From assembly GCA_026996295.1 (NCBI GenBank), contig JALWLL010000006.1:1-64000 (forward strand): a stretch of 64,000 bases of DNA, written 5' to 3'. Under the pieces are notes generated by a model that did no database searches, was not told the DNA's origin, and saw nothing but the letters and a program-made list of their open reading frames with translations. A program made the translations under genes and the position numbers. The first letter of the stretch is position 1; each line of letters opens with the position of its first letter. Below are positions 1 to 64,000 of this stretch, one piece after another. This DNA is from Sulfurimonas sp. (GTDB lineage: Bacteria; Campylobacterota; Campylobacteria; Campylobacterales; Sulfurimonadaceae).

Positions 1-125
1 ACTACCCATTTTTGCACCTTTTCATCTTTTACAGAAAGTTTTTGAGACAAGACATCCAGGCTTATTTCAGCGCGCATTCGTGCCCATTCAAGCACACTAG
101 GTGTAATCAATGCTTGTGTTGCCAT
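1..125 (-). CDS. Partial N-terminus of an HTH-containing protein, possibly ImmA/IrrE-type (runs off left edge)
   Basis: Reverse strand ATG at 125 with GGAGG-type RBS just upstream; reads MATQALITPSVLEWARMRAEISLDVLSQKLSVKDEKVQKW.., an XRE-like HTH as found at the N-terminus of ImmA/IrrE family proteins. Not in ORF list because it is truncated. Confidence 0.55.
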   Translation of the reverse strand, partial: MATQALITPSVLEWARMRAEISLDVLSQKLSVKDEKVQKWV

Positions 126-218
126 CTTGTCCTCCCTTTCATTTTATGGTATATTATGACACTAATAGACTTTAATTTCAATATGCTAAAGCATTTAAAA
201 TTCCAAACAATTTTTTTA

Positions 219-1382
219 CTATACCTTCACCCTCATCTTTCCACTCAAGAGCTCATGCATCAAGCCTTTTTTAAGCTCTTTAAGTTTTTCGAGGTTTTTC
301 TTTTCGGTTTCGATTTTTTTGTCTTGGGCTGTTAGGATGTTAGCAATCTGCTTTTGTTCAATAAAAGATGGCTTCTTTATTCTGATTTTATTTATATTGG
401 CTGTACTTAAACTTGGTACACCTGAAGCTTCATTGTACTTATTCCAGTTTATTGATTCAAATATATAAAAAGCCCATTTTGGAAAATGCTGTTCTTTTAT
501 TTTAGAATAAAACAAAGTATCAACTGTCCAAAAAGGTGTTTCCATATACTGAGGTTTATTTATTGTCCCTTTTCTACCAATTAGAACAGATGGCTTATCA
601 TATAAAAAATGATTTGTAAACCCCATAACACCACCTGTTCCAAGAATAGGATACTTTCCATTAATAACTTCAACTTCTTTTTGATCTTTTCCATACTGAA
701 TAGTCAACATACTTTGAATATCATCTATCTCCCACTCCACAGGAATCAAGCCAAGTTCACTCTCTTTATATTTGTGGGTTTTTGGGGAGCGGATGGTGCC
801 GTTTTCATCTATACCGTTGGTGAGGAGGTCGTGCATGAGAGCTTTTTTGATGTTTTTCTCTTTTGCTATAAGTTTTTGGCTTGCTTCAATGGCACTGTCA
901 AGGGTGGAGAGGATTTTGGCTATTTTTTGTTGTTCTTTTAATGCTTTAGGAAACTGTATATTAAGCTTAGAAAAATCATTTTTACCGATTGCAAGAAAAG
1001 TACTTCCTTGCGACAATCTATCTAATTGCCTTCTTTCCTGAAATAAAGCATAAAATCCATAAGTTGAATCTATCTTGTCAATTGTTATTGATGCAAGTCC
1101 TCGTCCAATACAATATTTTTTATCTGCAAGATTCATATCTCCAACAGGAGCACGAACACTTATTAATACATCTCCTTTATTCGCTACTTTTTTTGGTTCA
1201 GTCACCCAATAACATTCCTGCGGATATATTTCTCCAAAATCAGCATTACCTTGAAGAAAAGCCATGCCCTCTTGATTCTCATTTATAAATTCTGAGTCAG
1301 GGGACTGTCCCATGTTTATTTTTGCCACATCTGAAAAAACTTTTACTTCCCACTCCTCAGGCACTTCCAAAACCTCATTCAT
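219..1382 (-). CDS. hsdS: Type I restriction-modification system specificity subunit S
   Basis: Two target-recognition-domain halves with conserved motifs ([19 protein letters not shown].., [13 protein letters not shown].., [34 protein letters not shown]); overlaps hsdM by 4 bp. Confidence 0.92.
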
Positions 1383-3610
1383 CTATACCCTAGCTCCGTC
1401 AAAAACTCTTTTATCTCTTGTGTTGCCTCATCTCTCTCTTTTTCTATCTCGCTTAGGCTCACTTGGTATTTATCCCACAGTTTTTCTATATCTGCAATGA
1501 TTGCCTGTTTTTTCTCACTAAGGTAGCGTTTTGTGATGCTGATGGCATCACTTTGTAGCATATCAACCACCAAGGCTTTCTCATCCTCTATATTTTCAAA
1601 CAGTTCTGCTTTGAGAAGTTCTATTTTCTCTTGCAAGGCTGCCTTATCGCTCTGCAGTTTTGCAGATTTTAGCTTTTTGAGATGCTCTGTCAGTTTCGTA
1701 TGTATCTTTAGAGATGATGCATCAAGTATATCTACAAATGATTTATTTGTGCTGATGTAGCTGTTAGAGAGGAGTTTATAGTCATAGCCACTGCTTTTTA
1801 TTGACTTGAGTGTAAACTTATTCTCCACCCACCATGATGCAAAGATACCGCGGATTTTAAATCTGTCTATCACTTCATAAGAGCGACTCTCAAACACCTC
1901 CTCTATAAGTTTGTACCCATCTCTGTAAAGTGTACTTATATCGCTTTTTTCATCGTCAATGATGCTTTGGTATTGCTCATACCATTGCTCTATCAGATCT
2001 AACACCATAGTATCTGTTTGTTCAAACTGTTCAGAGTTCTCTAGAAGTTCGCGGATTTTTGACTTTTCATCTATAACAGGCTTAAAGTTGTAGTACGATT
2101 CATCTTTTGGCTCAAATATATCGCTCGGTTGCAGGTTGTAGTTCTTCATAAGCTCCACACTCCACTCACACTTTGGCACACCACCAAAGATATGTGCTTT
2201 TACATCATGAGGCTCGGGTGGTGGTGTGTTGTCCACATAACGGCGAATATTTAGGTTAAACTCCTCTTTTGCAATCTCCTCAACACTCACTAAGCATGAG
2301 TAGTTTGTAATCTCTAAAGCATTTTGATAAACAAAGTTGATCTTTTCTATATCTTCGGCTCTGAGGTGGTTTTGATTTTTTCCCTCTTTGTACTCCCTGT
2401 CTGCATTTATAAACAATATTTTGTCATCTTTTTTTGCTTTGTTGATGATAAGCAGAGATGCAGGGATGCCCGTACCATAAAAAAGCCCACTTGGCAGTCC
2501 AATGACCGCTTCAAGTATCCCTTTTTCTTCTATGAGGTATCTTCTAAACTCCCCCTCTACACTCCCACGAAAGAGAACTCCGTGAGGCATCACTACACCC
2601 ATTTTTCCATCTGATTTGAGAGAAGCTATCATATGCTGAACAAACATATAGTCTCCCTTTTTTCCAGACTCAGGCATAAAGTGAGAGAAACGCTCTTTAA
2701 AAGTCATATCTGCTTTTTTATAGTTTTGAGAAAATGGTGGATTGGCTATGACTCTGTCAAATTGCTGTAGCTGTCCATTTTTTGTGTGGAGTGGTTTCTC
2801 TAGGGTATCTTCATTTTTGATGTCAGCATTTATAATACCGTGTAAAATCATATTCATCTTACACATCGCCCAAGTTGATGGGATAGAGTCTTGACCATTA
2901 AGCGAGAAGTCATCGGAGTTATATATCTCTTTGATATGCTCTTTTGCCTGTATGAGCATACCACCACTACCCACTGTTGGATCATAGATACTCATACCGG
3001 GTTTTGGATCGAGGATTTTAACAAGCAGAGTTACCACACCGCTTGGCGTATAAAACTCCCCTGCCTTTTTCCCGGCACTATCAGCAAAAAACTTAATTAA
3101 GTACTCATAAGCCGCACCTAAAAGATCAGGAAACTCAAAATCTTCATCACGCAGACGCAATTTATCAAAGTGTTGAATGAGTTGCTGGAGTTTTGCATCT
3201 GAGATTTTGGAGTTGCCCACTTTTTTGTTGAAGTTTATGTGCTTGAGTACACCCTCAAGTGAAGATAAGTTTGCCTCTTCGATGGAACTCAGAGCGATGT
3301 TGAGTTGTTCACCTATATTTTTTTTAAGATGACGCAGGTTTTTCCATCTTGCTTCATCTGGAACATTAAAAGCAAAAGCATGATTTTGCAGAAGTATCTC
3401 TATGGTTGCATCATCATGACCTTGTGACTTGTACTCACTGAGAACTTTTTCATACTCTACATCATACTGATCAGAGAGGCGTTTTAAAAAGAGCATACCG
3501 AAGATATACTCCTTAAATTCACTCGCCTCCATCTTCCCACGTAAAATATCTGCTGCTGCAAAAAGATGCTGTTCTAGTTGATTTAGGGTTAGTTTCATAT
3601 ATTTTCTCAA
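1379..3610 (-). CDS. hsdM: Type I restriction-modification system DNA methyltransferase subunit M
   Basis: HsdM N-terminal domain and N6-adenine methylase motifs ([19 protein letters not shown].., [16 protein letters not shown]). Confidence 0.95.
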
Positions 3611-3685
3611 TCATTAAATGTAAAGAGCATTATACCTAATCCTATTCAATATAATCTCAGACTCCGCTTCCTCTCTTTTCAACAG

Positions 3686-3708
3686 TATGACACCCTGTCA
3701 TATTTTTT
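3686..3708 (+). terminator. Perfect 7-bp inverted repeat plus T6 tract in the divergent hsdM/dinB intergenic region
   Basis: TATGACA-CCC-TGTCATA-TTTTTT read directly; role as terminator or operator undetermined. Confidence 0.4.
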
Positions 3709-3798
3709 AGATTTTATGTCAAATTTGTATATACTCTTTAGATAAAATACCTCACTGTTCTTACACTTCTGTATGATCGTGCTTTAGGGATATAAACA

Positions 3799-5070
3799 AT
3801 GAAAATCCACATAGATATCGACTGTTTTTTTGTCTCGTGTGCGAGGATCCAAGATCCTTCCCTTGAGCATAAGCCCGTTGCCATTGGGGGACGAAGCGAC
3901 ACAAAGATCTTCAACACTGAGGCGAAGAACCAAACTGTAAATCTGCAAAACAGCGGTTCATTTGTTCCCACTTTTTACAAAGCCTATGAGGCAAAAGATG
4001 ATGACCTCGATGCCTTTAAAGATGCAGACGGTAGAGTTCGCGGCATACTCACGACTTCATCTTATGAGGCTCGGGCATATGGCATAAAAACCGCTATGAG
4101 CATCAAAGAAGCCCTGACGCTTTGCCCCCAGCTCATCATCAAAGCACCAAATATGTCTATGTATCAGAAGTTATCCCATGAACTGCACGAGTTCTTATCA
4201 TCAAAGATACCCCTTATTGAACAAGCGAGCATCGATGAGTTTTACGGCGATCTCAGTGGTTGGGTCAAAGATGAAGATGTGGAGCACTTCATCGACAATC
4301 TACGCCACGAGATCAAACATGCCACACAACTTCCCGTCTCCATAGGTGCAGCTCATACACGCTATATTGCCAAGCTTGCAACTTCTGAAGCAAAACCTTT
4401 TGGATGCAAAACGATCTTTGAGCATCAGTTTGACTCTTTTGTGAACCCTATAGCCGTAGAGAAATTCGCAGGTATCGGACGCAGTATGCAGGCAAAACTG
4501 CACTCTGCCCAGATCCACACACTCGGAGAGCTTAGAGCAAGGCGGGGAACACTTGAGTCATGGGGACCCTATGCCAAAGAACTCTACAAGCGAGTAAGTG
4601 GGCTATCTGACACCCCCATACAGACAAAACACAAACGCAAATCCATAGGGATATCACGTACATTTGACCCGATCTACAAAAGGGAAGAACTCAGAAGAAG
4701 AGTGCATGTTTTAGCAAGACACCTAAGTTTTGCCATCTTGAAACTGCAGGTGATACCCACAGTATATCATCTCAGCATATCGTATGAGATGAAGCAAAAA
4801 TCTCATAAAAACATCTCTTTGTGTGAAGTGTTTACAGAAAAAAAGTTTGACTCTCTGTGTCTTCGCCTTTTCAATGAAGCCGACATACACAGACGCTTAT
4901 GTGTCATACGCCTGAGCATCAACTGCTCAAGTTTTACACGTGACTCAAAAAAAGAGCTCTCCCTGATCGGCTTTGAAGAGGAGCAAAAGATGAAACAACT
5001 CACCGACTCCTCACAAAAACTTCGAGAAAAATATGGCATAGATACATTGAAATGGGGAAGTGAATTATGA
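3799..5070 (+). CDS. dinB: Y-family DNA polymerase (DinB/Pol IV-like)
   Basis: KIHIDIDCFFVSC, SSYEARAYGIKTAMSIKEALTLCP, ASIDEFYGDLSG motifs of Y-family polymerases. Confidence 0.88.
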   Translation: MKIHIDIDCFFVSCARIQDPSLEHKPVAIGGRSDTKIFNTEAKNQTVNLQNSGSFVPTFYKAYEAKDDDLDAFKDADGRVRGILTTSSYEARAYGIKTAMSIKEALTLCPQLIIKAPNMSMYQKLSHELHEFLSSKIPLIEQASIDEFYGDLSGWVKDEDVEHFIDNLRHEIKHATQLPVSIGAAHTRYIAKLATSEAKPFGCKTIFEHQFDSFVNPIAVEKFAGIGRSMQAKLHSAQIHTLGELRARRGTLESWGPYAKELYKRVSGLSDTPIQTKHKRKSIGISRTFDPIYKREELRRRVHVLARHLSFAILKLQVIPTVYHLSISYEMKQKSHKNISLCEVFTEKKFDSLCLRLFNEADIHRRLCVIRLSINCSSFTRDSKKELSLIGFEEEQKMKQLTDSSQKLREKYGIDTLKWGSEL

Positions 5071-5097
5071 TAGAATTATCTTCAAATAAGAGGTGCC

Positions 5098-6036
5098 ATG
5101 CGATACATCAATCTACTCGATCAGTTCAGGTCTTTTTACTTTAGAAACTATCCCGATGATATGGAGATCCAAATAGAATACTTTGCAGTATTTGGCGGTC
5201 TTGGTTGGGAAGTTGATACCACTTTAAGCATGGACTCCCTTATAGAGGAGCTTATTCTTAAAAATTTTGATGCCATCGATCGCAAGATGGAAGAGTTCAC
5301 ACTCTCGCGCCCTGACAACAAAAGACTGCTTATTGCCCTTGCAACCGGAGACAGACGCATATTTTCCGCCTTTAACAAAGCGGGTTTGAACAACGGTAAC
5401 GGCGGTGCGGCACTCAATTTTTTACAACAAAAAGGTGTGATCCAGATAGAGTACTCAAGAGAGGCTCTCCCCGATAAGAGCAAGTACAAGCTCAAAAGGG
5501 AAGAGTCCAGACACAGAATCTCCGACAAAGTACTCTTTACACAACCTTTTGTCCGCTTCTGGTTTTACTTTATAGCCCCTTACATCAAAGATATCAAGCA
5601 AAACAACTACACAAATCTGCTCAAAAATTTTCATGAACAACAAAACAACTACACAAGCTTGGTCTTTGAAGAGCTCTCAGAGATCTTACTCAACTACAAT
5701 CTGAGAGATGCGCACATACTGACTTCTGGAAGCTACTGGGATGCAAAGGTTGAGATAGATATCCTGACCGTAACCAAAAATGATAAAGTCTATGTATCTG
5801 AGTGCAAATGGAAAAACCACAAGGTAACAAAAAACGAACTGCATAAACTTCTAGAGAAGTGCGAGCGTTTGGATATTGTACCGACACAGCTCATACTTTT
5901 TTCAAAAAGAGGCTTCTCAAAAGAACTTCTGAGTATGCAGGGCAAAGAGCTTGCTCTTTACAGCTGTGAAGATTTCAAAGCACTTCTTAAAAGCAGTTCC
6001 AAAAACGAACTGCTTGAGGACTTTACCCTCAGCTGA
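5098..6036 (+). CDS. DUF234-type protein with a PD-(D/E)XK nuclease-like C-terminal domain
   Basis: Winged-helix-like N-terminal half, DUF234-like middle (RHRISDKVLFTQPFVRFWFYFIAPY), C-terminal EIDILTVTKNDKVYVSECKWK (D...ExK); no Walker A motif. Confidence 0.6.
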   Translation: MRYINLLDQFRSFYFRNYPDDMEIQIEYFAVFGGLGWEVDTTLSMDSLIEELILKNFDAIDRKMEEFTLSRPDNKRLLIALATGDRRIFSAFNKAGLNNGNGGAALNFLQQKGVIQIEYSREALPDKSKYKLKREESRHRISDKVLFTQPFVRFWFYFIAPYIKDIKQNNYTNLLKNFHEQQNNYTSLVFEELSEILLNYNLRDAHILTSGSYWDAKVEIDILTVTKNDKVYVSECKWKNHKVTKNELHKLLEKCERLDIVPTQLILFSKRGFSKELLSMQGKELALYSCEDFKALLKSSSKNELLEDFTLS

Positions 6037-6832
6037 CCACCTTGAGTGCCGTGTATGCTTCTTGAAGCAGTTGAAACTTTTGCGTATAGTGTTTGACCAT
6101 ATGGGGATCTTCATGAAAGATCTTATCCGGATGGTACACCTTTGTAAGTTTTTTGTAGCTCTTTTTCAAAGCATCCTGAGAAGCACCCACCGGACATTCC
6201 AAAATAGTATAGAACTGTACCTTTTCATCCACCTCTTCATCTTTGCACAGATCACCAAAACTAAAACTTGCAAAATCGGAGTAGAGTTTGCTCATAAAAT
6301 GGTTATCGTAGGTGTATTTGATATCGTAGTGCAAAATATGGCGTTTGTTCAAAGCGCGTTCAAGTCTTGCTTTTGCTTTGTAGTCGGAGACATCGACAAC
6401 CAAAGAGCAGTCAGTTCCCCGCTCCACATATACCTCCAGTTGTGAACGCAAATAACTCAACACCCATGAGTTTGGAGCATCAAGAGAGATCAAGACCGTA
6501 TCTTTATCGTATGCATAGAGGTTCACCGTCACCACTTCAGGCTCTTCAAGCTTGTCAAGCTCTATCTTTATAGGTTGTGTTCCATACTTAAGCATGGAGC
6601 GGAGAAAAAATTTATGGGAAAAGTCATGTTGTTTTGCATGAAATGCACTCAGCTGACGTAAAAACTCTTCTCTTACCTCTTTAAGTGTTTCATTTCTAAA
6701 TACAAGCACCGCTTTTGGTAAAAAAAGCATACCTCTTGAGTGATGGTTGAGAAAATTTCTCATCCATTCGGTATTTAACGTCTCAAATCCTGTCGTGATA
6801 AGAATAAGATTATTGCGTAAGACAATCTCCAT
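6029..6832 (-). CDS. DnaJ domain-containing protein with C-terminal J-domain
   Basis: C-terminal FYTILECPVGASQDALKKSYKKLTKVYHPDKI...FQLLQEAYTAL with HPD tripeptide. Confidence 0.85.
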   Translation of the reverse strand: MEIVLRNNLILITTGFETLNTEWMRNFLNHHSRGMLFLPKAVLVFRNETLKEVREEFLRQLSAFHAKQHDFSHKFFLRSMLKYGTQPIKIELDKLEEPEVVTVNLYAYDKDTVLISLDAPNSWVLSYLRSQLEVYVERGTDCSLVVDVSDYKAKARLERALNKRHILHYDIKYTYDNHFMSKLYSDFASFSFGDLCKDEEVDEKVQFYTILECPVGASQDALKKSYKKLTKVYHPDKIFHEDPHMVKHYTQKFQLLQEAYTALKVVS

Positions 6833-6874
6833 AGATCCTACCTTTTTGGATAGTTTTGTACACTTTAAGCATTT

Positions 6875-7729
6875 TTAGTTCCACTTACGACATATATCTT
6901 TGTAGCACTCTGCCCTTCTATCTTTTAGAAGTCCCCAGTACTCCCTTTGTTTTGCATTCTCTTGCAGATCAAATTCTGCATAGATCACCTGCTCTTTATC
7001 TCTGGACGCTTCTGCAATTTTTGCACCTGTATAGTCTGTTATGAAAGAGGAGCCGTAAAAGTTCAGCGTGCAGCTTGCTCCCACCTCTTCGCCGTAGCGG
7101 TTTGCAACAACAACAGGTACGGTGTTTGCAGCGGCATGTCCCATCTGTACCCTTTGCCAGTGCGCACACGAATCAATACCGATCTCCGGCTCACTGCCGA
7201 TAGCCGTAGGGTAGAAAATGATCTCAGCTCCCATAAGGGTTAATGCTCTTGCTGTTTCACAGAACCATTGATCCCAACATATACCGACCCCTATTTTTCC
7301 AAAACGGGTCGCATACACCTTAAAACCTGTGTCGCCGGGTTTGAAGTAAAATTTCTCCTCATAGCCCGCTCCATCAGGAATATGTGTTTTACGGTAGTTA
7401 TCCATAACAGAGCCATCGGCATCAATCACAACAAGGGAGTTAAAGTAATCATCGTCACTTTTTTCAAAATAACTTACCAATACAACGACACCCAACTCTT
7501 GTGCAAGTTTTGAGAAGTGTTGTATAAGTGAATTATTTTCCCGTGGAGAAGCCCATGCAAAATATTTTTCATCCATATCTTTGCAAAAATAGAGCCCCTC
7601 AAACAGCTCCGGTAAAAGTATGATCTGCGCACCACTTAAAGCTGCCTCTCTTAGAAGCTTCTGAGCTTTTAAGATATTGGCATCTTTACTCTCTTGCATA
7701 CTCATCTGAATTGCAGCTACTTTTACCAT
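6875..7729 (-). CDS. aguB: Carbon-nitrogen hydrolase, N-carbamoylputrescine amidase-like
   Basis: Nitrilase catalytic triad context: LLPELFEGLYFC, YRKTHIPDGAGYEEKFYF, GVGICWDQWFCETAR. Confidence 0.88.
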   Translation of the reverse strand: MVKVAAIQMSMQESKDANILKAQKLLREAALSGAQIILLPELFEGLYFCKDMDEKYFAWASPRENNSLIQHFSKLAQELGVVVLVSYFEKSDDDYFNSLVVIDADGSVMDNYRKTHIPDGAGYEEKFYFKPGDTGFKVYATRFGKIGVGICWDQWFCETARALTLMGAEIIFYPTAIGSEPEIGIDSCAHWQRVQMGHAAANTVPVVVANRYGEEVGASCTLNFYGSSFITDYTGAKIAEASRDKEQVIYAEFDLQENAKQREYWGLLKDRRAECYKDICRKWN

Positions 7730-7735
7730 AAAGAT

Positions 7736-8014
7736 CTAACCTCTGCCTGTTACTTCCAAAAGGTGGTAACCAAACTGAGTTTTGATAGGCCCATAAAGAA
7801 CACCTACATCACCGTTAAATACCGCCTGATCAAACTCTGGTACCATCTGACCGGGTCCAAATTGCCCCAAATCACCACCCTTTGCACCTGAAGGACACTG
7901 TGAATGTGACTGTGCCACACTCTCAAAAGAGGCTCCGTTTTCGATCTCTGCTTTGAGTGTATTGCACTCATCTTCACTGCTTACGAGTATATGTCTTGCT
8001 GTTGCCCATGCCAT
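7736..8014 (-). CDS. Parvulin-type peptidylprolyl isomerase
   Basis: ARHILVSSEDEC...GGDLGQFGPGQMVPEFDQAVF...IKTQFGYHLLEV; start trimmed from the ORF call to the MAWATARH methionine. Confidence 0.9.
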   Translation of the reverse strand: MAWATARHILVSSEDECNTLKAEIENGASFESVAQSHSQCPSGAKGGDLGQFGPGQMVPEFDQAVFNGDVGVLYGPIKTQFGYHLLEVTGRG

Positions 8015-8161
8015 CATTTTTTCCTTTTGTTTTATGTTTTGTAATTTTACTCTATTTTTGATTACTTTGAAAATCATTAACACAAATAATTAATATTTAT
8101 TTGCATAATAAATAAAATATCGATAATGTATCATTCATAGATTTAAATTTCGGAGATTAAA

Positions 8162-8662
8162 ATGAAAAAAATTATAGTAGGTATTTTAACTGCCTTGGTA
8201 TTTTTGGGATGTTCTTCAGACAAACCCCAAACAGATGTTGAACCACAACTTGTAGTTGAGAAAAGTTTAGGTGATCTTAAACTTAACGATCAATTTGGCA
8301 AAGAACAAACACTGGATGCAGATACAAAAACAGTGATCTTCGCATTTTCAAAAGATGTGGGTCATACGTGTAACGATTTCTTTGCAACTAAAAATGAATC
8401 GTACTTAAAAGATCACAAGGCGGTTTTTGTTGCTGATGTAAGCGGTGCACCTTCACTTATCAGAAGTATGTTCATCCTTCCGGGACTTAAAGACTTTAAG
8501 CATACTATCTTGGTTATTGACGATGCTGAAACTTCTGCAAAATATAAACCTGCACACAACAGTGAAAAGATTGTTGTTGTAGATCTTGATAACAAAAAGA
8601 TCACGGATATCAAGTTTCTTAACTCTCCTGAAGAGTTGGATGAGAAACTCCAAAAAAACTAA
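8162..8662 (+). CDS. Putative lipoprotein, possibly thioredoxin/peroxiredoxin-like fold
   Basis: Signal peptide with lipobox (ALVFLGCSS); TVIFAFSKDVGHTCNDFF.. resembles a Trx-like fold. Confidence 0.6.
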   Translation: MKKIIVGILTALVFLGCSSDKPQTDVEPQLVVEKSLGDLKLNDQFGKEQTLDADTKTVIFAFSKDVGHTCNDFFATKNESYLKDHKAVFVADVSGAPSLIRSMFILPGLKDFKHTILVIDDAETSAKYKPAHNSEKIVVVDLDNKKITDIKFLNSPEELDEKLQKN

Positions 8663-8667
8663 AACTA

Positions 8668-10905
8668 CTACAGTTCCAAAAGAACCGTATCTCTTCTTGT
8701 CGCTTCAAATTTGCGGCAAGCTGACTCAAAAGCACCACCTTCCCCTATAAGAATACACTTATGTTTCGCCCTTGTTATCGCTGTATAGATCAGTTTTGTA
8801 TTGTGCATGATAAAGTGGGTAAAACTCATAGGTATCACCACTATATCGTACTCCATCCCCTGTACTTTATGAATCGTAAGCGCATAAGAGAGCATAAGAT
8901 GTGACTTCAACTCCTCATACTCATATGCCACGACTACATCTTCATTGGGATAAAAAACAAAAATCTGCTCCTCCTCTTCATCTATCTTAAAGAGCAGCCC
9001 GCTCATACCGTTAAAAATGCGTCTTTGTGCGGCATCTTCTCCCATTTTAAAGCCATCACCGCTCCATGAGGTCATATTTTCATTTTTGGTATGAACCACT
9101 TTGTCCATCAAACGAAACTCTACAGCGCCCTTTTTGACACTTTTTTTGGGGTTGGGATTAAAATACTCCTGCAAAACACTGTTAAGGTTATGGGAGCCGA
9201 GTATCCCCCCTTTCATAGGAGTGATCACCTGAAAATAGTTCAAGTACTCTTTGATCTCTTTGTTTTTGAGTCTGTATCTTGCCTTCTCAATCGAATCAAG
9301 CACCTTATGTACGATTTGCGCAACTATTGCCTGAGAGTTTTGCTCACGAACCTCACTCAGTTCACTCTGCGTCATAGTTTGTTTTAAGGCGTAATAATTT
9401 GGTATGCTCACATCCATAAACTCAAAATCTTCATACTTTTTTCTATATTGGGGAACAACACCTTTTCGTATCTCGTTGGCTATGAGAGTGATCGCCTGAT
9501 CTTCACTCTGACGGTAGATCTTTGTAAGTTTTACTATGGGTGCCAACTCACGACTCAGTGCATCGCTTAGTACATTGCCCGCACCGATAGGGGGAAGCTG
9601 TGCATCATCACCCACTATGATAACTACCGCTTTTTTATCCACCTTTGCCATAAGCCGTGCAAAGAGGGTTGAGTTTATCATAGAAGCTTCATCTATCAGT
9701 ACTACCGAGTAGGGAAAAGTATCACGATCTTCATGTTTGACAAGCAAAGACTGTATGGTCGCACTCTCAAAACCTGTCGTATCGGCTATACGTTGTGAGG
9801 CGATACCGCTGAGGGCACAGGTGATGATCTCTTTTTCCTCGTAGCGAGTGTTTAAAAGTCTGAGAATCGTTTTGGAAGTCGTACTTTTTCCTGTTCCCGC
9901 ATATCCTACCAAAAAGAGTATGCTAGCGCCATTGTTGATGATCTCTACAGCTTCTCGTTGTTGCTCACCCAGCTGAAGCTCGCTTTCTTTCAAAAAACTC
10001 TCAAGATCTTTGACAAACACCCCGTTATCACGTTTGGCACGGGTAGTAAAGCTTTCATACAAAAACTTTTCAGCATCGTAAAGTCGTGCCGGAGAGACAC
10101 GGTCGTTTTTCATGATCACAATGCTCTGCTGCGCCACTCTCTCGATAAGAGCCGCTTCATAAAGATGGTTTTTATCCCTAAATCCCAAAAGTTCATCAAG
10201 TCCGCTAAAGAGGATCTCCTTTGCTATACAGGAGTTGCCCTGCTGTTCACAGTAGTTGAGCAGTACATAGTCCATAGCGGAGCTGATTCGCTTCTCATTC
10301 TCTTTTTCTATCCCCATTTTCAGTGCCAATTCATCGGCACGTTTGAAGCCTATGGAGTTTACAGAGGTGAGTATATACGGGTTTGCTTGTATCTTTTTGG
10401 AGGGCTCCTCTACATCTTTCATGGCAGTAGCTATGGTGGTAAGCAAAGAGGGAGTAACATCATAAGGGCTTAGAAACTCTCCAAGCTCACGCATGGAACG
10501 AAACTTCTTCCAAGAGGACTGTATCTTTTTGAGACGCTTCTCTTTTATGCCGTTAAACTCTAAAAGCCGCTCTATATCGTTATCTAAAATATGGACAAGA
10601 CCCTCTTCACCAAACTTCTCTATAAGCTCGGCAGAGAGTTTTTTTGTAAAACCTTTGACGATTTTATTTAAAAAGAAAAAAAGTTGATTTTGGTTGACTT
10701 TAAGGGAGTCAAATTTGAAAGTTTTGCCATATTTTTTATGCTCCTGCCACACCCCTTTCAGTGTTATAGCAGAGCCTTTGAGGTTTTTCACATCACTCTC
10801 ATAGTAAGTACCGCTGATCTTTTCGCCACTTTTGAGTACGGCTATAAAAAAACCTTCATCTTCAAAAAGTATGCGCTCGATCTGCCCTATGAGAGTTTCA
10901 CTCAA
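8668..10905 (-). CDS. RecD2-like ATP-dependent helicase (AAA ATPase, SF1)
   Basis: Walker A LVGYAGTGKSTTSKT, Walker B VVLIDEASMIN, C-terminal TIHKVQGMEYDIV..AITRAKHKCILIG; RecD2-like N-terminal OB domain. Confidence 0.88.
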   Translation of the reverse strand: MSETLIGQIERILFEDEGFFIAVLKSGEKISGTYYESDVKNLKGSAITLKGVWQEHKKYGKTFKFDSLKVNQNQLFFFLNKIVKGFTKKLSAELIEKFGEEGLVHILDNDIERLLEFNGIKEKRLKKIQSSWKKFRSMRELGEFLSPYDVTPSLLTTIATAMKDVEEPSKKIQANPYILTSVNSIGFKRADELALKMGIEKENEKRISSAMDYVLLNYCEQQGNSCIAKEILFSGLDELLGFRDKNHLYEAALIERVAQQSIVIMKNDRVSPARLYDAEKFLYESFTTRAKRDNGVFVKDLESFLKESELQLGEQQREAVEIINNGASILFLVGYAGTGKSTTSKTILRLLNTRYEEKEIITCALSGIASQRIADTTGFESATIQSLLVKHEDRDTFPYSVVLIDEASMINSTLFARLMAKVDKKAVVIIVGDDAQLPPIGAGNVLSDALSRELAPIVKLTKIYRQSEDQAITLIANEIRKGVVPQYRKKYEDFEFMDVSIPNYYALKQTMTQSELSEVREQNSQAIVAQIVHKVLDSIEKARYRLKNKEIKEYLNYFQVITPMKGGILGSHNLNSVLQEYFNPNPKKSVKKGAVEFRLMDKVVHTKNENMTSWSGDGFKMGEDAAQRRIFNGMSGLLFKIDEEEEQIFVFYPNEDVVVAYEYEELKSHLMLSYALTIHKVQGMEYDIVVIPMSFTHFIMHNTKLIYTAITRAKHKCILIGEGGAFESACRKFEATRRDTVLLEL

Positions 10906-10908
10906 AAA

Positions 10909-11793
10909 TTATGCCTTTACCCTCTTGAGACGATCCTCTTCCTGCGCTTTATAAAGCTCCGCGCACCCACGGGAAAGCTCACGAATCTTGAGTATATAGT
11001 TTTGGCGTTCCGTTTGAGAGATCGCTTTTCTTGCATCGAGTACATTAAAGGTATTTGAAGCCATCATACACAGATCGTATGCCGGAAGTGGAAGTCCCGC
11101 TTCCAAAGTGCGTTTACACTCATCACTTTTTGCATTAAACTCGGCAAAAAGCATATCGGTATCTGCTATTTCAAAATTATACTTGGAGAACTCTATCTCA
11201 CTCTCTTTATGCACATCTTTATAAAGTGTTTTGTTCCCCTCTTTATCAACGTTCCACACAATATCAAACACATTGTCCACCCCTTGCAGATACATCGCAA
11301 GACGCTCTGTTCCGTACGTGATCTCTACAGCTACGGGTTTACACTCTATACCGCCAACTTGTTGGAAGTAGGTAAACTGGGTCACTTCCATACCGTTGAG
11401 CCACACTTCCCATCCAAGACCCCATGCACCAAGGGTTGGCGACTCCCAGTTATCTTCTATAAAACGTATATCGTGCTCTTTCACATCAAGCCCAAGATAC
11501 TCCAACGACTTCAAATAAAGCTCTTGAATGTTATCCGGTGAAGGTTTGATAAGTGCCTGAAACTGATAGTAACTTCCCAAACGGTTCGGGTTCTCCCCAT
11601 AGCGACCATCTGTCGGTCGGCGAGAGGGCGCTACATAGGCAACCGCCCACGGCTGAGAATCGAGTGAACGTAAAAACGTTGCAGGGTGAAAGGTTCCGGC
11701 ACCTGCCGGAATATCATAAGGCTGTACAATGTTGCACCCCTCTTTCATCCAAAACTCCTGTAGTTTTAGTAACATCTCGCTAAAAGTAATCAT
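10909..11793 (-). CDS. glyQ: Glycyl-tRNA synthetase alpha subunit
   Basis: [42 protein letters not shown].. canonical GlyQ; start trimmed to MITFSEML. Confidence 0.97.
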
Positions 11794-11897
11794 ATATACC
11801 CCATATAAATAGTAAAATTTCGACATTATATCAATGGTGGGCTTGCTTATTAATAAATGTCCGTGTATAATATTTAAAACAATACGGTGAGTACTTT

Positions 11898-13235
11898 ATG
11901 ATAAAAATAGTTTTATTCCTATCTTTTGCTTTCTTTTTTGTCGGGTGTGAAAAAGCTTCGACAGTAACCACTACCACTGAAAACGAGTCGAATACTAGCC
12001 CCATTGAAGGTGATGTCTCTTCCCCCTCAGCTACAGAATGTTTCAACACAACCATAGAAGCAGCGAGTTCTACGCCTATGCTCACTATACTTATTAGCTA
12101 TAACAATCAAACTATCAGCTCCGATGAGCTTACATGGGCTCAAAAGCTTTACGGTAAAGAGCTGCATCAGCTCAATAGTTACTATTTGCAAGCAAGCAAC
12201 ACAAAGTTTGAATTTGCTCAGGCAAGTGAGAGTGCAGGGTGTGAAAACGACGGTGTGATCTCAGTGAAGCTTAACAAAAACCACCCAAATTCATCCTACC
12301 TCTCAAGTGTCTATCCGGACCTGGAAGCAGCACTTGTTAGTGCCGATGAGAAAATTAACTTCTCAAATTTCGATGCAGATGCAAACGGACACATAACCCC
12401 TGATGAACTTGTGATCACCTTTATTATTGCCGGATATGAAGATGCTTATGAGGGGTATCATGTTTACAACGGTATATGGGCGCATATGTCCTGCATGGAA
12501 TCTTCTAACACCCCGCTGCTTGATGGTGTAACACTCATGGGCTGTAACGACGGTGGGACATTTGCACTTTTTGGAGAACTGCATGACAGATACTACGTAA
12601 CACACGATGCAACGGTAGGGATCATTGCCCATGAGCTTGGTCACTCCGCCTTTGCTTTACCTGATCTTTACAACACCCAAGGGGCTACAGGCGGTATAGG
12701 TATATTTGGTCTTATGGGCGGCGGATCTTGGGCGCAAAGTTCACTTAGTGAATATCCCGGCGACACACCGACACACTTTAGTGCATGGAGCAAGATATAC
12801 AACGGTTGGATCACACCACAGCTTGCTCAAGCAGGCACGACACATACACTCAGCGAAACTGCCTCTGATACCTACAATATCATTAAAATTCCCATCAGTT
12901 CTACAGAGTACTATCTTCTGGAGAACAGAAACAACAGCGGTTACGACAAAGGACTCTTTGCTTTGGAGGGGAACTTTAATGGAGGGATGGCTCTATGGCG
13001 CATCAATGAAGCCAAGCTCAGCAGCTACTACCTCAGTATCAATGAGGTCAACGCAGACACCTCAAACAAAGGGGTGGATCTTGTTGAGGCTGCAAACAAT
13101 GTGATAGATACACAACTAAGTAACGGGAATGAGGCAAATCTTTTTTATGCGCCAAATGTAAGCAGCTACTCTTATCAAAGTGATATCAGTGATATTTCAC
13201 AACGCGGTTCTGTTATGACACTTACTATAAACTAA
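11898..13235 (+). CDS. M6 (immune inhibitor A-like) family metalloprotease, lipoprotein
   Basis: Lipobox FFVGC; zinc motif GIIAHELGHSAFALPDLYN; GLMGGGSW motif typical of M6 peptidases. Confidence 0.88.
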   Translation: MIKIVLFLSFAFFFVGCEKASTVTTTTENESNTSPIEGDVSSPSATECFNTTIEAASSTPMLTILISYNNQTISSDELTWAQKLYGKELHQLNSYYLQASNTKFEFAQASESAGCENDGVISVKLNKNHPNSSYLSSVYPDLEAALVSADEKINFSNFDADANGHITPDELVITFIIAGYEDAYEGYHVYNGIWAHMSCMESSNTPLLDGVTLMGCNDGGTFALFGELHDRYYVTHDATVGIIAHELGHSAFALPDLYNTQGATGGIGIFGLMGGGSWAQSSLSEYPGDTPTHFSAWSKIYNGWITPQLAQAGTTHTLSETASDTYNIIKIPISSTEYYLLENRNNSGYDKGLFALEGNFNGGMALWRINEAKLSSYYLSINEVNADTSNKGVDLVEAANNVIDTQLSNGNEANLFYAPNVSSYSYQSDISDISQRGSVMTLTIN

Positions 13236-13245
13236 AGAGGTATTT

Positions 13246-13620
13246 ATGAAATCATTACTTGTTTTTTTACTCCTGTTGGCTCCACTCTTTGGAGCACCCG
13301 CCTTTAATCAACCAAGGAAGTTCACACAATCTGATGGAACTACCTTTACAGCCAGAGCTTTTGGGAACCAGCATCTTCACTGGATCCAAACACCAGATGG
13401 TGAGGTTTTACTCTATAACTCTAAGAGTAAAAATTTTGAATATGCCAAGATACAAAACAACCAGCTCAAGCCATCCGGAACCAGATACAACAAAGAGAAC
13501 TCCATAAGAACCCGCTCACAAGCCCGTGTCAACAAAATAAACAAAGAAGAGCTCTACAAGCTTTGGTCATTGAAACAAAAAGAGTTTAATGAAAAAAGAG
13601 GCTTACAAAATCGGCACTAA
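13246..13620 (+). CDS. Small secreted protein resembling the N-terminal propeptide region of M6 proteases
   Basis: Signal peptide MKSLLVFLLLLAPLFGAPA; FTQSDGTTFTARAFGNQHLHWIQTPDGEVLLYNSKSKNFEYA resembles M6 proregion (..QPDGT..R..GDE..HW..T.DGY..). Confidence 0.65.
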   Translation: MKSLLVFLLLLAPLFGAPAFNQPRKFTQSDGTTFTARAFGNQHLHWIQTPDGEVLLYNSKSKNFEYAKIQNNQLKPSGTRYNKENSIRTRSQARVNKINKEELYKLWSLKQKEFNEKRGLQNRH

Positions 13621-13623
13621 GGC

Positions 13624-14481
13624 TTATGCCATTTTACATACAATATCGCCGACTTCCTGACCCAAAGAGGAGGCAACCACATTGCATTTTACTTTCAACA
13701 AAAAGCAGATTCCCTCTTTGTGTGACGGGGTGAGACACTCATAATTTCCCATCCCTTTAGAGATCACAAGATCGGCCTGATCAAAAAGCTTTTGTGCATA
13801 GGGGTTGGCTCTGTTATAGGTAAACCCTGGAGTATTTACCCCGCTGTCAACCAGCTCACATAAGGTATCAAACCCCGTTTCTTTGGCTTCTTTGAGCGTG
13901 ACATCGTTGATAATCGGCGTCCCACGCACCATGTATGAGAACGCTATTTGAGGGTACAGCTCTTGGAGTGTCTGTATATACAGATGATCAAAGATATGCT
14001 CTCCGACATTATCTCCAAGAACCACTACATTTTTGGCATTTGCAAGTCTCTCCTGTAGCTTCTCAAAATCGTTGTGGGAAAATTCTGTATGAAAAATTTT
14101 ACCGAGTTCCTCTTTGAGATCAAACTCCACCTCTGCTGCCAAATCTATGACATTACCCGCAACTGCTATTTTTGTAGCTGTGAGAAGTTTGTTCTTGCTT
14201 CTTAGAAGCTGCTCTTTCAGAAGTGGCATAAAGGAGAGTGCTTTGCGTGTTGAGAGCGCTTTAACCTCATCATAGAGGTCTTCTTTTTGGGCAAGCTGTG
14301 CCATGGTTTCATACACATCTGCTGCGATCTCAGGGGGACTTAACTCAAAAGAGAAGTTTTGAGACATATCCTCAACTGTTGTGAGTAAAGTATGTTCAAG
14401 AGATTGTGATGCATTGATGGCATAAGCAACTTTCAAACTTTGCTTGATTATGCAACCAACACACGCTTCATCTATTTTCAT
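13624..14481 (-). CDS. DUF89 family protein (damage-control phosphatase-like)
   Basis: N-terminal DEACVGCIIKQ, VVLGDNVGEHIFDHL, DLVISKGMGNYE motifs of DUF89. Confidence 0.82.
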   Translation of the reverse strand: MKIDEACVGCIIKQSLKVAYAINASQSLEHTLLTTVEDMSQNFSFELSPPEIAADVYETMAQLAQKEDLYDEVKALSTRKALSFMPLLKEQLLRSKNKLLTATKIAVAGNVIDLAAEVEFDLKEELGKIFHTEFSHNDFEKLQERLANAKNVVVLGDNVGEHIFDHLYIQTLQELYPQIAFSYMVRGTPIINDVTLKEAKETGFDTLCELVDSGVNTPGFTYNRANPYAQKLFDQADLVISKGMGNYECLTPSHKEGICFLLKVKCNVVASSLGQEVGDIVCKMA

Positions 14482-14954
14482 TATTTATCTGCATGTTCTT
14501 CTATCGCTTTGTTCCACATGAGTTTGTATTTTCTTCTCATAAACTCAACCTCTTTTTGTGTCAGTTTAAGTTGCTCGGTTAGTGTTGCGATCGTTTTTCT
14601 GTCTTCATCGTAGAGTTCCTGTAAAGAGGCCAATGCTTCTTTTAAAAACTCATTTTCATTTCTGACCGATTCTATCGTCTCATCTTTAGCGTCAAGAACC
14701 TTCTCATGAAGATTGATGATCGTACCTATTGTTTTTTCAACAAACTGCGGCTGTACGATCATCTCGTGGGTATTATGCTTAGAGAGCTCTTTGAGTTTGG
14801 CGGGCACAACCTCACCGACACCGCGAGAGGGATCGATATAGCGCACCCCGTTTTCAACTTTTACAGTAAGTTTTCCACGCTCAATAAGATCTTCTATAGC
14901 TGATAACTCCAAACCTGTCAGATTGGAATACTCATCATCACTCATCCACTTCAT
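14481..14954 (-). CDS. DUF3972-like coiled-coil protein
   Basis: N-terminal HTH-like segment and long C-terminal coiled coil, as in a Campylobacterota conserved family. Confidence 0.6.
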   Translation of the reverse strand: MKWMSDDEYSNLTGLELSAIEDLIERGKLTVKVENGVRYIDPSRGVGEVVPAKLKELSKHNTHEMIVQPQFVEKTIGTIINLHEKVLDAKDETIESVRNENEFLKEALASLQELYDEDRKTIATLTEQLKLTQKEVEFMRRKYKLMWNKAIEEHADK

Positions 14955-14978
14955 AATACCCCTTTGAGTAAGTGGGAT

Positions 14979-15479
14979 CTATTTGGAAATGATCGTTTCA
15001 ATCTCCAAAGAATCCATTTCAACTTTTTTAGCTTTTGCTATACGATCCTCTTTTAACTTGATCGCCAGCTCTTCATTGTCAAGTGCAAGTATCTGCATAG
15101 CAAGGTATGCAGAGTTTATAGCTCCCGCTTTTCCTATTGCTACTGTAGCAACCGGCATTCCAGCCGGCATCTGTACAGTTGAAAGAAGCGCATCGATACC
15201 ACTGAGTGCAGATGCACTCATAGGAACACCAATGATCGGCTTTACTGTTTTAGAAGACAAAACACCTGCAAGATGTGCCGCCATACCGGCAGCAGCAATA
15301 AAAACCTGTGCACCTTTTTCTTCTGCTTCACGAATATATGTTGCCGTTCTCTCAGGCGAGCGGTGGGCTGAAGAGATAATCATCTCATAGTTAACACCAA
15401 ATGCCTCAAATGTGTCTGAACAAGACTTCATTATCTCATAATCACTTTTACTACCCATCACGATTGATACAAACTTCAT
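14979..15479 (-). CDS. purE: 5-(carboxyamino)imidazole ribonucleotide mutase
   Basis: VSIVMGSKSDYEIMKSCSDTFEAFGVNYEMIISSAHRSPERT canonical PurE. Confidence 0.97.
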   Translation of the reverse strand: MKFVSIVMGSKSDYEIMKSCSDTFEAFGVNYEMIISSAHRSPERTATYIREAEEKGAQVFIAAAGMAAHLAGVLSSKTVKPIIGVPMSASALSGIDALLSTVQMPAGMPVATVAIGKAGAINSAYLAMQILALDNEELAIKLKEDRIAKAKKVEMDSLEIETIISK

Positions 15480-15524
15480 TTGCTATCCTCAATTTTTTTT
15501 TGAGATTATACCATTATATTTCAT

Positions 15525-16817
15525 TTAACTTTTCGGATATGTCCCCATATCCTCATGGGAAGGGATTCTTAAAAAGGTGTATTGTGGAAGTTTTGTCGGT
15601 AATTTTATTGGATTTGTATTACCGCTGTGCACCTCCTGCCAAACTTTAGCATTTTTTGCCAAAAGTTTTTTGAGCTTGACATAAACTTTGCCGTCTCTCT
15701 CATACGTGCTGCCAATCTCATTATCGAGCATCTCTATTTTCGTACCCAGCGGAGCAACCACTTCAAGTTCATCCCCCGGCAATGTTTTATATTTACACAA
15801 AAAATACTCCCCGCTCTCATCAACCTGTCCACTTACCTGATGGGTTCCTAGTTGCATAGTAAAGTCAAGCGACTGTGTATCGTGCTTTTCAAATGGTCGC
15901 GAAATAAGATAAGCATCTGTATAACCGCGGTTTTGCAGCGATTCGAGTTCATACTGATATTTTGCACTATCGAGTATATCGCTGTAATAATCATCGATAG
16001 CCATTCTGTAAGCTTTTGCCGTAACAGCCGCATAATACGCTGTTTTTGTACGCCCCTCTATCTTGACACTATCAACCACACCACTCTCTAGTATCTCCTG
16101 CATATGAGAAGCAAGGTTGAGATCTTTTGAATTCATGATGTACGTTCCTATCCCCTCCTCCTCTTCAAGTTTAAAGAGAGTTCCGGTCTCAGGATTTGCG
16201 GCATAGATCTCATAAGGAAAACGGCAATCATTCGCACAACTTCCACGGTTAGGCACACGGCCGCTTTGAAGTGTTGAGATAAGACAACGACCGGAATAGG
16301 CAAAACACATACTTCCGTGCACAAAAACTTCCAACTCAAGCTCCGGAAGCTCTTTTTTTATCTCTACAAGATCTTTCAGTGAGATCTCACGTGCAGTGAT
16401 GATACGGGTCGCACCCATATCGGCATACACCTTTGCATCAAGAACATTCATAACATTTGCCTGCGTTGAAAGGTGTAGCGGCATATCGGGGACAAGGTCA
16501 TGACACAGTTTGAGCACACCGGGTGTTGCTACTATAAACGCATCGGGTTTAAGCTCTGCCATTGTAAGTATATGTTTTTTTAAAAGATTAAGCTGGGAAT
16601 TAAAAGGGAAACCGTTTATAGTCGCATACACTTTTTTGCCTCGCTCGTGAGCGTAGTTGATACCCTCCTCAAAGTCCTCAAAACTAAACTCTTTTCCAGA
16701 GCGTATGCGAAGGGAGAAATGGCTCACTCCCCCATAAACGGCATCTGCACCAAAATCGAGTGCTATTTTTAATTTTTCTAAAGTTCCTGCGGGGGAGAGA
16801 AGTTCTACTTTTTGCAT
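15525..16817 (-). CDS. U32 family peptidase (TrhP/RlhA-type, RNA hydroxylation)
   Basis: VELLSPAGTLEKLKIALDFGADAVYGG, VHGSMCFAYSGRCLIS, NRGSCANDCRFPYEI. Confidence 0.9.
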   Translation of the reverse strand: MQKVELLSPAGTLEKLKIALDFGADAVYGGVSHFSLRIRSGKEFSFEDFEEGINYAHERGKKVYATINGFPFNSQLNLLKKHILTMAELKPDAFIVATPGVLKLCHDLVPDMPLHLSTQANVMNVLDAKVYADMGATRIITAREISLKDLVEIKKELPELELEVFVHGSMCFAYSGRCLISTLQSGRVPNRGSCANDCRFPYEIYAANPETGTLFKLEEEEGIGTYIMNSKDLNLASHMQEILESGVVDSVKIEGRTKTAYYAAVTAKAYRMAIDDYYSDILDSAKYQYELESLQNRGYTDAYLISRPFEKHDTQSLDFTMQLGTHQVSGQVDESGEYFLCKYKTLPGDELEVVAPLGTKIEMLDNEIGSTYERDGKVYVKLKKLLAKNAKVWQEVHSGNTNPIKLPTKLPQYTFLRIPSHEDMGTYPKS

Positions 16818-16901
16818 CTGTGTTCTCGTTTACGCCCTAAGTTTGCTTACTTAGAGCAAGTTTTTTTGAAAGTTTATCTAATTTTTTATTATGAAGATGT
16901 T

Positions 16902-17591
16902 TTACTGCCCGCCAAATTGCTCCAAGAGCGCTTCAATATCATCAGTAGAAGCCAGATCTTCTGTCGTATCCCCCACAATATGTTTTGCAGAAGAAACACG
17001 TTTCTCATCATCTATCTTACCTTCAAAGAGTGTATTCATGTATTTTGAAAGTGCGCGCATCACATTGATGACTCGCTCAATTTTTTGACGGTGGATATCT
17101 TGATACTGCATAATATCCATAATATTTAGTATTGAATCTCCACTGTTTTGTAAGGCTTCTATCGTTTCATTGACATCACTCACCACCGCTTCATTTTTTT
17201 CAAGCTGTGTTTGAAATACGGCAACATCAGGAAATTTTGCACTTAACGTTTGAAAAAGCTCGATATTGGAATGAATCACTTCTAAAATCTTTTCTAGGGA
17301 CTCCTCTTTTTCCATCAGATCAGAACTGATCCCTTCGATGATATCAAAGATCTCACTCGCTTTCTCTTCGCTCTCTTTGGTAACATCATCAAGCTGATGC
17401 ACCATTTTATTTTCATCTGTTGCAGGGTAAGGCAGCTTCTCTTCCAAGATATCATGAACAATATCATCTTCTTCTACTTCTTCCGAAGCAGCTGCATCAG
17501 TATCTTGTTCTTCTGCAACCTCTTCATCTTCAAGTCCATCAAGATCATCGATCTCTCCACTCATTAAGGCATCTAATTCTTCTTGGGTCAT
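16902..17591 (-). CDS. CheZ-like chemotaxis phosphatase
   Basis: MQYQDIHRQKIERVINVMRAL (CheZ core) plus acidic N-terminus and C-terminal DDIEALLEQFGG. Confidence 0.75.
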   Translation of the reverse strand: MTQEELDALMSGEIDDLDGLEDEEVAEEQDTDAAASEEVEEDDIVHDILEEKLPYPATDENKMVHQLDDVTKESEEKASEIFDIIEGISSDLMEKEESLEKILEVIHSNIELFQTLSAKFPDVAVFQTQLEKNEAVVSDVNETIEALQNSGDSILNIMDIMQYQDIHRQKIERVINVMRALSKYMNTLFEGKIDDEKRVSSAKHIVGDTTEDLASTDDIEALLEQFGGQ

Positions 17592-17671
17592 GAATACTTC
17601 TCCATTATAAAACTAGCTAAATTTAATTTTAACCACTATAATAACATAAAAAATCTAAATGTGAGAATATT

Positions 17672-18451
17672 ATGATAGTAGATTTACACAACCATACTCC
17701 CCTTTGCAATCATGCCGAAGGTGAGATCGATGCCTATATAGAAGCTGCCATTAAAAACGGTATCCAGTATTTTGGTTTTTCAGATCATGCACCGATGAAT
17801 TTTGACCCCTCATACCGCATGAGTTTTGAGCAGATGCAACGCTATGAAGCGGATGTTCTCGATGCCAAAGCAAGATATGCAGATAAGATAGAGATACTGC
17901 TTGGCTATGAAGTTGATTACCTTCGAGGGCATATGGATCCAAGAGTTCTCAATGCCAATGTCGATTATCTTATTGGTTCTGTGCATTTTCTTGATGAGTG
18001 GGGCTTTGACAATCCCGAGTTTATCGGACGCTATGAAAATGAGGATATCGATCTCATTTGGCAAAAATATTTTCACGCTATAGAAGATATGGCAAAAAGC
18101 AGGCTTTTTGATATAGTCGGGCACCTCGACCTTATAAAAATTTTCAAATTTATGCCAAGACAAAAGATAGAAGATATCGCAAAAAATGCTCTTGTGGCTA
18201 TTAAAGAGAATGATATGGTCTTAGAGATAAATGTAGCGGGTTACAGAAAACCCGTAGCCGAGGCGTACCCCTCTTTGTCTTTGCTCAAAGAGGCGTACAA
18301 GCTTGATATCCCCATCACCTTTGCTTCTGATGCTCACAAACCTGAACAGGTAGGTCTCTTTAGCACTGAGGTTCACAAGATGGCACAAAGTGTCGGCTAT
18401 ACGGAGTGTGCTCTTTTTCGTAATAGAGAAAGAGAGCTTATAAAGTTTTAA
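17672..18451 (+). CDS. PHP-family histidinol-phosphatase
   Basis: DLHNHTPLCNHAEGEIDAYIEAAIKNGIQYFGFSDHAPM, DIVGHLDLIKIF, FASDAHKPEQVG. Confidence 0.88.
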   Translation: MIVDLHNHTPLCNHAEGEIDAYIEAAIKNGIQYFGFSDHAPMNFDPSYRMSFEQMQRYEADVLDAKARYADKIEILLGYEVDYLRGHMDPRVLNANVDYLIGSVHFLDEWGFDNPEFIGRYENEDIDLIWQKYFHAIEDMAKSRLFDIVGHLDLIKIFKFMPRQKIEDIAKNALVAIKENDMVLEINVAGYRKPVAEAYPSLSLLKEAYKLDIPITFASDAHKPEQVGLFSTEVHKMAQSVGYTECALFRNRERELIKF

Positions 18452-18891
18452 TCTTGCGTATTTACCAACCACATAGAGAAAATATCCAAATAGTTCCAGA
18501 AACTTTGTATGTACTCCTCTGTGATCCCCTCATCGGCAAGTGGCTCCAAAAGGGGGATATAAAGCTCTAACCAGCTTTTTCTTCCCGCTTCATCTATACG
18601 AAAAGGTGCATGACGCCCCACCATTTGATGATCACCTCTGCTTTGTGTAAAATACTCGGGCCCTCCACATATCTCTATGAGAAAATCAGCCGCATGCTTT
18701 TGTGCTTCTGCAAAATCATCTTCATCGTGAACAGGAAACAAAAATGCAATATCACTTGTTTTAATCGCTTCATAGTGGGCATTGACAATCTCCCTAAATC
18801 TCTTTTCGCCAACCTCATGTAAAAAACCGGGATGAGGCTTGGCAACTGCAGGTCTCACTCCAATAGTTCCATCACTGATATTTAGTTTCAT
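18448..18891 (-). CDS. Truncated hemoglobin
   Basis: GEKRFREIVNAHYEAI..., ADFLIEICGGPEYFTQSRGDHQMVGRHAPFRIDEAGRKSWLELY as in group II-like truncated globins. Confidence 0.85.
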   Translation of the reverse strand: MKLNISDGTIGVRPAVAKPHPGFLHEVGEKRFREIVNAHYEAIKTSDIAFLFPVHDEDDFAEAQKHAADFLIEICGGPEYFTQSRGDHQMVGRHAPFRIDEAGRKSWLELYIPLLEPLADEGITEEYIQSFWNYLDIFSMWLVNTQD

Positions 18892-18905
18892 TTTATTTAT
18901 GCCCT

Positions 18906-18939
18906 TAAAAAAATTTGTCTATTTTATAAAAAAATTTGT
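18906..18939. promoter_or_regulatory. 13-bp perfect direct repeat (TAAAAAAATTTGT) at 21-bp period in divergent promoter
   Basis: Copies at 18906-18918 and 18927-18939, read directly. Confidence 0.5.
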
Positions 18940-18987
18940 TACATTCCTATAAAATAATCTAAAACTAATAAAGCAAAGAGAAAGATT

Positions 18988-20220
18988 ATGAATGTATCCC
19001 CCAATTTCTCACCCTCTATACGTTTAATGAGGCCCTATTTTCTTTTGAGCGGATTTTTTTATATTGTCAGTTTTTGCTGGCTTTTTTTCATTGATCCATT
19101 GAGCAGTTTTCATGATTTCAGCCTCATAGGCTGGGTACATCTCTATATGCTTGGTTTTGTTATGCTTGCTATCTTTTCAGCCATGGCACAACTGGGCCCT
19201 GTTATTGTTGAAACAAAACACCACAATGTCAACGTCTTTCAATACATATGGATCACTCTTGTAGGGGGTTTAGTTTTTCTTCTTGCAGGATTTTACATAA
19301 GTGTTACTTTTTTACTCATCGGTGGCCTACTTGTACTGCTTGCTATGTCTCTATATGCTTTTGAGTTTTTAAAGACTCTGCACAATGCCAAAAGAGAAAC
19401 AAGCATAACCAATGCTATGAAAACAAGCAACTTTTTTTTACTCCTTGGCATTATCAGCGGTCTCATCATGGCACTCACATTTAACGGCTTGTTAGATACA
19501 AATCCCCACATGTTTTTAAAAGCACATACATTTGGACTGATCGTAGGTTTTGTCATGATGCTTATCATGGGTATCTCAATCATACTTATCCCCATGTTTG
19601 GATTTGCAAAACGGATAAGTGATAATGAGTTCTCAAAAAGTTTTTTTGCCATCACACTCAGTGTTACTTTAATGCTACTCTCCCCTTTTTTTCTTACTTC
19701 ATTTCTTGAGCATAGTGCTTACTTCATCACTATTATTGCCATTGTGCTGTATCTGTACCAGCTCTATACAATGTTCTCTTCTAGAACAAAGGTTATTCAC
19801 GATATTTGGGCAAAATCGATCTATGTCGGTTTTAGTTCTTTTATCATCGCTTTTTTATTGTTAAGCTCTTATCTTTTCAATGATAATGAGCTTATCTTAA
19901 AGCTTGGGATCTGGATACTTTTTGTCGGTTTTTTTGCTTTTTTAATCATCGGCAACTATTATAAGATCATTCCCTTTTTAGTATGGTTTCAAATCTACTC
20001 ACCTCTTATAGAAACAAGAGCAGTCCCTATGCTGCATGAATTAGTTCCAAAAAGGCTGGCATCTCTGCAATGGGCATACTCCACTTTGGGGCTGATACTC
20101 TCCTCTTTTGGGCTCTTTATGGAAAATTCTAAAGTTTTTTATGCGGGGGTGAGTTTGCTGCTTGTCGGGGCAGTGATATTTTTCATTGTGATAAATAAAA
20201 TTCTAAAAACTGATCTATAA
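18988..20220 (+). CDS. Polytopic (about 12 TM) membrane protein, NnrS / heme-copper-oxidase-subunit-I-like
   Basis: Repeated hydrophobic helices with histidines in GWVHLYMLGFVMLAIFSAMAQLGPVIVETKHH and FLKAHTFGLIVGFVMMLIMGISIILIPMFG. Confidence 0.55.
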   Translation: MNVSPNFSPSIRLMRPYFLLSGFFYIVSFCWLFFIDPLSSFHDFSLIGWVHLYMLGFVMLAIFSAMAQLGPVIVETKHHNVNVFQYIWITLVGGLVFLLAGFYISVTFLLIGGLLVLLAMSLYAFEFLKTLHNAKRETSITNAMKTSNFFLLLGIISGLIMALTFNGLLDTNPHMFLKAHTFGLIVGFVMMLIMGISIILIPMFGFAKRISDNEFSKSFFAITLSVTLMLLSPFFLTSFLEHSAYFITIIAIVLYLYQLYTMFSSRTKVIHDIWAKSIYVGFSSFIIAFLLLSSYLFNDNELILKLGIWILFVGFFAFLIIGNYYKIIPFLVWFQIYSPLIETRAVPMLHELVPKRLASLQWAYSTLGLILSSFGLFMENSKVFYAGVSLLLVGAVIFFIVINKILKTDL

Positions 20221-20283
20221 AGATCTATTTAAAGATTACATATGTATAATGCTTGAACATAATTATTTAAAAAGGAAACCGTA

Positions 20284-20604
20284 ATGGGAAAATATATAGA
20301 TTTAACTAATGGAAACTTTGAAGCGACTTTAGCTGAAGGTGTTTCTTTAGTAGACTTCTGGGCACCATGGTGTGGACCATGCCGTATGATCGCTCCTGTA
20401 ATCGAAGAGTTAGCTGAAGATTACGATGGAAAAGCAAATATTTGTAAAGTAAATACTGATGAGGAGCAAGATATTGCTGTAAAATTTGGTATCCGCTCTA
20501 TCCCGACTATCATGTTTTTCAAAAACGGTGAGATGGTAGATCAAGTAGTTGGAGCTCAGTCAAAACAAGCTCTTGCTGAAAAAATCGACGCTCTTTTAGC
20601 GTAA
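20284..20604 (+). CDS. trxA: Thioredoxin
   Basis: VDFWAPWCGPCRMIAPVIEELA (WCGPC). Confidence 0.97.
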   Translation: MGKYIDLTNGNFEATLAEGVSLVDFWAPWCGPCRMIAPVIEELAEDYDGKANICKVNTDEEQDIAVKFGIRSIPTIMFFKNGEMVDQVVGAQSKQALAEKIDALLA

Positions 20605-20623
20605 CTCTACAAGGAGCAGTGTA

Positions 20624-21109
20624 GTGGCAAAGGGAGGCAAGAGCCTCTTTTCACTTTCTACTCTGCTTGCCTCTTTTTTTGGTGCCGCGATGATTGCCGG
20701 CGCTTTTGCCTATTTCAACTATAAGTTTTCAGAGTATAAGTTTATTGACTTCAGTCAGTGGATCTTTTATGAGAAAAACGATATTTTCAAACCTACAGAA
20801 AAAAAATATATTGTCGTCTTTTACTCCTCTAAGGAACAAGGAACTATGGACAAACTCGCAAAGGTACGACTCAACATCCCTGTTTTAGCCATAGACTACT
20901 ACAATCAAGTAAGAGAAAATACAAAAAACACAACTTTTTTAAGAAGTGGAACCAAAACATCTTTAGATTTTATCCAGCGTTTTAACATCTATGAATCACC
21001 ATCTATTTTTTTTATAAAGAGATCCAAAGACTCTCTTTATAAACAAGATAGTATGATACGAAAATTAGATAATTTAGATGAGCTCTCAAAGCAAATAAAA
21101 GAGTTATAA
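20624..21109 (+). CDS. Membrane-anchored thioredoxin-fold-like protein without CXXC
   Basis: GTG start; N-terminal [35 protein letters not shown]...[14 protein letters not shown]; lies between trxA and trxB. Confidence 0.55.
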
Positions 21110-21122
21110 AAAGGAAGTAAAT

Positions 21123-22064
21123 ATGGCACTAGATTGCGCAATTATTGGTGGTGGTCCTGCCGGTTTGACTGCAGGTCTTTATACTACTCGCGGTGGTTTG
21201 GAAAATGTTACTATGTTTGAAAAAGGGATGCCCGGCGGGCAGATAACTTCAAGTTCTGAGATAGAGAACTACCCCGGTGTTACCGGAGAGATCACGGGGA
21301 TGGATCTTATGATGCCATGGCCAAAGCAGTGTCAAAAATTTGGACTTGTTCATGAGATGATCGAAGTTACACGAGTAAGCAAAGATGGCGATATGTTTCA
21401 TATCCACAAAGCTGACGGTAAGATAGAAGAAGCACACAGTGTTATCATATGTACCGGTTCTTCTCCACGTCGTGCAGGCTTTAAAGGGGAAGAGGAATTT
21501 TTTGGCAAAGGGGTGAGTACCTGTGCTACATGTGACGGATTTTTTTACAAAGGTAAAGAGGTTGTTGTGATCGGCGGCGGTGATACGGCACTTGAAGAAG
21601 CGCTTTATCTTGCAAAAATCTGCTCCAAAGTGTACCTTGTACACAGAAGAGATACATTTCGCTCAGCTCCAAATACGGTTGAAAGAGTGAAAAAAACTGA
21701 AAATATAGAACTCATTCTCAACGCTGTTCCGGATGAAGTATATGGTGACAATATGGGTGTAACCGGTATTGTTGTGAAAAACAATAATGGCGAAACTCGA
21801 AACATAGAGGTTCCGGGTGTATTTACCTTTGTGGGCAATGATGTGAACAATCAAACACTTATACAAGAAGACGGAACATTTTTATGCGATATGAATGAAG
21901 CCGGACAGGTTATCGTGGATATCAGTATGAGAACCTCCATAGAGGGTCTTTATGCAGCCGGCGATATGCGTATAGCTGCTCCAAAACAAGTTGTAAGTGC
22001 GGCAGGTGACGGTGCTGTAGCAGCACTTCAGGCTATATCTTATGTTGATGAGAAACTAAGTTAA
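21123..22064 (+). CDS. trxB: Thioredoxin-disulfide reductase
   Basis: [44 protein letters not shown]. Confidence 0.97.
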
Positions 22065-22080
22065 TAAAAGGAATATATTT

Positions 22081-22848
22081 ATGGTAAGAGTTGGTGTATT
22101 TGGTGCAAACGGAAGAGTTGGAAAACTTATTTTAGATGATTTAAAACATACTGAAGATATAAGCTTGAGCAGTGTTTTTGTGCGTAACTCTTTAGATTTT
22201 TCTATAGATCCTTCAGTACTGGTTACTTCTGACATCAAAGCATTTTTAAACGGCTGCGATATTGTGATAGACTTTTCACTTCCCGAGGCTTGTGAGATCT
22301 TGCTTGAAGCGGCAATAGAGACTCCAAAACCTCTAGTCATTGGAACAACCGGACTCAGTACTCATCAGCTTAACCTGCTCAAACAGGCAAGTGAAGCGAT
22401 GCCGGTTCTTTATGCTACAAATATGTCTTTGGGTGTCGCACTTCTGAATAAACTGGTTTATCAAGCCTCCGCAGCACTTGAAGGTTTTGATATCGAGATA
22501 GTTGAGATGCACCACAAACACAAAAAAGATGCCCCAAGCGGAACAGCACTCACACTTGGCGAATCAGCAGCTCTTGGGCGTGGACTTGAGCTTAACAAAG
22601 TCCGTGTGAGTGGAAGAGACGGCAATATTGGTGAGAGAAGTGAAGATGAGATCGCCGTAATGGCTTTGCGGGGTGGTGATATAGTAGGTCGCCACACCGT
22701 CGGTTTTTACAATGACGGTGAATTTATAGAGCTTAACCATACCGCAACTTCAAGAAACACCTTCTCAAAAGGTGCCATAAGAGCTGCTTCATGGTTGGTG
22801 GACAAAAAAGCAGGCCTTTATTCTATAAGTGATTGTTTAGAGTTATAA
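22081..22848 (+). CDS. dapB: 4-hydroxy-tetrahydrodipicolinate reductase
   Basis: [54 protein letters not shown]. Confidence 0.96.
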
Positions 22849-22921
22849 AATCAACTCTATTTTACTTTGGGTGGAGTATAATTCGCCCATCAATATATGA
22901 AGAATATATAAGGAAATTATT

Positions 22922-24277
22922 TTGCTAGAAAATGTCAATGAAAAGTGTGCGGTAGTAGGGATCTTTGGTCACAAAGAAGCTTCCAAACTTGCGTATTTTT
23001 CTCTTCACTCACTCCAACACCGTGGTCAAGAAGCAGCCGGGATCAGCTCTTCTAATGGAACAAAACTTCACACTATCAAAGATCGTGGTCTTGTTATGCA
23101 GATCTTTGATGAGGCTAAACTTACAACACTAAGCGGTAACAGTGCCATAGGGCACACACGCTACTCCACTGCAGGAAATGACTCTATCTTGGATGCTCAA
23201 CCGGTATTTGCACGATATGATCTTGGTGAGATGGCGATTGTTCACAACGGTAACTTGACCAATGCACAAGAGGTGCGCGAGCGTCTTATTAAAAAAGGTG
23301 CGATTTTTCAAACCTTTATGGATACGGAAAACCTTATACACCTTATTGCAAAGAGTGAAAAAGAGAAACTTCTAGAGAGAATCATTGATGCAGTCAAAAA
23401 GATAGAGGGTGCATTTTCTTTAGTATTTTTAAGTAGAACAAAAATGTTCGCTATGCGTGATCGCCACGGTTTTCGTCCTCTTAGTCTCGGACGTATTGCA
23501 AATGGCGGTTATGTTGTTGCAAGTGAGACCTGTGCCTTTGATCTTATCGGTGCAGAATTTATTCGCGATGTTGAGCCGGGTGAGCTTCTCATTTTTGAAA
23601 AAGACAAAGCACCGATCTCCATAAAAGTGTACGAGCCGACTCCTAAAAAATGTATTTTTGAGTATGTTTATTTTGCAAGACCTGATTCGAGTGTATTTGG
23701 ACAGAGTGTGTACCAAATGCGTAAAAATATGGGAGCAGAGCTCTCAAAAATCAAACCGGTTGAAGCCGACATGGTGATCCCTGTTCCAGACGGCGGTGTT
23801 CCTTCTGCCATAGGTTATGCACAGGCAAGTGGAATCCCTTATGAGATGGGTATTATGAGAAACCATTATATCGGTCGTACTTTTATTGAGCCTACTCAAG
23901 AGATGCGCGATCTAAAAGTGAAAATGAAGCTCTCCCCTATGATAGATACCATCAAAGGTAAAAAAGTTATCGTTATCGATGACTCCATAGTACGAGGAAC
24001 CACTTCTAGAAGAATCGTTAGAATGCTCAAAGATGCAGGAGCAACCGAAGTGCATATGAGAATATCCTCTCCACCGACAACTGATCCGTGTTTTTATGGA
24101 GTTGATACACCCGATAAAAATAAACTGATCGCTTCAAATATGAGCACAGAGGAGATCTGTGAGTTTATAGAAGCGGACTCTTTGGCATACCTTAACTCTG
24201 ATGCTCTCTTACGTAGTGTTCATGCAAAAGATGATGAATACTGTACCGCTTGTTTTACAGGCGAGTACATTATCTAG
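22922..24277 (+). CDS. purF: Amidophosphoribosyltransferase
   Basis: TTG start; CAVVGIFGH, HSLQHRGQEAAGI, VIVIDDSIVRGTTSRRIVRMLKDAGA. Confidence 0.97.
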   Translation: MLENVNEKCAVVGIFGHKEASKLAYFSLHSLQHRGQEAAGISSSNGTKLHTIKDRGLVMQIFDEAKLTTLSGNSAIGHTRYSTAGNDSILDAQPVFARYDLGEMAIVHNGNLTNAQEVRERLIKKGAIFQTFMDTENLIHLIAKSEKEKLLERIIDAVKKIEGAFSLVFLSRTKMFAMRDRHGFRPLSLGRIANGGYVVASETCAFDLIGAEFIRDVEPGELLIFEKDKAPISIKVYEPTPKKCIFEYVYFARPDSSVFGQSVYQMRKNMGAELSKIKPVEADMVIPVPDGGVPSAIGYAQASGIPYEMGIMRNHYIGRTFIEPTQEMRDLKVKMKLSPMIDTIKGKKVIVIDDSIVRGTTSRRIVRMLKDAGATEVHMRISSPPTTDPCFYGVDTPDKNKLIASNMSTEEICEFIEADSLAYLNSDALLRSVHAKDDEYCTACFTGEYII

Positions 24278-24285
24278 GGCTTTTA

Positions 24286-25245
24286 TTGAAACAGATCTAT
24301 ACATTTGGAAGTTACCTAAAAAACAAATTCAACACAAAAGTCTATAAGGTCGGCATCAATATTTCAGGGTTTACCTGTCCAAATATAGATGGAACTGTCG
24401 CAAAAGGGGGTTGTACCTTTTGTGAAAACGACTCTTTCAGTGCAAGTACCGGCGAGGTACAAGAACTCAAAGGGTTTCATCTCAACCTAGAATCAAAACA
24501 AAACCCTTTTTTAGAGAAACAACTCCAACAACTCCAAATTCAATTCGATGCCATCAGCACACGACAAAAAAAAGAGTATGGCGCAGAGAAGTTTTTAGTC
24601 TATTTCCAATCATTTACCAATACTTACGCTCCCTTTGATACACTCAAAGCTCTTTATGACAAAGCGCTCTCCTTTGAAAATGTAGTAGGACTTAGTATCG
24701 GTACACGTTCTGACTCTATCACAGAAGAGACCCTGGAGTATTTGGCAAAGCTCAACAAAGATAAAGAGATATGGATAGAGTTTGGCATACAATCTATCTA
24801 TGATGAGACACTCCAAAGAATAAACAGGGGTCATGACAGTGCCAATGTCAAAAAATGGATACTCAAGTCAAAAGAGGCAGGTCTTAACGTCTGTGGGCAC
24901 CTTATCTTTGGTCTTCCAGGCGAAAGTAAGGAGATGATGCTTGAAACCTCCAAAGAGGCTTATAAATGGGGTATTGACTCTGTAAAATACCATCCTTTAT
25001 ATGTCGTCAAGCGTACAGCACTGGCAAATGAATACACCAAGGGCAACTTTACCCCTATATCAGAAGAAAATTATCTTGATGTTTTAACCGAGTCTCTTTC
25101 AATGAAACCAAAGAATATCTCTGTACAAAGGGTAACAGCAGGGATCAATGATGACTCTCTCTTGGCTCCACAGTGGTGCAGAGACAAAAACCTGCAAATA
25201 AAACATATCAATAAAGCGCTTAAGCCCCATGGACTTAAATATTAA
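24286..25245 (+). CDS. TIGR01212-type radical SAM protein (YhcC-like)
   Basis: GINISGFTCPNIDGTVAKGGCTFCENDSFS and NVCGHLIFGLPGES; likely TTG start at 24286 just after purF stop. Confidence 0.85.
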   Translation: MKQIYTFGSYLKNKFNTKVYKVGINISGFTCPNIDGTVAKGGCTFCENDSFSASTGEVQELKGFHLNLESKQNPFLEKQLQQLQIQFDAISTRQKKEYGAEKFLVYFQSFTNTYAPFDTLKALYDKALSFENVVGLSIGTRSDSITEETLEYLAKLNKDKEIWIEFGIQSIYDETLQRINRGHDSANVKKWILKSKEAGLNVCGHLIFGLPGESKEMMLETSKEAYKWGIDSVKYHPLYVVKRTALANEYTKGNFTPISEENYLDVLTESLSMKPKNISVQRVTAGINDDSLLAPQWCRDKNLQIKHINKALKPHGLKY

Positions 25246-25248
25246 AAT

Positions 25249-25794
25249 CTAGTGCCCATATACCTTGGCAAACTGCGCCGTACTTCTAAAGTATGGCGGG
25301 TAGTCGAAGTACACTCTAAAAGCTTTTGCTTCTCCGGGCTTGAGATGTTTTGCAACAACAAACTCTTTCGTAATGGATTGCGGTTTATACTCCCGTATCG
25401 ATTTTCCCGAAAAGAAATCAGAAAAACCGCTAGGCTTATAAAAGTTCCCACCTTTGACATTTCCTGTAGCATGACCTTTATTCACCAGTTTGATCTCAAA
25501 AGTCACTTCCCCTATCTCAAAATTACCCTCATTTTTCACTATACCCGTATAAACGATTTTCTCTATTCCCAGAAGCCTTTTGTTTTTCATCTTATGCAGT
25601 TTGACTATTTTTGTGTACTTATCAACCACTATGATAGAAAAGCCTGCTAAAAGTGTACAAATAAGAGCAACGGAGAAAATCATCGGGAAGATGAGTTTTT
25701 TGTTGGGCTGCTTCAAAGAAGCAACTACGCCCAAGATAAAAATAAGCAATATAATACCAAGCACTATAATATGCCAATAGTTAAACAGTGTCAT
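25249..25794 (-). CDS. DUF2393-like membrane protein
   Basis: Two N-terminal TMs plus extracytoplasmic beta domain; adjacent paralog-like gene. Confidence 0.6.
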   Translation of the reverse strand: MTLFNYWHIIVLGIILLIFILGVVASLKQPNKKLIFPMIFSVALICTLLAGFSIIVVDKYTKIVKLHKMKNKRLLGIEKIVYTGIVKNEGNFEIGEVTFEIKLVNKGHATGNVKGGNFYKPSGFSDFFSGKSIREYKPQSITKEFVVAKHLKPGEAKAFRVYFDYPPYFRSTAQFAKVYGH

Positions 25795-26303
25795 CTACAA
25801 CTCGCTTCCAAAGAGATGTTGTACTCTTTTGAGTAGGTAAAAGGCTCAACTATGATCTTAAAGTCTCTGTTTTGCCCTTTAGGTATATCTTCCTCTACAA
25901 TCGACATCTTTTTAAAAGGGTTAAACGGAAAAAGAAAATCTTTCAAAGCGTTGCCACTTACCTTGTAAGCACTCGCCGTAATCTTGCACTCTGAAAAATC
26001 AAACTGTGACTCATTGCTCAGAAGACCTTTGACAACAACCGCCTTTGTAAAATGAAGCTTTTTTTGGGAGATAAGTTCTGTTTTGTTTTTAAATAGGTAC
26101 TGATGCATTTTTATATATCCAAGAGTGGGTCCCAAAAACATCAGTGCAAAAGCACTTAAAAGCAAAAAGATAGAAACAGCAACTTTACGGCGAAGCAATA
26201 TGCTCAGCAGTAGCAAAAGGATAAAAACAAGAAGAACACTGCCAAATAAAATATAATCATAGAGGATCAGATTATCTATAAATGCCGTGATCTTCTCTTT
26301 CAT
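25791..26303 (-). CDS. DUF2393-like membrane protein
   Basis: Same architecture as 25249-25794; 4-bp overlap. Confidence 0.55.
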   Translation of the reverse strand: MKEKITAFIDNLILYDYILFGSVLLVFILLLLLSILLRRKVAVSIFLLLSAFALMFLGPTLGYIKMHQYLFKNKTELISQKKLHFTKAVVVKGLLSNESQFDFSECKITASAYKVSGNALKDFLFPFNPFKKMSIVEEDIPKGQNRDFKIIVEPFTYSKEYNISLEASCR

Positions 26304-26986
26304 TATTCAGCTCTTGAATTTTTCTCGGCAATTCCGCTCATGTTGAATCTGCGTGCCAACTCTTGCTTGATTCTGTCTGGCGATATATTTTTAGCAGCCA
26401 AAGCTACCAGCATATGGTATGTCAAATCTGCCGCTTCATAGATCATCTCACCCTCATCGTTGTCCTTGTAGGCAAACGAGAACTCTCCTGCTTCTTCAAC
26501 CACCTTTTTCAAAATAGTATTATCACCTTTTGCAAAAAGTTTTGCTGTCCATGAAGAGGAGGGATCTGCATCTTTACGCTCTTGAATAGTATGGTAAAGA
26601 GTATCTATGACACCATAGCTTGTCTGTGTATCTATCTCTACTTCTGAGTTAACATCACCCGATTCAAGCTCTTTGAAGAAACAAGAACGTCTTCCCGTAT
26701 GGCACGCTACACCCTCCTGAGTTACTTTTATCAGAAGTGTGTCGTTATCACAATCAAGGCTAAATGAGTGGATCTTTTGAATATGTCCACTACTTTCACC
26801 TTTTTTCCAAATGCGTTGTTTAGAACGTGAAAAATAGTGTGCTATTTTTGTAGAGAGCGAAAGTTCTAAAGCTTGCTTATCCATATAAGCCATCATTAGA
26901 ACTTCGTTATTGTGAACATCTTGAACAATGACTGGCAAAAGATCACTCTTTTGCCAGTCTATTCTTTGTATTGCATCTTGCATCAT
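26303..26986 (-). CDS. hisIE: Bifunctional phosphoribosyl-AMP cyclohydrolase / phosphoribosyl-ATP pyrophosphatase
   Basis: VMMAYMDKQALELSLST..YFSRSKQRIWKKGESSGH..DCDNDTLLIKVTQEGVACHTG and C-terminal HisE domain SSSWTAKLFAKGDNTILKKVVEEAGEF. Confidence 0.96.
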   Translation of the reverse strand: MMQDAIQRIDWQKSDLLPVIVQDVHNNEVLMMAYMDKQALELSLSTKIAHYFSRSKQRIWKKGESSGHIQKIHSFSLDCDNDTLLIKVTQEGVACHTGRRSCFFKELESGDVNSEVEIDTQTSYGVIDTLYHTIQERKDADPSSSWTAKLFAKGDNTILKKVVEEAGEFSFAYKDNDEGEMIYEAADLTYHMLVALAAKNISPDRIKQELARRFNMSGIAEKNSRAE

Positions 26987-26991
26987 TCTAC

Positions 26992-28089
26992 TTAGTGACC
27001 TATAGAAGTTTTCGTTTGATGACCGTTCTTCATATCAACCCAGATATTTGGAGTTGACCCACCAGGTGTTAAGAAAATCTTCGCATCTTTATTGTCTCTA
27101 AGTGCCTCATTAAACTTACTTTGAACTTTCATTTGCTCAAGTTGTAAAAGCTTGGTTGTTAAAGATTTTGAAATTAACAGGTTTGCTTTTGCGTTAGCTT
27201 CTGCTTCAATAGTTACAGCGTCCGCCTTACCTTGTGCTTCAATTCTTGCTTTTTCCGCTATACCTCTTGCCTCTTCTGCACGTTTAAATGCTTCTTGTTT
27301 GGCACGTTCTACCTCTTGTTGTGCACGTTGCACCTGTTGTTTTGCAATTTGAACATTTTCTATTTGCTCTTTTACTTTTTGTGGCAGTACTATCTCACGT
27401 AGTTGCACAGACTGTAGTATTGCAGGGGAGTTCTTCAAAGCTGCCACTTTCTCTCTGACACCGGCTTCTATTGCAATCGCTATGGTATTTCTCATTTGCG
27501 GAAGTGATTCTGCATCATATTTACCAACCACATTACGAACCACATCACGTACAACAGGGTTTATAATCTTATCTTCCCAGCTAAAGCCCCAGTTAGATAT
27601 GGTCTGTGCCGCAAACTGTGAGTTGAGTCTGTACTGTACCGTAAGCTCTATAGAAACCGGTAAACCACGCTTATCAAGTACTGTTACGGCAGGTTTCGTG
27701 ATGATCCCGGATGCCCCTGTATTTGCTTCAATACGTGACGCATAATTAATAATACGCACTTTTGTATCAACCACATACACTTTTTGAATCACCGGTACTA
27801 TAAAATGAAGTCCTGGAAGTAAAGCCTGATCCTGATATTTACCGTTGGTACTTAAAATACCGCGCTGACCCTCTTCGATAATCGTAAAAGGTTTTGCCAA
27901 CACTAAAAGGATAATAACCGCAATGATGAAGTAAGCGATTCCGGCTTTACCCCCACCAAAGTTCATATCCAGTTTTGGCATTTGCGGTCCACCGCCGCCA
28001 CCGCTGCTACCGCCACCACCGCTAGACTTTTTAAAGCCACCGTTTTCACTCTTTTTTTTGTTAAAATAGTCATTCATATCTGACGCCAT
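26992..28089 (-). CDS. SPFH/prohibitin-family membrane protein
   Basis: TM followed by band-7 domain (IIEEGQRGILSTNGKYQDQALLPGLHFIVP) and coiled coil; Gly-rich N-terminal linker. Confidence 0.88.
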   Translation of the reverse strand: MASDMNDYFNKKKSENGGFKKSSGGGGSSGGGGGPQMPKLDMNFGGGKAGIAYFIIAVIILLVLAKPFTIIEEGQRGILSTNGKYQDQALLPGLHFIVPVIQKVYVVDTKVRIINYASRIEANTGASGIITKPAVTVLDKRGLPVSIELTVQYRLNSQFAAQTISNWGFSWEDKIINPVVRDVVRNVVGKYDAESLPQMRNTIAIAIEAGVREKVAALKNSPAILQSVQLREIVLPQKVKEQIENVQIAKQQVQRAQQEVERAKQEAFKRAEEARGIAEKARIEAQGKADAVTIEAEANAKANLLISKSLTTKLLQLEQMKVQSKFNEALRDNKDAKIFLTPGGSTPNIWVDMKNGHQTKTSIGH

Positions 28090-28182
28090 TTATATTCCTT
28101 GTTTTTTTGTCTCTTTGTTTCGTGATATTGTAGTAAGTAATATTAAACGAACTACACAACAGATATTTTTCTTCAGCTTTAT

Positions 28183-29103
28183 TTAATCTATATAAGTCAA
28201 ATAGTGCTCATACTCTTTGTTGCGACCAAACACTATGTCAAAATATCCACTTTGAATCTTCTCAGTGATCGTACCGCGTGAACCACTCCCTATCTCTCTT
28301 GCATCTACTATTGCAATCGGTGTGATCTCTGCGGCTGTTCCTGTCAAAAATGCCTCATCTGCCACATACACCTCTTCACGGGTTATACGACGACGAACCA
28401 CTTTGATCCCCATTCTATCAGCCATCTCTATCACTGTTTTTTGTGTTATAGAAGCTAAAGAGTTATCATTTGGAGGAGTAATGAGTTCACCATCTTTTAT
28501 CATAAAAAAGCAAGCACCGCTTGCTTCTGCAATATAACCTTGATCATCTAAAAGCAGCGCCTCATCGTAACCGCAGTCTATCGCTTCAAATTTTGCCATC
28601 TGAGAGTTTAAGTAGTTCGCTGTTGCCTTTGCCTTACCCATATTTGAAGTATTTGCCGGACGGGTCATTGAAGCAATTTTAAGCTTGATCCCTTTTCTCA
28701 TCCCCTCTTCTCCAAGGTAAGCACCCCATTCCCATGCAGCCATTACTGTCTCTACGGGAGCATCTTTATGATACACCCCCATCACTCCATAACCTAAAAA
28801 CGCAAATGGACGAATATAAACATTGTCACCATCAAACTGATTCTTTTTAATAAGCTCAATCTGTGCCTGATTCATCTCTTCTACTGTGTAAGGGATATCT
28901 ATCAAGGTCATTTTTGCTGATTCGATCAGTCTTTTTGTATGATCGTTCAAACGAAAGATCGCATACCCTTTTTCAGTTTTATATGCCTTCGTTCCTTCTA
29001 TCACACCATTTCCATAATGTAGCGTATGAGAAAGCACGTGAGTTTTCGCATCATCCCAAGCTACAAATTTTCCATTCATCCAAATATATTTGGCTGCGTC
29101 CAT
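28183..29103 (-). CDS. ilvE: Branched-chain amino acid aminotransferase
   Basis: IWMNGKFVAWDDAKTHVLSHTLHYGNGVIEGTKAY; start trimmed to MDAAKYIW. Confidence 0.94.
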   Translation of the reverse strand: MDAAKYIWMNGKFVAWDDAKTHVLSHTLHYGNGVIEGTKAYKTEKGYAIFRLNDHTKRLIESAKMTLIDIPYTVEEMNQAQIELIKKNQFDGDNVYIRPFAFLGYGVMGVYHKDAPVETVMAAWEWGAYLGEEGMRKGIKLKIASMTRPANTSNMGKAKATANYLNSQMAKFEAIDCGYDEALLLDDQGYIAEASGACFFMIKDGELITPPNDNSLASITQKTVIEMADRMGIKVVRRRITREEVYVADEAFLTGTAAEITPIAIVDAREIGSGSRGTITEKIQSGYFDIVFGRNKEYEHYLTYID

Positions 29104-29193
29104 AAAGTTCTCCAATAGTTATTGCATTAAAATTGTTGATATTTTATCTAAAATGATGTTTAGTTATTATTAATTGAAGTTGAAGCGCCTCTT

Positions 29194-29222
29194 CAGCTCT
29201 TTGCTTTAGAGTGAAAAGGCGA
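29194..29222 (-). terminator. Imperfect hairpin downstream of ankyrin gene
   Basis: CGCCTCTTCAGCTCT...AGAGTGAAAAGGCG stem read directly; weak U-tract. Confidence 0.35.
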
Positions 29223-29234
29223 TAGACGAAAAAG

Positions 29235-30506
29235 TTATTTTGTGTATTTTTCTAAAAACTTTGCCACTTTTTTATGGTGATTTTCATTTGCATAATCAAG
29301 TGCTGTTGCACCGTCTCTATCTCTGTGACGTGCATCTGCACCTTTTTTTATCAGTAGCTTAACTACTGTGAGCATCCCTTTTTCAGCAGCATTGATAAGT
29401 GGTGTTTCTCTATATTTGTCAGTGACATTCACATCTGCACCTTTTTTAATAAGCGCGATAGATGCATCACTCAAACCAAGTCGTGTAGCATAAAGAAGCG
29501 GTGTCCCTTTATCTCTGTCTTGCGCATTGACATCAGCACCTTTTTTAATGAGCAAAAGTGCCGTTTTTTGTTTTTTGTTTTTCAGTGCTACTATAAGCGG
29601 AGTTTTTTCAAATTTATTATTTTCATTGATGTCTGCACCCCTTTTAAGAAGTGTGTCTAAAGATTTATTTAACCCTTCTCTTGCTGCAAAGAAAAGAGGC
29701 GTTGTTCCATCTGGAAGTTCAACATCACTCTCTGCACCCTTTTGAATAAGCTTATCAAAAAACTTTTTCATTGTAAAATCCATTGCAAAATAAAGGGGAG
29801 TTTTTCCCTCTTCATCTTTAACATTTATTTTGGCACCCTTCTTTACAAGAGCTATGGCAACATTTTGTAAAGAACTTTTAGCTGCATAAAGCAAAGGTGT
29901 ATTACCATCCATATCCCTCACATTGACATCTGCACCTTTTTTGATAAGTAAAAGGGAAGCATCCATCAACCAGTTCTTGGTTGTATAAAGAAGCGGGGTC
30001 ATGCCATCTTCATCTTTGGCATTGATATCTGCACCTTTTTTTATCAGCATAATCACGATATCTTCCAAGGCACCTTGTGCCGCACAATGAAGCGGTGTTT
30101 CTTTGTAAATATTTTTTACATTGACCTTTGCACCTTTTTCGATCAAATATTTTGCTGCTTCATACCTTCCGTTTCTACCTGCCAACATTAAAGGGGTAAA
30201 TCCATTATTTGCCGCATTGATATCGGCACCCTTTTTCAATAAAAGTTTAATAGTCTTCACATCTCCCACTGCTGCTGCTGCGATAAGAGGCGTATATCCA
30301 TCGGCATCAACCGTATTTACGTCAGCACCATCTTTTATGAGTTGCTCAATTGTTCCCAATACTTCATCATTTACATGCTCTTTATCCAAGAGTCTGATTA
30401 TTCTCTCACCTTTTTCATCAGCCAACATGCTCTGAGGGAGAAATAATGTAAGAACAATCCCTAGCAATAAAGCATACCCTATACGATTTTTTTGAAACAT
30501 CTTCAT
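29235..30506 (-). CDS. Secreted ankyrin-repeat protein (about 11-12 repeats)
   Basis: Signal peptide MKMFQKNRIGYALLLGIVLTLFLPQSMLA; repeated (D/E)GxTPLxxAA..LLIKKGADVN units. Confidence 0.9.
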   Translation of the reverse strand: MKMFQKNRIGYALLLGIVLTLFLPQSMLADEKGERIIRLLDKEHVNDEVLGTIEQLIKDGADVNTVDADGYTPLIAAAAVGDVKTIKLLLKKGADINAANNGFTPLMLAGRNGRYEAAKYLIEKGAKVNVKNIYKETPLHCAAQGALEDIVIMLIKKGADINAKDEDGMTPLLYTTKNWLMDASLLLIKKGADVNVRDMDGNTPLLYAAKSSLQNVAIALVKKGAKINVKDEEGKTPLYFAMDFTMKKFFDKLIQKGAESDVELPDGTTPLFFAAREGLNKSLDTLLKRGADINENNKFEKTPLIVALKNKKQKTALLLIKKGADVNAQDRDKGTPLLYATRLGLSDASIALIKKGADVNVTDKYRETPLINAAEKGMLTVVKLLIKKGADARHRDRDGATALDYANENHHKKVAKFLEKYTK

Positions 30507-30738
30507 TTCCTTTTTTATATAAACCTTCTTTGATTCTAACATATTCATAATAAAAAACCATTTGTATAAATGATAATTTTTCTTAATTTATATAAAAGTT
30601 TATTTTATGTTTCAATTTAGAATGTTTTATTTAAATAAATTTAAATTTTGATATTTATGTTACTCATAAAGATTATTAATATATAATGTCCTAAATTATT
30701 TATGCCGAGATTTCGTATAAACCATAGAGGAGTGACAT

Positions 30739-32109
30739 TTGTCAAAACAGATTTCAAATAAAGAAAAAGAGCTAATAGAGGAACAACTCAATGCCAGAGA
30801 GTCTATTATCTCCAATGAAGAGGCTCAAGAGCTCGAAGCTCAGGAGAAAATTCAACAACATGAAGCCCAGATAAAGAGCCAGGAAGCTCCAAGTACTCAA
30901 GAGCAGACACCAAAAGAGACAAAAAAGCAAAACTTTACATCGTCTGAGCATACTTATGCCCGATACGAAGATGTCGATAAAGAGCAACTACAACGTGACC
31001 TTGAAGAGATCAAGGCAAATATAGGTCCTGCCACTGAAGAAGATTTTCAACACCTTCTCAAACTTGAAAGATGGGGACGAGCCTCTACTCTTAGTGGTTT
31101 TTTCCTCATTTATGTTGCAAGTGCGCTGGAGCTTTCCATTGGTTTGGGCAGTTTTGCTTTTTGGGTACTCGCAGTTATTGCGGCGGTGCTTATCGGTGTA
31201 GGCAATGTCTCAAGATGGGCAAATGTGACACATCCAATTTTACACGGTGCTTATGACAAAGTTCCAAATATCCCGTACCAATATACAAAAGCCGGCTATG
31301 CAAGAGGTAAAAACCGATATATTCATTGGCTTGATTGGATCAAACCTGAAGCGTGGGAATATGAACACAACATCATGCACCATTACCATTTAGGTGAGGA
31401 TGATGATCCTGACAATGTAGAACGCAATCTACAATGGCTCATACAGTCCAAAGTGCCGATGTGGCTTCGACGTGTTATGATGTATATCTTTGCCGCTATG
31501 TGGAAACCTGTCTATTATGCACCGAATACTCTGCGTATTTTAGAGAATAAAGAGCGCCGTAAAAAACGTTTGCCGGAGATCAAAAAATACCATATATCAC
31601 CGTTTACAAAAAATGGCTTGGAGCTTTGGAAGAACTTCTATCTTCCATATGCTCTTGTGCGTTTCGTACTATTACCGCTTCTTTTCTTGCCACTTGGTAT
31701 GGGAGCTGTTTTCAATGCCTTTATTATTTTACTGATGGCAGAAGCGTATGCAAATCTTCACTCCTTTTTGGTTATCGTACCAAACCACTCAGCCGGTGAT
31801 ATATACCAGTTCAGCGAACCACACAAATCTCAGGGTGAATTTTACCTAAGACAGATCATGGGGAGTGTAAACTATAATACCGGTACAGATCTTATAGACT
31901 TTGCTCAAGGTTTTTTAAACTACCAGATAGAACACCATCTTTTCCCAAATATACCACTCTCTCAATATCAAAAGATGCAACCAATCGTTAAAGAGGTATG
32001 TAAGAAACATAACTTGGAGTACAGACAGGAGTCTGTTTTTAAAAGAATCGGCATGACCATAGATCTTATGGTTGGTAAAACAAAACTGCTTAGAGTAGAT
32101 GGCGTATAA
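30739..32109 (+). CDS. Fatty acid desaturase family protein with long charged N-terminal extension
   Basis: TTG start; His boxes HPILHGAYD, HNIMHHYHLGE, QIEHHLFPNIP. Confidence 0.85.
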   Translation: MSKQISNKEKELIEEQLNARESIISNEEAQELEAQEKIQQHEAQIKSQEAPSTQEQTPKETKKQNFTSSEHTYARYEDVDKEQLQRDLEEIKANIGPATEEDFQHLLKLERWGRASTLSGFFLIYVASALELSIGLGSFAFWVLAVIAAVLIGVGNVSRWANVTHPILHGAYDKVPNIPYQYTKAGYARGKNRYIHWLDWIKPEAWEYEHNIMHHYHLGEDDDPDNVERNLQWLIQSKVPMWLRRVMMYIFAAMWKPVYYAPNTLRILENKERRKKRLPEIKKYHISPFTKNGLELWKNFYLPYALVRFVLLPLLFLPLGMGAVFNAFIILLMAEAYANLHSFLVIVPNHSAGDIYQFSEPHKSQGEFYLRQIMGSVNYNTGTDLIDFAQGFLNYQIEHHLFPNIPLSQYQKMQPIVKEVCKKHNLEYRQESVFKRIGMTIDLMVGKTKLLRVDGV

Positions 32110-32115
32110 AAAGTA

Positions 32116-34116
32116 TCATACTGCGTTTACAAGCCCACTGATAAACTCTTTTTCAAAAGCCTCAACACTAAGGGGCTTGGAAAAATAATACCCTTGATAG
32201 TAATCGCACCCTACAGAATCCAAATATTCCAGCTGCTCACGGGTCTCAACCCCCTCTGCAATCACTTTCATGTTGAGTGTTTGTCCCATTTTCACTATCG
32301 TTTCAATAAAAACAGCCCCCTCTTGCGTAGCATAATCATCCATAAATGACTTGTCAATTTTCAAATAATCGATCGGAAACTTTTTTAAATAGGACAAAGA
32401 GGAATATCCTGTACCAAAATCATCTAAGGATATTTTTATACCATTGTCATGCAGCACTTTTAATATATCTGCATTATTTTGATTCTGTTCTAAAAACATA
32501 TACTCGGTTATCTCTATATCAATATCAGAAGCACTAAGATCATTCTGCTCTAAGATTGTAATAAAATCGTGAGCAAAATCGACATTGAGAAGCTGTTTGG
32601 TTGATATGTTGATCGCTATAGTAAAGTTTTTTAAGCCTGCCATTTTCCACAAGCTGTATTGGTGCACGGCTTCGTTGACCACCCACTCTCCAAGCTCAAT
32701 GATAAAACCGTTCTCCTCGGCCAAAGGGATAAACAGATCAGGAGCAATAATACCCCGCTTTGGATCTATCCATCGAATGAGTGCTTCAGCACCTATGATA
32801 TCTCCACTTTTTATATCAATTTTTGGTTGATAGAAAAGCTGATATTCATTATTAGCAAGGGCTTCTCTCATAGATTTGTCCAGTAAAATGGTCTCTTGTA
32901 CCCTCTTGTTCAGCTCTTCTGTAAAGAAATGGTAGCGTGCACGACCTTTTTGCTTGGCTTCATACATCGCGATGTCGGCATGTTGCATCAAAGAAACAAT
33001 ATTGTCCCCATCTTTAGGGAAAAAAGCGATCCCTATACTACTACTGACATACACAGGATTCGTTTGAATAATCAACTGTTTAGAGAGTTGTTGCTGTATC
33101 CGCTCTATAATATTTGTCAGCTCCAGAAGTGAACTGTATTTGTGTAGCACCACAACAAACTCATCGCCACCAATCCTTGCTACAAAATCACTTGAACGAA
33201 TCACCTCATCGATCATAAATGCGATATTTTTAAGAAGTTCATCACCGATATTATGTCCAAGAGAATCATTGACTGTCTTAAAATGGTCAAGATCTAAAAA
33301 TAACACAGCAAACTCTTTATTTTCTCTTTTTGAGTCCGCAATCAAGCGTTCGAGATATTCATTGAGAGAGTTTCTATTTGCCAGACCACTCAAAGAGTCT
33401 GTTCTTGCCATAGCATAGAGTTCTTTTTTTTCATTTTCAAGTCTTTGAAATGTCTGCACCATCGAATAACGAATAGCTTCTAACTCTTGTAGTTTAAAGG
33501 AGTGGGGAACCTCATTTTGATAGTAGGCAAACTGGCGTAATTTTTCAAGAGGTGCTGAGAGATATTTTCTAATAACAACCAATACGATCAACAAAAGAAG
33601 TATGGGATAAAGACCAAAGTAGAGCAAAAAGGTATTTCTGTCTTCACTAAAGTAGTTTGAGATCTCATCATGATTTAAAACAAACAGAAGTCTTAGAGTA
33701 TTGAGTTCACCTCCCTCATAAAATCTAAGCTCCCCCTCAATAGCCGGAGATTCCATAAGCGTTGCATAGAAGTTGTCAGCTTGTTGATGAAATAAGCTTT
33801 GTTCTACATGTTTGTCATAATGTGGATCGGTATAAAGAAGCACCTCCGCATCATCCATGATAAGAGCAGACTGAATGAAATCATTGTTGGAAACCACTCG
33901 ATCAAGTATCGCTTTGGCTGCAATGATATTTTTTTTACTTGCTATAACTTTTGAAAGGGTATAACTTGTCTCAGAAAGATTATTGCTCAGATCTTTGAGG
34001 ATCACCCTTGCTTTAGAATCTTGCTGCTGCAGATGATAATACATAAAAACAATATACAAAATCGACAACAAAACCGCTATAAGAAGCAAAATAAATTTTT
34101 GTACATTCAAGAACAT
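32116..34116 (-). CDS. Membrane GGDEF-EAL c-di-GMP turnover protein
   Basis: ARIGGDEFVVVLH and GAEALIRWIDPKRGIIAPDLFIPLAEENG, LDDFGTGYSSLSYL; two N-terminal TMs flanking a periplasmic region. Confidence 0.95.
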   Translation of the reverse strand: MFLNVQKFILLLIAVLLSILYIVFMYYHLQQQDSKARVILKDLSNNLSETSYTLSKVIASKKNIIAAKAILDRVVSNNDFIQSALIMDDAEVLLYTDPHYDKHVEQSLFHQQADNFYATLMESPAIEGELRFYEGGELNTLRLLFVLNHDEISNYFSEDRNTFLLYFGLYPILLLLIVLVVIRKYLSAPLEKLRQFAYYQNEVPHSFKLQELEAIRYSMVQTFQRLENEKKELYAMARTDSLSGLANRNSLNEYLERLIADSKRENKEFAVLFLDLDHFKTVNDSLGHNIGDELLKNIAFMIDEVIRSSDFVARIGGDEFVVVLHKYSSLLELTNIIERIQQQLSKQLIIQTNPVYVSSSIGIAFFPKDGDNIVSLMQHADIAMYEAKQKGRARYHFFTEELNKRVQETILLDKSMREALANNEYQLFYQPKIDIKSGDIIGAEALIRWIDPKRGIIAPDLFIPLAEENGFIIELGEWVVNEAVHQYSLWKMAGLKNFTIAINISTKQLLNVDFAHDFITILEQNDLSASDIDIEITEYMFLEQNQNNADILKVLHDNGIKISLDDFGTGYSSLSYLKKFPIDYLKIDKSFMDDYATQEGAVFIETIVKMGQTLNMKVIAEGVETREQLEYLDSVGCDYYQGYYFSKPLSVEAFEKEFISGLVNAV

Positions 34117-35004
34117 TTAAATCAGATCTCTTGTAGGAAAGTCAACCTCTTTTAAACGCTCTAAAAGCTTTTGAGAAGGTTTATCATTTATCCATATGAT
34201 ATCATCAAGTGAAGCTTTAAACTCTTCATAGCTTATGTTGTTCATATAGGGCTTCACACTCTCATAATAATGATAAGGATCATTGTGTAAAACCACCAAT
34301 GCCTTATCTATTAGTTTTTTCAATTCCAAAAACTGCTCTTTATGTTCGTGAAACTTCTCATTTGTCGTGAACATGGCATCGACCACAAAGATATCTAAAC
34401 CATCTTTTGTCGATACAAGCTCATAAAATCCTTGCTTTTTTAGTGTTTCATTATACGGGATATAGGTGACCACCACTGTAGGCTCTTGAATATCGCGGGC
34501 ATTAAGAGTAGATATTTGTGTTTGATCTTGATTCACATATGAGATCTGTTTGTTTTGAAGTTTGTACTTTGCTATAAAATATTCAATCAATGTTTTATTT
34601 ATTGAATCCATTTCCAAATATACATGAATAGTACTGTTTGTCTCCTGCAGCTCTTTCATGGAAACATTTGCCATTATCAGATCTCCACCGTACGAGCGAT
34701 CAAACATCATGATGGGCATAAGAGAGTGTTTTTTTTGTGCAACTAGGCTATACTCATACTGCGTACCGACAAAGGCATCTGAGTTGTCCGCTTCATAGAG
34801 ATAGACATTCTCACTAAGAGAGACAACATTGAGAAGCTGGATATTAAGGGGTGCTAACCAACCCTGCTCCTTTGCATAAAACAGTGGAGAGTAACCTATC
34901 CAAGTCGATGAGGAAACTTTCAGTTTTTCGTAGTTTTGAGAAGAACAAGCGATCATTAGTAACGAGAGGAAAAAGGCACTCATAATTTTGAAGATCATTG
35001 GCAT
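34117..35004 (-). CDS. NMT1/NitT-TauT-like substrate-binding lipoprotein
   Basis: Lipobox LLMIACSS; STWIGYSPLFYAKEQGWLAPLNIQLLNVVS as in NMT1/THI5-like SBPs; no permease or ATPase adjacent. Confidence 0.75.
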   Translation of the reverse strand: MPMIFKIMSAFFLSLLMIACSSQNYEKLKVSSSTWIGYSPLFYAKEQGWLAPLNIQLLNVVSLSENVYLYEADNSDAFVGTQYEYSLVAQKKHSLMPIMMFDRSYGGDLIMANVSMKELQETNSTIHVYLEMDSINKTLIEYFIAKYKLQNKQISYVNQDQTQISTLNARDIQEPTVVVTYIPYNETLKKQGFYELVSTKDGLDIFVVDAMFTTNEKFHEHKEQFLELKKLIDKALVVLHNDPYHYYESVKPYMNNISYEEFKASLDDIIWINDKPSQKLLERLKEVDFPTRDLI

Positions 35005-35098
35005 CCTCTTTCTTCAATAGATTTTACTAAATTTTAACGAAGAATACTTTAGTCTAATATTAATAAGTTAAACTAATAAAATGTTACTTTTTTTCAAT

Positions 35099-35133
35099 AA
35101 AAAAAAGGCTCTCCGGCGTTTGCCGGAAAAGCC
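35099..35133 (-). terminator. Rho-independent terminator downstream of porin gene
   Basis: GGCTtTTCCGGC-AAAC-GCCGGAgAGCC then T-tract on the minus strand. Confidence 0.75.
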
Positions 35134-35173
35134 CTATATACAAGAAGAATTGAATTTGTTTTGTAGAAGTGAC

Positions 35174-36415
35174 CTACCAGTGAACCTCAGCAGTTAACAT
35201 GGCAGAGTTCCAGTTTTGAACATTGGAACCTTTGTAGTTTCTGTAGTCATCAGCTTTATATGTTTGACCTGTTAGTAGCCATTTTACATTTTTGTTTTGC
35301 TTCCATGCTACACCATAAATAAAGTTACGTGTTTTTTGTTCAACATCAGTTGATTGATTTTTGGATTTCCATGTATCGTAACGTCCAAGCACTTCATACT
35401 GATGCTTTTTCCCTAAGCGATATGTAGCATTTACAGAAAACCCTTTTCCATTCCACTCACTTGTTTTTTCATAATCATTTTCTGCTTTTACATACTGTGC
35501 CGAGATCAAGAAATCAGGAGTGTTATACACACCGTGGAAACCATAAAAAAGGTATGAGTACATATTTCCTGCCGCATCTGCATTATGAGAATTTTTCATA
35601 TTGTACTGACCAAAAAATGACATATCGAAGTATATATCTTTGAGTGCTTTTCTCTTTGTATCACCATTGCCATACGTTGCAAGAGTAGTTCTCCACTCCA
35701 ATGAATTACCTGTTCCTATATGCTCGCCGTTTGCACCACTGTTATCATTTGTACCATGGTAACCCTCACCATTGAAAAGACCGAGCTCGGTCGTTACATA
35801 CTCTGTTTTTGTTTTAAAGTTAAAACCTAAATCAGCTGAGTTTGTCAGGTGCGCCGACTCACTCGCTTCCACAAAAACTTTGGAGATTGAACGATACCAC
35901 CAACCTTGGTGCTCTTCATAATCGATCCATGGTCTGTGAACCATACCAAACTCAACGCCTGTAAAGGGTAGAACATCATTTACAAAAAGGTAGGCATATT
36001 TTACATATACATCTGCATGTCCACCTTCATCTGCAGTAGCGTTTGTATAGGTAGAATCCAAAGTTACACGTAAAAAACTTTTTGGATCATCAAAAAGGTA
36101 TGCTTTTACTTGCAGGTAATTACGACGCATTTCAAAATTACCCGTTACAGTTGCATCTTTTGGTCCGCCGTCTGCGATCGCTTTCACCTCATTTGTAGAT
36201 ATCAGATTGTACCCTAGATAGTGCACACCGCTAATCTTTAACTTGGAAGCTTTTGCATATACCGGTGTTTCTTTTGATTGTAAAAGTGTGCGCCCCTCAG
36301 CAGCAGTTGTAAAAACCTGACCTTGTTCATCAACATAAAACTTTAAAGAACCAGCTGAAGCTGCGACAGAACCTAGTGTTAAAACAGCCAATGCTGATAA
36401 AACGATTTTTTTCAT
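35174..36415 (-). CDS. Outer membrane porin, probably phosphate-selective by context
   Basis: Signal peptide, beta-barrel pattern with C-terminal aromatic (AEVHW); own Pho-box-like promoter adjacent to pstS. Confidence 0.7.
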   Translation of the reverse strand: MKKIVLSALAVLTLGSVAASAGSLKFYVDEQGQVFTTAAEGRTLLQSKETPVYAKASKLKISGVHYLGYNLISTNEVKAIADGGPKDATVTGNFEMRRNYLQVKAYLFDDPKSFLRVTLDSTYTNATADEGGHADVYVKYAYLFVNDVLPFTGVEFGMVHRPWIDYEEHQGWWYRSISKVFVEASESAHLTNSADLGFNFKTKTEYVTTELGLFNGEGYHGTNDNSGANGEHIGTGNSLEWRTTLATYGNGDTKRKALKDIYFDMSFFGQYNMKNSHNADAAGNMYSYLFYGFHGVYNTPDFLISAQYVKAENDYEKTSEWNGKGFSVNATYRLGKKHQYEVLGRYDTWKSKNQSTDVEQKTRNFIYGVAWKQNKNVKWLLTGQTYKADDYRNYKGSNVQNWNSAMLTAEVHW

Positions 36416-36484
36416 TTTTTTCCCTTATTTATAGAAATATTAAAAATACTTCTTTTATTTGTTGCAAGAAGTATAAAACAGTTT

Positions 36485-36502
36485 GGTTACATAATGATTA
36501 CA
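36485..36502 (-). promoter_or_regulatory. Pho-box-like site upstream of porin
   Basis: Minus strand TGTAATCATTATGTAACC (TGTAAYC repeats, 11-bp period), 9 bp before -10-like TATACT (36470-36475). Confidence 0.65.
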
Positions 36503-36511
36503 AATATTGGT

Positions 36512-37516
36512 TTATTTGATATTTTCAGCCCAGTACTCGCGTATCATAGTTTTGGTAGCTTCTGGAAGTGGGATATACCCCAGTTTTTTCGCAGATTTGT
36601 CACCGTTTTTAAATGCATAGTCAAAAAATGCGATCACTTTTTTGTTCATAGCAGGTTTCTCTTTTGGTAAAAGGATAAACGTCGCTGCCACAATAGGGTA
36701 AGATCTATCACCCTCCTGCAGTGCCAACATTGCATAGAAGTTATCTTTTTTGGTCCAGCTTGCATATTTTGCGGCAGCTTTGAAGTTCTCTTCATTGGCA
36801 ACTACCCATTTACCGCTTGCTGTTTGCAATACCGCTGCACTTAAGTGGTTTTTCTCCTTGTAGGCATGCTCAATATAGCCTATAGCATAAGGTGTTTGTT
36901 TTACAAGATTTGCAACACCTTCATTCCCTTTTCCACCGATACCGACTGCCCAGTCAACTGCTTTTCCCGTACCAAAGTTATTTTTCCAGTTTTTTGAACT
37001 TCCACTCAAATAATATGTAAAGTTATACGTCGTACCGCTTCCGTCTGAACGGTGCACAACGATGATCTTTTGGTTTGGAAGTTTTAAACCTTTATTGTCC
37101 GCAACAATAGCCGGATCATTCCAGTGTGTGATCTTACCGGCAAAGATATCTGCAACAACAGAGTTTTTAAGTTTAAGCGTCTCATCTGCGATACCATCAA
37201 CATTAAAAGCGATAACAATAGAACCGATAACAGCCGGAAACTGTAAAAGTTTTGCTTTTGCAAGTTTTTTAGAGTTCAGTGGTTTGTCAGATGCACCAAA
37301 GTTTACGATACGTTGAGTGATCTGCTTGATCCCTCCACCTGAACCTATAGACTGATAATTTACACGGTTTTTTGTATCTTTTTTATATGAGTAAGCCCAG
37401 TCGTAATAAAGTGGAGCCGGGAAAGATGCACCTGCACCGTTGATCTTGTCCGCTGCAAAAGAGGATGTAGCAGAGATGGCTGCAATTATTGCCAGTGAAG
37501 CTAGTTTTTTGAACAT
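36512..37516 (-). CDS. pstS: Phosphate ABC transporter substrate-binding protein
   Basis: INGAGASFPAPLYYDWAYSYKKDTKNRVNYQSIGSGGGIKQI, VVHRSDGSGTTYNFTYYLS. Confidence 0.96.
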   Translation of the reverse strand: MFKKLASLAIIAAISATSSFAADKINGAGASFPAPLYYDWAYSYKKDTKNRVNYQSIGSGGGIKQITQRIVNFGASDKPLNSKKLAKAKLLQFPAVIGSIVIAFNVDGIADETLKLKNSVVADIFAGKITHWNDPAIVADNKGLKLPNQKIIVVHRSDGSGTTYNFTYYLSGSSKNWKNNFGTGKAVDWAVGIGGKGNEGVANLVKQTPYAIGYIEHAYKEKNHLSAAVLQTASGKWVVANEENFKAAAKYASWTKKDNFYAMLALQEGDRSYPIVAATFILLPKEKPAMNKKVIAFFDYAFKNGDKSAKKLGYIPLPEATKTMIREYWAENIK

Positions 37517-37558
37517 GATAAATCCTTATGTTTTGATTGCGAAAGTATAAATCCTCAA

Positions 37559-37576
37559 TGTAACATTATGATTACA
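37559..37576 (-). promoter_or_regulatory. Pho-box-like site for pstS
   Basis: Minus strand TGTAATCATAATGTTACA; 9 bp before -10-like TATACT (37544-37549). Confidence 0.65.
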
Positions 37577-37591
37577 GCTGATAAACAATTT

Positions 37592-37609
37592 GGTAACCGT
37601 TATGTAACC
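37592..37609 (+). promoter_or_regulatory. Pho-box-like site for pstCAB-phoU
   Basis: GGTAACCGTTATGTAACC (GTAACC repeats, 11-bp period); 9 bp before -10-like TACAAT (37619-37624). Confidence 0.65.
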
Positions 37610-37651
37610 AAACTTTTTTACAATTGCGAACTTTTTTAATGGAGAGACATC

Positions 37652-38512
37652 TTGGGTATTATTATAGATAGAGTTTTTGCCAATCTGACAAAAATTATTG
37701 CAGTTGCCGTACTACTTTTAGTTGCTTGGATCTTTACTGTACTTCTTCAGCATTCCATGAACTCTATAGAGTATTTTGGTTTTGACTTTATTACAGAATC
37801 AAAGTGGGCACCAAACCTGGAAAAATTTGGTGCACTTCCTGCAATATACGGATCGGTGCTTTCAACATTTTTAGCAATGATACTTGCAGTTCCTCTCGCT
37901 ATCGGTGTTGCAATTTTTCTAAGTGAGATCGCACCCGCAAAGCTCAAATCACCTGTAGGTGTCTCCATAGAGCTTCTTGCGGCTATCCCTTCTGTTATAT
38001 ATGGTATGTGGGGTTTATTCTATTTTGTGCCTATTATTCGTGATGCCTTTGGCGGCATCGGGATCTCCATGCTAACAGCGGGTATTGTGCTCTCTATTAT
38101 GATTTTGCCTTTTATGGCGGCAGTTACTCGTGATGCTATGAACACAACGCCGGATATTTTAAAAGAATCAGCATATGCTCTTGGGGGAACCAAATGGGAT
38201 GTGATCAAAGATATTGTTATCCCTTATGCAAAAGCCGGTATCATCGGCTCATTTATCTTAGCTCTTGGCCGTGCTATAGGTGAGACGATGGCAGTTACCT
38301 TTGTTATGGGTAATGTTCATAAGATCTCAACCGATCTGCTCCAACCGGCAACATCGATACCGGTAACTTTGGCAAATGAGTTTACAGAAGCAGATACTGA
38401 TCTGTACTATTCTTCTTTGTTTGAGCTCTCACTCATACTGCTTGTGATCAGCTTTACTATTATCTCTATCGCAAAATTTTACTTCCTTAGAAGAACAAAG
38501 GTGGCATCATAA
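37652..38512 (+). CDS. pstC: Phosphate ABC transporter permease PstC
   Basis: TTG start; binding-protein-dependent permease motif ALGRAIGETMAVTFVMGN. Confidence 0.94.
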   Translation: MGIIIDRVFANLTKIIAVAVLLLVAWIFTVLLQHSMNSIEYFGFDFITESKWAPNLEKFGALPAIYGSVLSTFLAMILAVPLAIGVAIFLSEIAPAKLKSPVGVSIELLAAIPSVIYGMWGLFYFVPIIRDAFGGIGISMLTAGIVLSIMILPFMAAVTRDAMNTTPDILKESAYALGGTKWDVIKDIVIPYAKAGIIGSFILALGRAIGETMAVTFVMGNVHKISTDLLQPATSIPVTLANEFTEADTDLYYSSLFELSLILLVISFTIISIAKFYFLRRTKVAS

Positions 38513-39354
38513 TGACTCATACTCAAAAACGTATCATTATAAACAATGTAGTGATGGTTCTCTCTACTCTTTCAGCCCTCGTTGGGATAGGTTTTTTATT
38601 TTGGATACTCGGCGTTTTGGTAATGAATGGCATAGATGCTCTGAGCTGGAATATTTTTACCCAAGAGGGAGCACCTCCGGGCTATGAAGATAGTGGGTTA
38701 AAACATGCTCTGATCGGTCAGTTTATGATCGTTGGTGTTGCTACACTTTTTGGTGTACCGCTTGGAATTTTAGCGGGAACATACCTCAGTGAGTATGGAC
38801 AAAAATCCAAGCTTGCCGAGACCATCCGTGATATTTCAGATATCATGATGTCAGCACCGAGTATCGTTATAGGTGCTTTTGTTTATGCCATCGTTGTTGC
38901 ACCTATGGGGCACTTCTCAGGATGGGCAGGTTCTGTTGCACTCACTATTATCATGTTACCGATTATTTTAAGAACGACCGATGATATGCTTCAACTTGTT
39001 CCATCAACACTTCGTGAAGCGGCATTTGCACTCGGTGCTCCAAAGTACAAAGTGATCTTACAGGTTGTGTACCGTGGAGCAAAAGCGGGGATCCTTACAG
39101 GTATCTTACTCGGTGTAGCACGTGTTGCAGGTGAAACCGCACCACTTCTGTTCACATCGTTTAATGACAATTTTTTAAACACGGATATGATGGAGCCGAT
39201 GGCATCACTCACCGTAACAATGTACAATTATGCAACAAGCCCTTATGAAGACTGGCAAAAGCTTGGCTGGGCTGCAGCATTTATACTGAGTATGTTTATC
39301 TTAAGTTTAAACATACTTGGAAGATTATTTATTATGAAAAGGAAAGGCAAATAA
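38512..39354 (+). CDS. pstA: Phosphate ABC transporter permease PstA
   Basis: [59 protein letters not shown]. Confidence 0.95.
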
Positions 39355-40139
39355 TGGCAACTATTGTAGATATTACACAAGAAAAAGCACTCGAAGTGAA
39401 TAATTTTGAGTTTACTTACGCATCTGCCGATGCACCAAGCATCAAAAAACTTGACATGCCTATAGCAAAAAACAGCATCACTGCACTTATTGGGCCATCA
39501 GGCTGTGGAAAAACAACACTTCTGAGAAGCTTTAACCGTATGCATGATCTTTACCCAGGCAATAAGTATGATGGGGAGATCCTCTTTAAAAACAGAAATA
39601 TCTTAAGTCCAAAAGAGGACCTTATCAAGCTTAGAATTCAGATAGGGATGATCTTTCAAAAACCCACTGCATTTCCTATGAGTATCTTTGACAATGTTGC
39701 TTACGGTATGAGGCTTCAGGGGATTAAAAACAAAACGGAGCTTGCAGACAGAGTGGAAAAAGCGTTGCGTGACGCTGCTATTTGGAAAGAGGTAAAAGAG
39801 AGACTCAAACATGATGCAAACGGTCTCTCGGGTGGTCAACAACAACGTCTTTGTATTGCCCGTGCCATTGCAGTTGAACCGGAAGTTCTCCTTTTTGATG
39901 AGCCGACATCAGCACTTGACCCTATCTCTACTGCGGGTATTGAAGAGCTTGTCGTTGCACTCAAAGAGCAGGTCTCCATCATCATAGTTACCCACAATAT
40001 GCAGCAAGCCGCCAGAGTAAGTGACTATACAGGTTTTATGTACCTTGGCGAACTCATAGAACTTGGACATACCGAAGAGCTTTTTGTAACACCAAAAGAG
40101 AAGCTTACAGAAGAGTATATCACCGGTAAATTTGGTTAA
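39354..40139 (+). CDS. pstB: Phosphate ABC transporter ATP-binding protein
   Basis: [56 protein letters not shown]. Confidence 0.97.
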
Positions 40140-40171
40140 TCAGAAGAAAAAGAAACGTAAAGGAAGAATAG

Positions 40172-40843
40172 ATGTCAACAAAGTATGATAACAAAATTGA
40201 TGAGATCAGAGGGCTTATCTCCGGACTTTTAGAAAATATTGTCACAGCAAACCAAATCTCTTTAGAAGCTTTTCAATCACATGAAGAAAAAGATTTTAAA
40301 GCGGTTCAGGAAAAACTGAACAATATCACTGTTCAAGGTGATATTATAGACAATGAGATCATTAAAACCTTTGCTCTTTTTGGCCCTGAAGCCAAAGAGC
40401 TGAGAACCTTGGTCGCTTACCTTAAGATGACGAATGAGATTGTTCGTATCGGTGTAGGTATAAAAAAATATACACGCCGTATGAGGGAACATACAAACAG
40501 TGAACTCGATCTTACACCACTAAGCAGTACCATACTTCAACTGCATAAAAGCACACTAAAAGCACTTGAATATATTTTGGAATGTTTCCAAGATCTTGAT
40601 GGATGCAACGCAGAAGAGTACTATAGAAAGGTGATGGTTGAAGAGAGTAAAAATGATGATATGTTTTCCATATTAGAAAAAGAGATCATGACATTGATCA
40701 TAGAAGAGAGAGAACTTTCACCCGAATATGTAAAAGTTTTAGGAACACTTCGCAAACTTGAACGCTCTTGTGACAGAAGTGTCAATATAGCCAACCTCAT
40801 GCTTTATGCCAAAGAGGGTGGAGAGATACGCCTCTACAGCTAA
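40172..40843 (+). CDS. phoU: PhoU-family phosphate regulator
   Basis: PhoU-like helical protein directly downstream of pstB. Confidence 0.85.
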   Translation: MSTKYDNKIDEIRGLISGLLENIVTANQISLEAFQSHEEKDFKAVQEKLNNITVQGDIIDNEIIKTFALFGPEAKELRTLVAYLKMTNEIVRIGVGIKKYTRRMREHTNSELDLTPLSSTILQLHKSTLKALEYILECFQDLDGCNAEEYYRKVMVEESKNDDMFSILEKEIMTLIIEERELSPEYVKVLGTLRKLERSCDRSVNIANLMLYAKEGGEIRLYS

Positions 40844-40860
40844 AGCCGCCTCAACTTCCA

Positions 40861-40879
40861 TATACCCCTTGCGGGTATA
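40861..40879 (+). terminator. Perfect 7-bp hairpin after phoU
   Basis: TATACCC-CTTGC-GGGTATA; no clear T-tract. Confidence 0.4.
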
Positions 40880-40988
40880 ACTTTATGAAACAATAATCCC
40901 ACTTGATCAATATTTAGGCAATAGAAAACGTTGGTTTGAAAGTAAATCAGATATACTAATGTCAGAAATATTACTCAGGAGAAAATTA

Positions 40989-42419
40989 ATGGGAAAATTT
41001 GTCAATAGTATAGAAGAATTCTTTACTTTTTGTGAAGATAATGATGTTCAATTCGTAGATTTAAGATTTACAGATATCAAAGGTGCATGGCACCACTTAA
41101 CATACCGCTATAGTGCAGTAAATGCAGAAAATTTAGAAAATGGTTTTCCATTTGACGGTTCTTCAATCGAAGCATGGCAACCGATCAACAAATCAGATAT
41201 GATTTTAAAGCCTGATGTGCCAACGGCTTTCTTAGACCCTTTCACTGCTGATCCGACCGTCATTCTCTTTTGTGATATTTTTGATATCTACAAAGGTGAG
41301 CTTTATGAAAAATGTCCACGTTCAATCGCTAAAAAAGCACTCAAGCATGCTGAAGATATCGGCATTGCAGATGCTGCATACTTTGGACCGGAAAATGAGT
41401 TCTTTATCTTTGATAATGTTCAATTTGTTGATAACATCAATGAAGCCGGATATAAAGTAGATACAGAAGAGGGTGAGTGGAACTCAAATACTACTTATGA
41501 AGATATGTACAACACGGGTCACAGACCGGGAACAAAGGGTGGTTACTTCCCTGTTGCACCTACTGACTCTATGGTTGATATGAGAGCAGAGATGATGCAA
41601 GTTTTAGAACAAGTTGGTCTTGAAGTGGTTCTTGGTCACCACGAAGTTGCACAGGGTCAAGGTGAGATCGGTATCGTATTCGGTGATATCATCACTGCTG
41701 CTGACAATGTTCAAAAATACAAATATGTTGTAAAAATGATTGCACACCTTAACGGTAAAACTGCTACATTTATGCCTAAGCCACTTTATGGAGACAACGG
41801 TAACGGTATGCACGTTCACCAATCACTTTGGAAAGATGGCAGAAACCTTTTTTATACAGAAGGAAACTACGGTAACCTTTCAGAGTTAGCACTTAATTAC
41901 GCTGCTGGTATCTTCAAACATGCTAAAGCTGTTGCTGCATTTACAAATGCTTCAACAAACTCTTACAAGCGTCTTATCCCAGGTTTTGAAGCGCCAAGTA
42001 TTCTTACTTACTCTTCACAAAACCGTTCAGCTGCTTGTCGTATCCCTTACGGTGCCGGTGAAAAAGCTACACGTATCGAGATGAGATTCCCAGATTCTAC
42101 TGCGTGTCCATACCTTGCATTTGCTGTAATGATGATGGCTGGACTTGATGGTATCAAACAAAAACTTACTCCTGTAGGTCCAATGGATGAAGATCTTTTC
42201 GAACTTACTCTTGATGAGATTCGTGAAAGAGGAATTCAACAAATGCCACACACATTACGTGAAGCACTTGAAGGTCTTATTGCAGACAATGATTTCTTAA
42301 AACCGGTATTTACTGATGAAATGATCAACACGTACCAAGGCTACAAATTTGAGCGTGACGTATTCCCAGATGAGGGTCGTCCAACTGCTTACGAATTCAA
42401 AACTACGTACCAGTGTTAG
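40989..42419 (+). CDS. glnA: Glutamine synthetase type I
   Basis: [30 protein letters not shown]; start trimmed to [11 protein letters not shown]. Confidence 0.97.
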
Positions 42420-42421
42420 TA

Positions 42422-42445
42422 TTTTCTCCCCTCTTTGGGAGAAAA
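42422..42445 (+). terminator. glnA terminator hairpin
   Basis: TTTTCTCCC-CTCTTT-GGGAGAAAA perfect 9-bp stem. Confidence 0.65.
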
Positions 42446-42522
42446 ACTATATAAACAATAAAAATTATCCTTAACTTTAAAAACTAACCCTCAAATTTCT
42501 TTCTTAAAAGCCTCAAACTTGC

Positions 42523-42566
42523 TATAATTGCACCCGTTAATAACAAATGTAAGAGTGTGTTATTAA
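42523..42566 (+). promoter_or_regulatory. leuA -10 (TATAAT) followed by perfect 9-bp inverted repeat
   Basis: TATAAT 42523-42528; TTAATAACA (42537-42545) / TGTTATTAA (42558-42566). Confidence 0.5.
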
Positions 42567-42590
42567 AATTCAAGTTGAAAAGGATTCACA

Positions 42591-44249
42591 ATGAATCATA
42601 TACCAAAGGGCAAATATCGCCCCTATCCTAAAATAGATTTGCCAGATCGCACTTGGCCAGATAATACTATAACAAAAGCTCCCATATGGTGTAGTGTAGA
42701 TTTACGAGATGGTAATCAAGCACTTATAAACCCTATGAATATGGAGAAAAAACTTGAACTTTTCACACTCTTACTCAAAATAGGTTTTAAAGAAATAGAA
42801 GTGGGATTTCCATCAGCTTCCAAAGTGGAGTTTGACTTTTTACGCCGTTTGGTCGATGACAATCTCATCCCAGACGATGTAACCATTCAGGTTTTAGTAC
42901 AAGCTCGTGAGCACTTAATCGCTAAAACTTTTGAAGCATTGCAAGGTGTTAAAAAAGCGACTGTGCATTTATATAATTCAACTTCTATAGCTCAGAGAAA
43001 AATCGTGTTTTCAAAAACACAAGATGAGATCTTGGCACTTGCGCTTGAAGGGGTTGATCTTGTAAAGCGATATGAACAGGATCATGATGGTGAGATATTT
43101 TTAGAGTACTCCCCCGAAAGTTTTACGGGAACAGAGTTGGAATTTGCAGCACGTATTTGTAATGCCGTAACAGATCGCTGGGGGATAAACAAAGAGAGAA
43201 AAGTGATCATCAATCTTCCATCAACCGTGGAGATGGCAACACCAAATATCTATGCTGATCAGATAGAGTGGATGGCAAGACATCTTGACAACCGTGAGCA
43301 TGTCATCATCTCAACCCATACGCACAACGATAGAGGAACGTCAGTCGCCGCAACAGAGTTAGCACTTTTAGCAGGAGCCGACAGAGTGGAGGGAACACTT
43401 CTAAGTAACGGTGAGCGTACAGGAAATGTCGATATCATCACTTTGGCGTTAAATATGACAACACAGGGGATCGAGAGTAATCTTGACTTTAGTGATGTCA
43501 ATGCAGTTCTTGATGTTGTTGAGAGATGCACAGAGATAGAGACGCATTGTCGCCATCCTTATGTTGGTGAATTGGTCTATACTGCATTTTCAGGCTCTCA
43601 TCAAGATGCCATCAACAAAGGGCTTGCATACCAAAAAGCCAAAAAAGATGAGCACTGGGAGGTGCCATACTTGCCCATAGACCCTGAGGATGTTGGAAGA
43701 ACATATGAAAGTATTATTCGCATAAATTCACAGTCTGGAAAAGGGGGTATCGCTTATATCTTAGAGAAGAACTACGGTTTTTCTCTTCCAAAAGCGATGC
43801 ACCCTGAGATCGGCAGAATTGTTCAGGCTGTCACAGATGAAAGAGGAAGAGAGCTGAGTGCAGATGAGATCTTGGAGATATTTAAAAACACTTACTTTCA
43901 TCCAAAAGAGCATATATCTTTGCTCAACTTTACACTCTCAAGTGATTCCAAAACATCAAAATGCACCTTAAGCTATATACATGATGGCAAAGAGATAGTC
44001 TCAGAAGGTGAAGGTAACGGTCCTATAGATGCCTGTAAAAATGCTTTGATGAAAAACTATAACCATGAGTTTACATTAAGCTCATATGCTGAGCACTCAT
44101 GTGGAGACAAAAGCTCTGCAAAAGCAGTAGCATACATAGAGATCCAGAGCAAAGAGATCTTTTCCTGTTTTGGTGTCGGTATAGACAACGATATCACAGC
44201 AGCTTCTGTAAAAGCTTTATTTTCAGCACTGAACAGAGCTTTTAGTTAA
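42591..44249 (+). CDS. leuA: 2-isopropylmalate synthase (LeuA type 2)
   Basis: WCSVDLRDGNQALINPM, STHTHNDRGTSVAATELALLAGADRVEGTLLSNGERTGN. Confidence 0.97.
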   Translation: MNHIPKGKYRPYPKIDLPDRTWPDNTITKAPIWCSVDLRDGNQALINPMNMEKKLELFTLLLKIGFKEIEVGFPSASKVEFDFLRRLVDDNLIPDDVTIQVLVQAREHLIAKTFEALQGVKKATVHLYNSTSIAQRKIVFSKTQDEILALALEGVDLVKRYEQDHDGEIFLEYSPESFTGTELEFAARICNAVTDRWGINKERKVIINLPSTVEMATPNIYADQIEWMARHLDNREHVIISTHTHNDRGTSVAATELALLAGADRVEGTLLSNGERTGNVDIITLALNMTTQGIESNLDFSDVNAVLDVVERCTEIETHCRHPYVGELVYTAFSGSHQDAINKGLAYQKAKKDEHWEVPYLPIDPEDVGRTYESIIRINSQSGKGGIAYILEKNYGFSLPKAMHPEIGRIVQAVTDERGRELSADEILEIFKNTYFHPKEHISLLNFTLSSDSKTSKCTLSYIHDGKEIVSEGEGNGPIDACKNALMKNYNHEFTLSSYAEHSCGDKSSAKAVAYIEIQSKEIFSCFGVGIDNDITAASVKALFSALNRAFS

Positions 44250-45375
44250 GCTCTGCTTTCTCATCATGCAAGTATCCCCGTTTTTGTGATGGGATGATCC
44301 ACATATGGCTGTACCAGTACCATGAGCCATCGCCCGCCGGTGCTGTACATGTATAGCGCTCTCTTGGACCTTTAAGTGGCTCTTTTGCATACACCTCTAG
44401 CTCAGTGTTAGAGTGCCACTTAAAATCGATCTTCTCTCCGCTACTTAAAAAACAACCTATTCTTGGCATATGCTCTTGAAGTTTTAAGCGAAGTATTGGA
44501 GGATTGTTGTTATGTAAAACAGGTTCAAAAGGGCTTATCTCTTCTATAGGAAGTGCGCGTGTATTGATCTTCAGAGCAAAACTCTTCAAAGCACCAAAAC
44601 GCTCCGACATAGGGTAGCGCGGCATAGCCTCAAAACTACTTGCACGACTCATCACACCTGATTCTTGTGCGATCCCTATAAAACCCATCTTACGAAGCAG
44701 CGCAGCCATATCGGTGTTGTATTCACCAAAAGGGTAGGAGAACATCTTTGGGTTTGTGTTGGTGTTTTTCCCTAACTCCTCTTGCAATCTTTTTTGTGCA
44801 AGCAGTACCTCTTTTTCAAAGCGTTTGCTCCATTCTTGTTTTGTTTCTAATGGCGATGGCAGCATATACTCATGCGTTAGGGAGTGATTGGCAAACTCCA
44901 CACCGTTATCCGCCATCTCCCTCATCTGATCCCAACTCATATAACTTTTGGAATGCACATCTATGGGGTGGGTGTTGACAAAGACCGTAAATGGATAACC
45001 CATCTGTTTCAACATTGGATATGCATTTGTGTAGGTTGATATATACGCATCATCAACACTTATAGCAACTGTTTTTGGAGGTATCTCTTTATGCTCTTTT
45101 AAATAACGCAGAATTTTTGAGAGCTTCCACACTTTAAAGCCATTGTTGTGTATATACTCAAGATGTGCGCGAAACTGATCTAATCTTATATTTGTAGAGG
45201 GATATTTTGAGTTACCAAAACGATGGTACATAAACACGACCGCCTCAGAATCTCTTGCAGAAGCACCACTCGTCTTTACTTTTTCAAGTGCGAACAACGC
45301 CTCACTTCCCAATAAACTTAACAATAAAAATAAAATAATTTTCATTTCTCTTTCCATTTTTTGTATTTTTAACAT
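44242..45375 (-). CDS. Polysaccharide deacetylase family protein
   Basis: VFMYHRFG, AISVDDAYISTYTNAYPMLKQMGYPFTVFV, ANHSLTHEYM. Confidence 0.9.
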   Translation of the reverse strand: MLKIQKMEREMKIILFLLLSLLGSEALFALEKVKTSGASARDSEAVVFMYHRFGNSKYPSTNIRLDQFRAHLEYIHNNGFKVWKLSKILRYLKEHKEIPPKTVAISVDDAYISTYTNAYPMLKQMGYPFTVFVNTHPIDVHSKSYMSWDQMREMADNGVEFANHSLTHEYMLPSPLETKQEWSKRFEKEVLLAQKRLQEELGKNTNTNPKMFSYPFGEYNTDMAALLRKMGFIGIAQESGVMSRASSFEAMPRYPMSERFGALKSFALKINTRALPIEEISPFEPVLHNNNPPILRLKLQEHMPRIGCFLSSGEKIDFKWHSNTELEVYAKEPLKGPRERYTCTAPAGDGSWYWYSHMWIIPSQKRGYLHDEKAELN

Positions 45376-45391
45376 ACTATACTACTCAGGC

Positions 45392-45418
45392 TTAATACTT
45401 CGCTAATACTTCTATAAT
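45392..45418 (+). promoter_or_regulatory. Direct repeat (TAATACTTC x2, 11-bp period) plus TATAAT upstream of the response regulator
   Basis: TTAATACTTCGCTAATACTTC then TATAAT; read directly. Confidence 0.6.
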
Positions 45419-45429
45419 ATAATCTTAAA

Positions 45430-46065
45430 ATGAATAAACATATACTACTTTTGGAAGATGATGCATTACTTGCTCTTACCATAAAAGAACTGCTTCAGAG
45501 TGAGGGTTATAAGGTAACTTTGGTTTCCGATGGAGCCGAAGCTGCTGATGTTGCTTATGATACAAAGTTTGATTTGTATATTTTTGATATCAATGTACCC
45601 GAAATGAACGGACTTGAACTTCTAGAAGCACTCAGAAGTGCACAGGACTCCACACCCACAATTTTTATCAGCGCTGCCGTGGATCTTGATTCTATCTCCA
45701 AAGCCTTTGAGATCGGTGCTGAAGACTATATAAAAAAACCTTTTTTCCCAGAAGAGCTGCTCATACGCGTCAATGCCAAACTTCACAAACACTCCTCATC
45801 AAAGATCATCTACAAAGATCTCGAGTTTAATACCTCTACAAAGATACTAAAAAAAGGTGATCATGTGCTTGCTTTAGGTGAGGTTCAAGAGAGGCTTCTG
45901 GAGATGTTTTTGCAAAATATCGGACAGGTTCTTGACACACAAATACTTCTGGAATGTTTAGAAAGACCTTCTGCAACAGCTCTAAGGGTAGCAATTACCA
46001 AGCTCAAGCACACAACAGGACTCAATATTCGAAATATTCGTGCCGTAGGATATGTTCTTGAGTAA
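45430..46065 (+). CDS. OmpR-family response regulator
   Basis: LLLEDDALLALTIKELLQSEGY, DLYIFDINVPEMNGLELL, KKPFFPEELLIRV; C-terminal winged helix. Confidence 0.93.
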   Translation: MNKHILLLEDDALLALTIKELLQSEGYKVTLVSDGAEAADVAYDTKFDLYIFDINVPEMNGLELLEALRSAQDSTPTIFISAAVDLDSISKAFEIGAEDYIKKPFFPEELLIRVNAKLHKHSSSKIIYKDLEFNTSTKILKKGDHVLALGEVQERLLEMFLQNIGQVLDTQILLECLERPSATALRVAITKLKHTTGLNIRNIRAVGYVLE

Positions 46066-47116
46066 AGTTGAACTAGAATCATTTTTAAAAAGTTTTATTC
46101 TTTTTTTCTCCTCACTTGGGGTTTTAACCGCTGTTTTGTTTTATATTAACTATACAAAAAATCTACAAACACTCAATGAAAAACTTTTTAATGAGATGCG
46201 CCTATGCAGCTATGATCTTAAATGTGAAAAATTCACCATAAAATTTTTAGAAAAAAACAAACAAAAGCTTTATACTCTTTATCAAAATGATGATGGTCTG
46301 CGCTCCTACTACCCTATCCCCAATTCACAAAAATATATAATGCTTCTAAAATTCTCTAAAGAGAACTACTTAAAAGAGATACATAAACTTCAAAATCAAG
46401 CGATAGTAAACTTTCTTATAGTTCTTGGGGTAATTCTTTTGCTCTCCATACTTTTTTCCGTCTATGCCCTGTACCCTTTGAGAAATGCTCTGCTTCTCAC
46501 CCAGGAATTTATCAAAGATATTTTACATGACTTCAACACACCACTTGCAACACTTCGGCTCAATACATCCATGCTTAAAAAAGAGCTGAATGATAATGAA
46601 AAACTTATGCGTATAGAGCAAAGTGTGCAAAACGTTCTTCATCTTCAGGAACATCTGCGCTCATACCTTTTTAACCATGATATGCAAAAAGAGAAATTTG
46701 AGCTTACAAAAATCCTCCAAGAACAAATTCAAATGCTTGAAAAAAACTACCCAGGTATCACTTTTATCATAGAAGTAAAAAAACCTATAACCCTCTACAG
46801 CAATAAAAAAGCATTGATACGTATTGTCAACAATATACTCTCCAACGCAGCAAAATACAACTCCACAAAAGGTTCCGTAACTGTTTCATACAACAAAAAC
46901 TCTCAAACACTCTTTATCAAAGATACCGGGATAGGGATCAAAAATCCTAAGATGATATTTGAGAGATTTTACAAGGAGCAAGAAAGAGGGATAGGAATCG
47001 GCCTGCACATAGTCAAAAAACTGTGCGATGAACTCGATATAGGTATAGAGGTACAAAGTTCAAAGGGGGATGGAACGACATTCCAACTGCACTTGAAAAA
47101 GCTAATACTTCTCTAA
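46052..47116 (+). CDS. Sensor histidine kinase
   Basis: DILHDFNTPLATLRLNTSML, NILSNAAKYNS, KDTGIGIK, GIGIGLHIVKKLCDEL; overlaps the RR gene. Confidence 0.93.
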   Translation: MFLSKVELESFLKSFILFFSSLGVLTAVLFYINYTKNLQTLNEKLFNEMRLCSYDLKCEKFTIKFLEKNKQKLYTLYQNDDGLRSYYPIPNSQKYIMLLKFSKENYLKEIHKLQNQAIVNFLIVLGVILLLSILFSVYALYPLRNALLLTQEFIKDILHDFNTPLATLRLNTSMLKKELNDNEKLMRIEQSVQNVLHLQEHLRSYLFNHDMQKEKFELTKILQEQIQMLEKNYPGITFIIEVKKPITLYSNKKALIRIVNNILSNAAKYNSTKGSVTVSYNKNSQTLFIKDTGIGIKNPKMIFERFYKEQERGIGIGLHIVKKLCDELDIGIEVQSSKGDGTTFQLHLKKLILL

Positions 47117-47122
47117 CACTTC
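47102..47122 (+). promoter_or_regulatory. Second copy of the RR-promoter direct repeat, upstream of the small secreted protein
   Basis: CTAATACTTCTCTAACACTTC; 21/24 identity with 45392-45415 when extended by TAT. Confidence 0.6.
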
Positions 47123-47198
47123 TATGTAATAATGACACTATGAAAAAAAACAGAAGCAACTTCCAAAGTGCTTCTCAACAAAACACAAAGGATCTAAA

Positions 47199-47624
47199 AT
47201 GAAAACTTTACAATTACTGGCAACTTTAGCGTTGCTTGGAGTATCAACCGTAGTTATGGCAGAAGATGTAACAGTTGATGAGCAAATTACTGCTATCATC
47301 AATGCAACTCCAGAGGAGAGAGTGGATCTGGTCAATGATTTTAAAGTTACTCTGTCCACTTTGAGCGATGACGAAAGAGCAGCGGCAATTGAACAACTCA
47401 GAAGCTCTGTGGAGCCAAGTGCAGATCAAACTAATATGCAGACACAAACTCAAGCTCAAATGCAAACAAGACAAAGAAGCCGCGTGAACCAAATGGAGCA
47501 AACAGAATCTATGAATACTGTAGGATCAATGATGCAGCAAGAAGTTTCTAAACAGGTTATGCAGGTAGGCGGCGGTGCACCGATAGATACATCTGTAATG
47601 GGTACTCACCGAGGGGGCAGATAA
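47199..47624 (+). CDS. Small secreted Gln/Met-rich protein
   Basis: Signal peptide MKTLQLLATLALLGVSTVVMA; low-complexity NMQTQTQAQMQTRQRSRVNQMEQTESMNTVGSMMQQ. Confidence 0.7.
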   Translation: MKTLQLLATLALLGVSTVVMAEDVTVDEQITAIINATPEERVDLVNDFKVTLSTLSDDERAAAIEQLRSSVEPSADQTNMQTQTQAQMQTRQRSRVNQMEQTESMNTVGSMMQQEVSKQVMQVGGGAPIDTSVMGTHRGGR

Positions 47625-49502
47625 CTAAATTATCTCTTGAGGCTTTCCTAGGTGAAAGCCTTGCCCATACTGAAGGTTTAACTCTTTAAGTTTATGAAGA
47701 ACTGCTTCATTATGAACAAACTCTCCGACCACATCCATCTCTAAATTTGTTGCAAATCTTACTATCGCTTCCACTATACTGTATGAAGTTTTGGACGTAT
47801 CGATATTTTTGATCAAAGAACCGTCAATTTTGACAATATCTATTGGAAAAGCTTCAAAAATAGAAAAATTTGAATACCCTGAACCAAAATCATCAAGTGC
47901 AATACTAACACCGTATGACTTGATTTCTCGCAATCTCTCTATTAACAAAGACTCATTTAAAACCGTTTCGTATTCGAGTAGTTCTATTGTTAAATAATTA
48001 GCATAGAGTTTATGCTCTAGTAGCTCATCAGAAAGTATTGTATAGATTGAGTTATCTGCTATATCCGATAAATTTAAATTGATACTTATTGCAACTTGCT
48101 TCTGTTTTGTTTGCTCGAAAACTATTTCAAGCAGTTTTTTTGTCATATCTCTATAGATATTTGTTCCCTCTATAGCATCTAAAAAAGAGTTCGGGTATAT
48201 TGTCGTGCCATCTTCATCTTTAAGACGAATCAGCGCTTCATATTTTACAATACTTTGTGTTTGTATCTCTACAATTGGCTGAAAATGACAAAATACTCTT
48301 CCCTCATCAATGGCAAGTTTGATTTTTTCTATTTCCATTAGTGCAGTTTGTACCATATTTGTAGATGATACATCACTGTCTATAATAATATTTCTTCCGG
48401 AATGCTTTGCAGCGTAGAGCCTCTCATCAACTTTTTTCATAACCTCTTGGATTGTTTTATACTTATGCATATCATCTACTAATCCTATCGATACAGTCAC
48501 TTTGATAACTGTATCATTATATACAAAATTATAGTTTTCTATCCTCTTTCTAATTCTTTCCAATGTGTGTATGGCACTTGATTGTTTTTTTCTTTCTTTA
48601 TAGAGAAATATAAGAAACTCTTCACCTCCAAAGCGAACTATATAATCTTTATCTCGTAAATTTTTCTTTACCAGCCCAACAAAACTTTCCAGAATAAAAT
48701 CTCCGGCTTTATGCCCATAATTGTCATTTATTTTTTTGAAATAATCAAGATCAAGCATAACAATATCATAATGATAAAAATCTATTTTATCGATAAAATC
48801 CCTTAAAAAGACACGATTATATGCATGTGTTAAAGGATCGATAACTGTCTCTTTTTTAGTTTTACGTTGGATAATAATTTGATAAAGGATTACAGCAAAA
48901 AGAAAAATAATCGCAAAAAATATATATAAAAAAACCTCTTTCATCGGCTTCATAATTTCTGAAAAAATATCAAGAAGTTTGGTTGAAAAGTCAATAGCAA
49001 CTACTCCTTGAACATTCCCATCTATCATGTATGGCCTTAAGGTTGTTATCCACAGTCCTGTTAAGTCATCTTGAAATATAATATTTGTTTTCTTAGTGGC
49101 ATATACTTTATTCCATTCTTTTTCGTTGACATCAAATTTACTGTCAAAAAAAGCTTTATCCTCTTTACTCCCATCTAAAAGGTATCGATATCTTCCATCT
49201 TTATCTTTATAGAGCATATATATGAATTTAAATGACGGTGTTACCAACACCTGCATTTTGGATTCTAATTGATGACGAAGCTGGGGATTATTTTTTAATA
49301 TTGTATAAATATCTTCATCCCCCACAGAATTTTTAATTATACTAACTATATTATCAGCGAGGTAGGAGGTGTTTGTAAGAATGACATCGCGGATATTTTG
49401 TGTTATTTTTTTTTCAAAATCTTCAATATTTATATAAAGAAAAGCGATAAAAAGCAGTAAAAAAATTATGAAACCAGAGTAAATTGCATTAGATATCTTC
49501 AT
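47625..49502 (-). CDS. Membrane GGDEF-EAL c-di-GMP turnover protein
   Basis: YIVRFGGEEFLIFLY; KYEALIRLKDEDG, ALDDFGSGYSNFSIF; two N-terminal TMs with periplasmic domain. Confidence 0.94.
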   Translation of the reverse strand: MKISNAIYSGFIIFLLLFIAFLYINIEDFEKKITQNIRDVILTNTSYLADNIVSIIKNSVGDEDIYTILKNNPQLRHQLESKMQVLVTPSFKFIYMLYKDKDGRYRYLLDGSKEDKAFFDSKFDVNEKEWNKVYATKKTNIIFQDDLTGLWITTLRPYMIDGNVQGVVAIDFSTKLLDIFSEIMKPMKEVFLYIFFAIIFLFAVILYQIIIQRKTKKETVIDPLTHAYNRVFLRDFIDKIDFYHYDIVMLDLDYFKKINDNYGHKAGDFILESFVGLVKKNLRDKDYIVRFGGEEFLIFLYKERKKQSSAIHTLERIRKRIENYNFVYNDTVIKVTVSIGLVDDMHKYKTIQEVMKKVDERLYAAKHSGRNIIIDSDVSSTNMVQTALMEIEKIKLAIDEGRVFCHFQPIVEIQTQSIVKYEALIRLKDEDGTTIYPNSFLDAIEGTNIYRDMTKKLLEIVFEQTKQKQVAISINLNLSDIADNSIYTILSDELLEHKLYANYLTIELLEYETVLNESLLIERLREIKSYGVSIALDDFGSGYSNFSIFEAFPIDIVKIDGSLIKNIDTSKTSYSIVEAIVRFATNLEMDVVGEFVHNEAVLHKLKELNLQYGQGFHLGKPQEII

Positions 49503-49921
49503 TCAATATCTTCAATATAACTTTGTAGTTTTTTTGGAAGTGTAATGCCACGCTCTTGAAGTTTATTTTTTACAAATACAAGATTGGGTCTCCCTTTTTG
49601 CCAATAAAACCCACCAACTGCATTTCCCTTGTTTCTCTGCAAAACCAAATATCCGTTTGCAAAGACCGCTTGGTCACTTTTTTGGATATCATAGGTATGA
49701 AACAGCATCAATATATCTGCATCTTTTTTATTTTGCACAACACGCACACCTTCTATTGATGCGAAAAGTGGGTTTTTTGACACCTCATCACTCCATACTT
49801 TTACAATACTTTTTGATGGAAACAGTGCTTCTAAGATAGTCTTATAAATCCCTTTTTCAATCTCTAGTGCAGAACTCATTAACGATGTCACTATAATTAA
49901 TAATAAGAATAATTTTTTCAA
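49499..49921 (-). CDS. Periplasmic YfiR/DUF4154-like protein
   Basis: Signal peptide; KNKKDADILMLFHT... and C-terminal VGGFYWQKGRPNLVFVKNKLQERGITLPKKLQSYIE resemble the YfiR/DUF4154 fold; coupled to a GGDEF-EAL gene. Confidence 0.55.
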   Translation of the reverse strand: MKKLFLLLIIVTSLMSSALEIEKGIYKTILEALFPSKSIVKVWSDEVSKNPLFASIEGVRVVQNKKDADILMLFHTYDIQKSDQAVFANGYLVLQRNKGNAVGGFYWQKGRPNLVFVKNKLQERGITLPKKLQSYIEDIE

Positions 49922-51795
49922 AACTGATACTCCACATTAAACCACACTTTTCTGTCAAACACACTTATCGGATAACTTAAACCTTTGTAAACTTGCTTAT
50001 AGCCTTTATCTAAAATATTTTCCCCTTTTATACCAAAAAGCAGATCTTTCGTATAATGATACCGTACACTCGATGTCCAATCATACGATGCCTCTACATC
50101 TATTCCATAGTCGCTGTATGGAGCTCTATAATCTAACATATTGAAAAAATCAAATTTTTTGTAGCTATTATACACTATAATATGCCCACCATAAGGTGGA
50201 GAATACTCCATTGCATCTTTTCTTCTTCCATGGTATGCATCTACAGTTAGTTTGTTTTTTAAATCAAATTTATACGTATATGATACTTCATACTGAATAA
50301 AAAAGGTTTTATCCCCATTAATAAATCCTGCATTAGTGTCATACTTAATAGGATTGCTTAATTCAATATATGAAACTCGGAAGTTAGCCAACTGATTTTT
50401 TTCTTTATATCGAGCACCTAAAGAATAAAGTGTTGGCTGTGCAGATTTAAGCTTCCTGTTAGTAATCAAAGGTGCATTTGTCCCGTCACTGTACAATGAT
50501 ATAATCGGACTTGTATAATATGTTCGTGTGTAAAATGTTTTTAATTGCAAGTTTGCAATATTTTTAATCAATCCCAAGCGAAATATATATTCATTTTTAT
50601 CATCAATTTCATCTTCTTCATAACGGTAATAATCCCTCTTTAATGAAAGAATTCCCATTGTAGTCGGGGTAAAATTATATTTATCCTCAATATAAAGGGA
50701 GTATAGATTGTAATGGGCTCTAAAATCTGTACTATTTGTATCAAAATCTCCCTTTACCTCTGTATGTTTATGTTTGACAAATCCGCCAATATACAAAGAG
50801 TTACTGTATGTTTTAAAAGTTTTATCAAGTATAAGGGAGTAGATTTTATCTGCAACATCCATACTGTAGTCTTGTACAAATCCAAAATCACCGGCATAAA
50901 TCCCACTCATATCCTGCATATTTGCCTGCGAATCTACAAGGTCAATACTTGCTTGCAAGCGGAACTCATTTGCAAACTTTTTTGTCAGATGAATATAGCT
51001 ATACCGTGTATCGGTACTGCCACCGCTTGGTGTTACATCTTTTCCCATACCTAAAAACGGATCTGTTTTCGTTTGAAAATAACCAAACTCGACATCCCAG
51101 CTTTTATAATTTATACCTGCATATAGATTTGCATTTGTGCTGTCACTTTTGATTGGATATCCCTGATTATAGTAAACGTCTCGCTTCATTTGGTTTGTAT
51201 TACCATAAACAAAGTAGCTTATATCGCTTTGAAGTGTCTGCCCTATGTAGCCACTTATATATGAACTTCCATCACCATCACCACTTACACGAACTTTGCC
51301 CCCCTCTTCGCGAGAAGGATCCTTTGTGTAGAGTTTTATAACTATAGATGAGGGTTCATTGCCAAACTCAACCGAAGCACTGCTTCTATATACCTCTATA
51401 TGGTCTATCGCATCAAGAGTAATACTTCCACAAATAAGCGCACCACTTTGATATACTGAAGCAGTGATATCATGATCATTGACAAAGATACGAACAGCCG
51501 ATGTCGGCATACTTTTTTGGGAGGGTTTTACAAACATAGTCGAGTTAATGTTTGATCTTGAAATATATGGCACAGTAAATAACTTCATAATATCTGCAAG
51601 TGTGCGAGCTTGCATCCTTTCCATATCTTCTCGCGTAAATATATCTACAAAACCGTTTGATTCACTCTTTGTTATTTTTGACAAATCAGATTCAACTTTA
51701 TACGATTCCAAGAGATAATCAATATCCATGCTGTTTGCATATAAACTTGTCGTTACAAAAACAGCAATTATTGTTTTACTTGTTTTTATTATCAT
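49918..51795 (-). CDS. TonB-dependent outer membrane receptor
   Basis: Plug domain (DIFTREDMERMQARTLADIMKLFTVPYISRSN...IDHIEVYRSSASVEFGNEPSS) and beta barrel with C-terminal F; start trimmed to MIIKTSK. Confidence 0.85.
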   Translation of the reverse strand: MIIKTSKTIIAVFVTTSLYANSMDIDYLLESYKVESDLSKITKSESNGFVDIFTREDMERMQARTLADIMKLFTVPYISRSNINSTMFVKPSQKSMPTSAVRIFVNDHDITASVYQSGALICGSITLDAIDHIEVYRSSASVEFGNEPSSIVIKLYTKDPSREEGGKVRVSGDGDGSSYISGYIGQTLQSDISYFVYGNTNQMKRDVYYNQGYPIKSDSTNANLYAGINYKSWDVEFGYFQTKTDPFLGMGKDVTPSGGSTDTRYSYIHLTKKFANEFRLQASIDLVDSQANMQDMSGIYAGDFGFVQDYSMDVADKIYSLILDKTFKTYSNSLYIGGFVKHKHTEVKGDFDTNSTDFRAHYNLYSLYIEDKYNFTPTTMGILSLKRDYYRYEEDEIDDKNEYIFRLGLIKNIANLQLKTFYTRTYYTSPIISLYSDGTNAPLITNRKLKSAQPTLYSLGARYKEKNQLANFRVSYIELSNPIKYDTNAGFINGDKTFFIQYEVSYTYKFDLKNKLTVDAYHGRRKDAMEYSPPYGGHIIVYNSYKKFDFFNMLDYRAPYSDYGIDVEASYDWTSSVRYHYTKDLLFGIKGENILDKGYKQVYKGLSYPISVFDRKVWFNVEYQF

Positions 51796-51979
51796 GTTAT
51801 AATCCTCGAGTTTGTGGATTATAATCCATTTATCATAAAAATAAACTGAACTTATATAAACACCCCATACAGCTTGATACCAAGAGATTAAGGGATTAGA
51901 TAAAGCTCCTAATTTATGATACAATTTTAGATAGTACTTGATCCAAATACAAATCATGAACATTACTTAAAGGAACACT

Positions 51980-52816
51980 ATGAACAGGCTTATTTTTGTT
52001 ATTTTTGTACTTCTCTCACTCAACATATACGCATACAGTGATTTTGATATGGACGGTGTCGAAGACAAGGTAGATATCTGCCCAAACACCCCTTTGAGTG
52101 ACCTTGTAGATATCAACGGATGCACCATTAAAAGCTTACAGAGTCCTCATAGTTTTGATATTGTTTTAGGTGTGAATTTTTCACAAACAAATTATGAGAA
52201 CTTAGAAAAGACAGATACTTTTACACAAACACTTCAAGTCGATTACTACTATAAAAACTTCTCTTTTCAAGCGAGCAGCGGATACTATACTTCTGAGAGC
52301 TCCACATACGCCAACTCTGGGATGAATGATTCTTTTTTAGGTTTTTACTACAAATTCAAACCAGCAGATGCGCTCAACTTCAGAGTAGGAGCCGGTGTTT
52401 TACTGCCAACCTACGATGCTCCACTCAACAATAACAACACAGACTATACTGCATCACTCAGTATGAGCTATCTTGCAAACAACATCAGTTTCTTTGGCGG
52501 TATCGCTTATACTCTTATCAACGATGATGATCAGATCATCACTTACGATGATGGGAGCTATACAGATGTACAGTACCAGGACACTTTCTCTTATAACTTC
52601 GGTATAGGGATTTACCCTACCCCAAAGCTTTATGTCAGTACCTCTTACAATGTGGTTGATAGTATCTATAAGGGCTCACAAACCATTGACACAGCTTCAC
52701 TCTACGCTTTTTACAACATCAACTCCAGATACTTTACAAGTTTGAACTATTCCTATGGGCTAAGTGATCTCGCTAGTGATAACTACCTCTCTGTACGTTT
52801 TGGTTACTACTTCTAA
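51980..52816 (+). CDS. Outer membrane beta-barrel protein with N-terminal thrombospondin type 3-like Ca-binding repeat
   Basis: DFDMDGVEDKVDICPNTPLSDLVDINGC; C-terminal LSVRFGYYF. Confidence 0.8.
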   Translation: MNRLIFVIFVLLSLNIYAYSDFDMDGVEDKVDICPNTPLSDLVDINGCTIKSLQSPHSFDIVLGVNFSQTNYENLEKTDTFTQTLQVDYYYKNFSFQASSGYYTSESSTYANSGMNDSFLGFYYKFKPADALNFRVGAGVLLPTYDAPLNNNNTDYTASLSMSYLANNISFFGGIAYTLINDDDQIITYDDGSYTDVQYQDTFSYNFGIGIYPTPKLYVSTSYNVVDSIYKGSQTIDTASLYAFYNINSRYFTSLNYSYGLSDLASDNYLSVRFGYYF

Positions 52817-54804
52817 AACAACAACTCCTCTTGCGGATCAGATTCGCTCTCTGCCCGTGGAGGTTTTGAAATATCACTGAAATACTCTTTTTTACCACCT
52901 ACATCAACCTCTATAATTCCTTCAGGAACTTCAAACTTTCTTTGTATCTGAGGGTAAAGTTTTAAAACACTTCTATAGTAGTTTGAAAAAGCAGGGCCTG
53001 CTACACGTCCCCCTGTTTCTTTTTTATACATCGGGGTGTTGTCATCATTTCCAAACCATACAATCGTCTCAATGGTTGGAGAATAGCCGGCAAACCAAGC
53101 ATCTACATTTTTGTTTGTTGTTCCTGTTTTACCTGCGAGTTCTATCCCCCTTGCAGCTGCGCGTCTACCCGTACCCCGTTTCACTACATCTCGTAAGATC
53201 GATGTCATGATAAACGCCTGCGTAGCTTCTGTTATAAAACGACTTTTATAGGTATGCTCATATATGGTGACACCGTTTTGATCGATGGACTTTATAAGAA
53301 AAGGTTCCACCTGTATCCCTGCATTTGCAAAAGATGTATAATATTTTGCAAGTTGTAATGGTGAGAGTGAAATAGTTCCAAGTGAGATAGAGAGATCGTT
53401 TGGAAGATTTTTTATACCAAACTTCTTAAACTCTCTCAGGAGTTGTGTAAGCCCTATTTCGTTGACTAGATTAATGGTCGCAAGGTTTCTTGAGTGGATA
53501 AGTGCTTCTCTTAGGCTGATAAGCCCCTTATAATTTTTCTCATAATTTTTTGGCTGCCATTTTAGCTCTTCACCATTTTTTTCATACTCATAGGTTCTGG
53601 CAATATCAACCAGCTTGGTCGCTCCCGAATACCCAAGATCAACTGCAACCTGATAGATAAAAGGCTTAAATGCACTTCCCGGCTGACGACGACCTTGTGT
53701 AGCGCGGTTATAAGAACTTTTTTTATAGTCCACACTTCCAACAAGTGCCAAGACCTCACCGGTTTTTGGATCTATACTCACAAGCGCGCCGTTAAGCAGC
53801 GAGGTATTGATATCGGAGGGTTCAAAGTTTGGATCTGATGCAAGCTTTTTTTGCTCTTTTTCTTTATACTTCTGTATGCGTTTAAGCGCAAGCTCATAAG
53901 CATACCTTAAAGAATCCCGCGCAACTTTTTGCAGTCTGAGATCAACTGTGGTATATATCTCATATCCACCTGTTTTGATATCATCTATCCCCATCTCCAC
54001 AGCACGTCGCACAACCTCATCAACTATAAAAGGAGCTTTATTTTGGGTGAGCGTGTCATCATATACCTTAGGGGTCTCTTGAAGCGCTTGGTTGTAGGTA
54101 TCCTCATCTATCCAACCAAGAATATACATACGTGAGATAACCCTGTTGGCTCTTCCCAAAGAGATCTCATAGTTTTTTGTGGGAGCATAGGTGCTTGGTG
54201 CTTTTGGAAGACCGACTAAAATAGCTATCTCTTTGAGGGTTAGATCATCAAGCTTCTTATGAAAATACCCATCGGCAGCTGTTTTGATACCGTAATATCC
54301 ATGCCCGAAATAGATCTCATTAAGATAGCGTTCAAGGATCTCCTCTTTGGTGAGCTCTTGCTCGATTTTTATAGAGTATATCAACTCTTTTATCTTTCTT
54401 GAGAGCTTTTTCTCACGGGTTAAGAGTCTGTTTTTGACAAGTTGCTGGGTGATGGTACTGGCACCCTCCACCATCTTTCGTGCTTTTATATCTTTGATAA
54501 TGGCGCGAAAAATCGCATCAACATTCACACCGGGGTGCTCAAAAAAAGTTGTATCCTCAATCGCTAAAAGTGCTTCAACTGCACGAGGCGGGATCTCATC
54601 AAAGGAAGCATAATATCTGTGTTGTTTGTCAAAAATATTTGCGATTTTCTCACCATATTTATCATAAATTCTAGTCGTTAACGGGGGTTTATACTCAGTG
54701 AGTGATGATGTGTCATACTCATACTGCGTCATATAATAGCCAAGTATGATAAAGGGGGTTACAAAACCTATTATAATTATTGTAAAAAATATTTTCTTTA
54801 TCAT
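52813..54804 (-). CDS. Penicillin-binding protein 1A family transglycosylase/transpeptidase
   Basis: LLAIEDTTFFEHPGVN, EGASTITQQLVKN, GRRQPGSAFKPFIYQ, GKTGTTN. Confidence 0.95.
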   Translation of the reverse strand: MIKKIFFTIIIIGFVTPFIILGYYMTQYEYDTSSLTEYKPPLTTRIYDKYGEKIANIFDKQHRYYASFDEIPPRAVEALLAIEDTTFFEHPGVNVDAIFRAIIKDIKARKMVEGASTITQQLVKNRLLTREKKLSRKIKELIYSIKIEQELTKEEILERYLNEIYFGHGYYGIKTAADGYFHKKLDDLTLKEIAILVGLPKAPSTYAPTKNYEISLGRANRVISRMYILGWIDEDTYNQALQETPKVYDDTLTQNKAPFIVDEVVRRAVEMGIDDIKTGGYEIYTTVDLRLQKVARDSLRYAYELALKRIQKYKEKEQKKLASDPNFEPSDINTSLLNGALVSIDPKTGEVLALVGSVDYKKSSYNRATQGRRQPGSAFKPFIYQVAVDLGYSGATKLVDIARTYEYEKNGEELKWQPKNYEKNYKGLISLREALIHSRNLATINLVNEIGLTQLLREFKKFGIKNLPNDLSISLGTISLSPLQLAKYYTSFANAGIQVEPFLIKSIDQNGVTIYEHTYKSRFITEATQAFIMTSILRDVVKRGTGRRAAARGIELAGKTGTTNKNVDAWFAGYSPTIETIVWFGNDDNTPMYKKETGGRVAGPAFSNYYRSVLKLYPQIQRKFEVPEGIIEVDVGGKKEYFSDISKPPRAESESDPQEELLF

Positions 54805-54805
54805 C

Positions 54806-55498
54806 TTAGTTCCTAAATTCCCTGTTTGCAAAATTTGCTTCTATCAATGTTTTTGTATAACTTTGTTGTGGATTACGCATAACTTCTTGCATCTTTGCAC
54901 TCTCAACAACCTTACCGTTTTTAATAACACATATATCCTCACACAAAGCTTCTGCCGAGTACATATCGTGTGTTACAAAAAGTATTTTAAATCCAAATTT
55001 TTTTTGTAACTCTTTTAAAAGATCCAAAATAATCACCCTTGTTTTGGGATCGAGTGCTGTTGTCGGCTCATCAAGCAGCAAAAGCTTCGGAGAAGACTCC
55101 AAAGCCATAGCGATCACAACACGTTGCAACTGACCCCCTGAAAGTTCCGGAGCAAATCTCTCCAAAAGCTCTTCATCAAGATCAACCTGCTTGAACAACT
55201 CGGCAACTCTCTGTTTTGATGCAAAGAACTGCTTTTTTATTTTTGTGAGCGGCGAAAGTGCCGTAAAAGGGTTTTGGGGCACAAACGACACAGTTTTTCC
55301 CGCTTGAAGTTCAAACTCTGCATCATACTCAAGTGTGCACTTCATAGAGGATGGCAACATCCCAAGTAACGCTTTGAGCGTTAAGCTTTTACCGCTCCCG
55401 CTTTGTCCCACAAGCGCTAAAGATGTAGATATCTCAAGGCCTATATCAACAAGTATCTGCTCCTCTAAAGTGATCTGTATCTTGGAAATTTTCATCAC
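54806..55498 (-). CDS. ABC transporter ATP-binding protein (DppD/NikD-like)
   Basis: LVGQSGSGKSLTLKALLG, LSGGQLQRVVIAMALESSPKLLLLDEPTTALD. Confidence 0.88.
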   Translation of the reverse strand: MMKISKIQITLEEQILVDIGLEISTSLALVGQSGSGKSLTLKALLGMLPSSMKCTLEYDAEFELQAGKTVSFVPQNPFTALSPLTKIKKQFFASKQRVAELFKQVDLDEELLERFAPELSGGQLQRVVIAMALESSPKLLLLDEPTTALDPKTRVIILDLLKELQKKFGFKILFVTHDMYSAEALCEDICVIKNGKVVESAKMQEVMRNPQQSYTKTLIEANFANREFRN

Positions 55499-55503
55499 TT
55501 ATT

Positions 55504-56598
55504 TTACCTAAATTTACGTATTTTTCTACACACAAGCTCTAACTCCTGTGCACTTTGCCCAAGTCTTGCAATAAGTCGTATGATCGCTTTAGCTACAGTA
55601 GGCTGCCTAATACCGCCAACTGCGAACCCCTCATTATAAAGCTCATTTTTCATCTCTATAACTTTTTTGTTATCATCTATAAGTATGGGTACTATCAGTC
55701 CATCAATATCAAGTTCAAGCTCCCTGCGGATAATCTTTTTTCTTAAAGCTATCTCGTTTTGAAGCACTTCGAGGTTATTTTGCATATAGCGTAATGCCTG
55801 ATGCGCCAAAAGGGTATCATACAGCGATAATGAGGTCGCATAGATAACAGGTTTTGCCCTGTTGATGAGATACTCCACTATATGCTCACTCGCGAGTATA
55901 TAAGCACCAAAACTACCGTATGCTTTACCGAGGGTACCCATCTTTATATGGTTGGGTTGTATGCTGATCTTGTAGTGATCAAACACGCCCATCAGCTTTT
56001 TTCCTACTACACCACTACTGTGTGCTTCATCAACAATCAGCAGGGCATTATGCTTATCACAGATCTCAAACACTCTTTTATCGACAATATCCCCATCCAT
56101 AGAGTAGATACCCTCAACTGCTACAATCTTTCTTTTTGCAGAAGAGTTTTTCAGAAGTAACTCAAGTGCGTCCATATCGTTATGTTTGAAAAACACAACA
56201 TCTTTTTCGCCGATATGAGAAGCCAAAACCCCAGAAGCATGATAGAGTTCATCCATAAAAAGGGTATCCCCTTTTCGTACAAGTGTTTCAATAAGAGCAA
56301 TATTTGCATTAAAGCCACTTCCAAGAACCACACCCGCTTCAAAACCATTGAGCACACACAAAGCATCTTCAAACTCTTTGTGTATGTGATGATATCCGTT
56401 GACTAAAAGTGAAGCTTTTGAACTGTTATAAGGCAGATTCTCAAGTATTTGGCACGCTTGTCGATGAAGCTCTTTGTTGTGAGCAAGCCCCAGGTAATCA
56501 TTGGAAGCAAAATCTTTTATGTGCGTATCATACAACTCTCTGCTGCGGTAACGCCCCGAACGCTTCAGGGCTTTGAGTTCATTCTCATAAAACTTCAC
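55504..56598 (-). CDS. Alpha-oxoamine synthase family aminotransferase (BioF/KBL-like)
   Basis: FASNDYLGLAHNKEL, VDEAHSSGVVG, MGTLGKAYGSFGAYI. Confidence 0.85.
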   Translation of the reverse strand: MKFYENELKALKRSGRYRSRELYDTHIKDFASNDYLGLAHNKELHRQACQILENLPYNSSKASLLVNGYHHIHKEFEDALCVLNGFEAGVVLGSGFNANIALIETLVRKGDTLFMDELYHASGVLASHIGEKDVVFFKHNDMDALELLLKNSSAKRKIVAVEGIYSMDGDIVDKRVFEICDKHNALLIVDEAHSSGVVGKKLMGVFDHYKISIQPNHIKMGTLGKAYGSFGAYILASEHIVEYLINRAKPVIYATSLSLYDTLLAHQALRYMQNNLEVLQNEIALRKKIIRRELELDIDGLIVPILIDDNKKVIEMKNELYNEGFAVGGIRQPTVAKAIIRLIARLGQSAQELELVCRKIRKFR

Positions 56599-57140
56599 AT
56601 AAAAGCCTTTAGCACTTCTACACTCAAACCCATTGCGGTACTTTCATACCCCTTAACCTCTTGTATATATGCTTTGCAAAATCCCTCAACCATACAGGCA
56701 CCCGCTTTACCTCGCCACTCTCCACTTTGCAAATAGTTTTCAAGCTTCTCTTGATCAAACTCGGCAAAGATATAATCGGTTTGGGAGATATCTATGATCT
56801 TTATCTCTTGAGAGTGGTAGATCATACAGGTGATAATGCTCGTAATATTTCCACTTTGCGTCATTAAAATATTACGAGCATCATCTATGCACTTGGCTTT
56901 TCTAAGTATCTGATTTTGAGAAGTCACTACGGTGTCGGCAACCAAAAGCGGATACTCCTGTATCCCAAAAGTTTTGAAGTTGGCTTCATACTTTCCAAGA
57001 GTCGCCTGATATACGAAATTTTTCGGGCTTGATGCTACAATGGCATCTTCATCAAAATCAATACTTTCTTGGATAAACACAACACCCGCATCTTCTAAAA
57101 GCTTGGCACGGGTTACAGAAGAAGATGCTAAACGAATCAT
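56595..57140 (-). CDS. maf: Maf family nucleotide pyrophosphatase
   Basis: IRLASSSVTRAKLLEDAGV, LVADTVVTSQNQILRKA. Confidence 0.9.
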   Translation of the reverse strand: MIRLASSSVTRAKLLEDAGVVFIQESIDFDEDAIVASSPKNFVYQATLGKYEANFKTFGIQEYPLLVADTVVTSQNQILRKAKCIDDARNILMTQSGNITSIITCMIYHSQEIKIIDISQTDYIFAEFDQEKLENYLQSGEWRGKAGACMVEGFCKAYIQEVKGYESTAMGLSVEVLKAFM

Positions 57141-57141
57141 G

Positions 57142-57624
57142 CTAGAGATTACTTGAGAGCATAACGCCCAAAAAGATAGCGATAATGCCTAAGACAATGT
57201 TTACAGGCACCATATATTTGCCGATAAGTTCCAAAGAGAACTTTGCACCTACCATATCACCCTGATCTAAAAGTTTTACGGCACGATTACGACGGATGAT
57301 CATAAACACAAGATTTATACTCATAATGGCCCAAATCGCCTCTTTTATATGCCCTATCCCGCTATAAGGCGTATGTTTGAGATCATACCCCACAAGCATA
57401 ATCACCGCCGTTACAAGCAGTATGACAACAAAAGGAAGCACAATACTAAAAAGTCTTTTCAGTGTATGAGCAATCCTCTCGAGCCTGTGTGCAGGAGAGT
57501 CTATCTGCATAAATGACTGGTGCGCCGCAAAACGTATGGCGATCATTCCGCCAACCCAGATAACAGCTGAGAGCACATGCAAAAAAACGATGATCACTTT
57601 ATACTGCGCAAAAAATTCAGCCAT
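57142..57624 (-). CDS. CopD-like integral membrane protein
   Basis: Four TM helices; FLHVLSAVIWVGGMIAIRFAAHQ. Confidence 0.7.
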   Translation of the reverse strand: MAEFFAQYKVIIVFLHVLSAVIWVGGMIAIRFAAHQSFMQIDSPAHRLERIAHTLKRLFSIVLPFVVILLVTAVIMLVGYDLKHTPYSGIGHIKEAIWAIMSINLVFMIIRRNRAVKLLDQGDMVGAKFSLELIGKYMVPVNIVLGIIAIFLGVMLSSNL

Positions 57625-60173
57625 TACGAAAGTATCTCACTTATATACTTGAGTGCTTCCTCTTTTGCCTGTGGCAGTTTGGAAGTATCTTTTCCCCCGG
57701 CTTGGGCAAAATCTGCCCGACCACCACCGCCGCCGCCCAAAACAGGTGCTATCTTTTTAATCCAATCACCCGCTTTTGCATCAGCACCCTTAACACCGGC
57801 TGCTATAAGTACCTTCTCCCCTTTGATTTGAAAAAGCATGGCACACAGTTTGTCGTTTTTGTTTTTCAGCTCATCGATTTTCTCTTTAATATCACCACTT
57901 GGCAACTCTTCAACCACAACCGCAACACCGTTGATATCATTGGCTTTTATCTCAACTTTTGCACTCTCTTGAGCCTCTTTGAGTTCAGATTTGAGTTCAC
58001 TTATGTTTGATTTGAGCCTATTGATACCCGCAAGGATATCAAGGTTTTTCAACTCACTCTGTGCTCTCTTTAGAAGTTCCCTTTGCCCACTGAAGTATTC
58101 ATATGCCGCGTAACCACATACAGCTTCTATGCGGCGAACACCTGCACTCACTCCACTCTCTTTGGTAATGATAAAAGAGCCTATTTTTGCAGTGTTATCC
58201 ACATGAACACCTCCGCAAAACTCGATGGAGGCATCTGCAAAACTCACAACCCTTACTTCCTCACCGTACTTCTCGCCAAATTGAGCTTTTGCACCGCTTT
58301 TTTTAGCATCTTCAATACTCATAATCTCTGTTTTTGCATCAATTCCACGCGCAATTTCATAGTTGACACGCTGTTCGATCTCTGCAAGTTCCGCCTCACT
58401 TACGGCTTTTGGATGGGAAAAATCAAAGCGTAAACGCTGTGCTTCCACCAGTGAACCCGCTTGAGATATATGCTCCCCAAGAACATCAAAAAGTACAGCA
58501 TGAAGCAGGTGAGTGGCGGAGTGGTGCTTTGTGATCTCATCTCTTGAGATATCGACAATACTCTCAACTTTATCACCAACATGCAACTCTTTACTCAGCT
58601 CTATATACGAAAGATTTAATCCAAAGAATTTTTTGGTGTCAAGCACTTTTGCCACATCTTTGAGCTCCCCTGTATCACCACATTGTCCACCACTTTCAGC
58701 ATAAAACGGGGTAGTATCCAAAAGCACCCAACCTTTTGAGCCTGCACTGAGTTTTTGTGTGGTTTTATACTCCTCACTCAAGAGTGCAAGTACTTTTGAA
58801 GCATACTTTACATGCTCATAGCCCACAAAACTATTCTCGCCAAACTTCTCTAAAAGCTCTTTGAAATCACCATGAACAGCTTCATCACCACTTCCTCTCC
58901 AAGCAGCTTTTGCACGCTCTTTTTGTGCATTCATAAGTGCATTGAACTTCTCACTATCAAGCTTAAGCCCTTTTTCGCGAAGCATATCTTCTGTAAGATC
59001 AAGAGGAAAACCAAAAGTATCATAAAGTTTAAAAGCAACTTCACCGCTAAAGATCTCACGTGTATTTGTAAGCTCATCATTGAAAAGTGCTATACCGGAT
59101 TCAATGGTTTTGAAAAAACGTAGCTCTTCGAGTTCTATTTGCTCTTTCACAACAGTAGATTTCACTTCAAGATAATCATACTCTTTGCCCATAATCGCTA
59201 CTACTGTATCGACAAGTTTATACATAAAAGGTTCACGAAATCCTAGAAGGTAGCCGTGTCTGACGGCACGACGAAGAATTCTGCGAAGAACATATCCACG
59301 CCCCTCATTTGAGAAGTTCACATTTTGTGCAAGTAAAAAGAGCACTGTGCGTATATGATCGGCTATGACGCGGTACGATGCACCACTTTCGTATGCGTAT
59401 TCTTTGCCGATAAGTTTCTCAACTTGGTTGATGATAGGCATAAACAAAGAGGAGCCATAGTTGGAAAGCGCTCCCTCTTTAATCGCAACAACACGCTCAA
59501 GTCCCATTCCAGTATCGATCGATGGTTTTGGAAGCGGTGTCATCGTCCCGTCACTACTGCGCTCATACTGCATAAACACAAGGTTCCATATCTCTAAAAA
59601 TCTGTCACCCTCTCCACCAAGATAATCTTCCTCACCACAAAAGTGCTCAGCACCTTGATCAAAGAAAATTTCCGAACATGGTCCGCACGGTCCCGTATCG
59701 CCCATCTGCCAAAAGTTGTCTGCATCACCCAAACGCAAGATACGCTCTTTTGCAACATGTTTAAGCCATAGTTTTTCCGCTTCATCATCACTTTCATGGA
59801 TCGTTACCCAAAGTTTTTCAACCTCAAATTGCAGAACTTCAGTAATAAACTCCCATGCATAATCGATCGCTTCTTCTTTAAAATAATCACCAAAACTAAA
59901 GTTACCAAGCATCTCGAAAAAAGTATGATGACGTGCCGTATGACCAACGTTTTCCAAGTCGTTGTGTTTTCCACCCGCACGAATACATGTTTGACACGAC
60001 GTTGCACGAGGATTTTGCGGTGCCGGCACCTCACCTGTAAAAATTGATTTAAAAGGAACCATTCCTGCATTGTTAAAAAGGAGAGTAGCATCATCTGGAA
60101 CTAAGGGTGCAGACGGAACTCTTGCATGATTTTTTGATTCAAAAAACTTTAAAAACTCTTCTCTAATGTCCAT
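57624..60173 (-). CDS. alaS: Alanyl-tRNA synthetase
   Basis: [59 protein letters not shown]. Confidence 0.98.
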
Positions 60174-60261
60174 AAATATATCACTTCGTATAAAATTACG
60201 CGATTATATCTAAAAATGGTACTAAAACTGTTTAAATAGCTTTATAGATCTAAGGAATCAG

Positions 60262-61272
60262 CTATTTTTCATGGCACTTGCTGCACAGACCCATAACAGT
60301 TTTAGCTCGAATAAACGAAGGGGAATTGGAAGCGTGAGGTTCATGACAACTTACACAGCTAAGCTCTCTGTCTTTTCTTGTAGGATCTTTTTTTCCTCTT
60401 ACCGGATGGATTTTTTTGGAATATGTTCTGATGATGTGTGAACCGTTTATCTTATCTTTATGGCATGAAGTACACAGATCAAATTCCGGTCTTCTAAGAT
60501 AGTTTATCTCATCGGAACCGTGAGGATTATGACATTTGTTACATCTGCCGGAGTCCACAGGTTCATGTTTAAAACGCTCTTGTGCCCATTTTTTCTTTGT
60601 TTTTTTATGGCATGTCAAACAAACAGTACCGATCGGATCTGCAACTGTATATTTACTTTTATTAACATCAAACCTGTTGTACTTACCAACTGTCCCGTTA
60701 TGGCACGATGTGCACAACCAGTTCACTGTTGGGGCATGAGCATGTTTTTTATACCCAATCGGTTTGTGGCATGTATAACAGTTTGATTTGCGAACATCTT
60801 CAAAAGCTACACCTTTAATCTCATTCACACTCATATCATGACATTTTGCACACTCTTTTTCGTTTTTTTCTTTATGAAAATAGTTATATTCAAACTTTAA
60901 AGGGGGATATTTAAATTGTTTATACACCTTGGAGGTATAGTAAACATTTTGCTTGTACTCTTTTAGAAGTGTATCACCCTGATACGCTTTAACATAAATT
61001 TCATTATCACCAAGATGAATAGGAATATTTTTACAGTAATACTCTTTATTGCCTATAATATCCTGCGTATAAGTAAGATTCTCGTCTGTTGTTATACTTA
61101 AGAGATCAGTTACATTGGTATCTACTTTGACAACAATAGCCACCATATTTTCATCGTGAACATCTGGCTTGTTTGGTGTAATCACCTTAAATACATCCAA
61201 AGCAAATGTACTCGAGCTTATTAGTGCTACAAGCACAAAATAGTTCAAAAGATAAGATCTCATCATCTGCAT
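60262..61272 (-). CDS. Secreted octaheme c-type cytochrome (8 CXXCH), doubled-CXXCH type
   Basis: CAKCH, CYTCH, CTSCH, CLTCH, CNKCH, CTSCH, CVSCH, CSKCH counted; signal peptide; N-terminal beta-rich domain. Confidence 0.92.
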   Translation of the reverse strand: MQMMRSYLLNYFVLVALISSSTFALDVFKVITPNKPDVHDENMVAIVVKVDTNVTDLLSITTDENLTYTQDIIGNKEYYCKNIPIHLGDNEIYVKAYQGDTLLKEYKQNVYYTSKVYKQFKYPPLKFEYNYFHKEKNEKECAKCHDMSVNEIKGVAFEDVRKSNCYTCHKPIGYKKHAHAPTVNWLCTSCHNGTVGKYNRFDVNKSKYTVADPIGTVCLTCHKKTKKKWAQERFKHEPVDSGRCNKCHNPHGSDEINYLRRPEFDLCTSCHKDKINGSHIIRTYSKKIHPVRGKKDPTRKDRELSCVSCHEPHASNSPSFIRAKTVMGLCSKCHEK

Positions 61273-61275
61273 ACC

Positions 61276-62244
61276 CTACCTTTTCTCTTTTTTATCTCGT
61301 TGATCATCTTTGTCCCGTAAGAAAAATGGTCTGTTGGAGGCATGAGGATTATGACAATCAACACACTCTTTTGTCTTATCTATCCCACCTTGACACTCAG
61401 AGTTATCTAATTCTCTTGCTTTAATATGTTTGTCTTTATGACAACCAAGACATATCTCATCCACAGGTTTTCTTACAAACTTGCTGTAAGGACTAGAGTG
61501 TGGATTATGACATTTATTACAGTTTCCGGAGTCCAAGGGCTCATGTCGGTATCTGGCCTTACTCCATTTTTTATAATTGCTTTTATGGCATTTAAAACAC
61601 TCCTGATCTACCGGTTGTGCCGCCAAGTATTTTGAACGCCCCTGGTTTTGCATGTTTTCCACACCTGCTTTACCGTTATGACAAGCGCCACACAGCCAGT
61701 TAACAGCCGGAGCATGCCCAAATTTATCCTTTGTTATATGGCTGTGGCATACATAGCAATTTGATTCTTTGACATCGATAAACGCCACGTTTTTGATCTC
61801 ATTTGAGGTCATCTTGTGGCACTTTTTGCACAGGGCTTCATTTGTATCTGTATGAAAAAAAGTCTGTTTGTACTGTATTGGTGGGTATCTAAACTCATAG
61901 AAGATATCGGATGCCACATACATTCTTGCAATTTGCTCATCAACCATTTTCCCATCTTTGTAAGCCCTGATAGTTACTCTGTTCTCACCGAGACGAAGTA
62001 AAATATTTTTACAGTTCATAGTTGCTGTTTTACCTATTTTTACACTCTTTTCCTCTATAGATGTAATTATTTTTAATTCATCTACTTTAGCAGGGGTAAC
62101 TTTTACGACTATATTGATTGTTGCTTCACGATGCAGGGAATAATCTTGAGGGGAGAGGATCTGAATGAGATTTTCTTTTGCTAGCAGATTTACGGAACTT
62201 AAAAGCATAAGTACCGTAAAGACAAAACACTTCAACCGCCTCAT
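61276..62244 (-). CDS. Secreted heptaheme c-type cytochrome (7 CXXCH), paralog of 60262-61272
   Basis: CKKCH, CYVCH, CGACH, CFKCH, CNKCH, CLGCH, CVDCH counted; signal peptide. Confidence 0.92.
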   Translation of the reverse strand: MRRLKCFVFTVLMLLSSVNLLAKENLIQILSPQDYSLHREATINIVVKVTPAKVDELKIITSIEEKSVKIGKTATMNCKNILLRLGENRVTIRAYKDGKMVDEQIARMYVASDIFYEFRYPPIQYKQTFFHTDTNEALCKKCHKMTSNEIKNVAFIDVKESNCYVCHSHITKDKFGHAPAVNWLCGACHNGKAGVENMQNQGRSKYLAAQPVDQECFKCHKSNYKKWSKARYRHEPLDSGNCNKCHNPHSSPYSKFVRKPVDEICLGCHKDKHIKARELDNSECQGGIDKTKECVDCHNPHASNRPFFLRDKDDQRDKKEKR

Positions 62245-63755
62245 CGTCCTATCCCTTTGGGCTCAAATCGGTCATATTCAAACTTTTTATGACAAGCCGG
62301 AGCACATGAGCCACCGGTTCCCGTATCTATATAGCGCAGAGGAAATTTCACTCCATTAAAGTCAGTATAACTTCTAATCAGATGGGTATATTTAGAAGCG
62401 TGAACATCATGACATGCTCTACACGTTCTTCCCTTTCTGTCATTTACATGAAGATAGTGCAGATTCACATCACCATCTCTAAAGTTTGTGATATTACCAT
62501 CTTCAGTATATTGCATACTTACTTTTTTCTCTTCATGACATTTAAAACAGAAAAAGTCTTTATTCTCAAAGTTATCATAGAAGTTTTTCGTAAATGACTT
62601 TCTCAAAATACTAAAGTTATTAGAACCATGAGGATCATGACATGCGCCACAGCCACCATCCTTTCCATTTGGTTCTTTTATAGGTTTATGCCAATTTGGA
62701 TTCTCTTTGAGATGTTTCTTGATATTAAGAAGCATACCGCCGTCTTCATCCGATTTCACTTGCTTATCGTGACACTGCAAACATGTTGCCACAGGATTTT
62801 TCTGAAGCAGTTTTTTATACTTTGTCGCATGTGGGTTGTGGCACTCAAGACAGTGTTTTTTACTTGTGTTGACACCGCCATGTTTGTACTTAGAGTCATG
62901 TACCTTATCACCTATCTCATCATGACAATCAAGGCACAGATCCATTTTCCCATCAAAATGCAGGAGTGATTTATACTCAGCAGTATGCGCATCATGACAC
63001 TCTAAACAATTTTTCTTCACAATCGGTTTATGTTTTACACGAAGGTTCATGTTAACAAATTTCTTTTTCGCCTTATCTTTAAAAGAACTCGATCTGTCAT
63101 GACATTTCAAACACAAGTTATTCACAGAATCTGCTTTGAGTAATTTTTTTGTATTGGACTGATGAGGATCGTGACAATCCATACACTTACCGTCTTTAAC
63201 AGGTTTATGATCAAACTTTTTCGTATAGCGCGTTTTATGACAACCATAACAGATATCGACTATATTCTTTTTAACAAGCTCTCCCGGTTTGTTATGCTTA
63301 GAAGTATGGCATATTTTACATGCTCCCATTTTAAATGGTTCATGTAAATATTTTTTAAGAGGTTTAAATTTATCTGGAAGGGCATCAAGACTCACAAGTT
63401 GAGCTTTCTTGATCTTTGTTTTAGTGTGGTGTACCACCTCTTCTTCTCTAATCTCATCAAGAGCTATCTCTTTAGGCACTTTTTGCGCTTCAAGCAATGC
63501 CTTGACCTTTGCTTCTTTTTTTCTGTCAATAGAGCTTTTAAACTCATTTGCCAACTTAGTCACATTGATATCTTCAAGCTCTTCATCACTAATGTTATAA
63601 TCAAAATCTTCATAAGCATGTTTTGCCGTTGAAAGACTATAAGTAATATTACCTACAATAGTAGCAAATTTAGCAAGTTTTTCAGCAACACCATAATGTT
63701 GAAATGTAAATATTCCTACTGCAACAATCACAAGTAGTATTACCAATTTTTTCAT
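62241..63755 (-). CDS. Membrane-anchored multiheme c-type cytochrome (11 CXXCH plus one CX3CH)
   Basis: CKICH, CYGCH, CMDCH, CLKCH, CLECH, CLDCH, CLECH, CLQCH, CGACH, CFKCH, CRACH, CAPACH counted; uncleaved-looking N-terminal TM. Confidence 0.92.
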   Translation of the reverse strand: MKKLVILLVIVAVGIFTFQHYGVAEKLAKFATIVGNITYSLSTAKHAYEDFDYNISDEELEDINVTKLANEFKSSIDRKKEAKVKALLEAQKVPKEIALDEIREEEVVHHTKTKIKKAQLVSLDALPDKFKPLKKYLHEPFKMGACKICHTSKHNKPGELVKKNIVDICYGCHKTRYTKKFDHKPVKDGKCMDCHDPHQSNTKKLLKADSVNNLCLKCHDRSSSFKDKAKKKFVNMNLRVKHKPIVKKNCLECHDAHTAEYKSLLHFDGKMDLCLDCHDEIGDKVHDSKYKHGGVNTSKKHCLECHNPHATKYKKLLQKNPVATCLQCHDKQVKSDEDGGMLLNIKKHLKENPNWHKPIKEPNGKDGGCGACHDPHGSNNFSILRKSFTKNFYDNFENKDFFCFKCHEEKKVSMQYTEDGNITNFRDGDVNLHYLHVNDRKGRTCRACHDVHASKYTHLIRSYTDFNGVKFPLRYIDTGTGGSCAPACHKKFEYDRFEPKGIGR

Positions 63756-63808
63756 CTGTGTTACCTTTATCTATACTAGAATTATATTGCTACTATTATA
63801 GTTTAATC

Positions 63809-64000
63809 TTATTTAAATTTTCCTACAGGACATCTTTTTTCGATTACTTTATTACGAAGTAGTTTCTTTCTGTCCGCCTGGTGAGGTGAATGACATTTAT
63901 TACAGTCAAGTGCAGCCATACGCTTATCAATATGTTTCTTTGGTTCATGGCAGGTGTAACAAAGCTGCGCAACAGTATGCGTTGTAATAGCTGCAGGCTT
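63809..64000 (-). CDS. C-terminal part of another multiheme c-type cytochrome (runs off right edge)
   Basis: Reverse strand reads ..LCYTCHEPKKHIDKRMAALDCNKCHSPHQADRKKLLRNKVIEKRCPVGKFK*; two CXXCH in the visible part. Confidence 0.85.
   Translation of the reverse strand, partial: KPAAITTHTVAQLCYTCHEPKKHIDKRMAALDCNKCHSPHQADRKKLLRNKVIEKRCPVGKFK

Follow-up and report, generated by a model that had tools for sequence, protein, structure and literature searches.

The results presented here indicate that five multiheme cytochrome genes, designated A to E and arranged as a tight operon in a Sulfurimonas-like draft genome of 2.1 Mb, are likely to form the inner-membrane and periplasmic input arm, fed by menaquinol, of an OmcE-type extracellular electron-transfer system whose outer half would be carried by a second contig. 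The stretch of DNA analysed, hereafter the window, comprises the first 64,000 bases of the 72,856-base contig C6, and the operon extends across its end. The last gene of the operon, E (60262..61272), encodes a 336-aa soluble octaheme cytochrome with a signal peptide and an N-terminal Ig/FN3-like domain. It is preceded by D (61276..62244), encoding a 322-aa soluble heptaheme paralogue of E, by C (62241..63755), encoding a 504-aa membrane-anchored doubled-CXXCH-type cytochrome with a heme-free spacer of ~120 aa, and by B (63809..64324 on the contig, of which 63809..64000 lie inside the window), encoding a complete 171-aa membrane-anchored triheme cytochrome that resembles the beginning of C. All four genes are on the minus strand. 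The first gene, A, lies upstream of B and outside the window, at 64337-64975 of the contig, and encodes a 4-heme protein of the NapC/NrfH type.

The earlier note, made from the window, had described four same-strand genes separated by a 3-bp gap (E-D), a 4-bp overlap (D-C) and a 53-bp gap (from C to the next stop, at 63809), and these coordinates, strands and spacings proved exact. Its heme counts of 8, 7, 11(+1) and at least 2 agree with the 8 motifs of E, the 7 of D, the 11 CX2CH and one CX3CH of C and the three of the complete B; with the 4 motifs of A, the operon totals 34. The membrane anchor and heme-free stretch of ~145 residues that it attributed to one protein are found in C, whose first motif lies at residue 146, and the heme-free, beta-rich N-terminal domain that it described is modelled in E as a confident Ig/FN3-like beta sandwich spanning residues 28-112 (pLDDT about 90-98). 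Beyond A, the contig carries on its plus strand genes read from sequence as an SLR-type protein, a c-type cytochrome with two heme motifs and a lipoprotein, followed on the minus strand by a CcsBA-type cytochrome c synthase (names such as CcsBA being readings of the sequence, not library matches) and, at the end of C6, by the C-terminal part of a large cytochrome. Elsewhere in the window, positions 36512-40843 hold what appears to be an ordinary phosphate-uptake cluster (PstS, PstC, PstA, PstB and PhoU-like).

Chance clustering of heme motifs was ruled out by composition shuffles, which yielded a mean of ~0.04-0.07 motifs per protein and a maximum of 2 in 2000. The CX3CH motif of C (CAPACH, residue 484) is present as CAPACH, CQPACH or CSPACH in every full-length orthologue, and this conservation argues that the twelfth motif is real. 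Since the D-type proteins of relatives also have no eighth motif, the heptaheme shape is conserved and D was rejected as a frameshifted octaheme; B, which parallels the first part of C in sequence, was likewise rejected as a truncated gene, its short shape being conserved in relatives. Foldseek matches to E were confined to FN3-like modules aligning with the N-terminal beta domain and name no function. The profile built on D, E and G, a paralogue of D and E described below, matches the chain that we read as MtrA (6r2q_A, E=1.3e-20). This chain, which matches multiheme profiles, is labelled 'Cystathionine beta-synthase' in the solved-structure library and 'Structure of the Mtr complex' in the fold library. 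Against the DmsE/MtrA-type model TIGR03508, C, its paralogue F and a further paralogue on contig C35 score 105-128 bits, below the cut-off of 192. The C35 protein, a cytochrome of 378 aa with 11 CX2CH motifs, is 44% identical to C, and its gene stands alone among housekeeping genes (L011, 8016-9152); a similar lone gene occurs in two closed genomes of the genus, G301 and G309.

As judged by its sequence, A is a member of the NapC/NirT quinol dehydrogenase family. It scores 114.5 bits against PF03264 (cut-off 24.1) and has a membrane anchor and four CXXCH motifs, of which the first takes the form CXXCHxM; the motifs are conserved in 25 orthologues, CXXCHxM in all of them. Among NCBIfam models its best likeness is NrfH, at 76.1 bits against an equivalog cut-off of 134.2, so that A is not assigned to NrfH, and it also falls below the NapC and TorC cut-offs. 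A known nitrite, tetrathionate or hydroxylamine reductase system, which the earlier note had named as the finding that would overturn its reading, was not encountered: the locus holds no reductase gene, NrfA (PF02335) was not found in the window's genome, and C, D and E contain neither CXXCK nor any CXXC followed by a residue other than H. Octaheme nitrite reductase is matched over partial stretches only, and this reading was rejected together with those of tetrathionate reductase and hydroxylamine oxidoreductase. The genome does encode a NapA that scores over its cut-off (contig C31). A search of the same genome for SoxB returned no match, which is unexpected for a Sulfurimonas-like genome.

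Two of the absences that the earlier note recorded for the window cease to hold beyond it: past position 64000 the quinol-dehydrogenase-type A heads the operon, and the other half of the locus encodes a barrel and OmcE-like cytochromes. Its broader proposal, an envelope electron-transfer chain in which soluble carriers work with a membrane-anchored hub, fits all of the findings. Contig C25 encodes F (47% identical to C) and G, together with a tetraheme protein, a lipoprotein of the NHL type, a PPIase and a barrel-like protein of 619 aa; it stops inside a second NHL gene, NHL2. In the intact loci of relatives, this outer half comprises 12- and 8-heme cytochromes, an OmcE-like tetraheme cytochrome, NHL propellers, a PPIase, a barrel, a ~700-aa cytochrome and CcsBA. 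A full-length match links the tetraheme family to 7TFS, the OmcE filament subunit (E=1.5e-35 for the profile and 6.4e-12 for the window genome's own sequence), and a second tetraheme entry, 9yuq, is matched as well; by this full-length similarity and its four CXXCH motifs, the C25 protein is classed as OmcE-type. The first ~215 residues of the ~700-aa cytochrome, as encoded in the closed genome G040, also match OmcE (E=1.8e-27).

The barrel protein of the window's genome has no match in Pfam or NCBIfam. An orthologue (L084) is predicted to form 28 strands (pLDDT 85), and the best solved-structure match of this model is MtrB (E=2.4e-11, TM 0.42). Because other large barrels score close behind, the likeness is general, and the model lends good support to a large outer-membrane barrel and none to an MtrB homologue. 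The orthologue model and the gene neighbourhood thus place a predicted large outer-membrane barrel beside multiheme cytochromes, as in porin-cytochrome systems. Among the proteins scanned, none matched TIGR03507 (the MtrC/OmcA-type outer decaheme) over its cut-off. An assignment to the OmcS/OmcZ filament type is likewise unsupported, as OmcS (6ef8) matches the D/E/G profile over 23 residues only, and neither C nor the ~700-aa cytochrome matches it.

Two genomes of the same genus, G351 and G345, carry the complete locus of ~25 kb on one contig. In the window's genome, C25 and C6 correspond to G351 gene by gene and on each flank, and break inside genes that are neighbours in the intact locus, C25 inside NHL2 and C6 inside the large cytochrome gene; on this basis the two contigs are very probably adjacent across an assembly gap, which would span roughly 2.5-3 kb and contain the remainder of NHL2 and the bulk of the large cytochrome gene. 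Closed genomes of the order (G040, G090 and G077) carry the same set, namely monoheme c, F, G, tetraheme proteins, NHL, PPIase, barrel, NHL2, ~700-aa cytochrome, CcsBA and SLR genes, with A-E on the opposite strand. The two halves lie together in G040 and G090 and ~80 kb apart in G077; in G347, they are separated by 540 kb and both still present. In loci from other families of the order (L042, L045, L047, L054, L058 and L060), genes for a putative sensor, a response regulator and a histidine kinase lie between the G and tetraheme genes, a trio absent from that position in the window's genome.

In G351, G345 and, by inference from contig adjacency, the window's genome, the locus lies between alaS (57624..60173 of the window, minus strand), a conserved flanking gene outside the system, and an aldehyde dehydrogenase gene (L010, 8393-9820). 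The same interval measures 65 bp in G304, holds other, unrelated genes in five other closed genomes, and in the closed genomes G301 and G309 contains the outer half without A-E. It is thus a lineage-variable site of the genus, in keeping with gain and loss. The G301 and G309 loci also include a second, split ResB/ResC pair and a gene for a very large secreted repeat-like protein (1473 aa in G309, L163 8616-13037; 1755 aa in G301, L164 8661-13928).

Across 299 genomes of the order, 15 have the Ig-cytochrome family and 17 the OmcE-like family, and the two genomes that make up the difference are only 82% complete; among the 250 that are near-complete, both families occur in the same 12 (Fisher 1e-20, kinship ignored). 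The Ig-cytochrome count takes in G, itself a member of the outer half, and the distribution of C against F within the genus therefore provides a sharper test. With kinship again ignored, C is present in 12 of 135 genomes and F accompanies it in all 12; a further five genomes harbor F without C, and A was not found in any of these five. A-E thus goes with the outer half, and the outer half does not always go with A-E, a one-way dependence. Genes of the A, C and D/E types occur in named relatives that include Sulfurimonas, Sulfuricurvum, Hydrogenimonas and further MAGs of the Campylobacterales. Among named organisms, the closest counterpart of the window's C comes from a Sulfurimonas MAG (77% identity over tree columns), for which reason we treat the host as Sulfurimonas-like. 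Outside this phylum, Persephonella and another member of the Aquificota belong to the same set of relatives, with C at 43-44% identity, and have barrel and NHL genes as well. On a quick tree in which some joins are uncertain, C and F each have an Aquificota branch beside the campylobacterial one, suggesting that the split between C and F probably predates the exchange between Campylobacterota and Aquificota. Contigs of the Geobacteraceae harbor more distant F-like, G-like, NHL, tetraheme and NHL genes in that order.

Gene content, heme counts, homology to OmcE, linkage in relatives and the dependence of C on the outer half are the sequence evidence on which we base the assignment of A-E as the likely input arm. 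From these we infer the order of electron flow, its outward direction, the acceptor and the formation of filaments. In the proposed scheme, A would oxidise menaquinol, the anchored B and C would draw the electrons away from the membrane, and D and E, the soluble proteins with Ig domains, would ferry them over the periplasm. F, G, the large outer-membrane barrel, the NHL propellers and the PPIase would then provide the passage across the outer membrane to OmcE-like cytochromes outside the cell, from which the electrons would probably reach a solid acceptor, such as Mn(IV) or Fe(III) oxide, or a partner cell. Mn(IV) oxide is a plausible acceptor by analogy with Ca. Sulfurimonas marisnigri, which oxidises sulfide with MnO2 (PMC9122950). 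The presence of the outer half without A-E in two closed genomes indicates that donors other than A-E are possible. What cytochrome filaments do physiologically is disputed (PMC11077965), and a Geobacter mutant in GSU0616, the probable counterpart of G and not of A-E, retained metal reduction (PMC1829397), a result that counts against the main reading. We also consider it possible, though doubtful, that A-E forms a fixed bridge over the periplasm, in which the 12-heme C, spaced off the membrane, would feed Ig-domain octahemes docked on the outer-membrane complex, in place of the small diffusible PpcA-type carriers of Geobacter, and that the ~700-aa cytochrome, whose first domain resembles OmcE, serves as a new base or cap joining the barrel to an OmcE-type filament in the Campylobacterota and Aquificota.

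Multiheme conduits are able to run both ways, and the same components could instead take in electrons from Fe(II), metallic iron, sulfide minerals, an electrode or a partner such as cable bacteria, with A passing them to menaquinone or to a periplasmic reductase. The hosts are close to chemolithoautotrophic Sulfurimonas, the NapA of this genome offers a possible sink, and transcription of multiheme genes by a Sulfurimonas MAG coincided with an abundance of cable bacteria (PMC11748539); nevertheless, the protein at the head of the operon is of a quinol-oxidising type (NapC/NrfH), and OmcE homologues have been connected with the reduction of Fe(III) oxide (PMC12307469), so that electron uptake appears unlikely.

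A different proposition, that A-E feeds a soluble periplasmic reductase encoded elsewhere and is a mere neighbour of the outer half, draws on the fact that NapC/NrfH-type heads commonly serve such enzymes and on the likeness of A to NrfH. Given the lack of a reductase gene in the locus, of NrfA in the genome and of CXXCK in C, D and E, and given that F accompanies C wherever C is present among the 135 genomes, even where the two halves are as far apart as in G347, we regard it as improbable. More improbable still is that A-E merely supplies reductant for the maturation or secretion of outer cytochromes: the locus does contain CcsBA, the PPIase and NHL propellers, and an eight-gene block of Geobacter has been linked to OmcS maturation and secretion (PMC12977616), yet 34 heme motifs from the quinol dehydrogenase onward go far beyond that need, and the outer half, with CcsBA, is present without A-E.

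The individual parts of this locus are of known kinds. In the literature searched, which consisted mostly of open-access journal papers, we found neither a campylobacterial OmcE or nanowire locus nor the complete arrangement with its own quinol-dehydrogenase operon and unrecognised barrel. A Sulfurimonas MAG that expressed multiheme genes beside cable bacteria presented no complete porin-cytochrome set, leading its authors to propose 'an undetected porin' (PMC11748539). The locus described here is a candidate for all of the missing parts, with a quinol dehydrogenase, periplasmic carriers, a large barrel missed by Pfam and NCBIfam and OmcE-like outer cytochromes. It could explain how Sulfurimonas-type bacteria breathe minerals and makes the route testable in the Campylobacterota. 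Since the same outer half occurs in nature both with and without A-E, one can ask which donor feeds an OmcE-type system.

Like CymA, NrfH and NapC, A combines one membrane anchor, four hemes, a CXXCHxM first heme and a PF03264 match; it differs from them in falling below the NrfH, NapC and TorC cut-offs, in being followed by B-E and in lying in a locus without an NrfA or Nap partner gene. The locus shares with MtrCAB and other porin-cytochrome complexes a large barrel and doubled-CXXCH cytochromes, whereas no MtrC/OmcA model is matched at cut-off and the barrel has 28 predicted strands against the 26 of MtrB. A parallel in gene order is the Geobacter OmcE locus (gsu0615-0616-0617 and omcE, GSU0618): the tetraheme cytochrome is homologous to OmcE over its full length, and the F-like, G-like, NHL, tetraheme, NHL order of the Geobacteraceae contigs is that published for the surroundings of omcE in G. 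sulfurreducens (PMC1829397). The quinol-dehydrogenase operon A-E, the barrel, the PPIase and the ~700-aa cytochrome are additional here. Likened by description, the OmcS maturation and secretion block of Geobacter (GSU2493-2500) similarly sets accessory genes next to a filament-type cytochrome (PMC12977616). Likened in the same manner, a 19-gene cluster of Deferribacter, tied to Fe(III) reduction in vent bacteria, is also reported to be an island of inner-membrane, periplasmic and outer-membrane multiheme cytochromes and, unlike the locus described here, contains a formate dehydrogenase in the Fe(III)-reducing species (PMC13186404).
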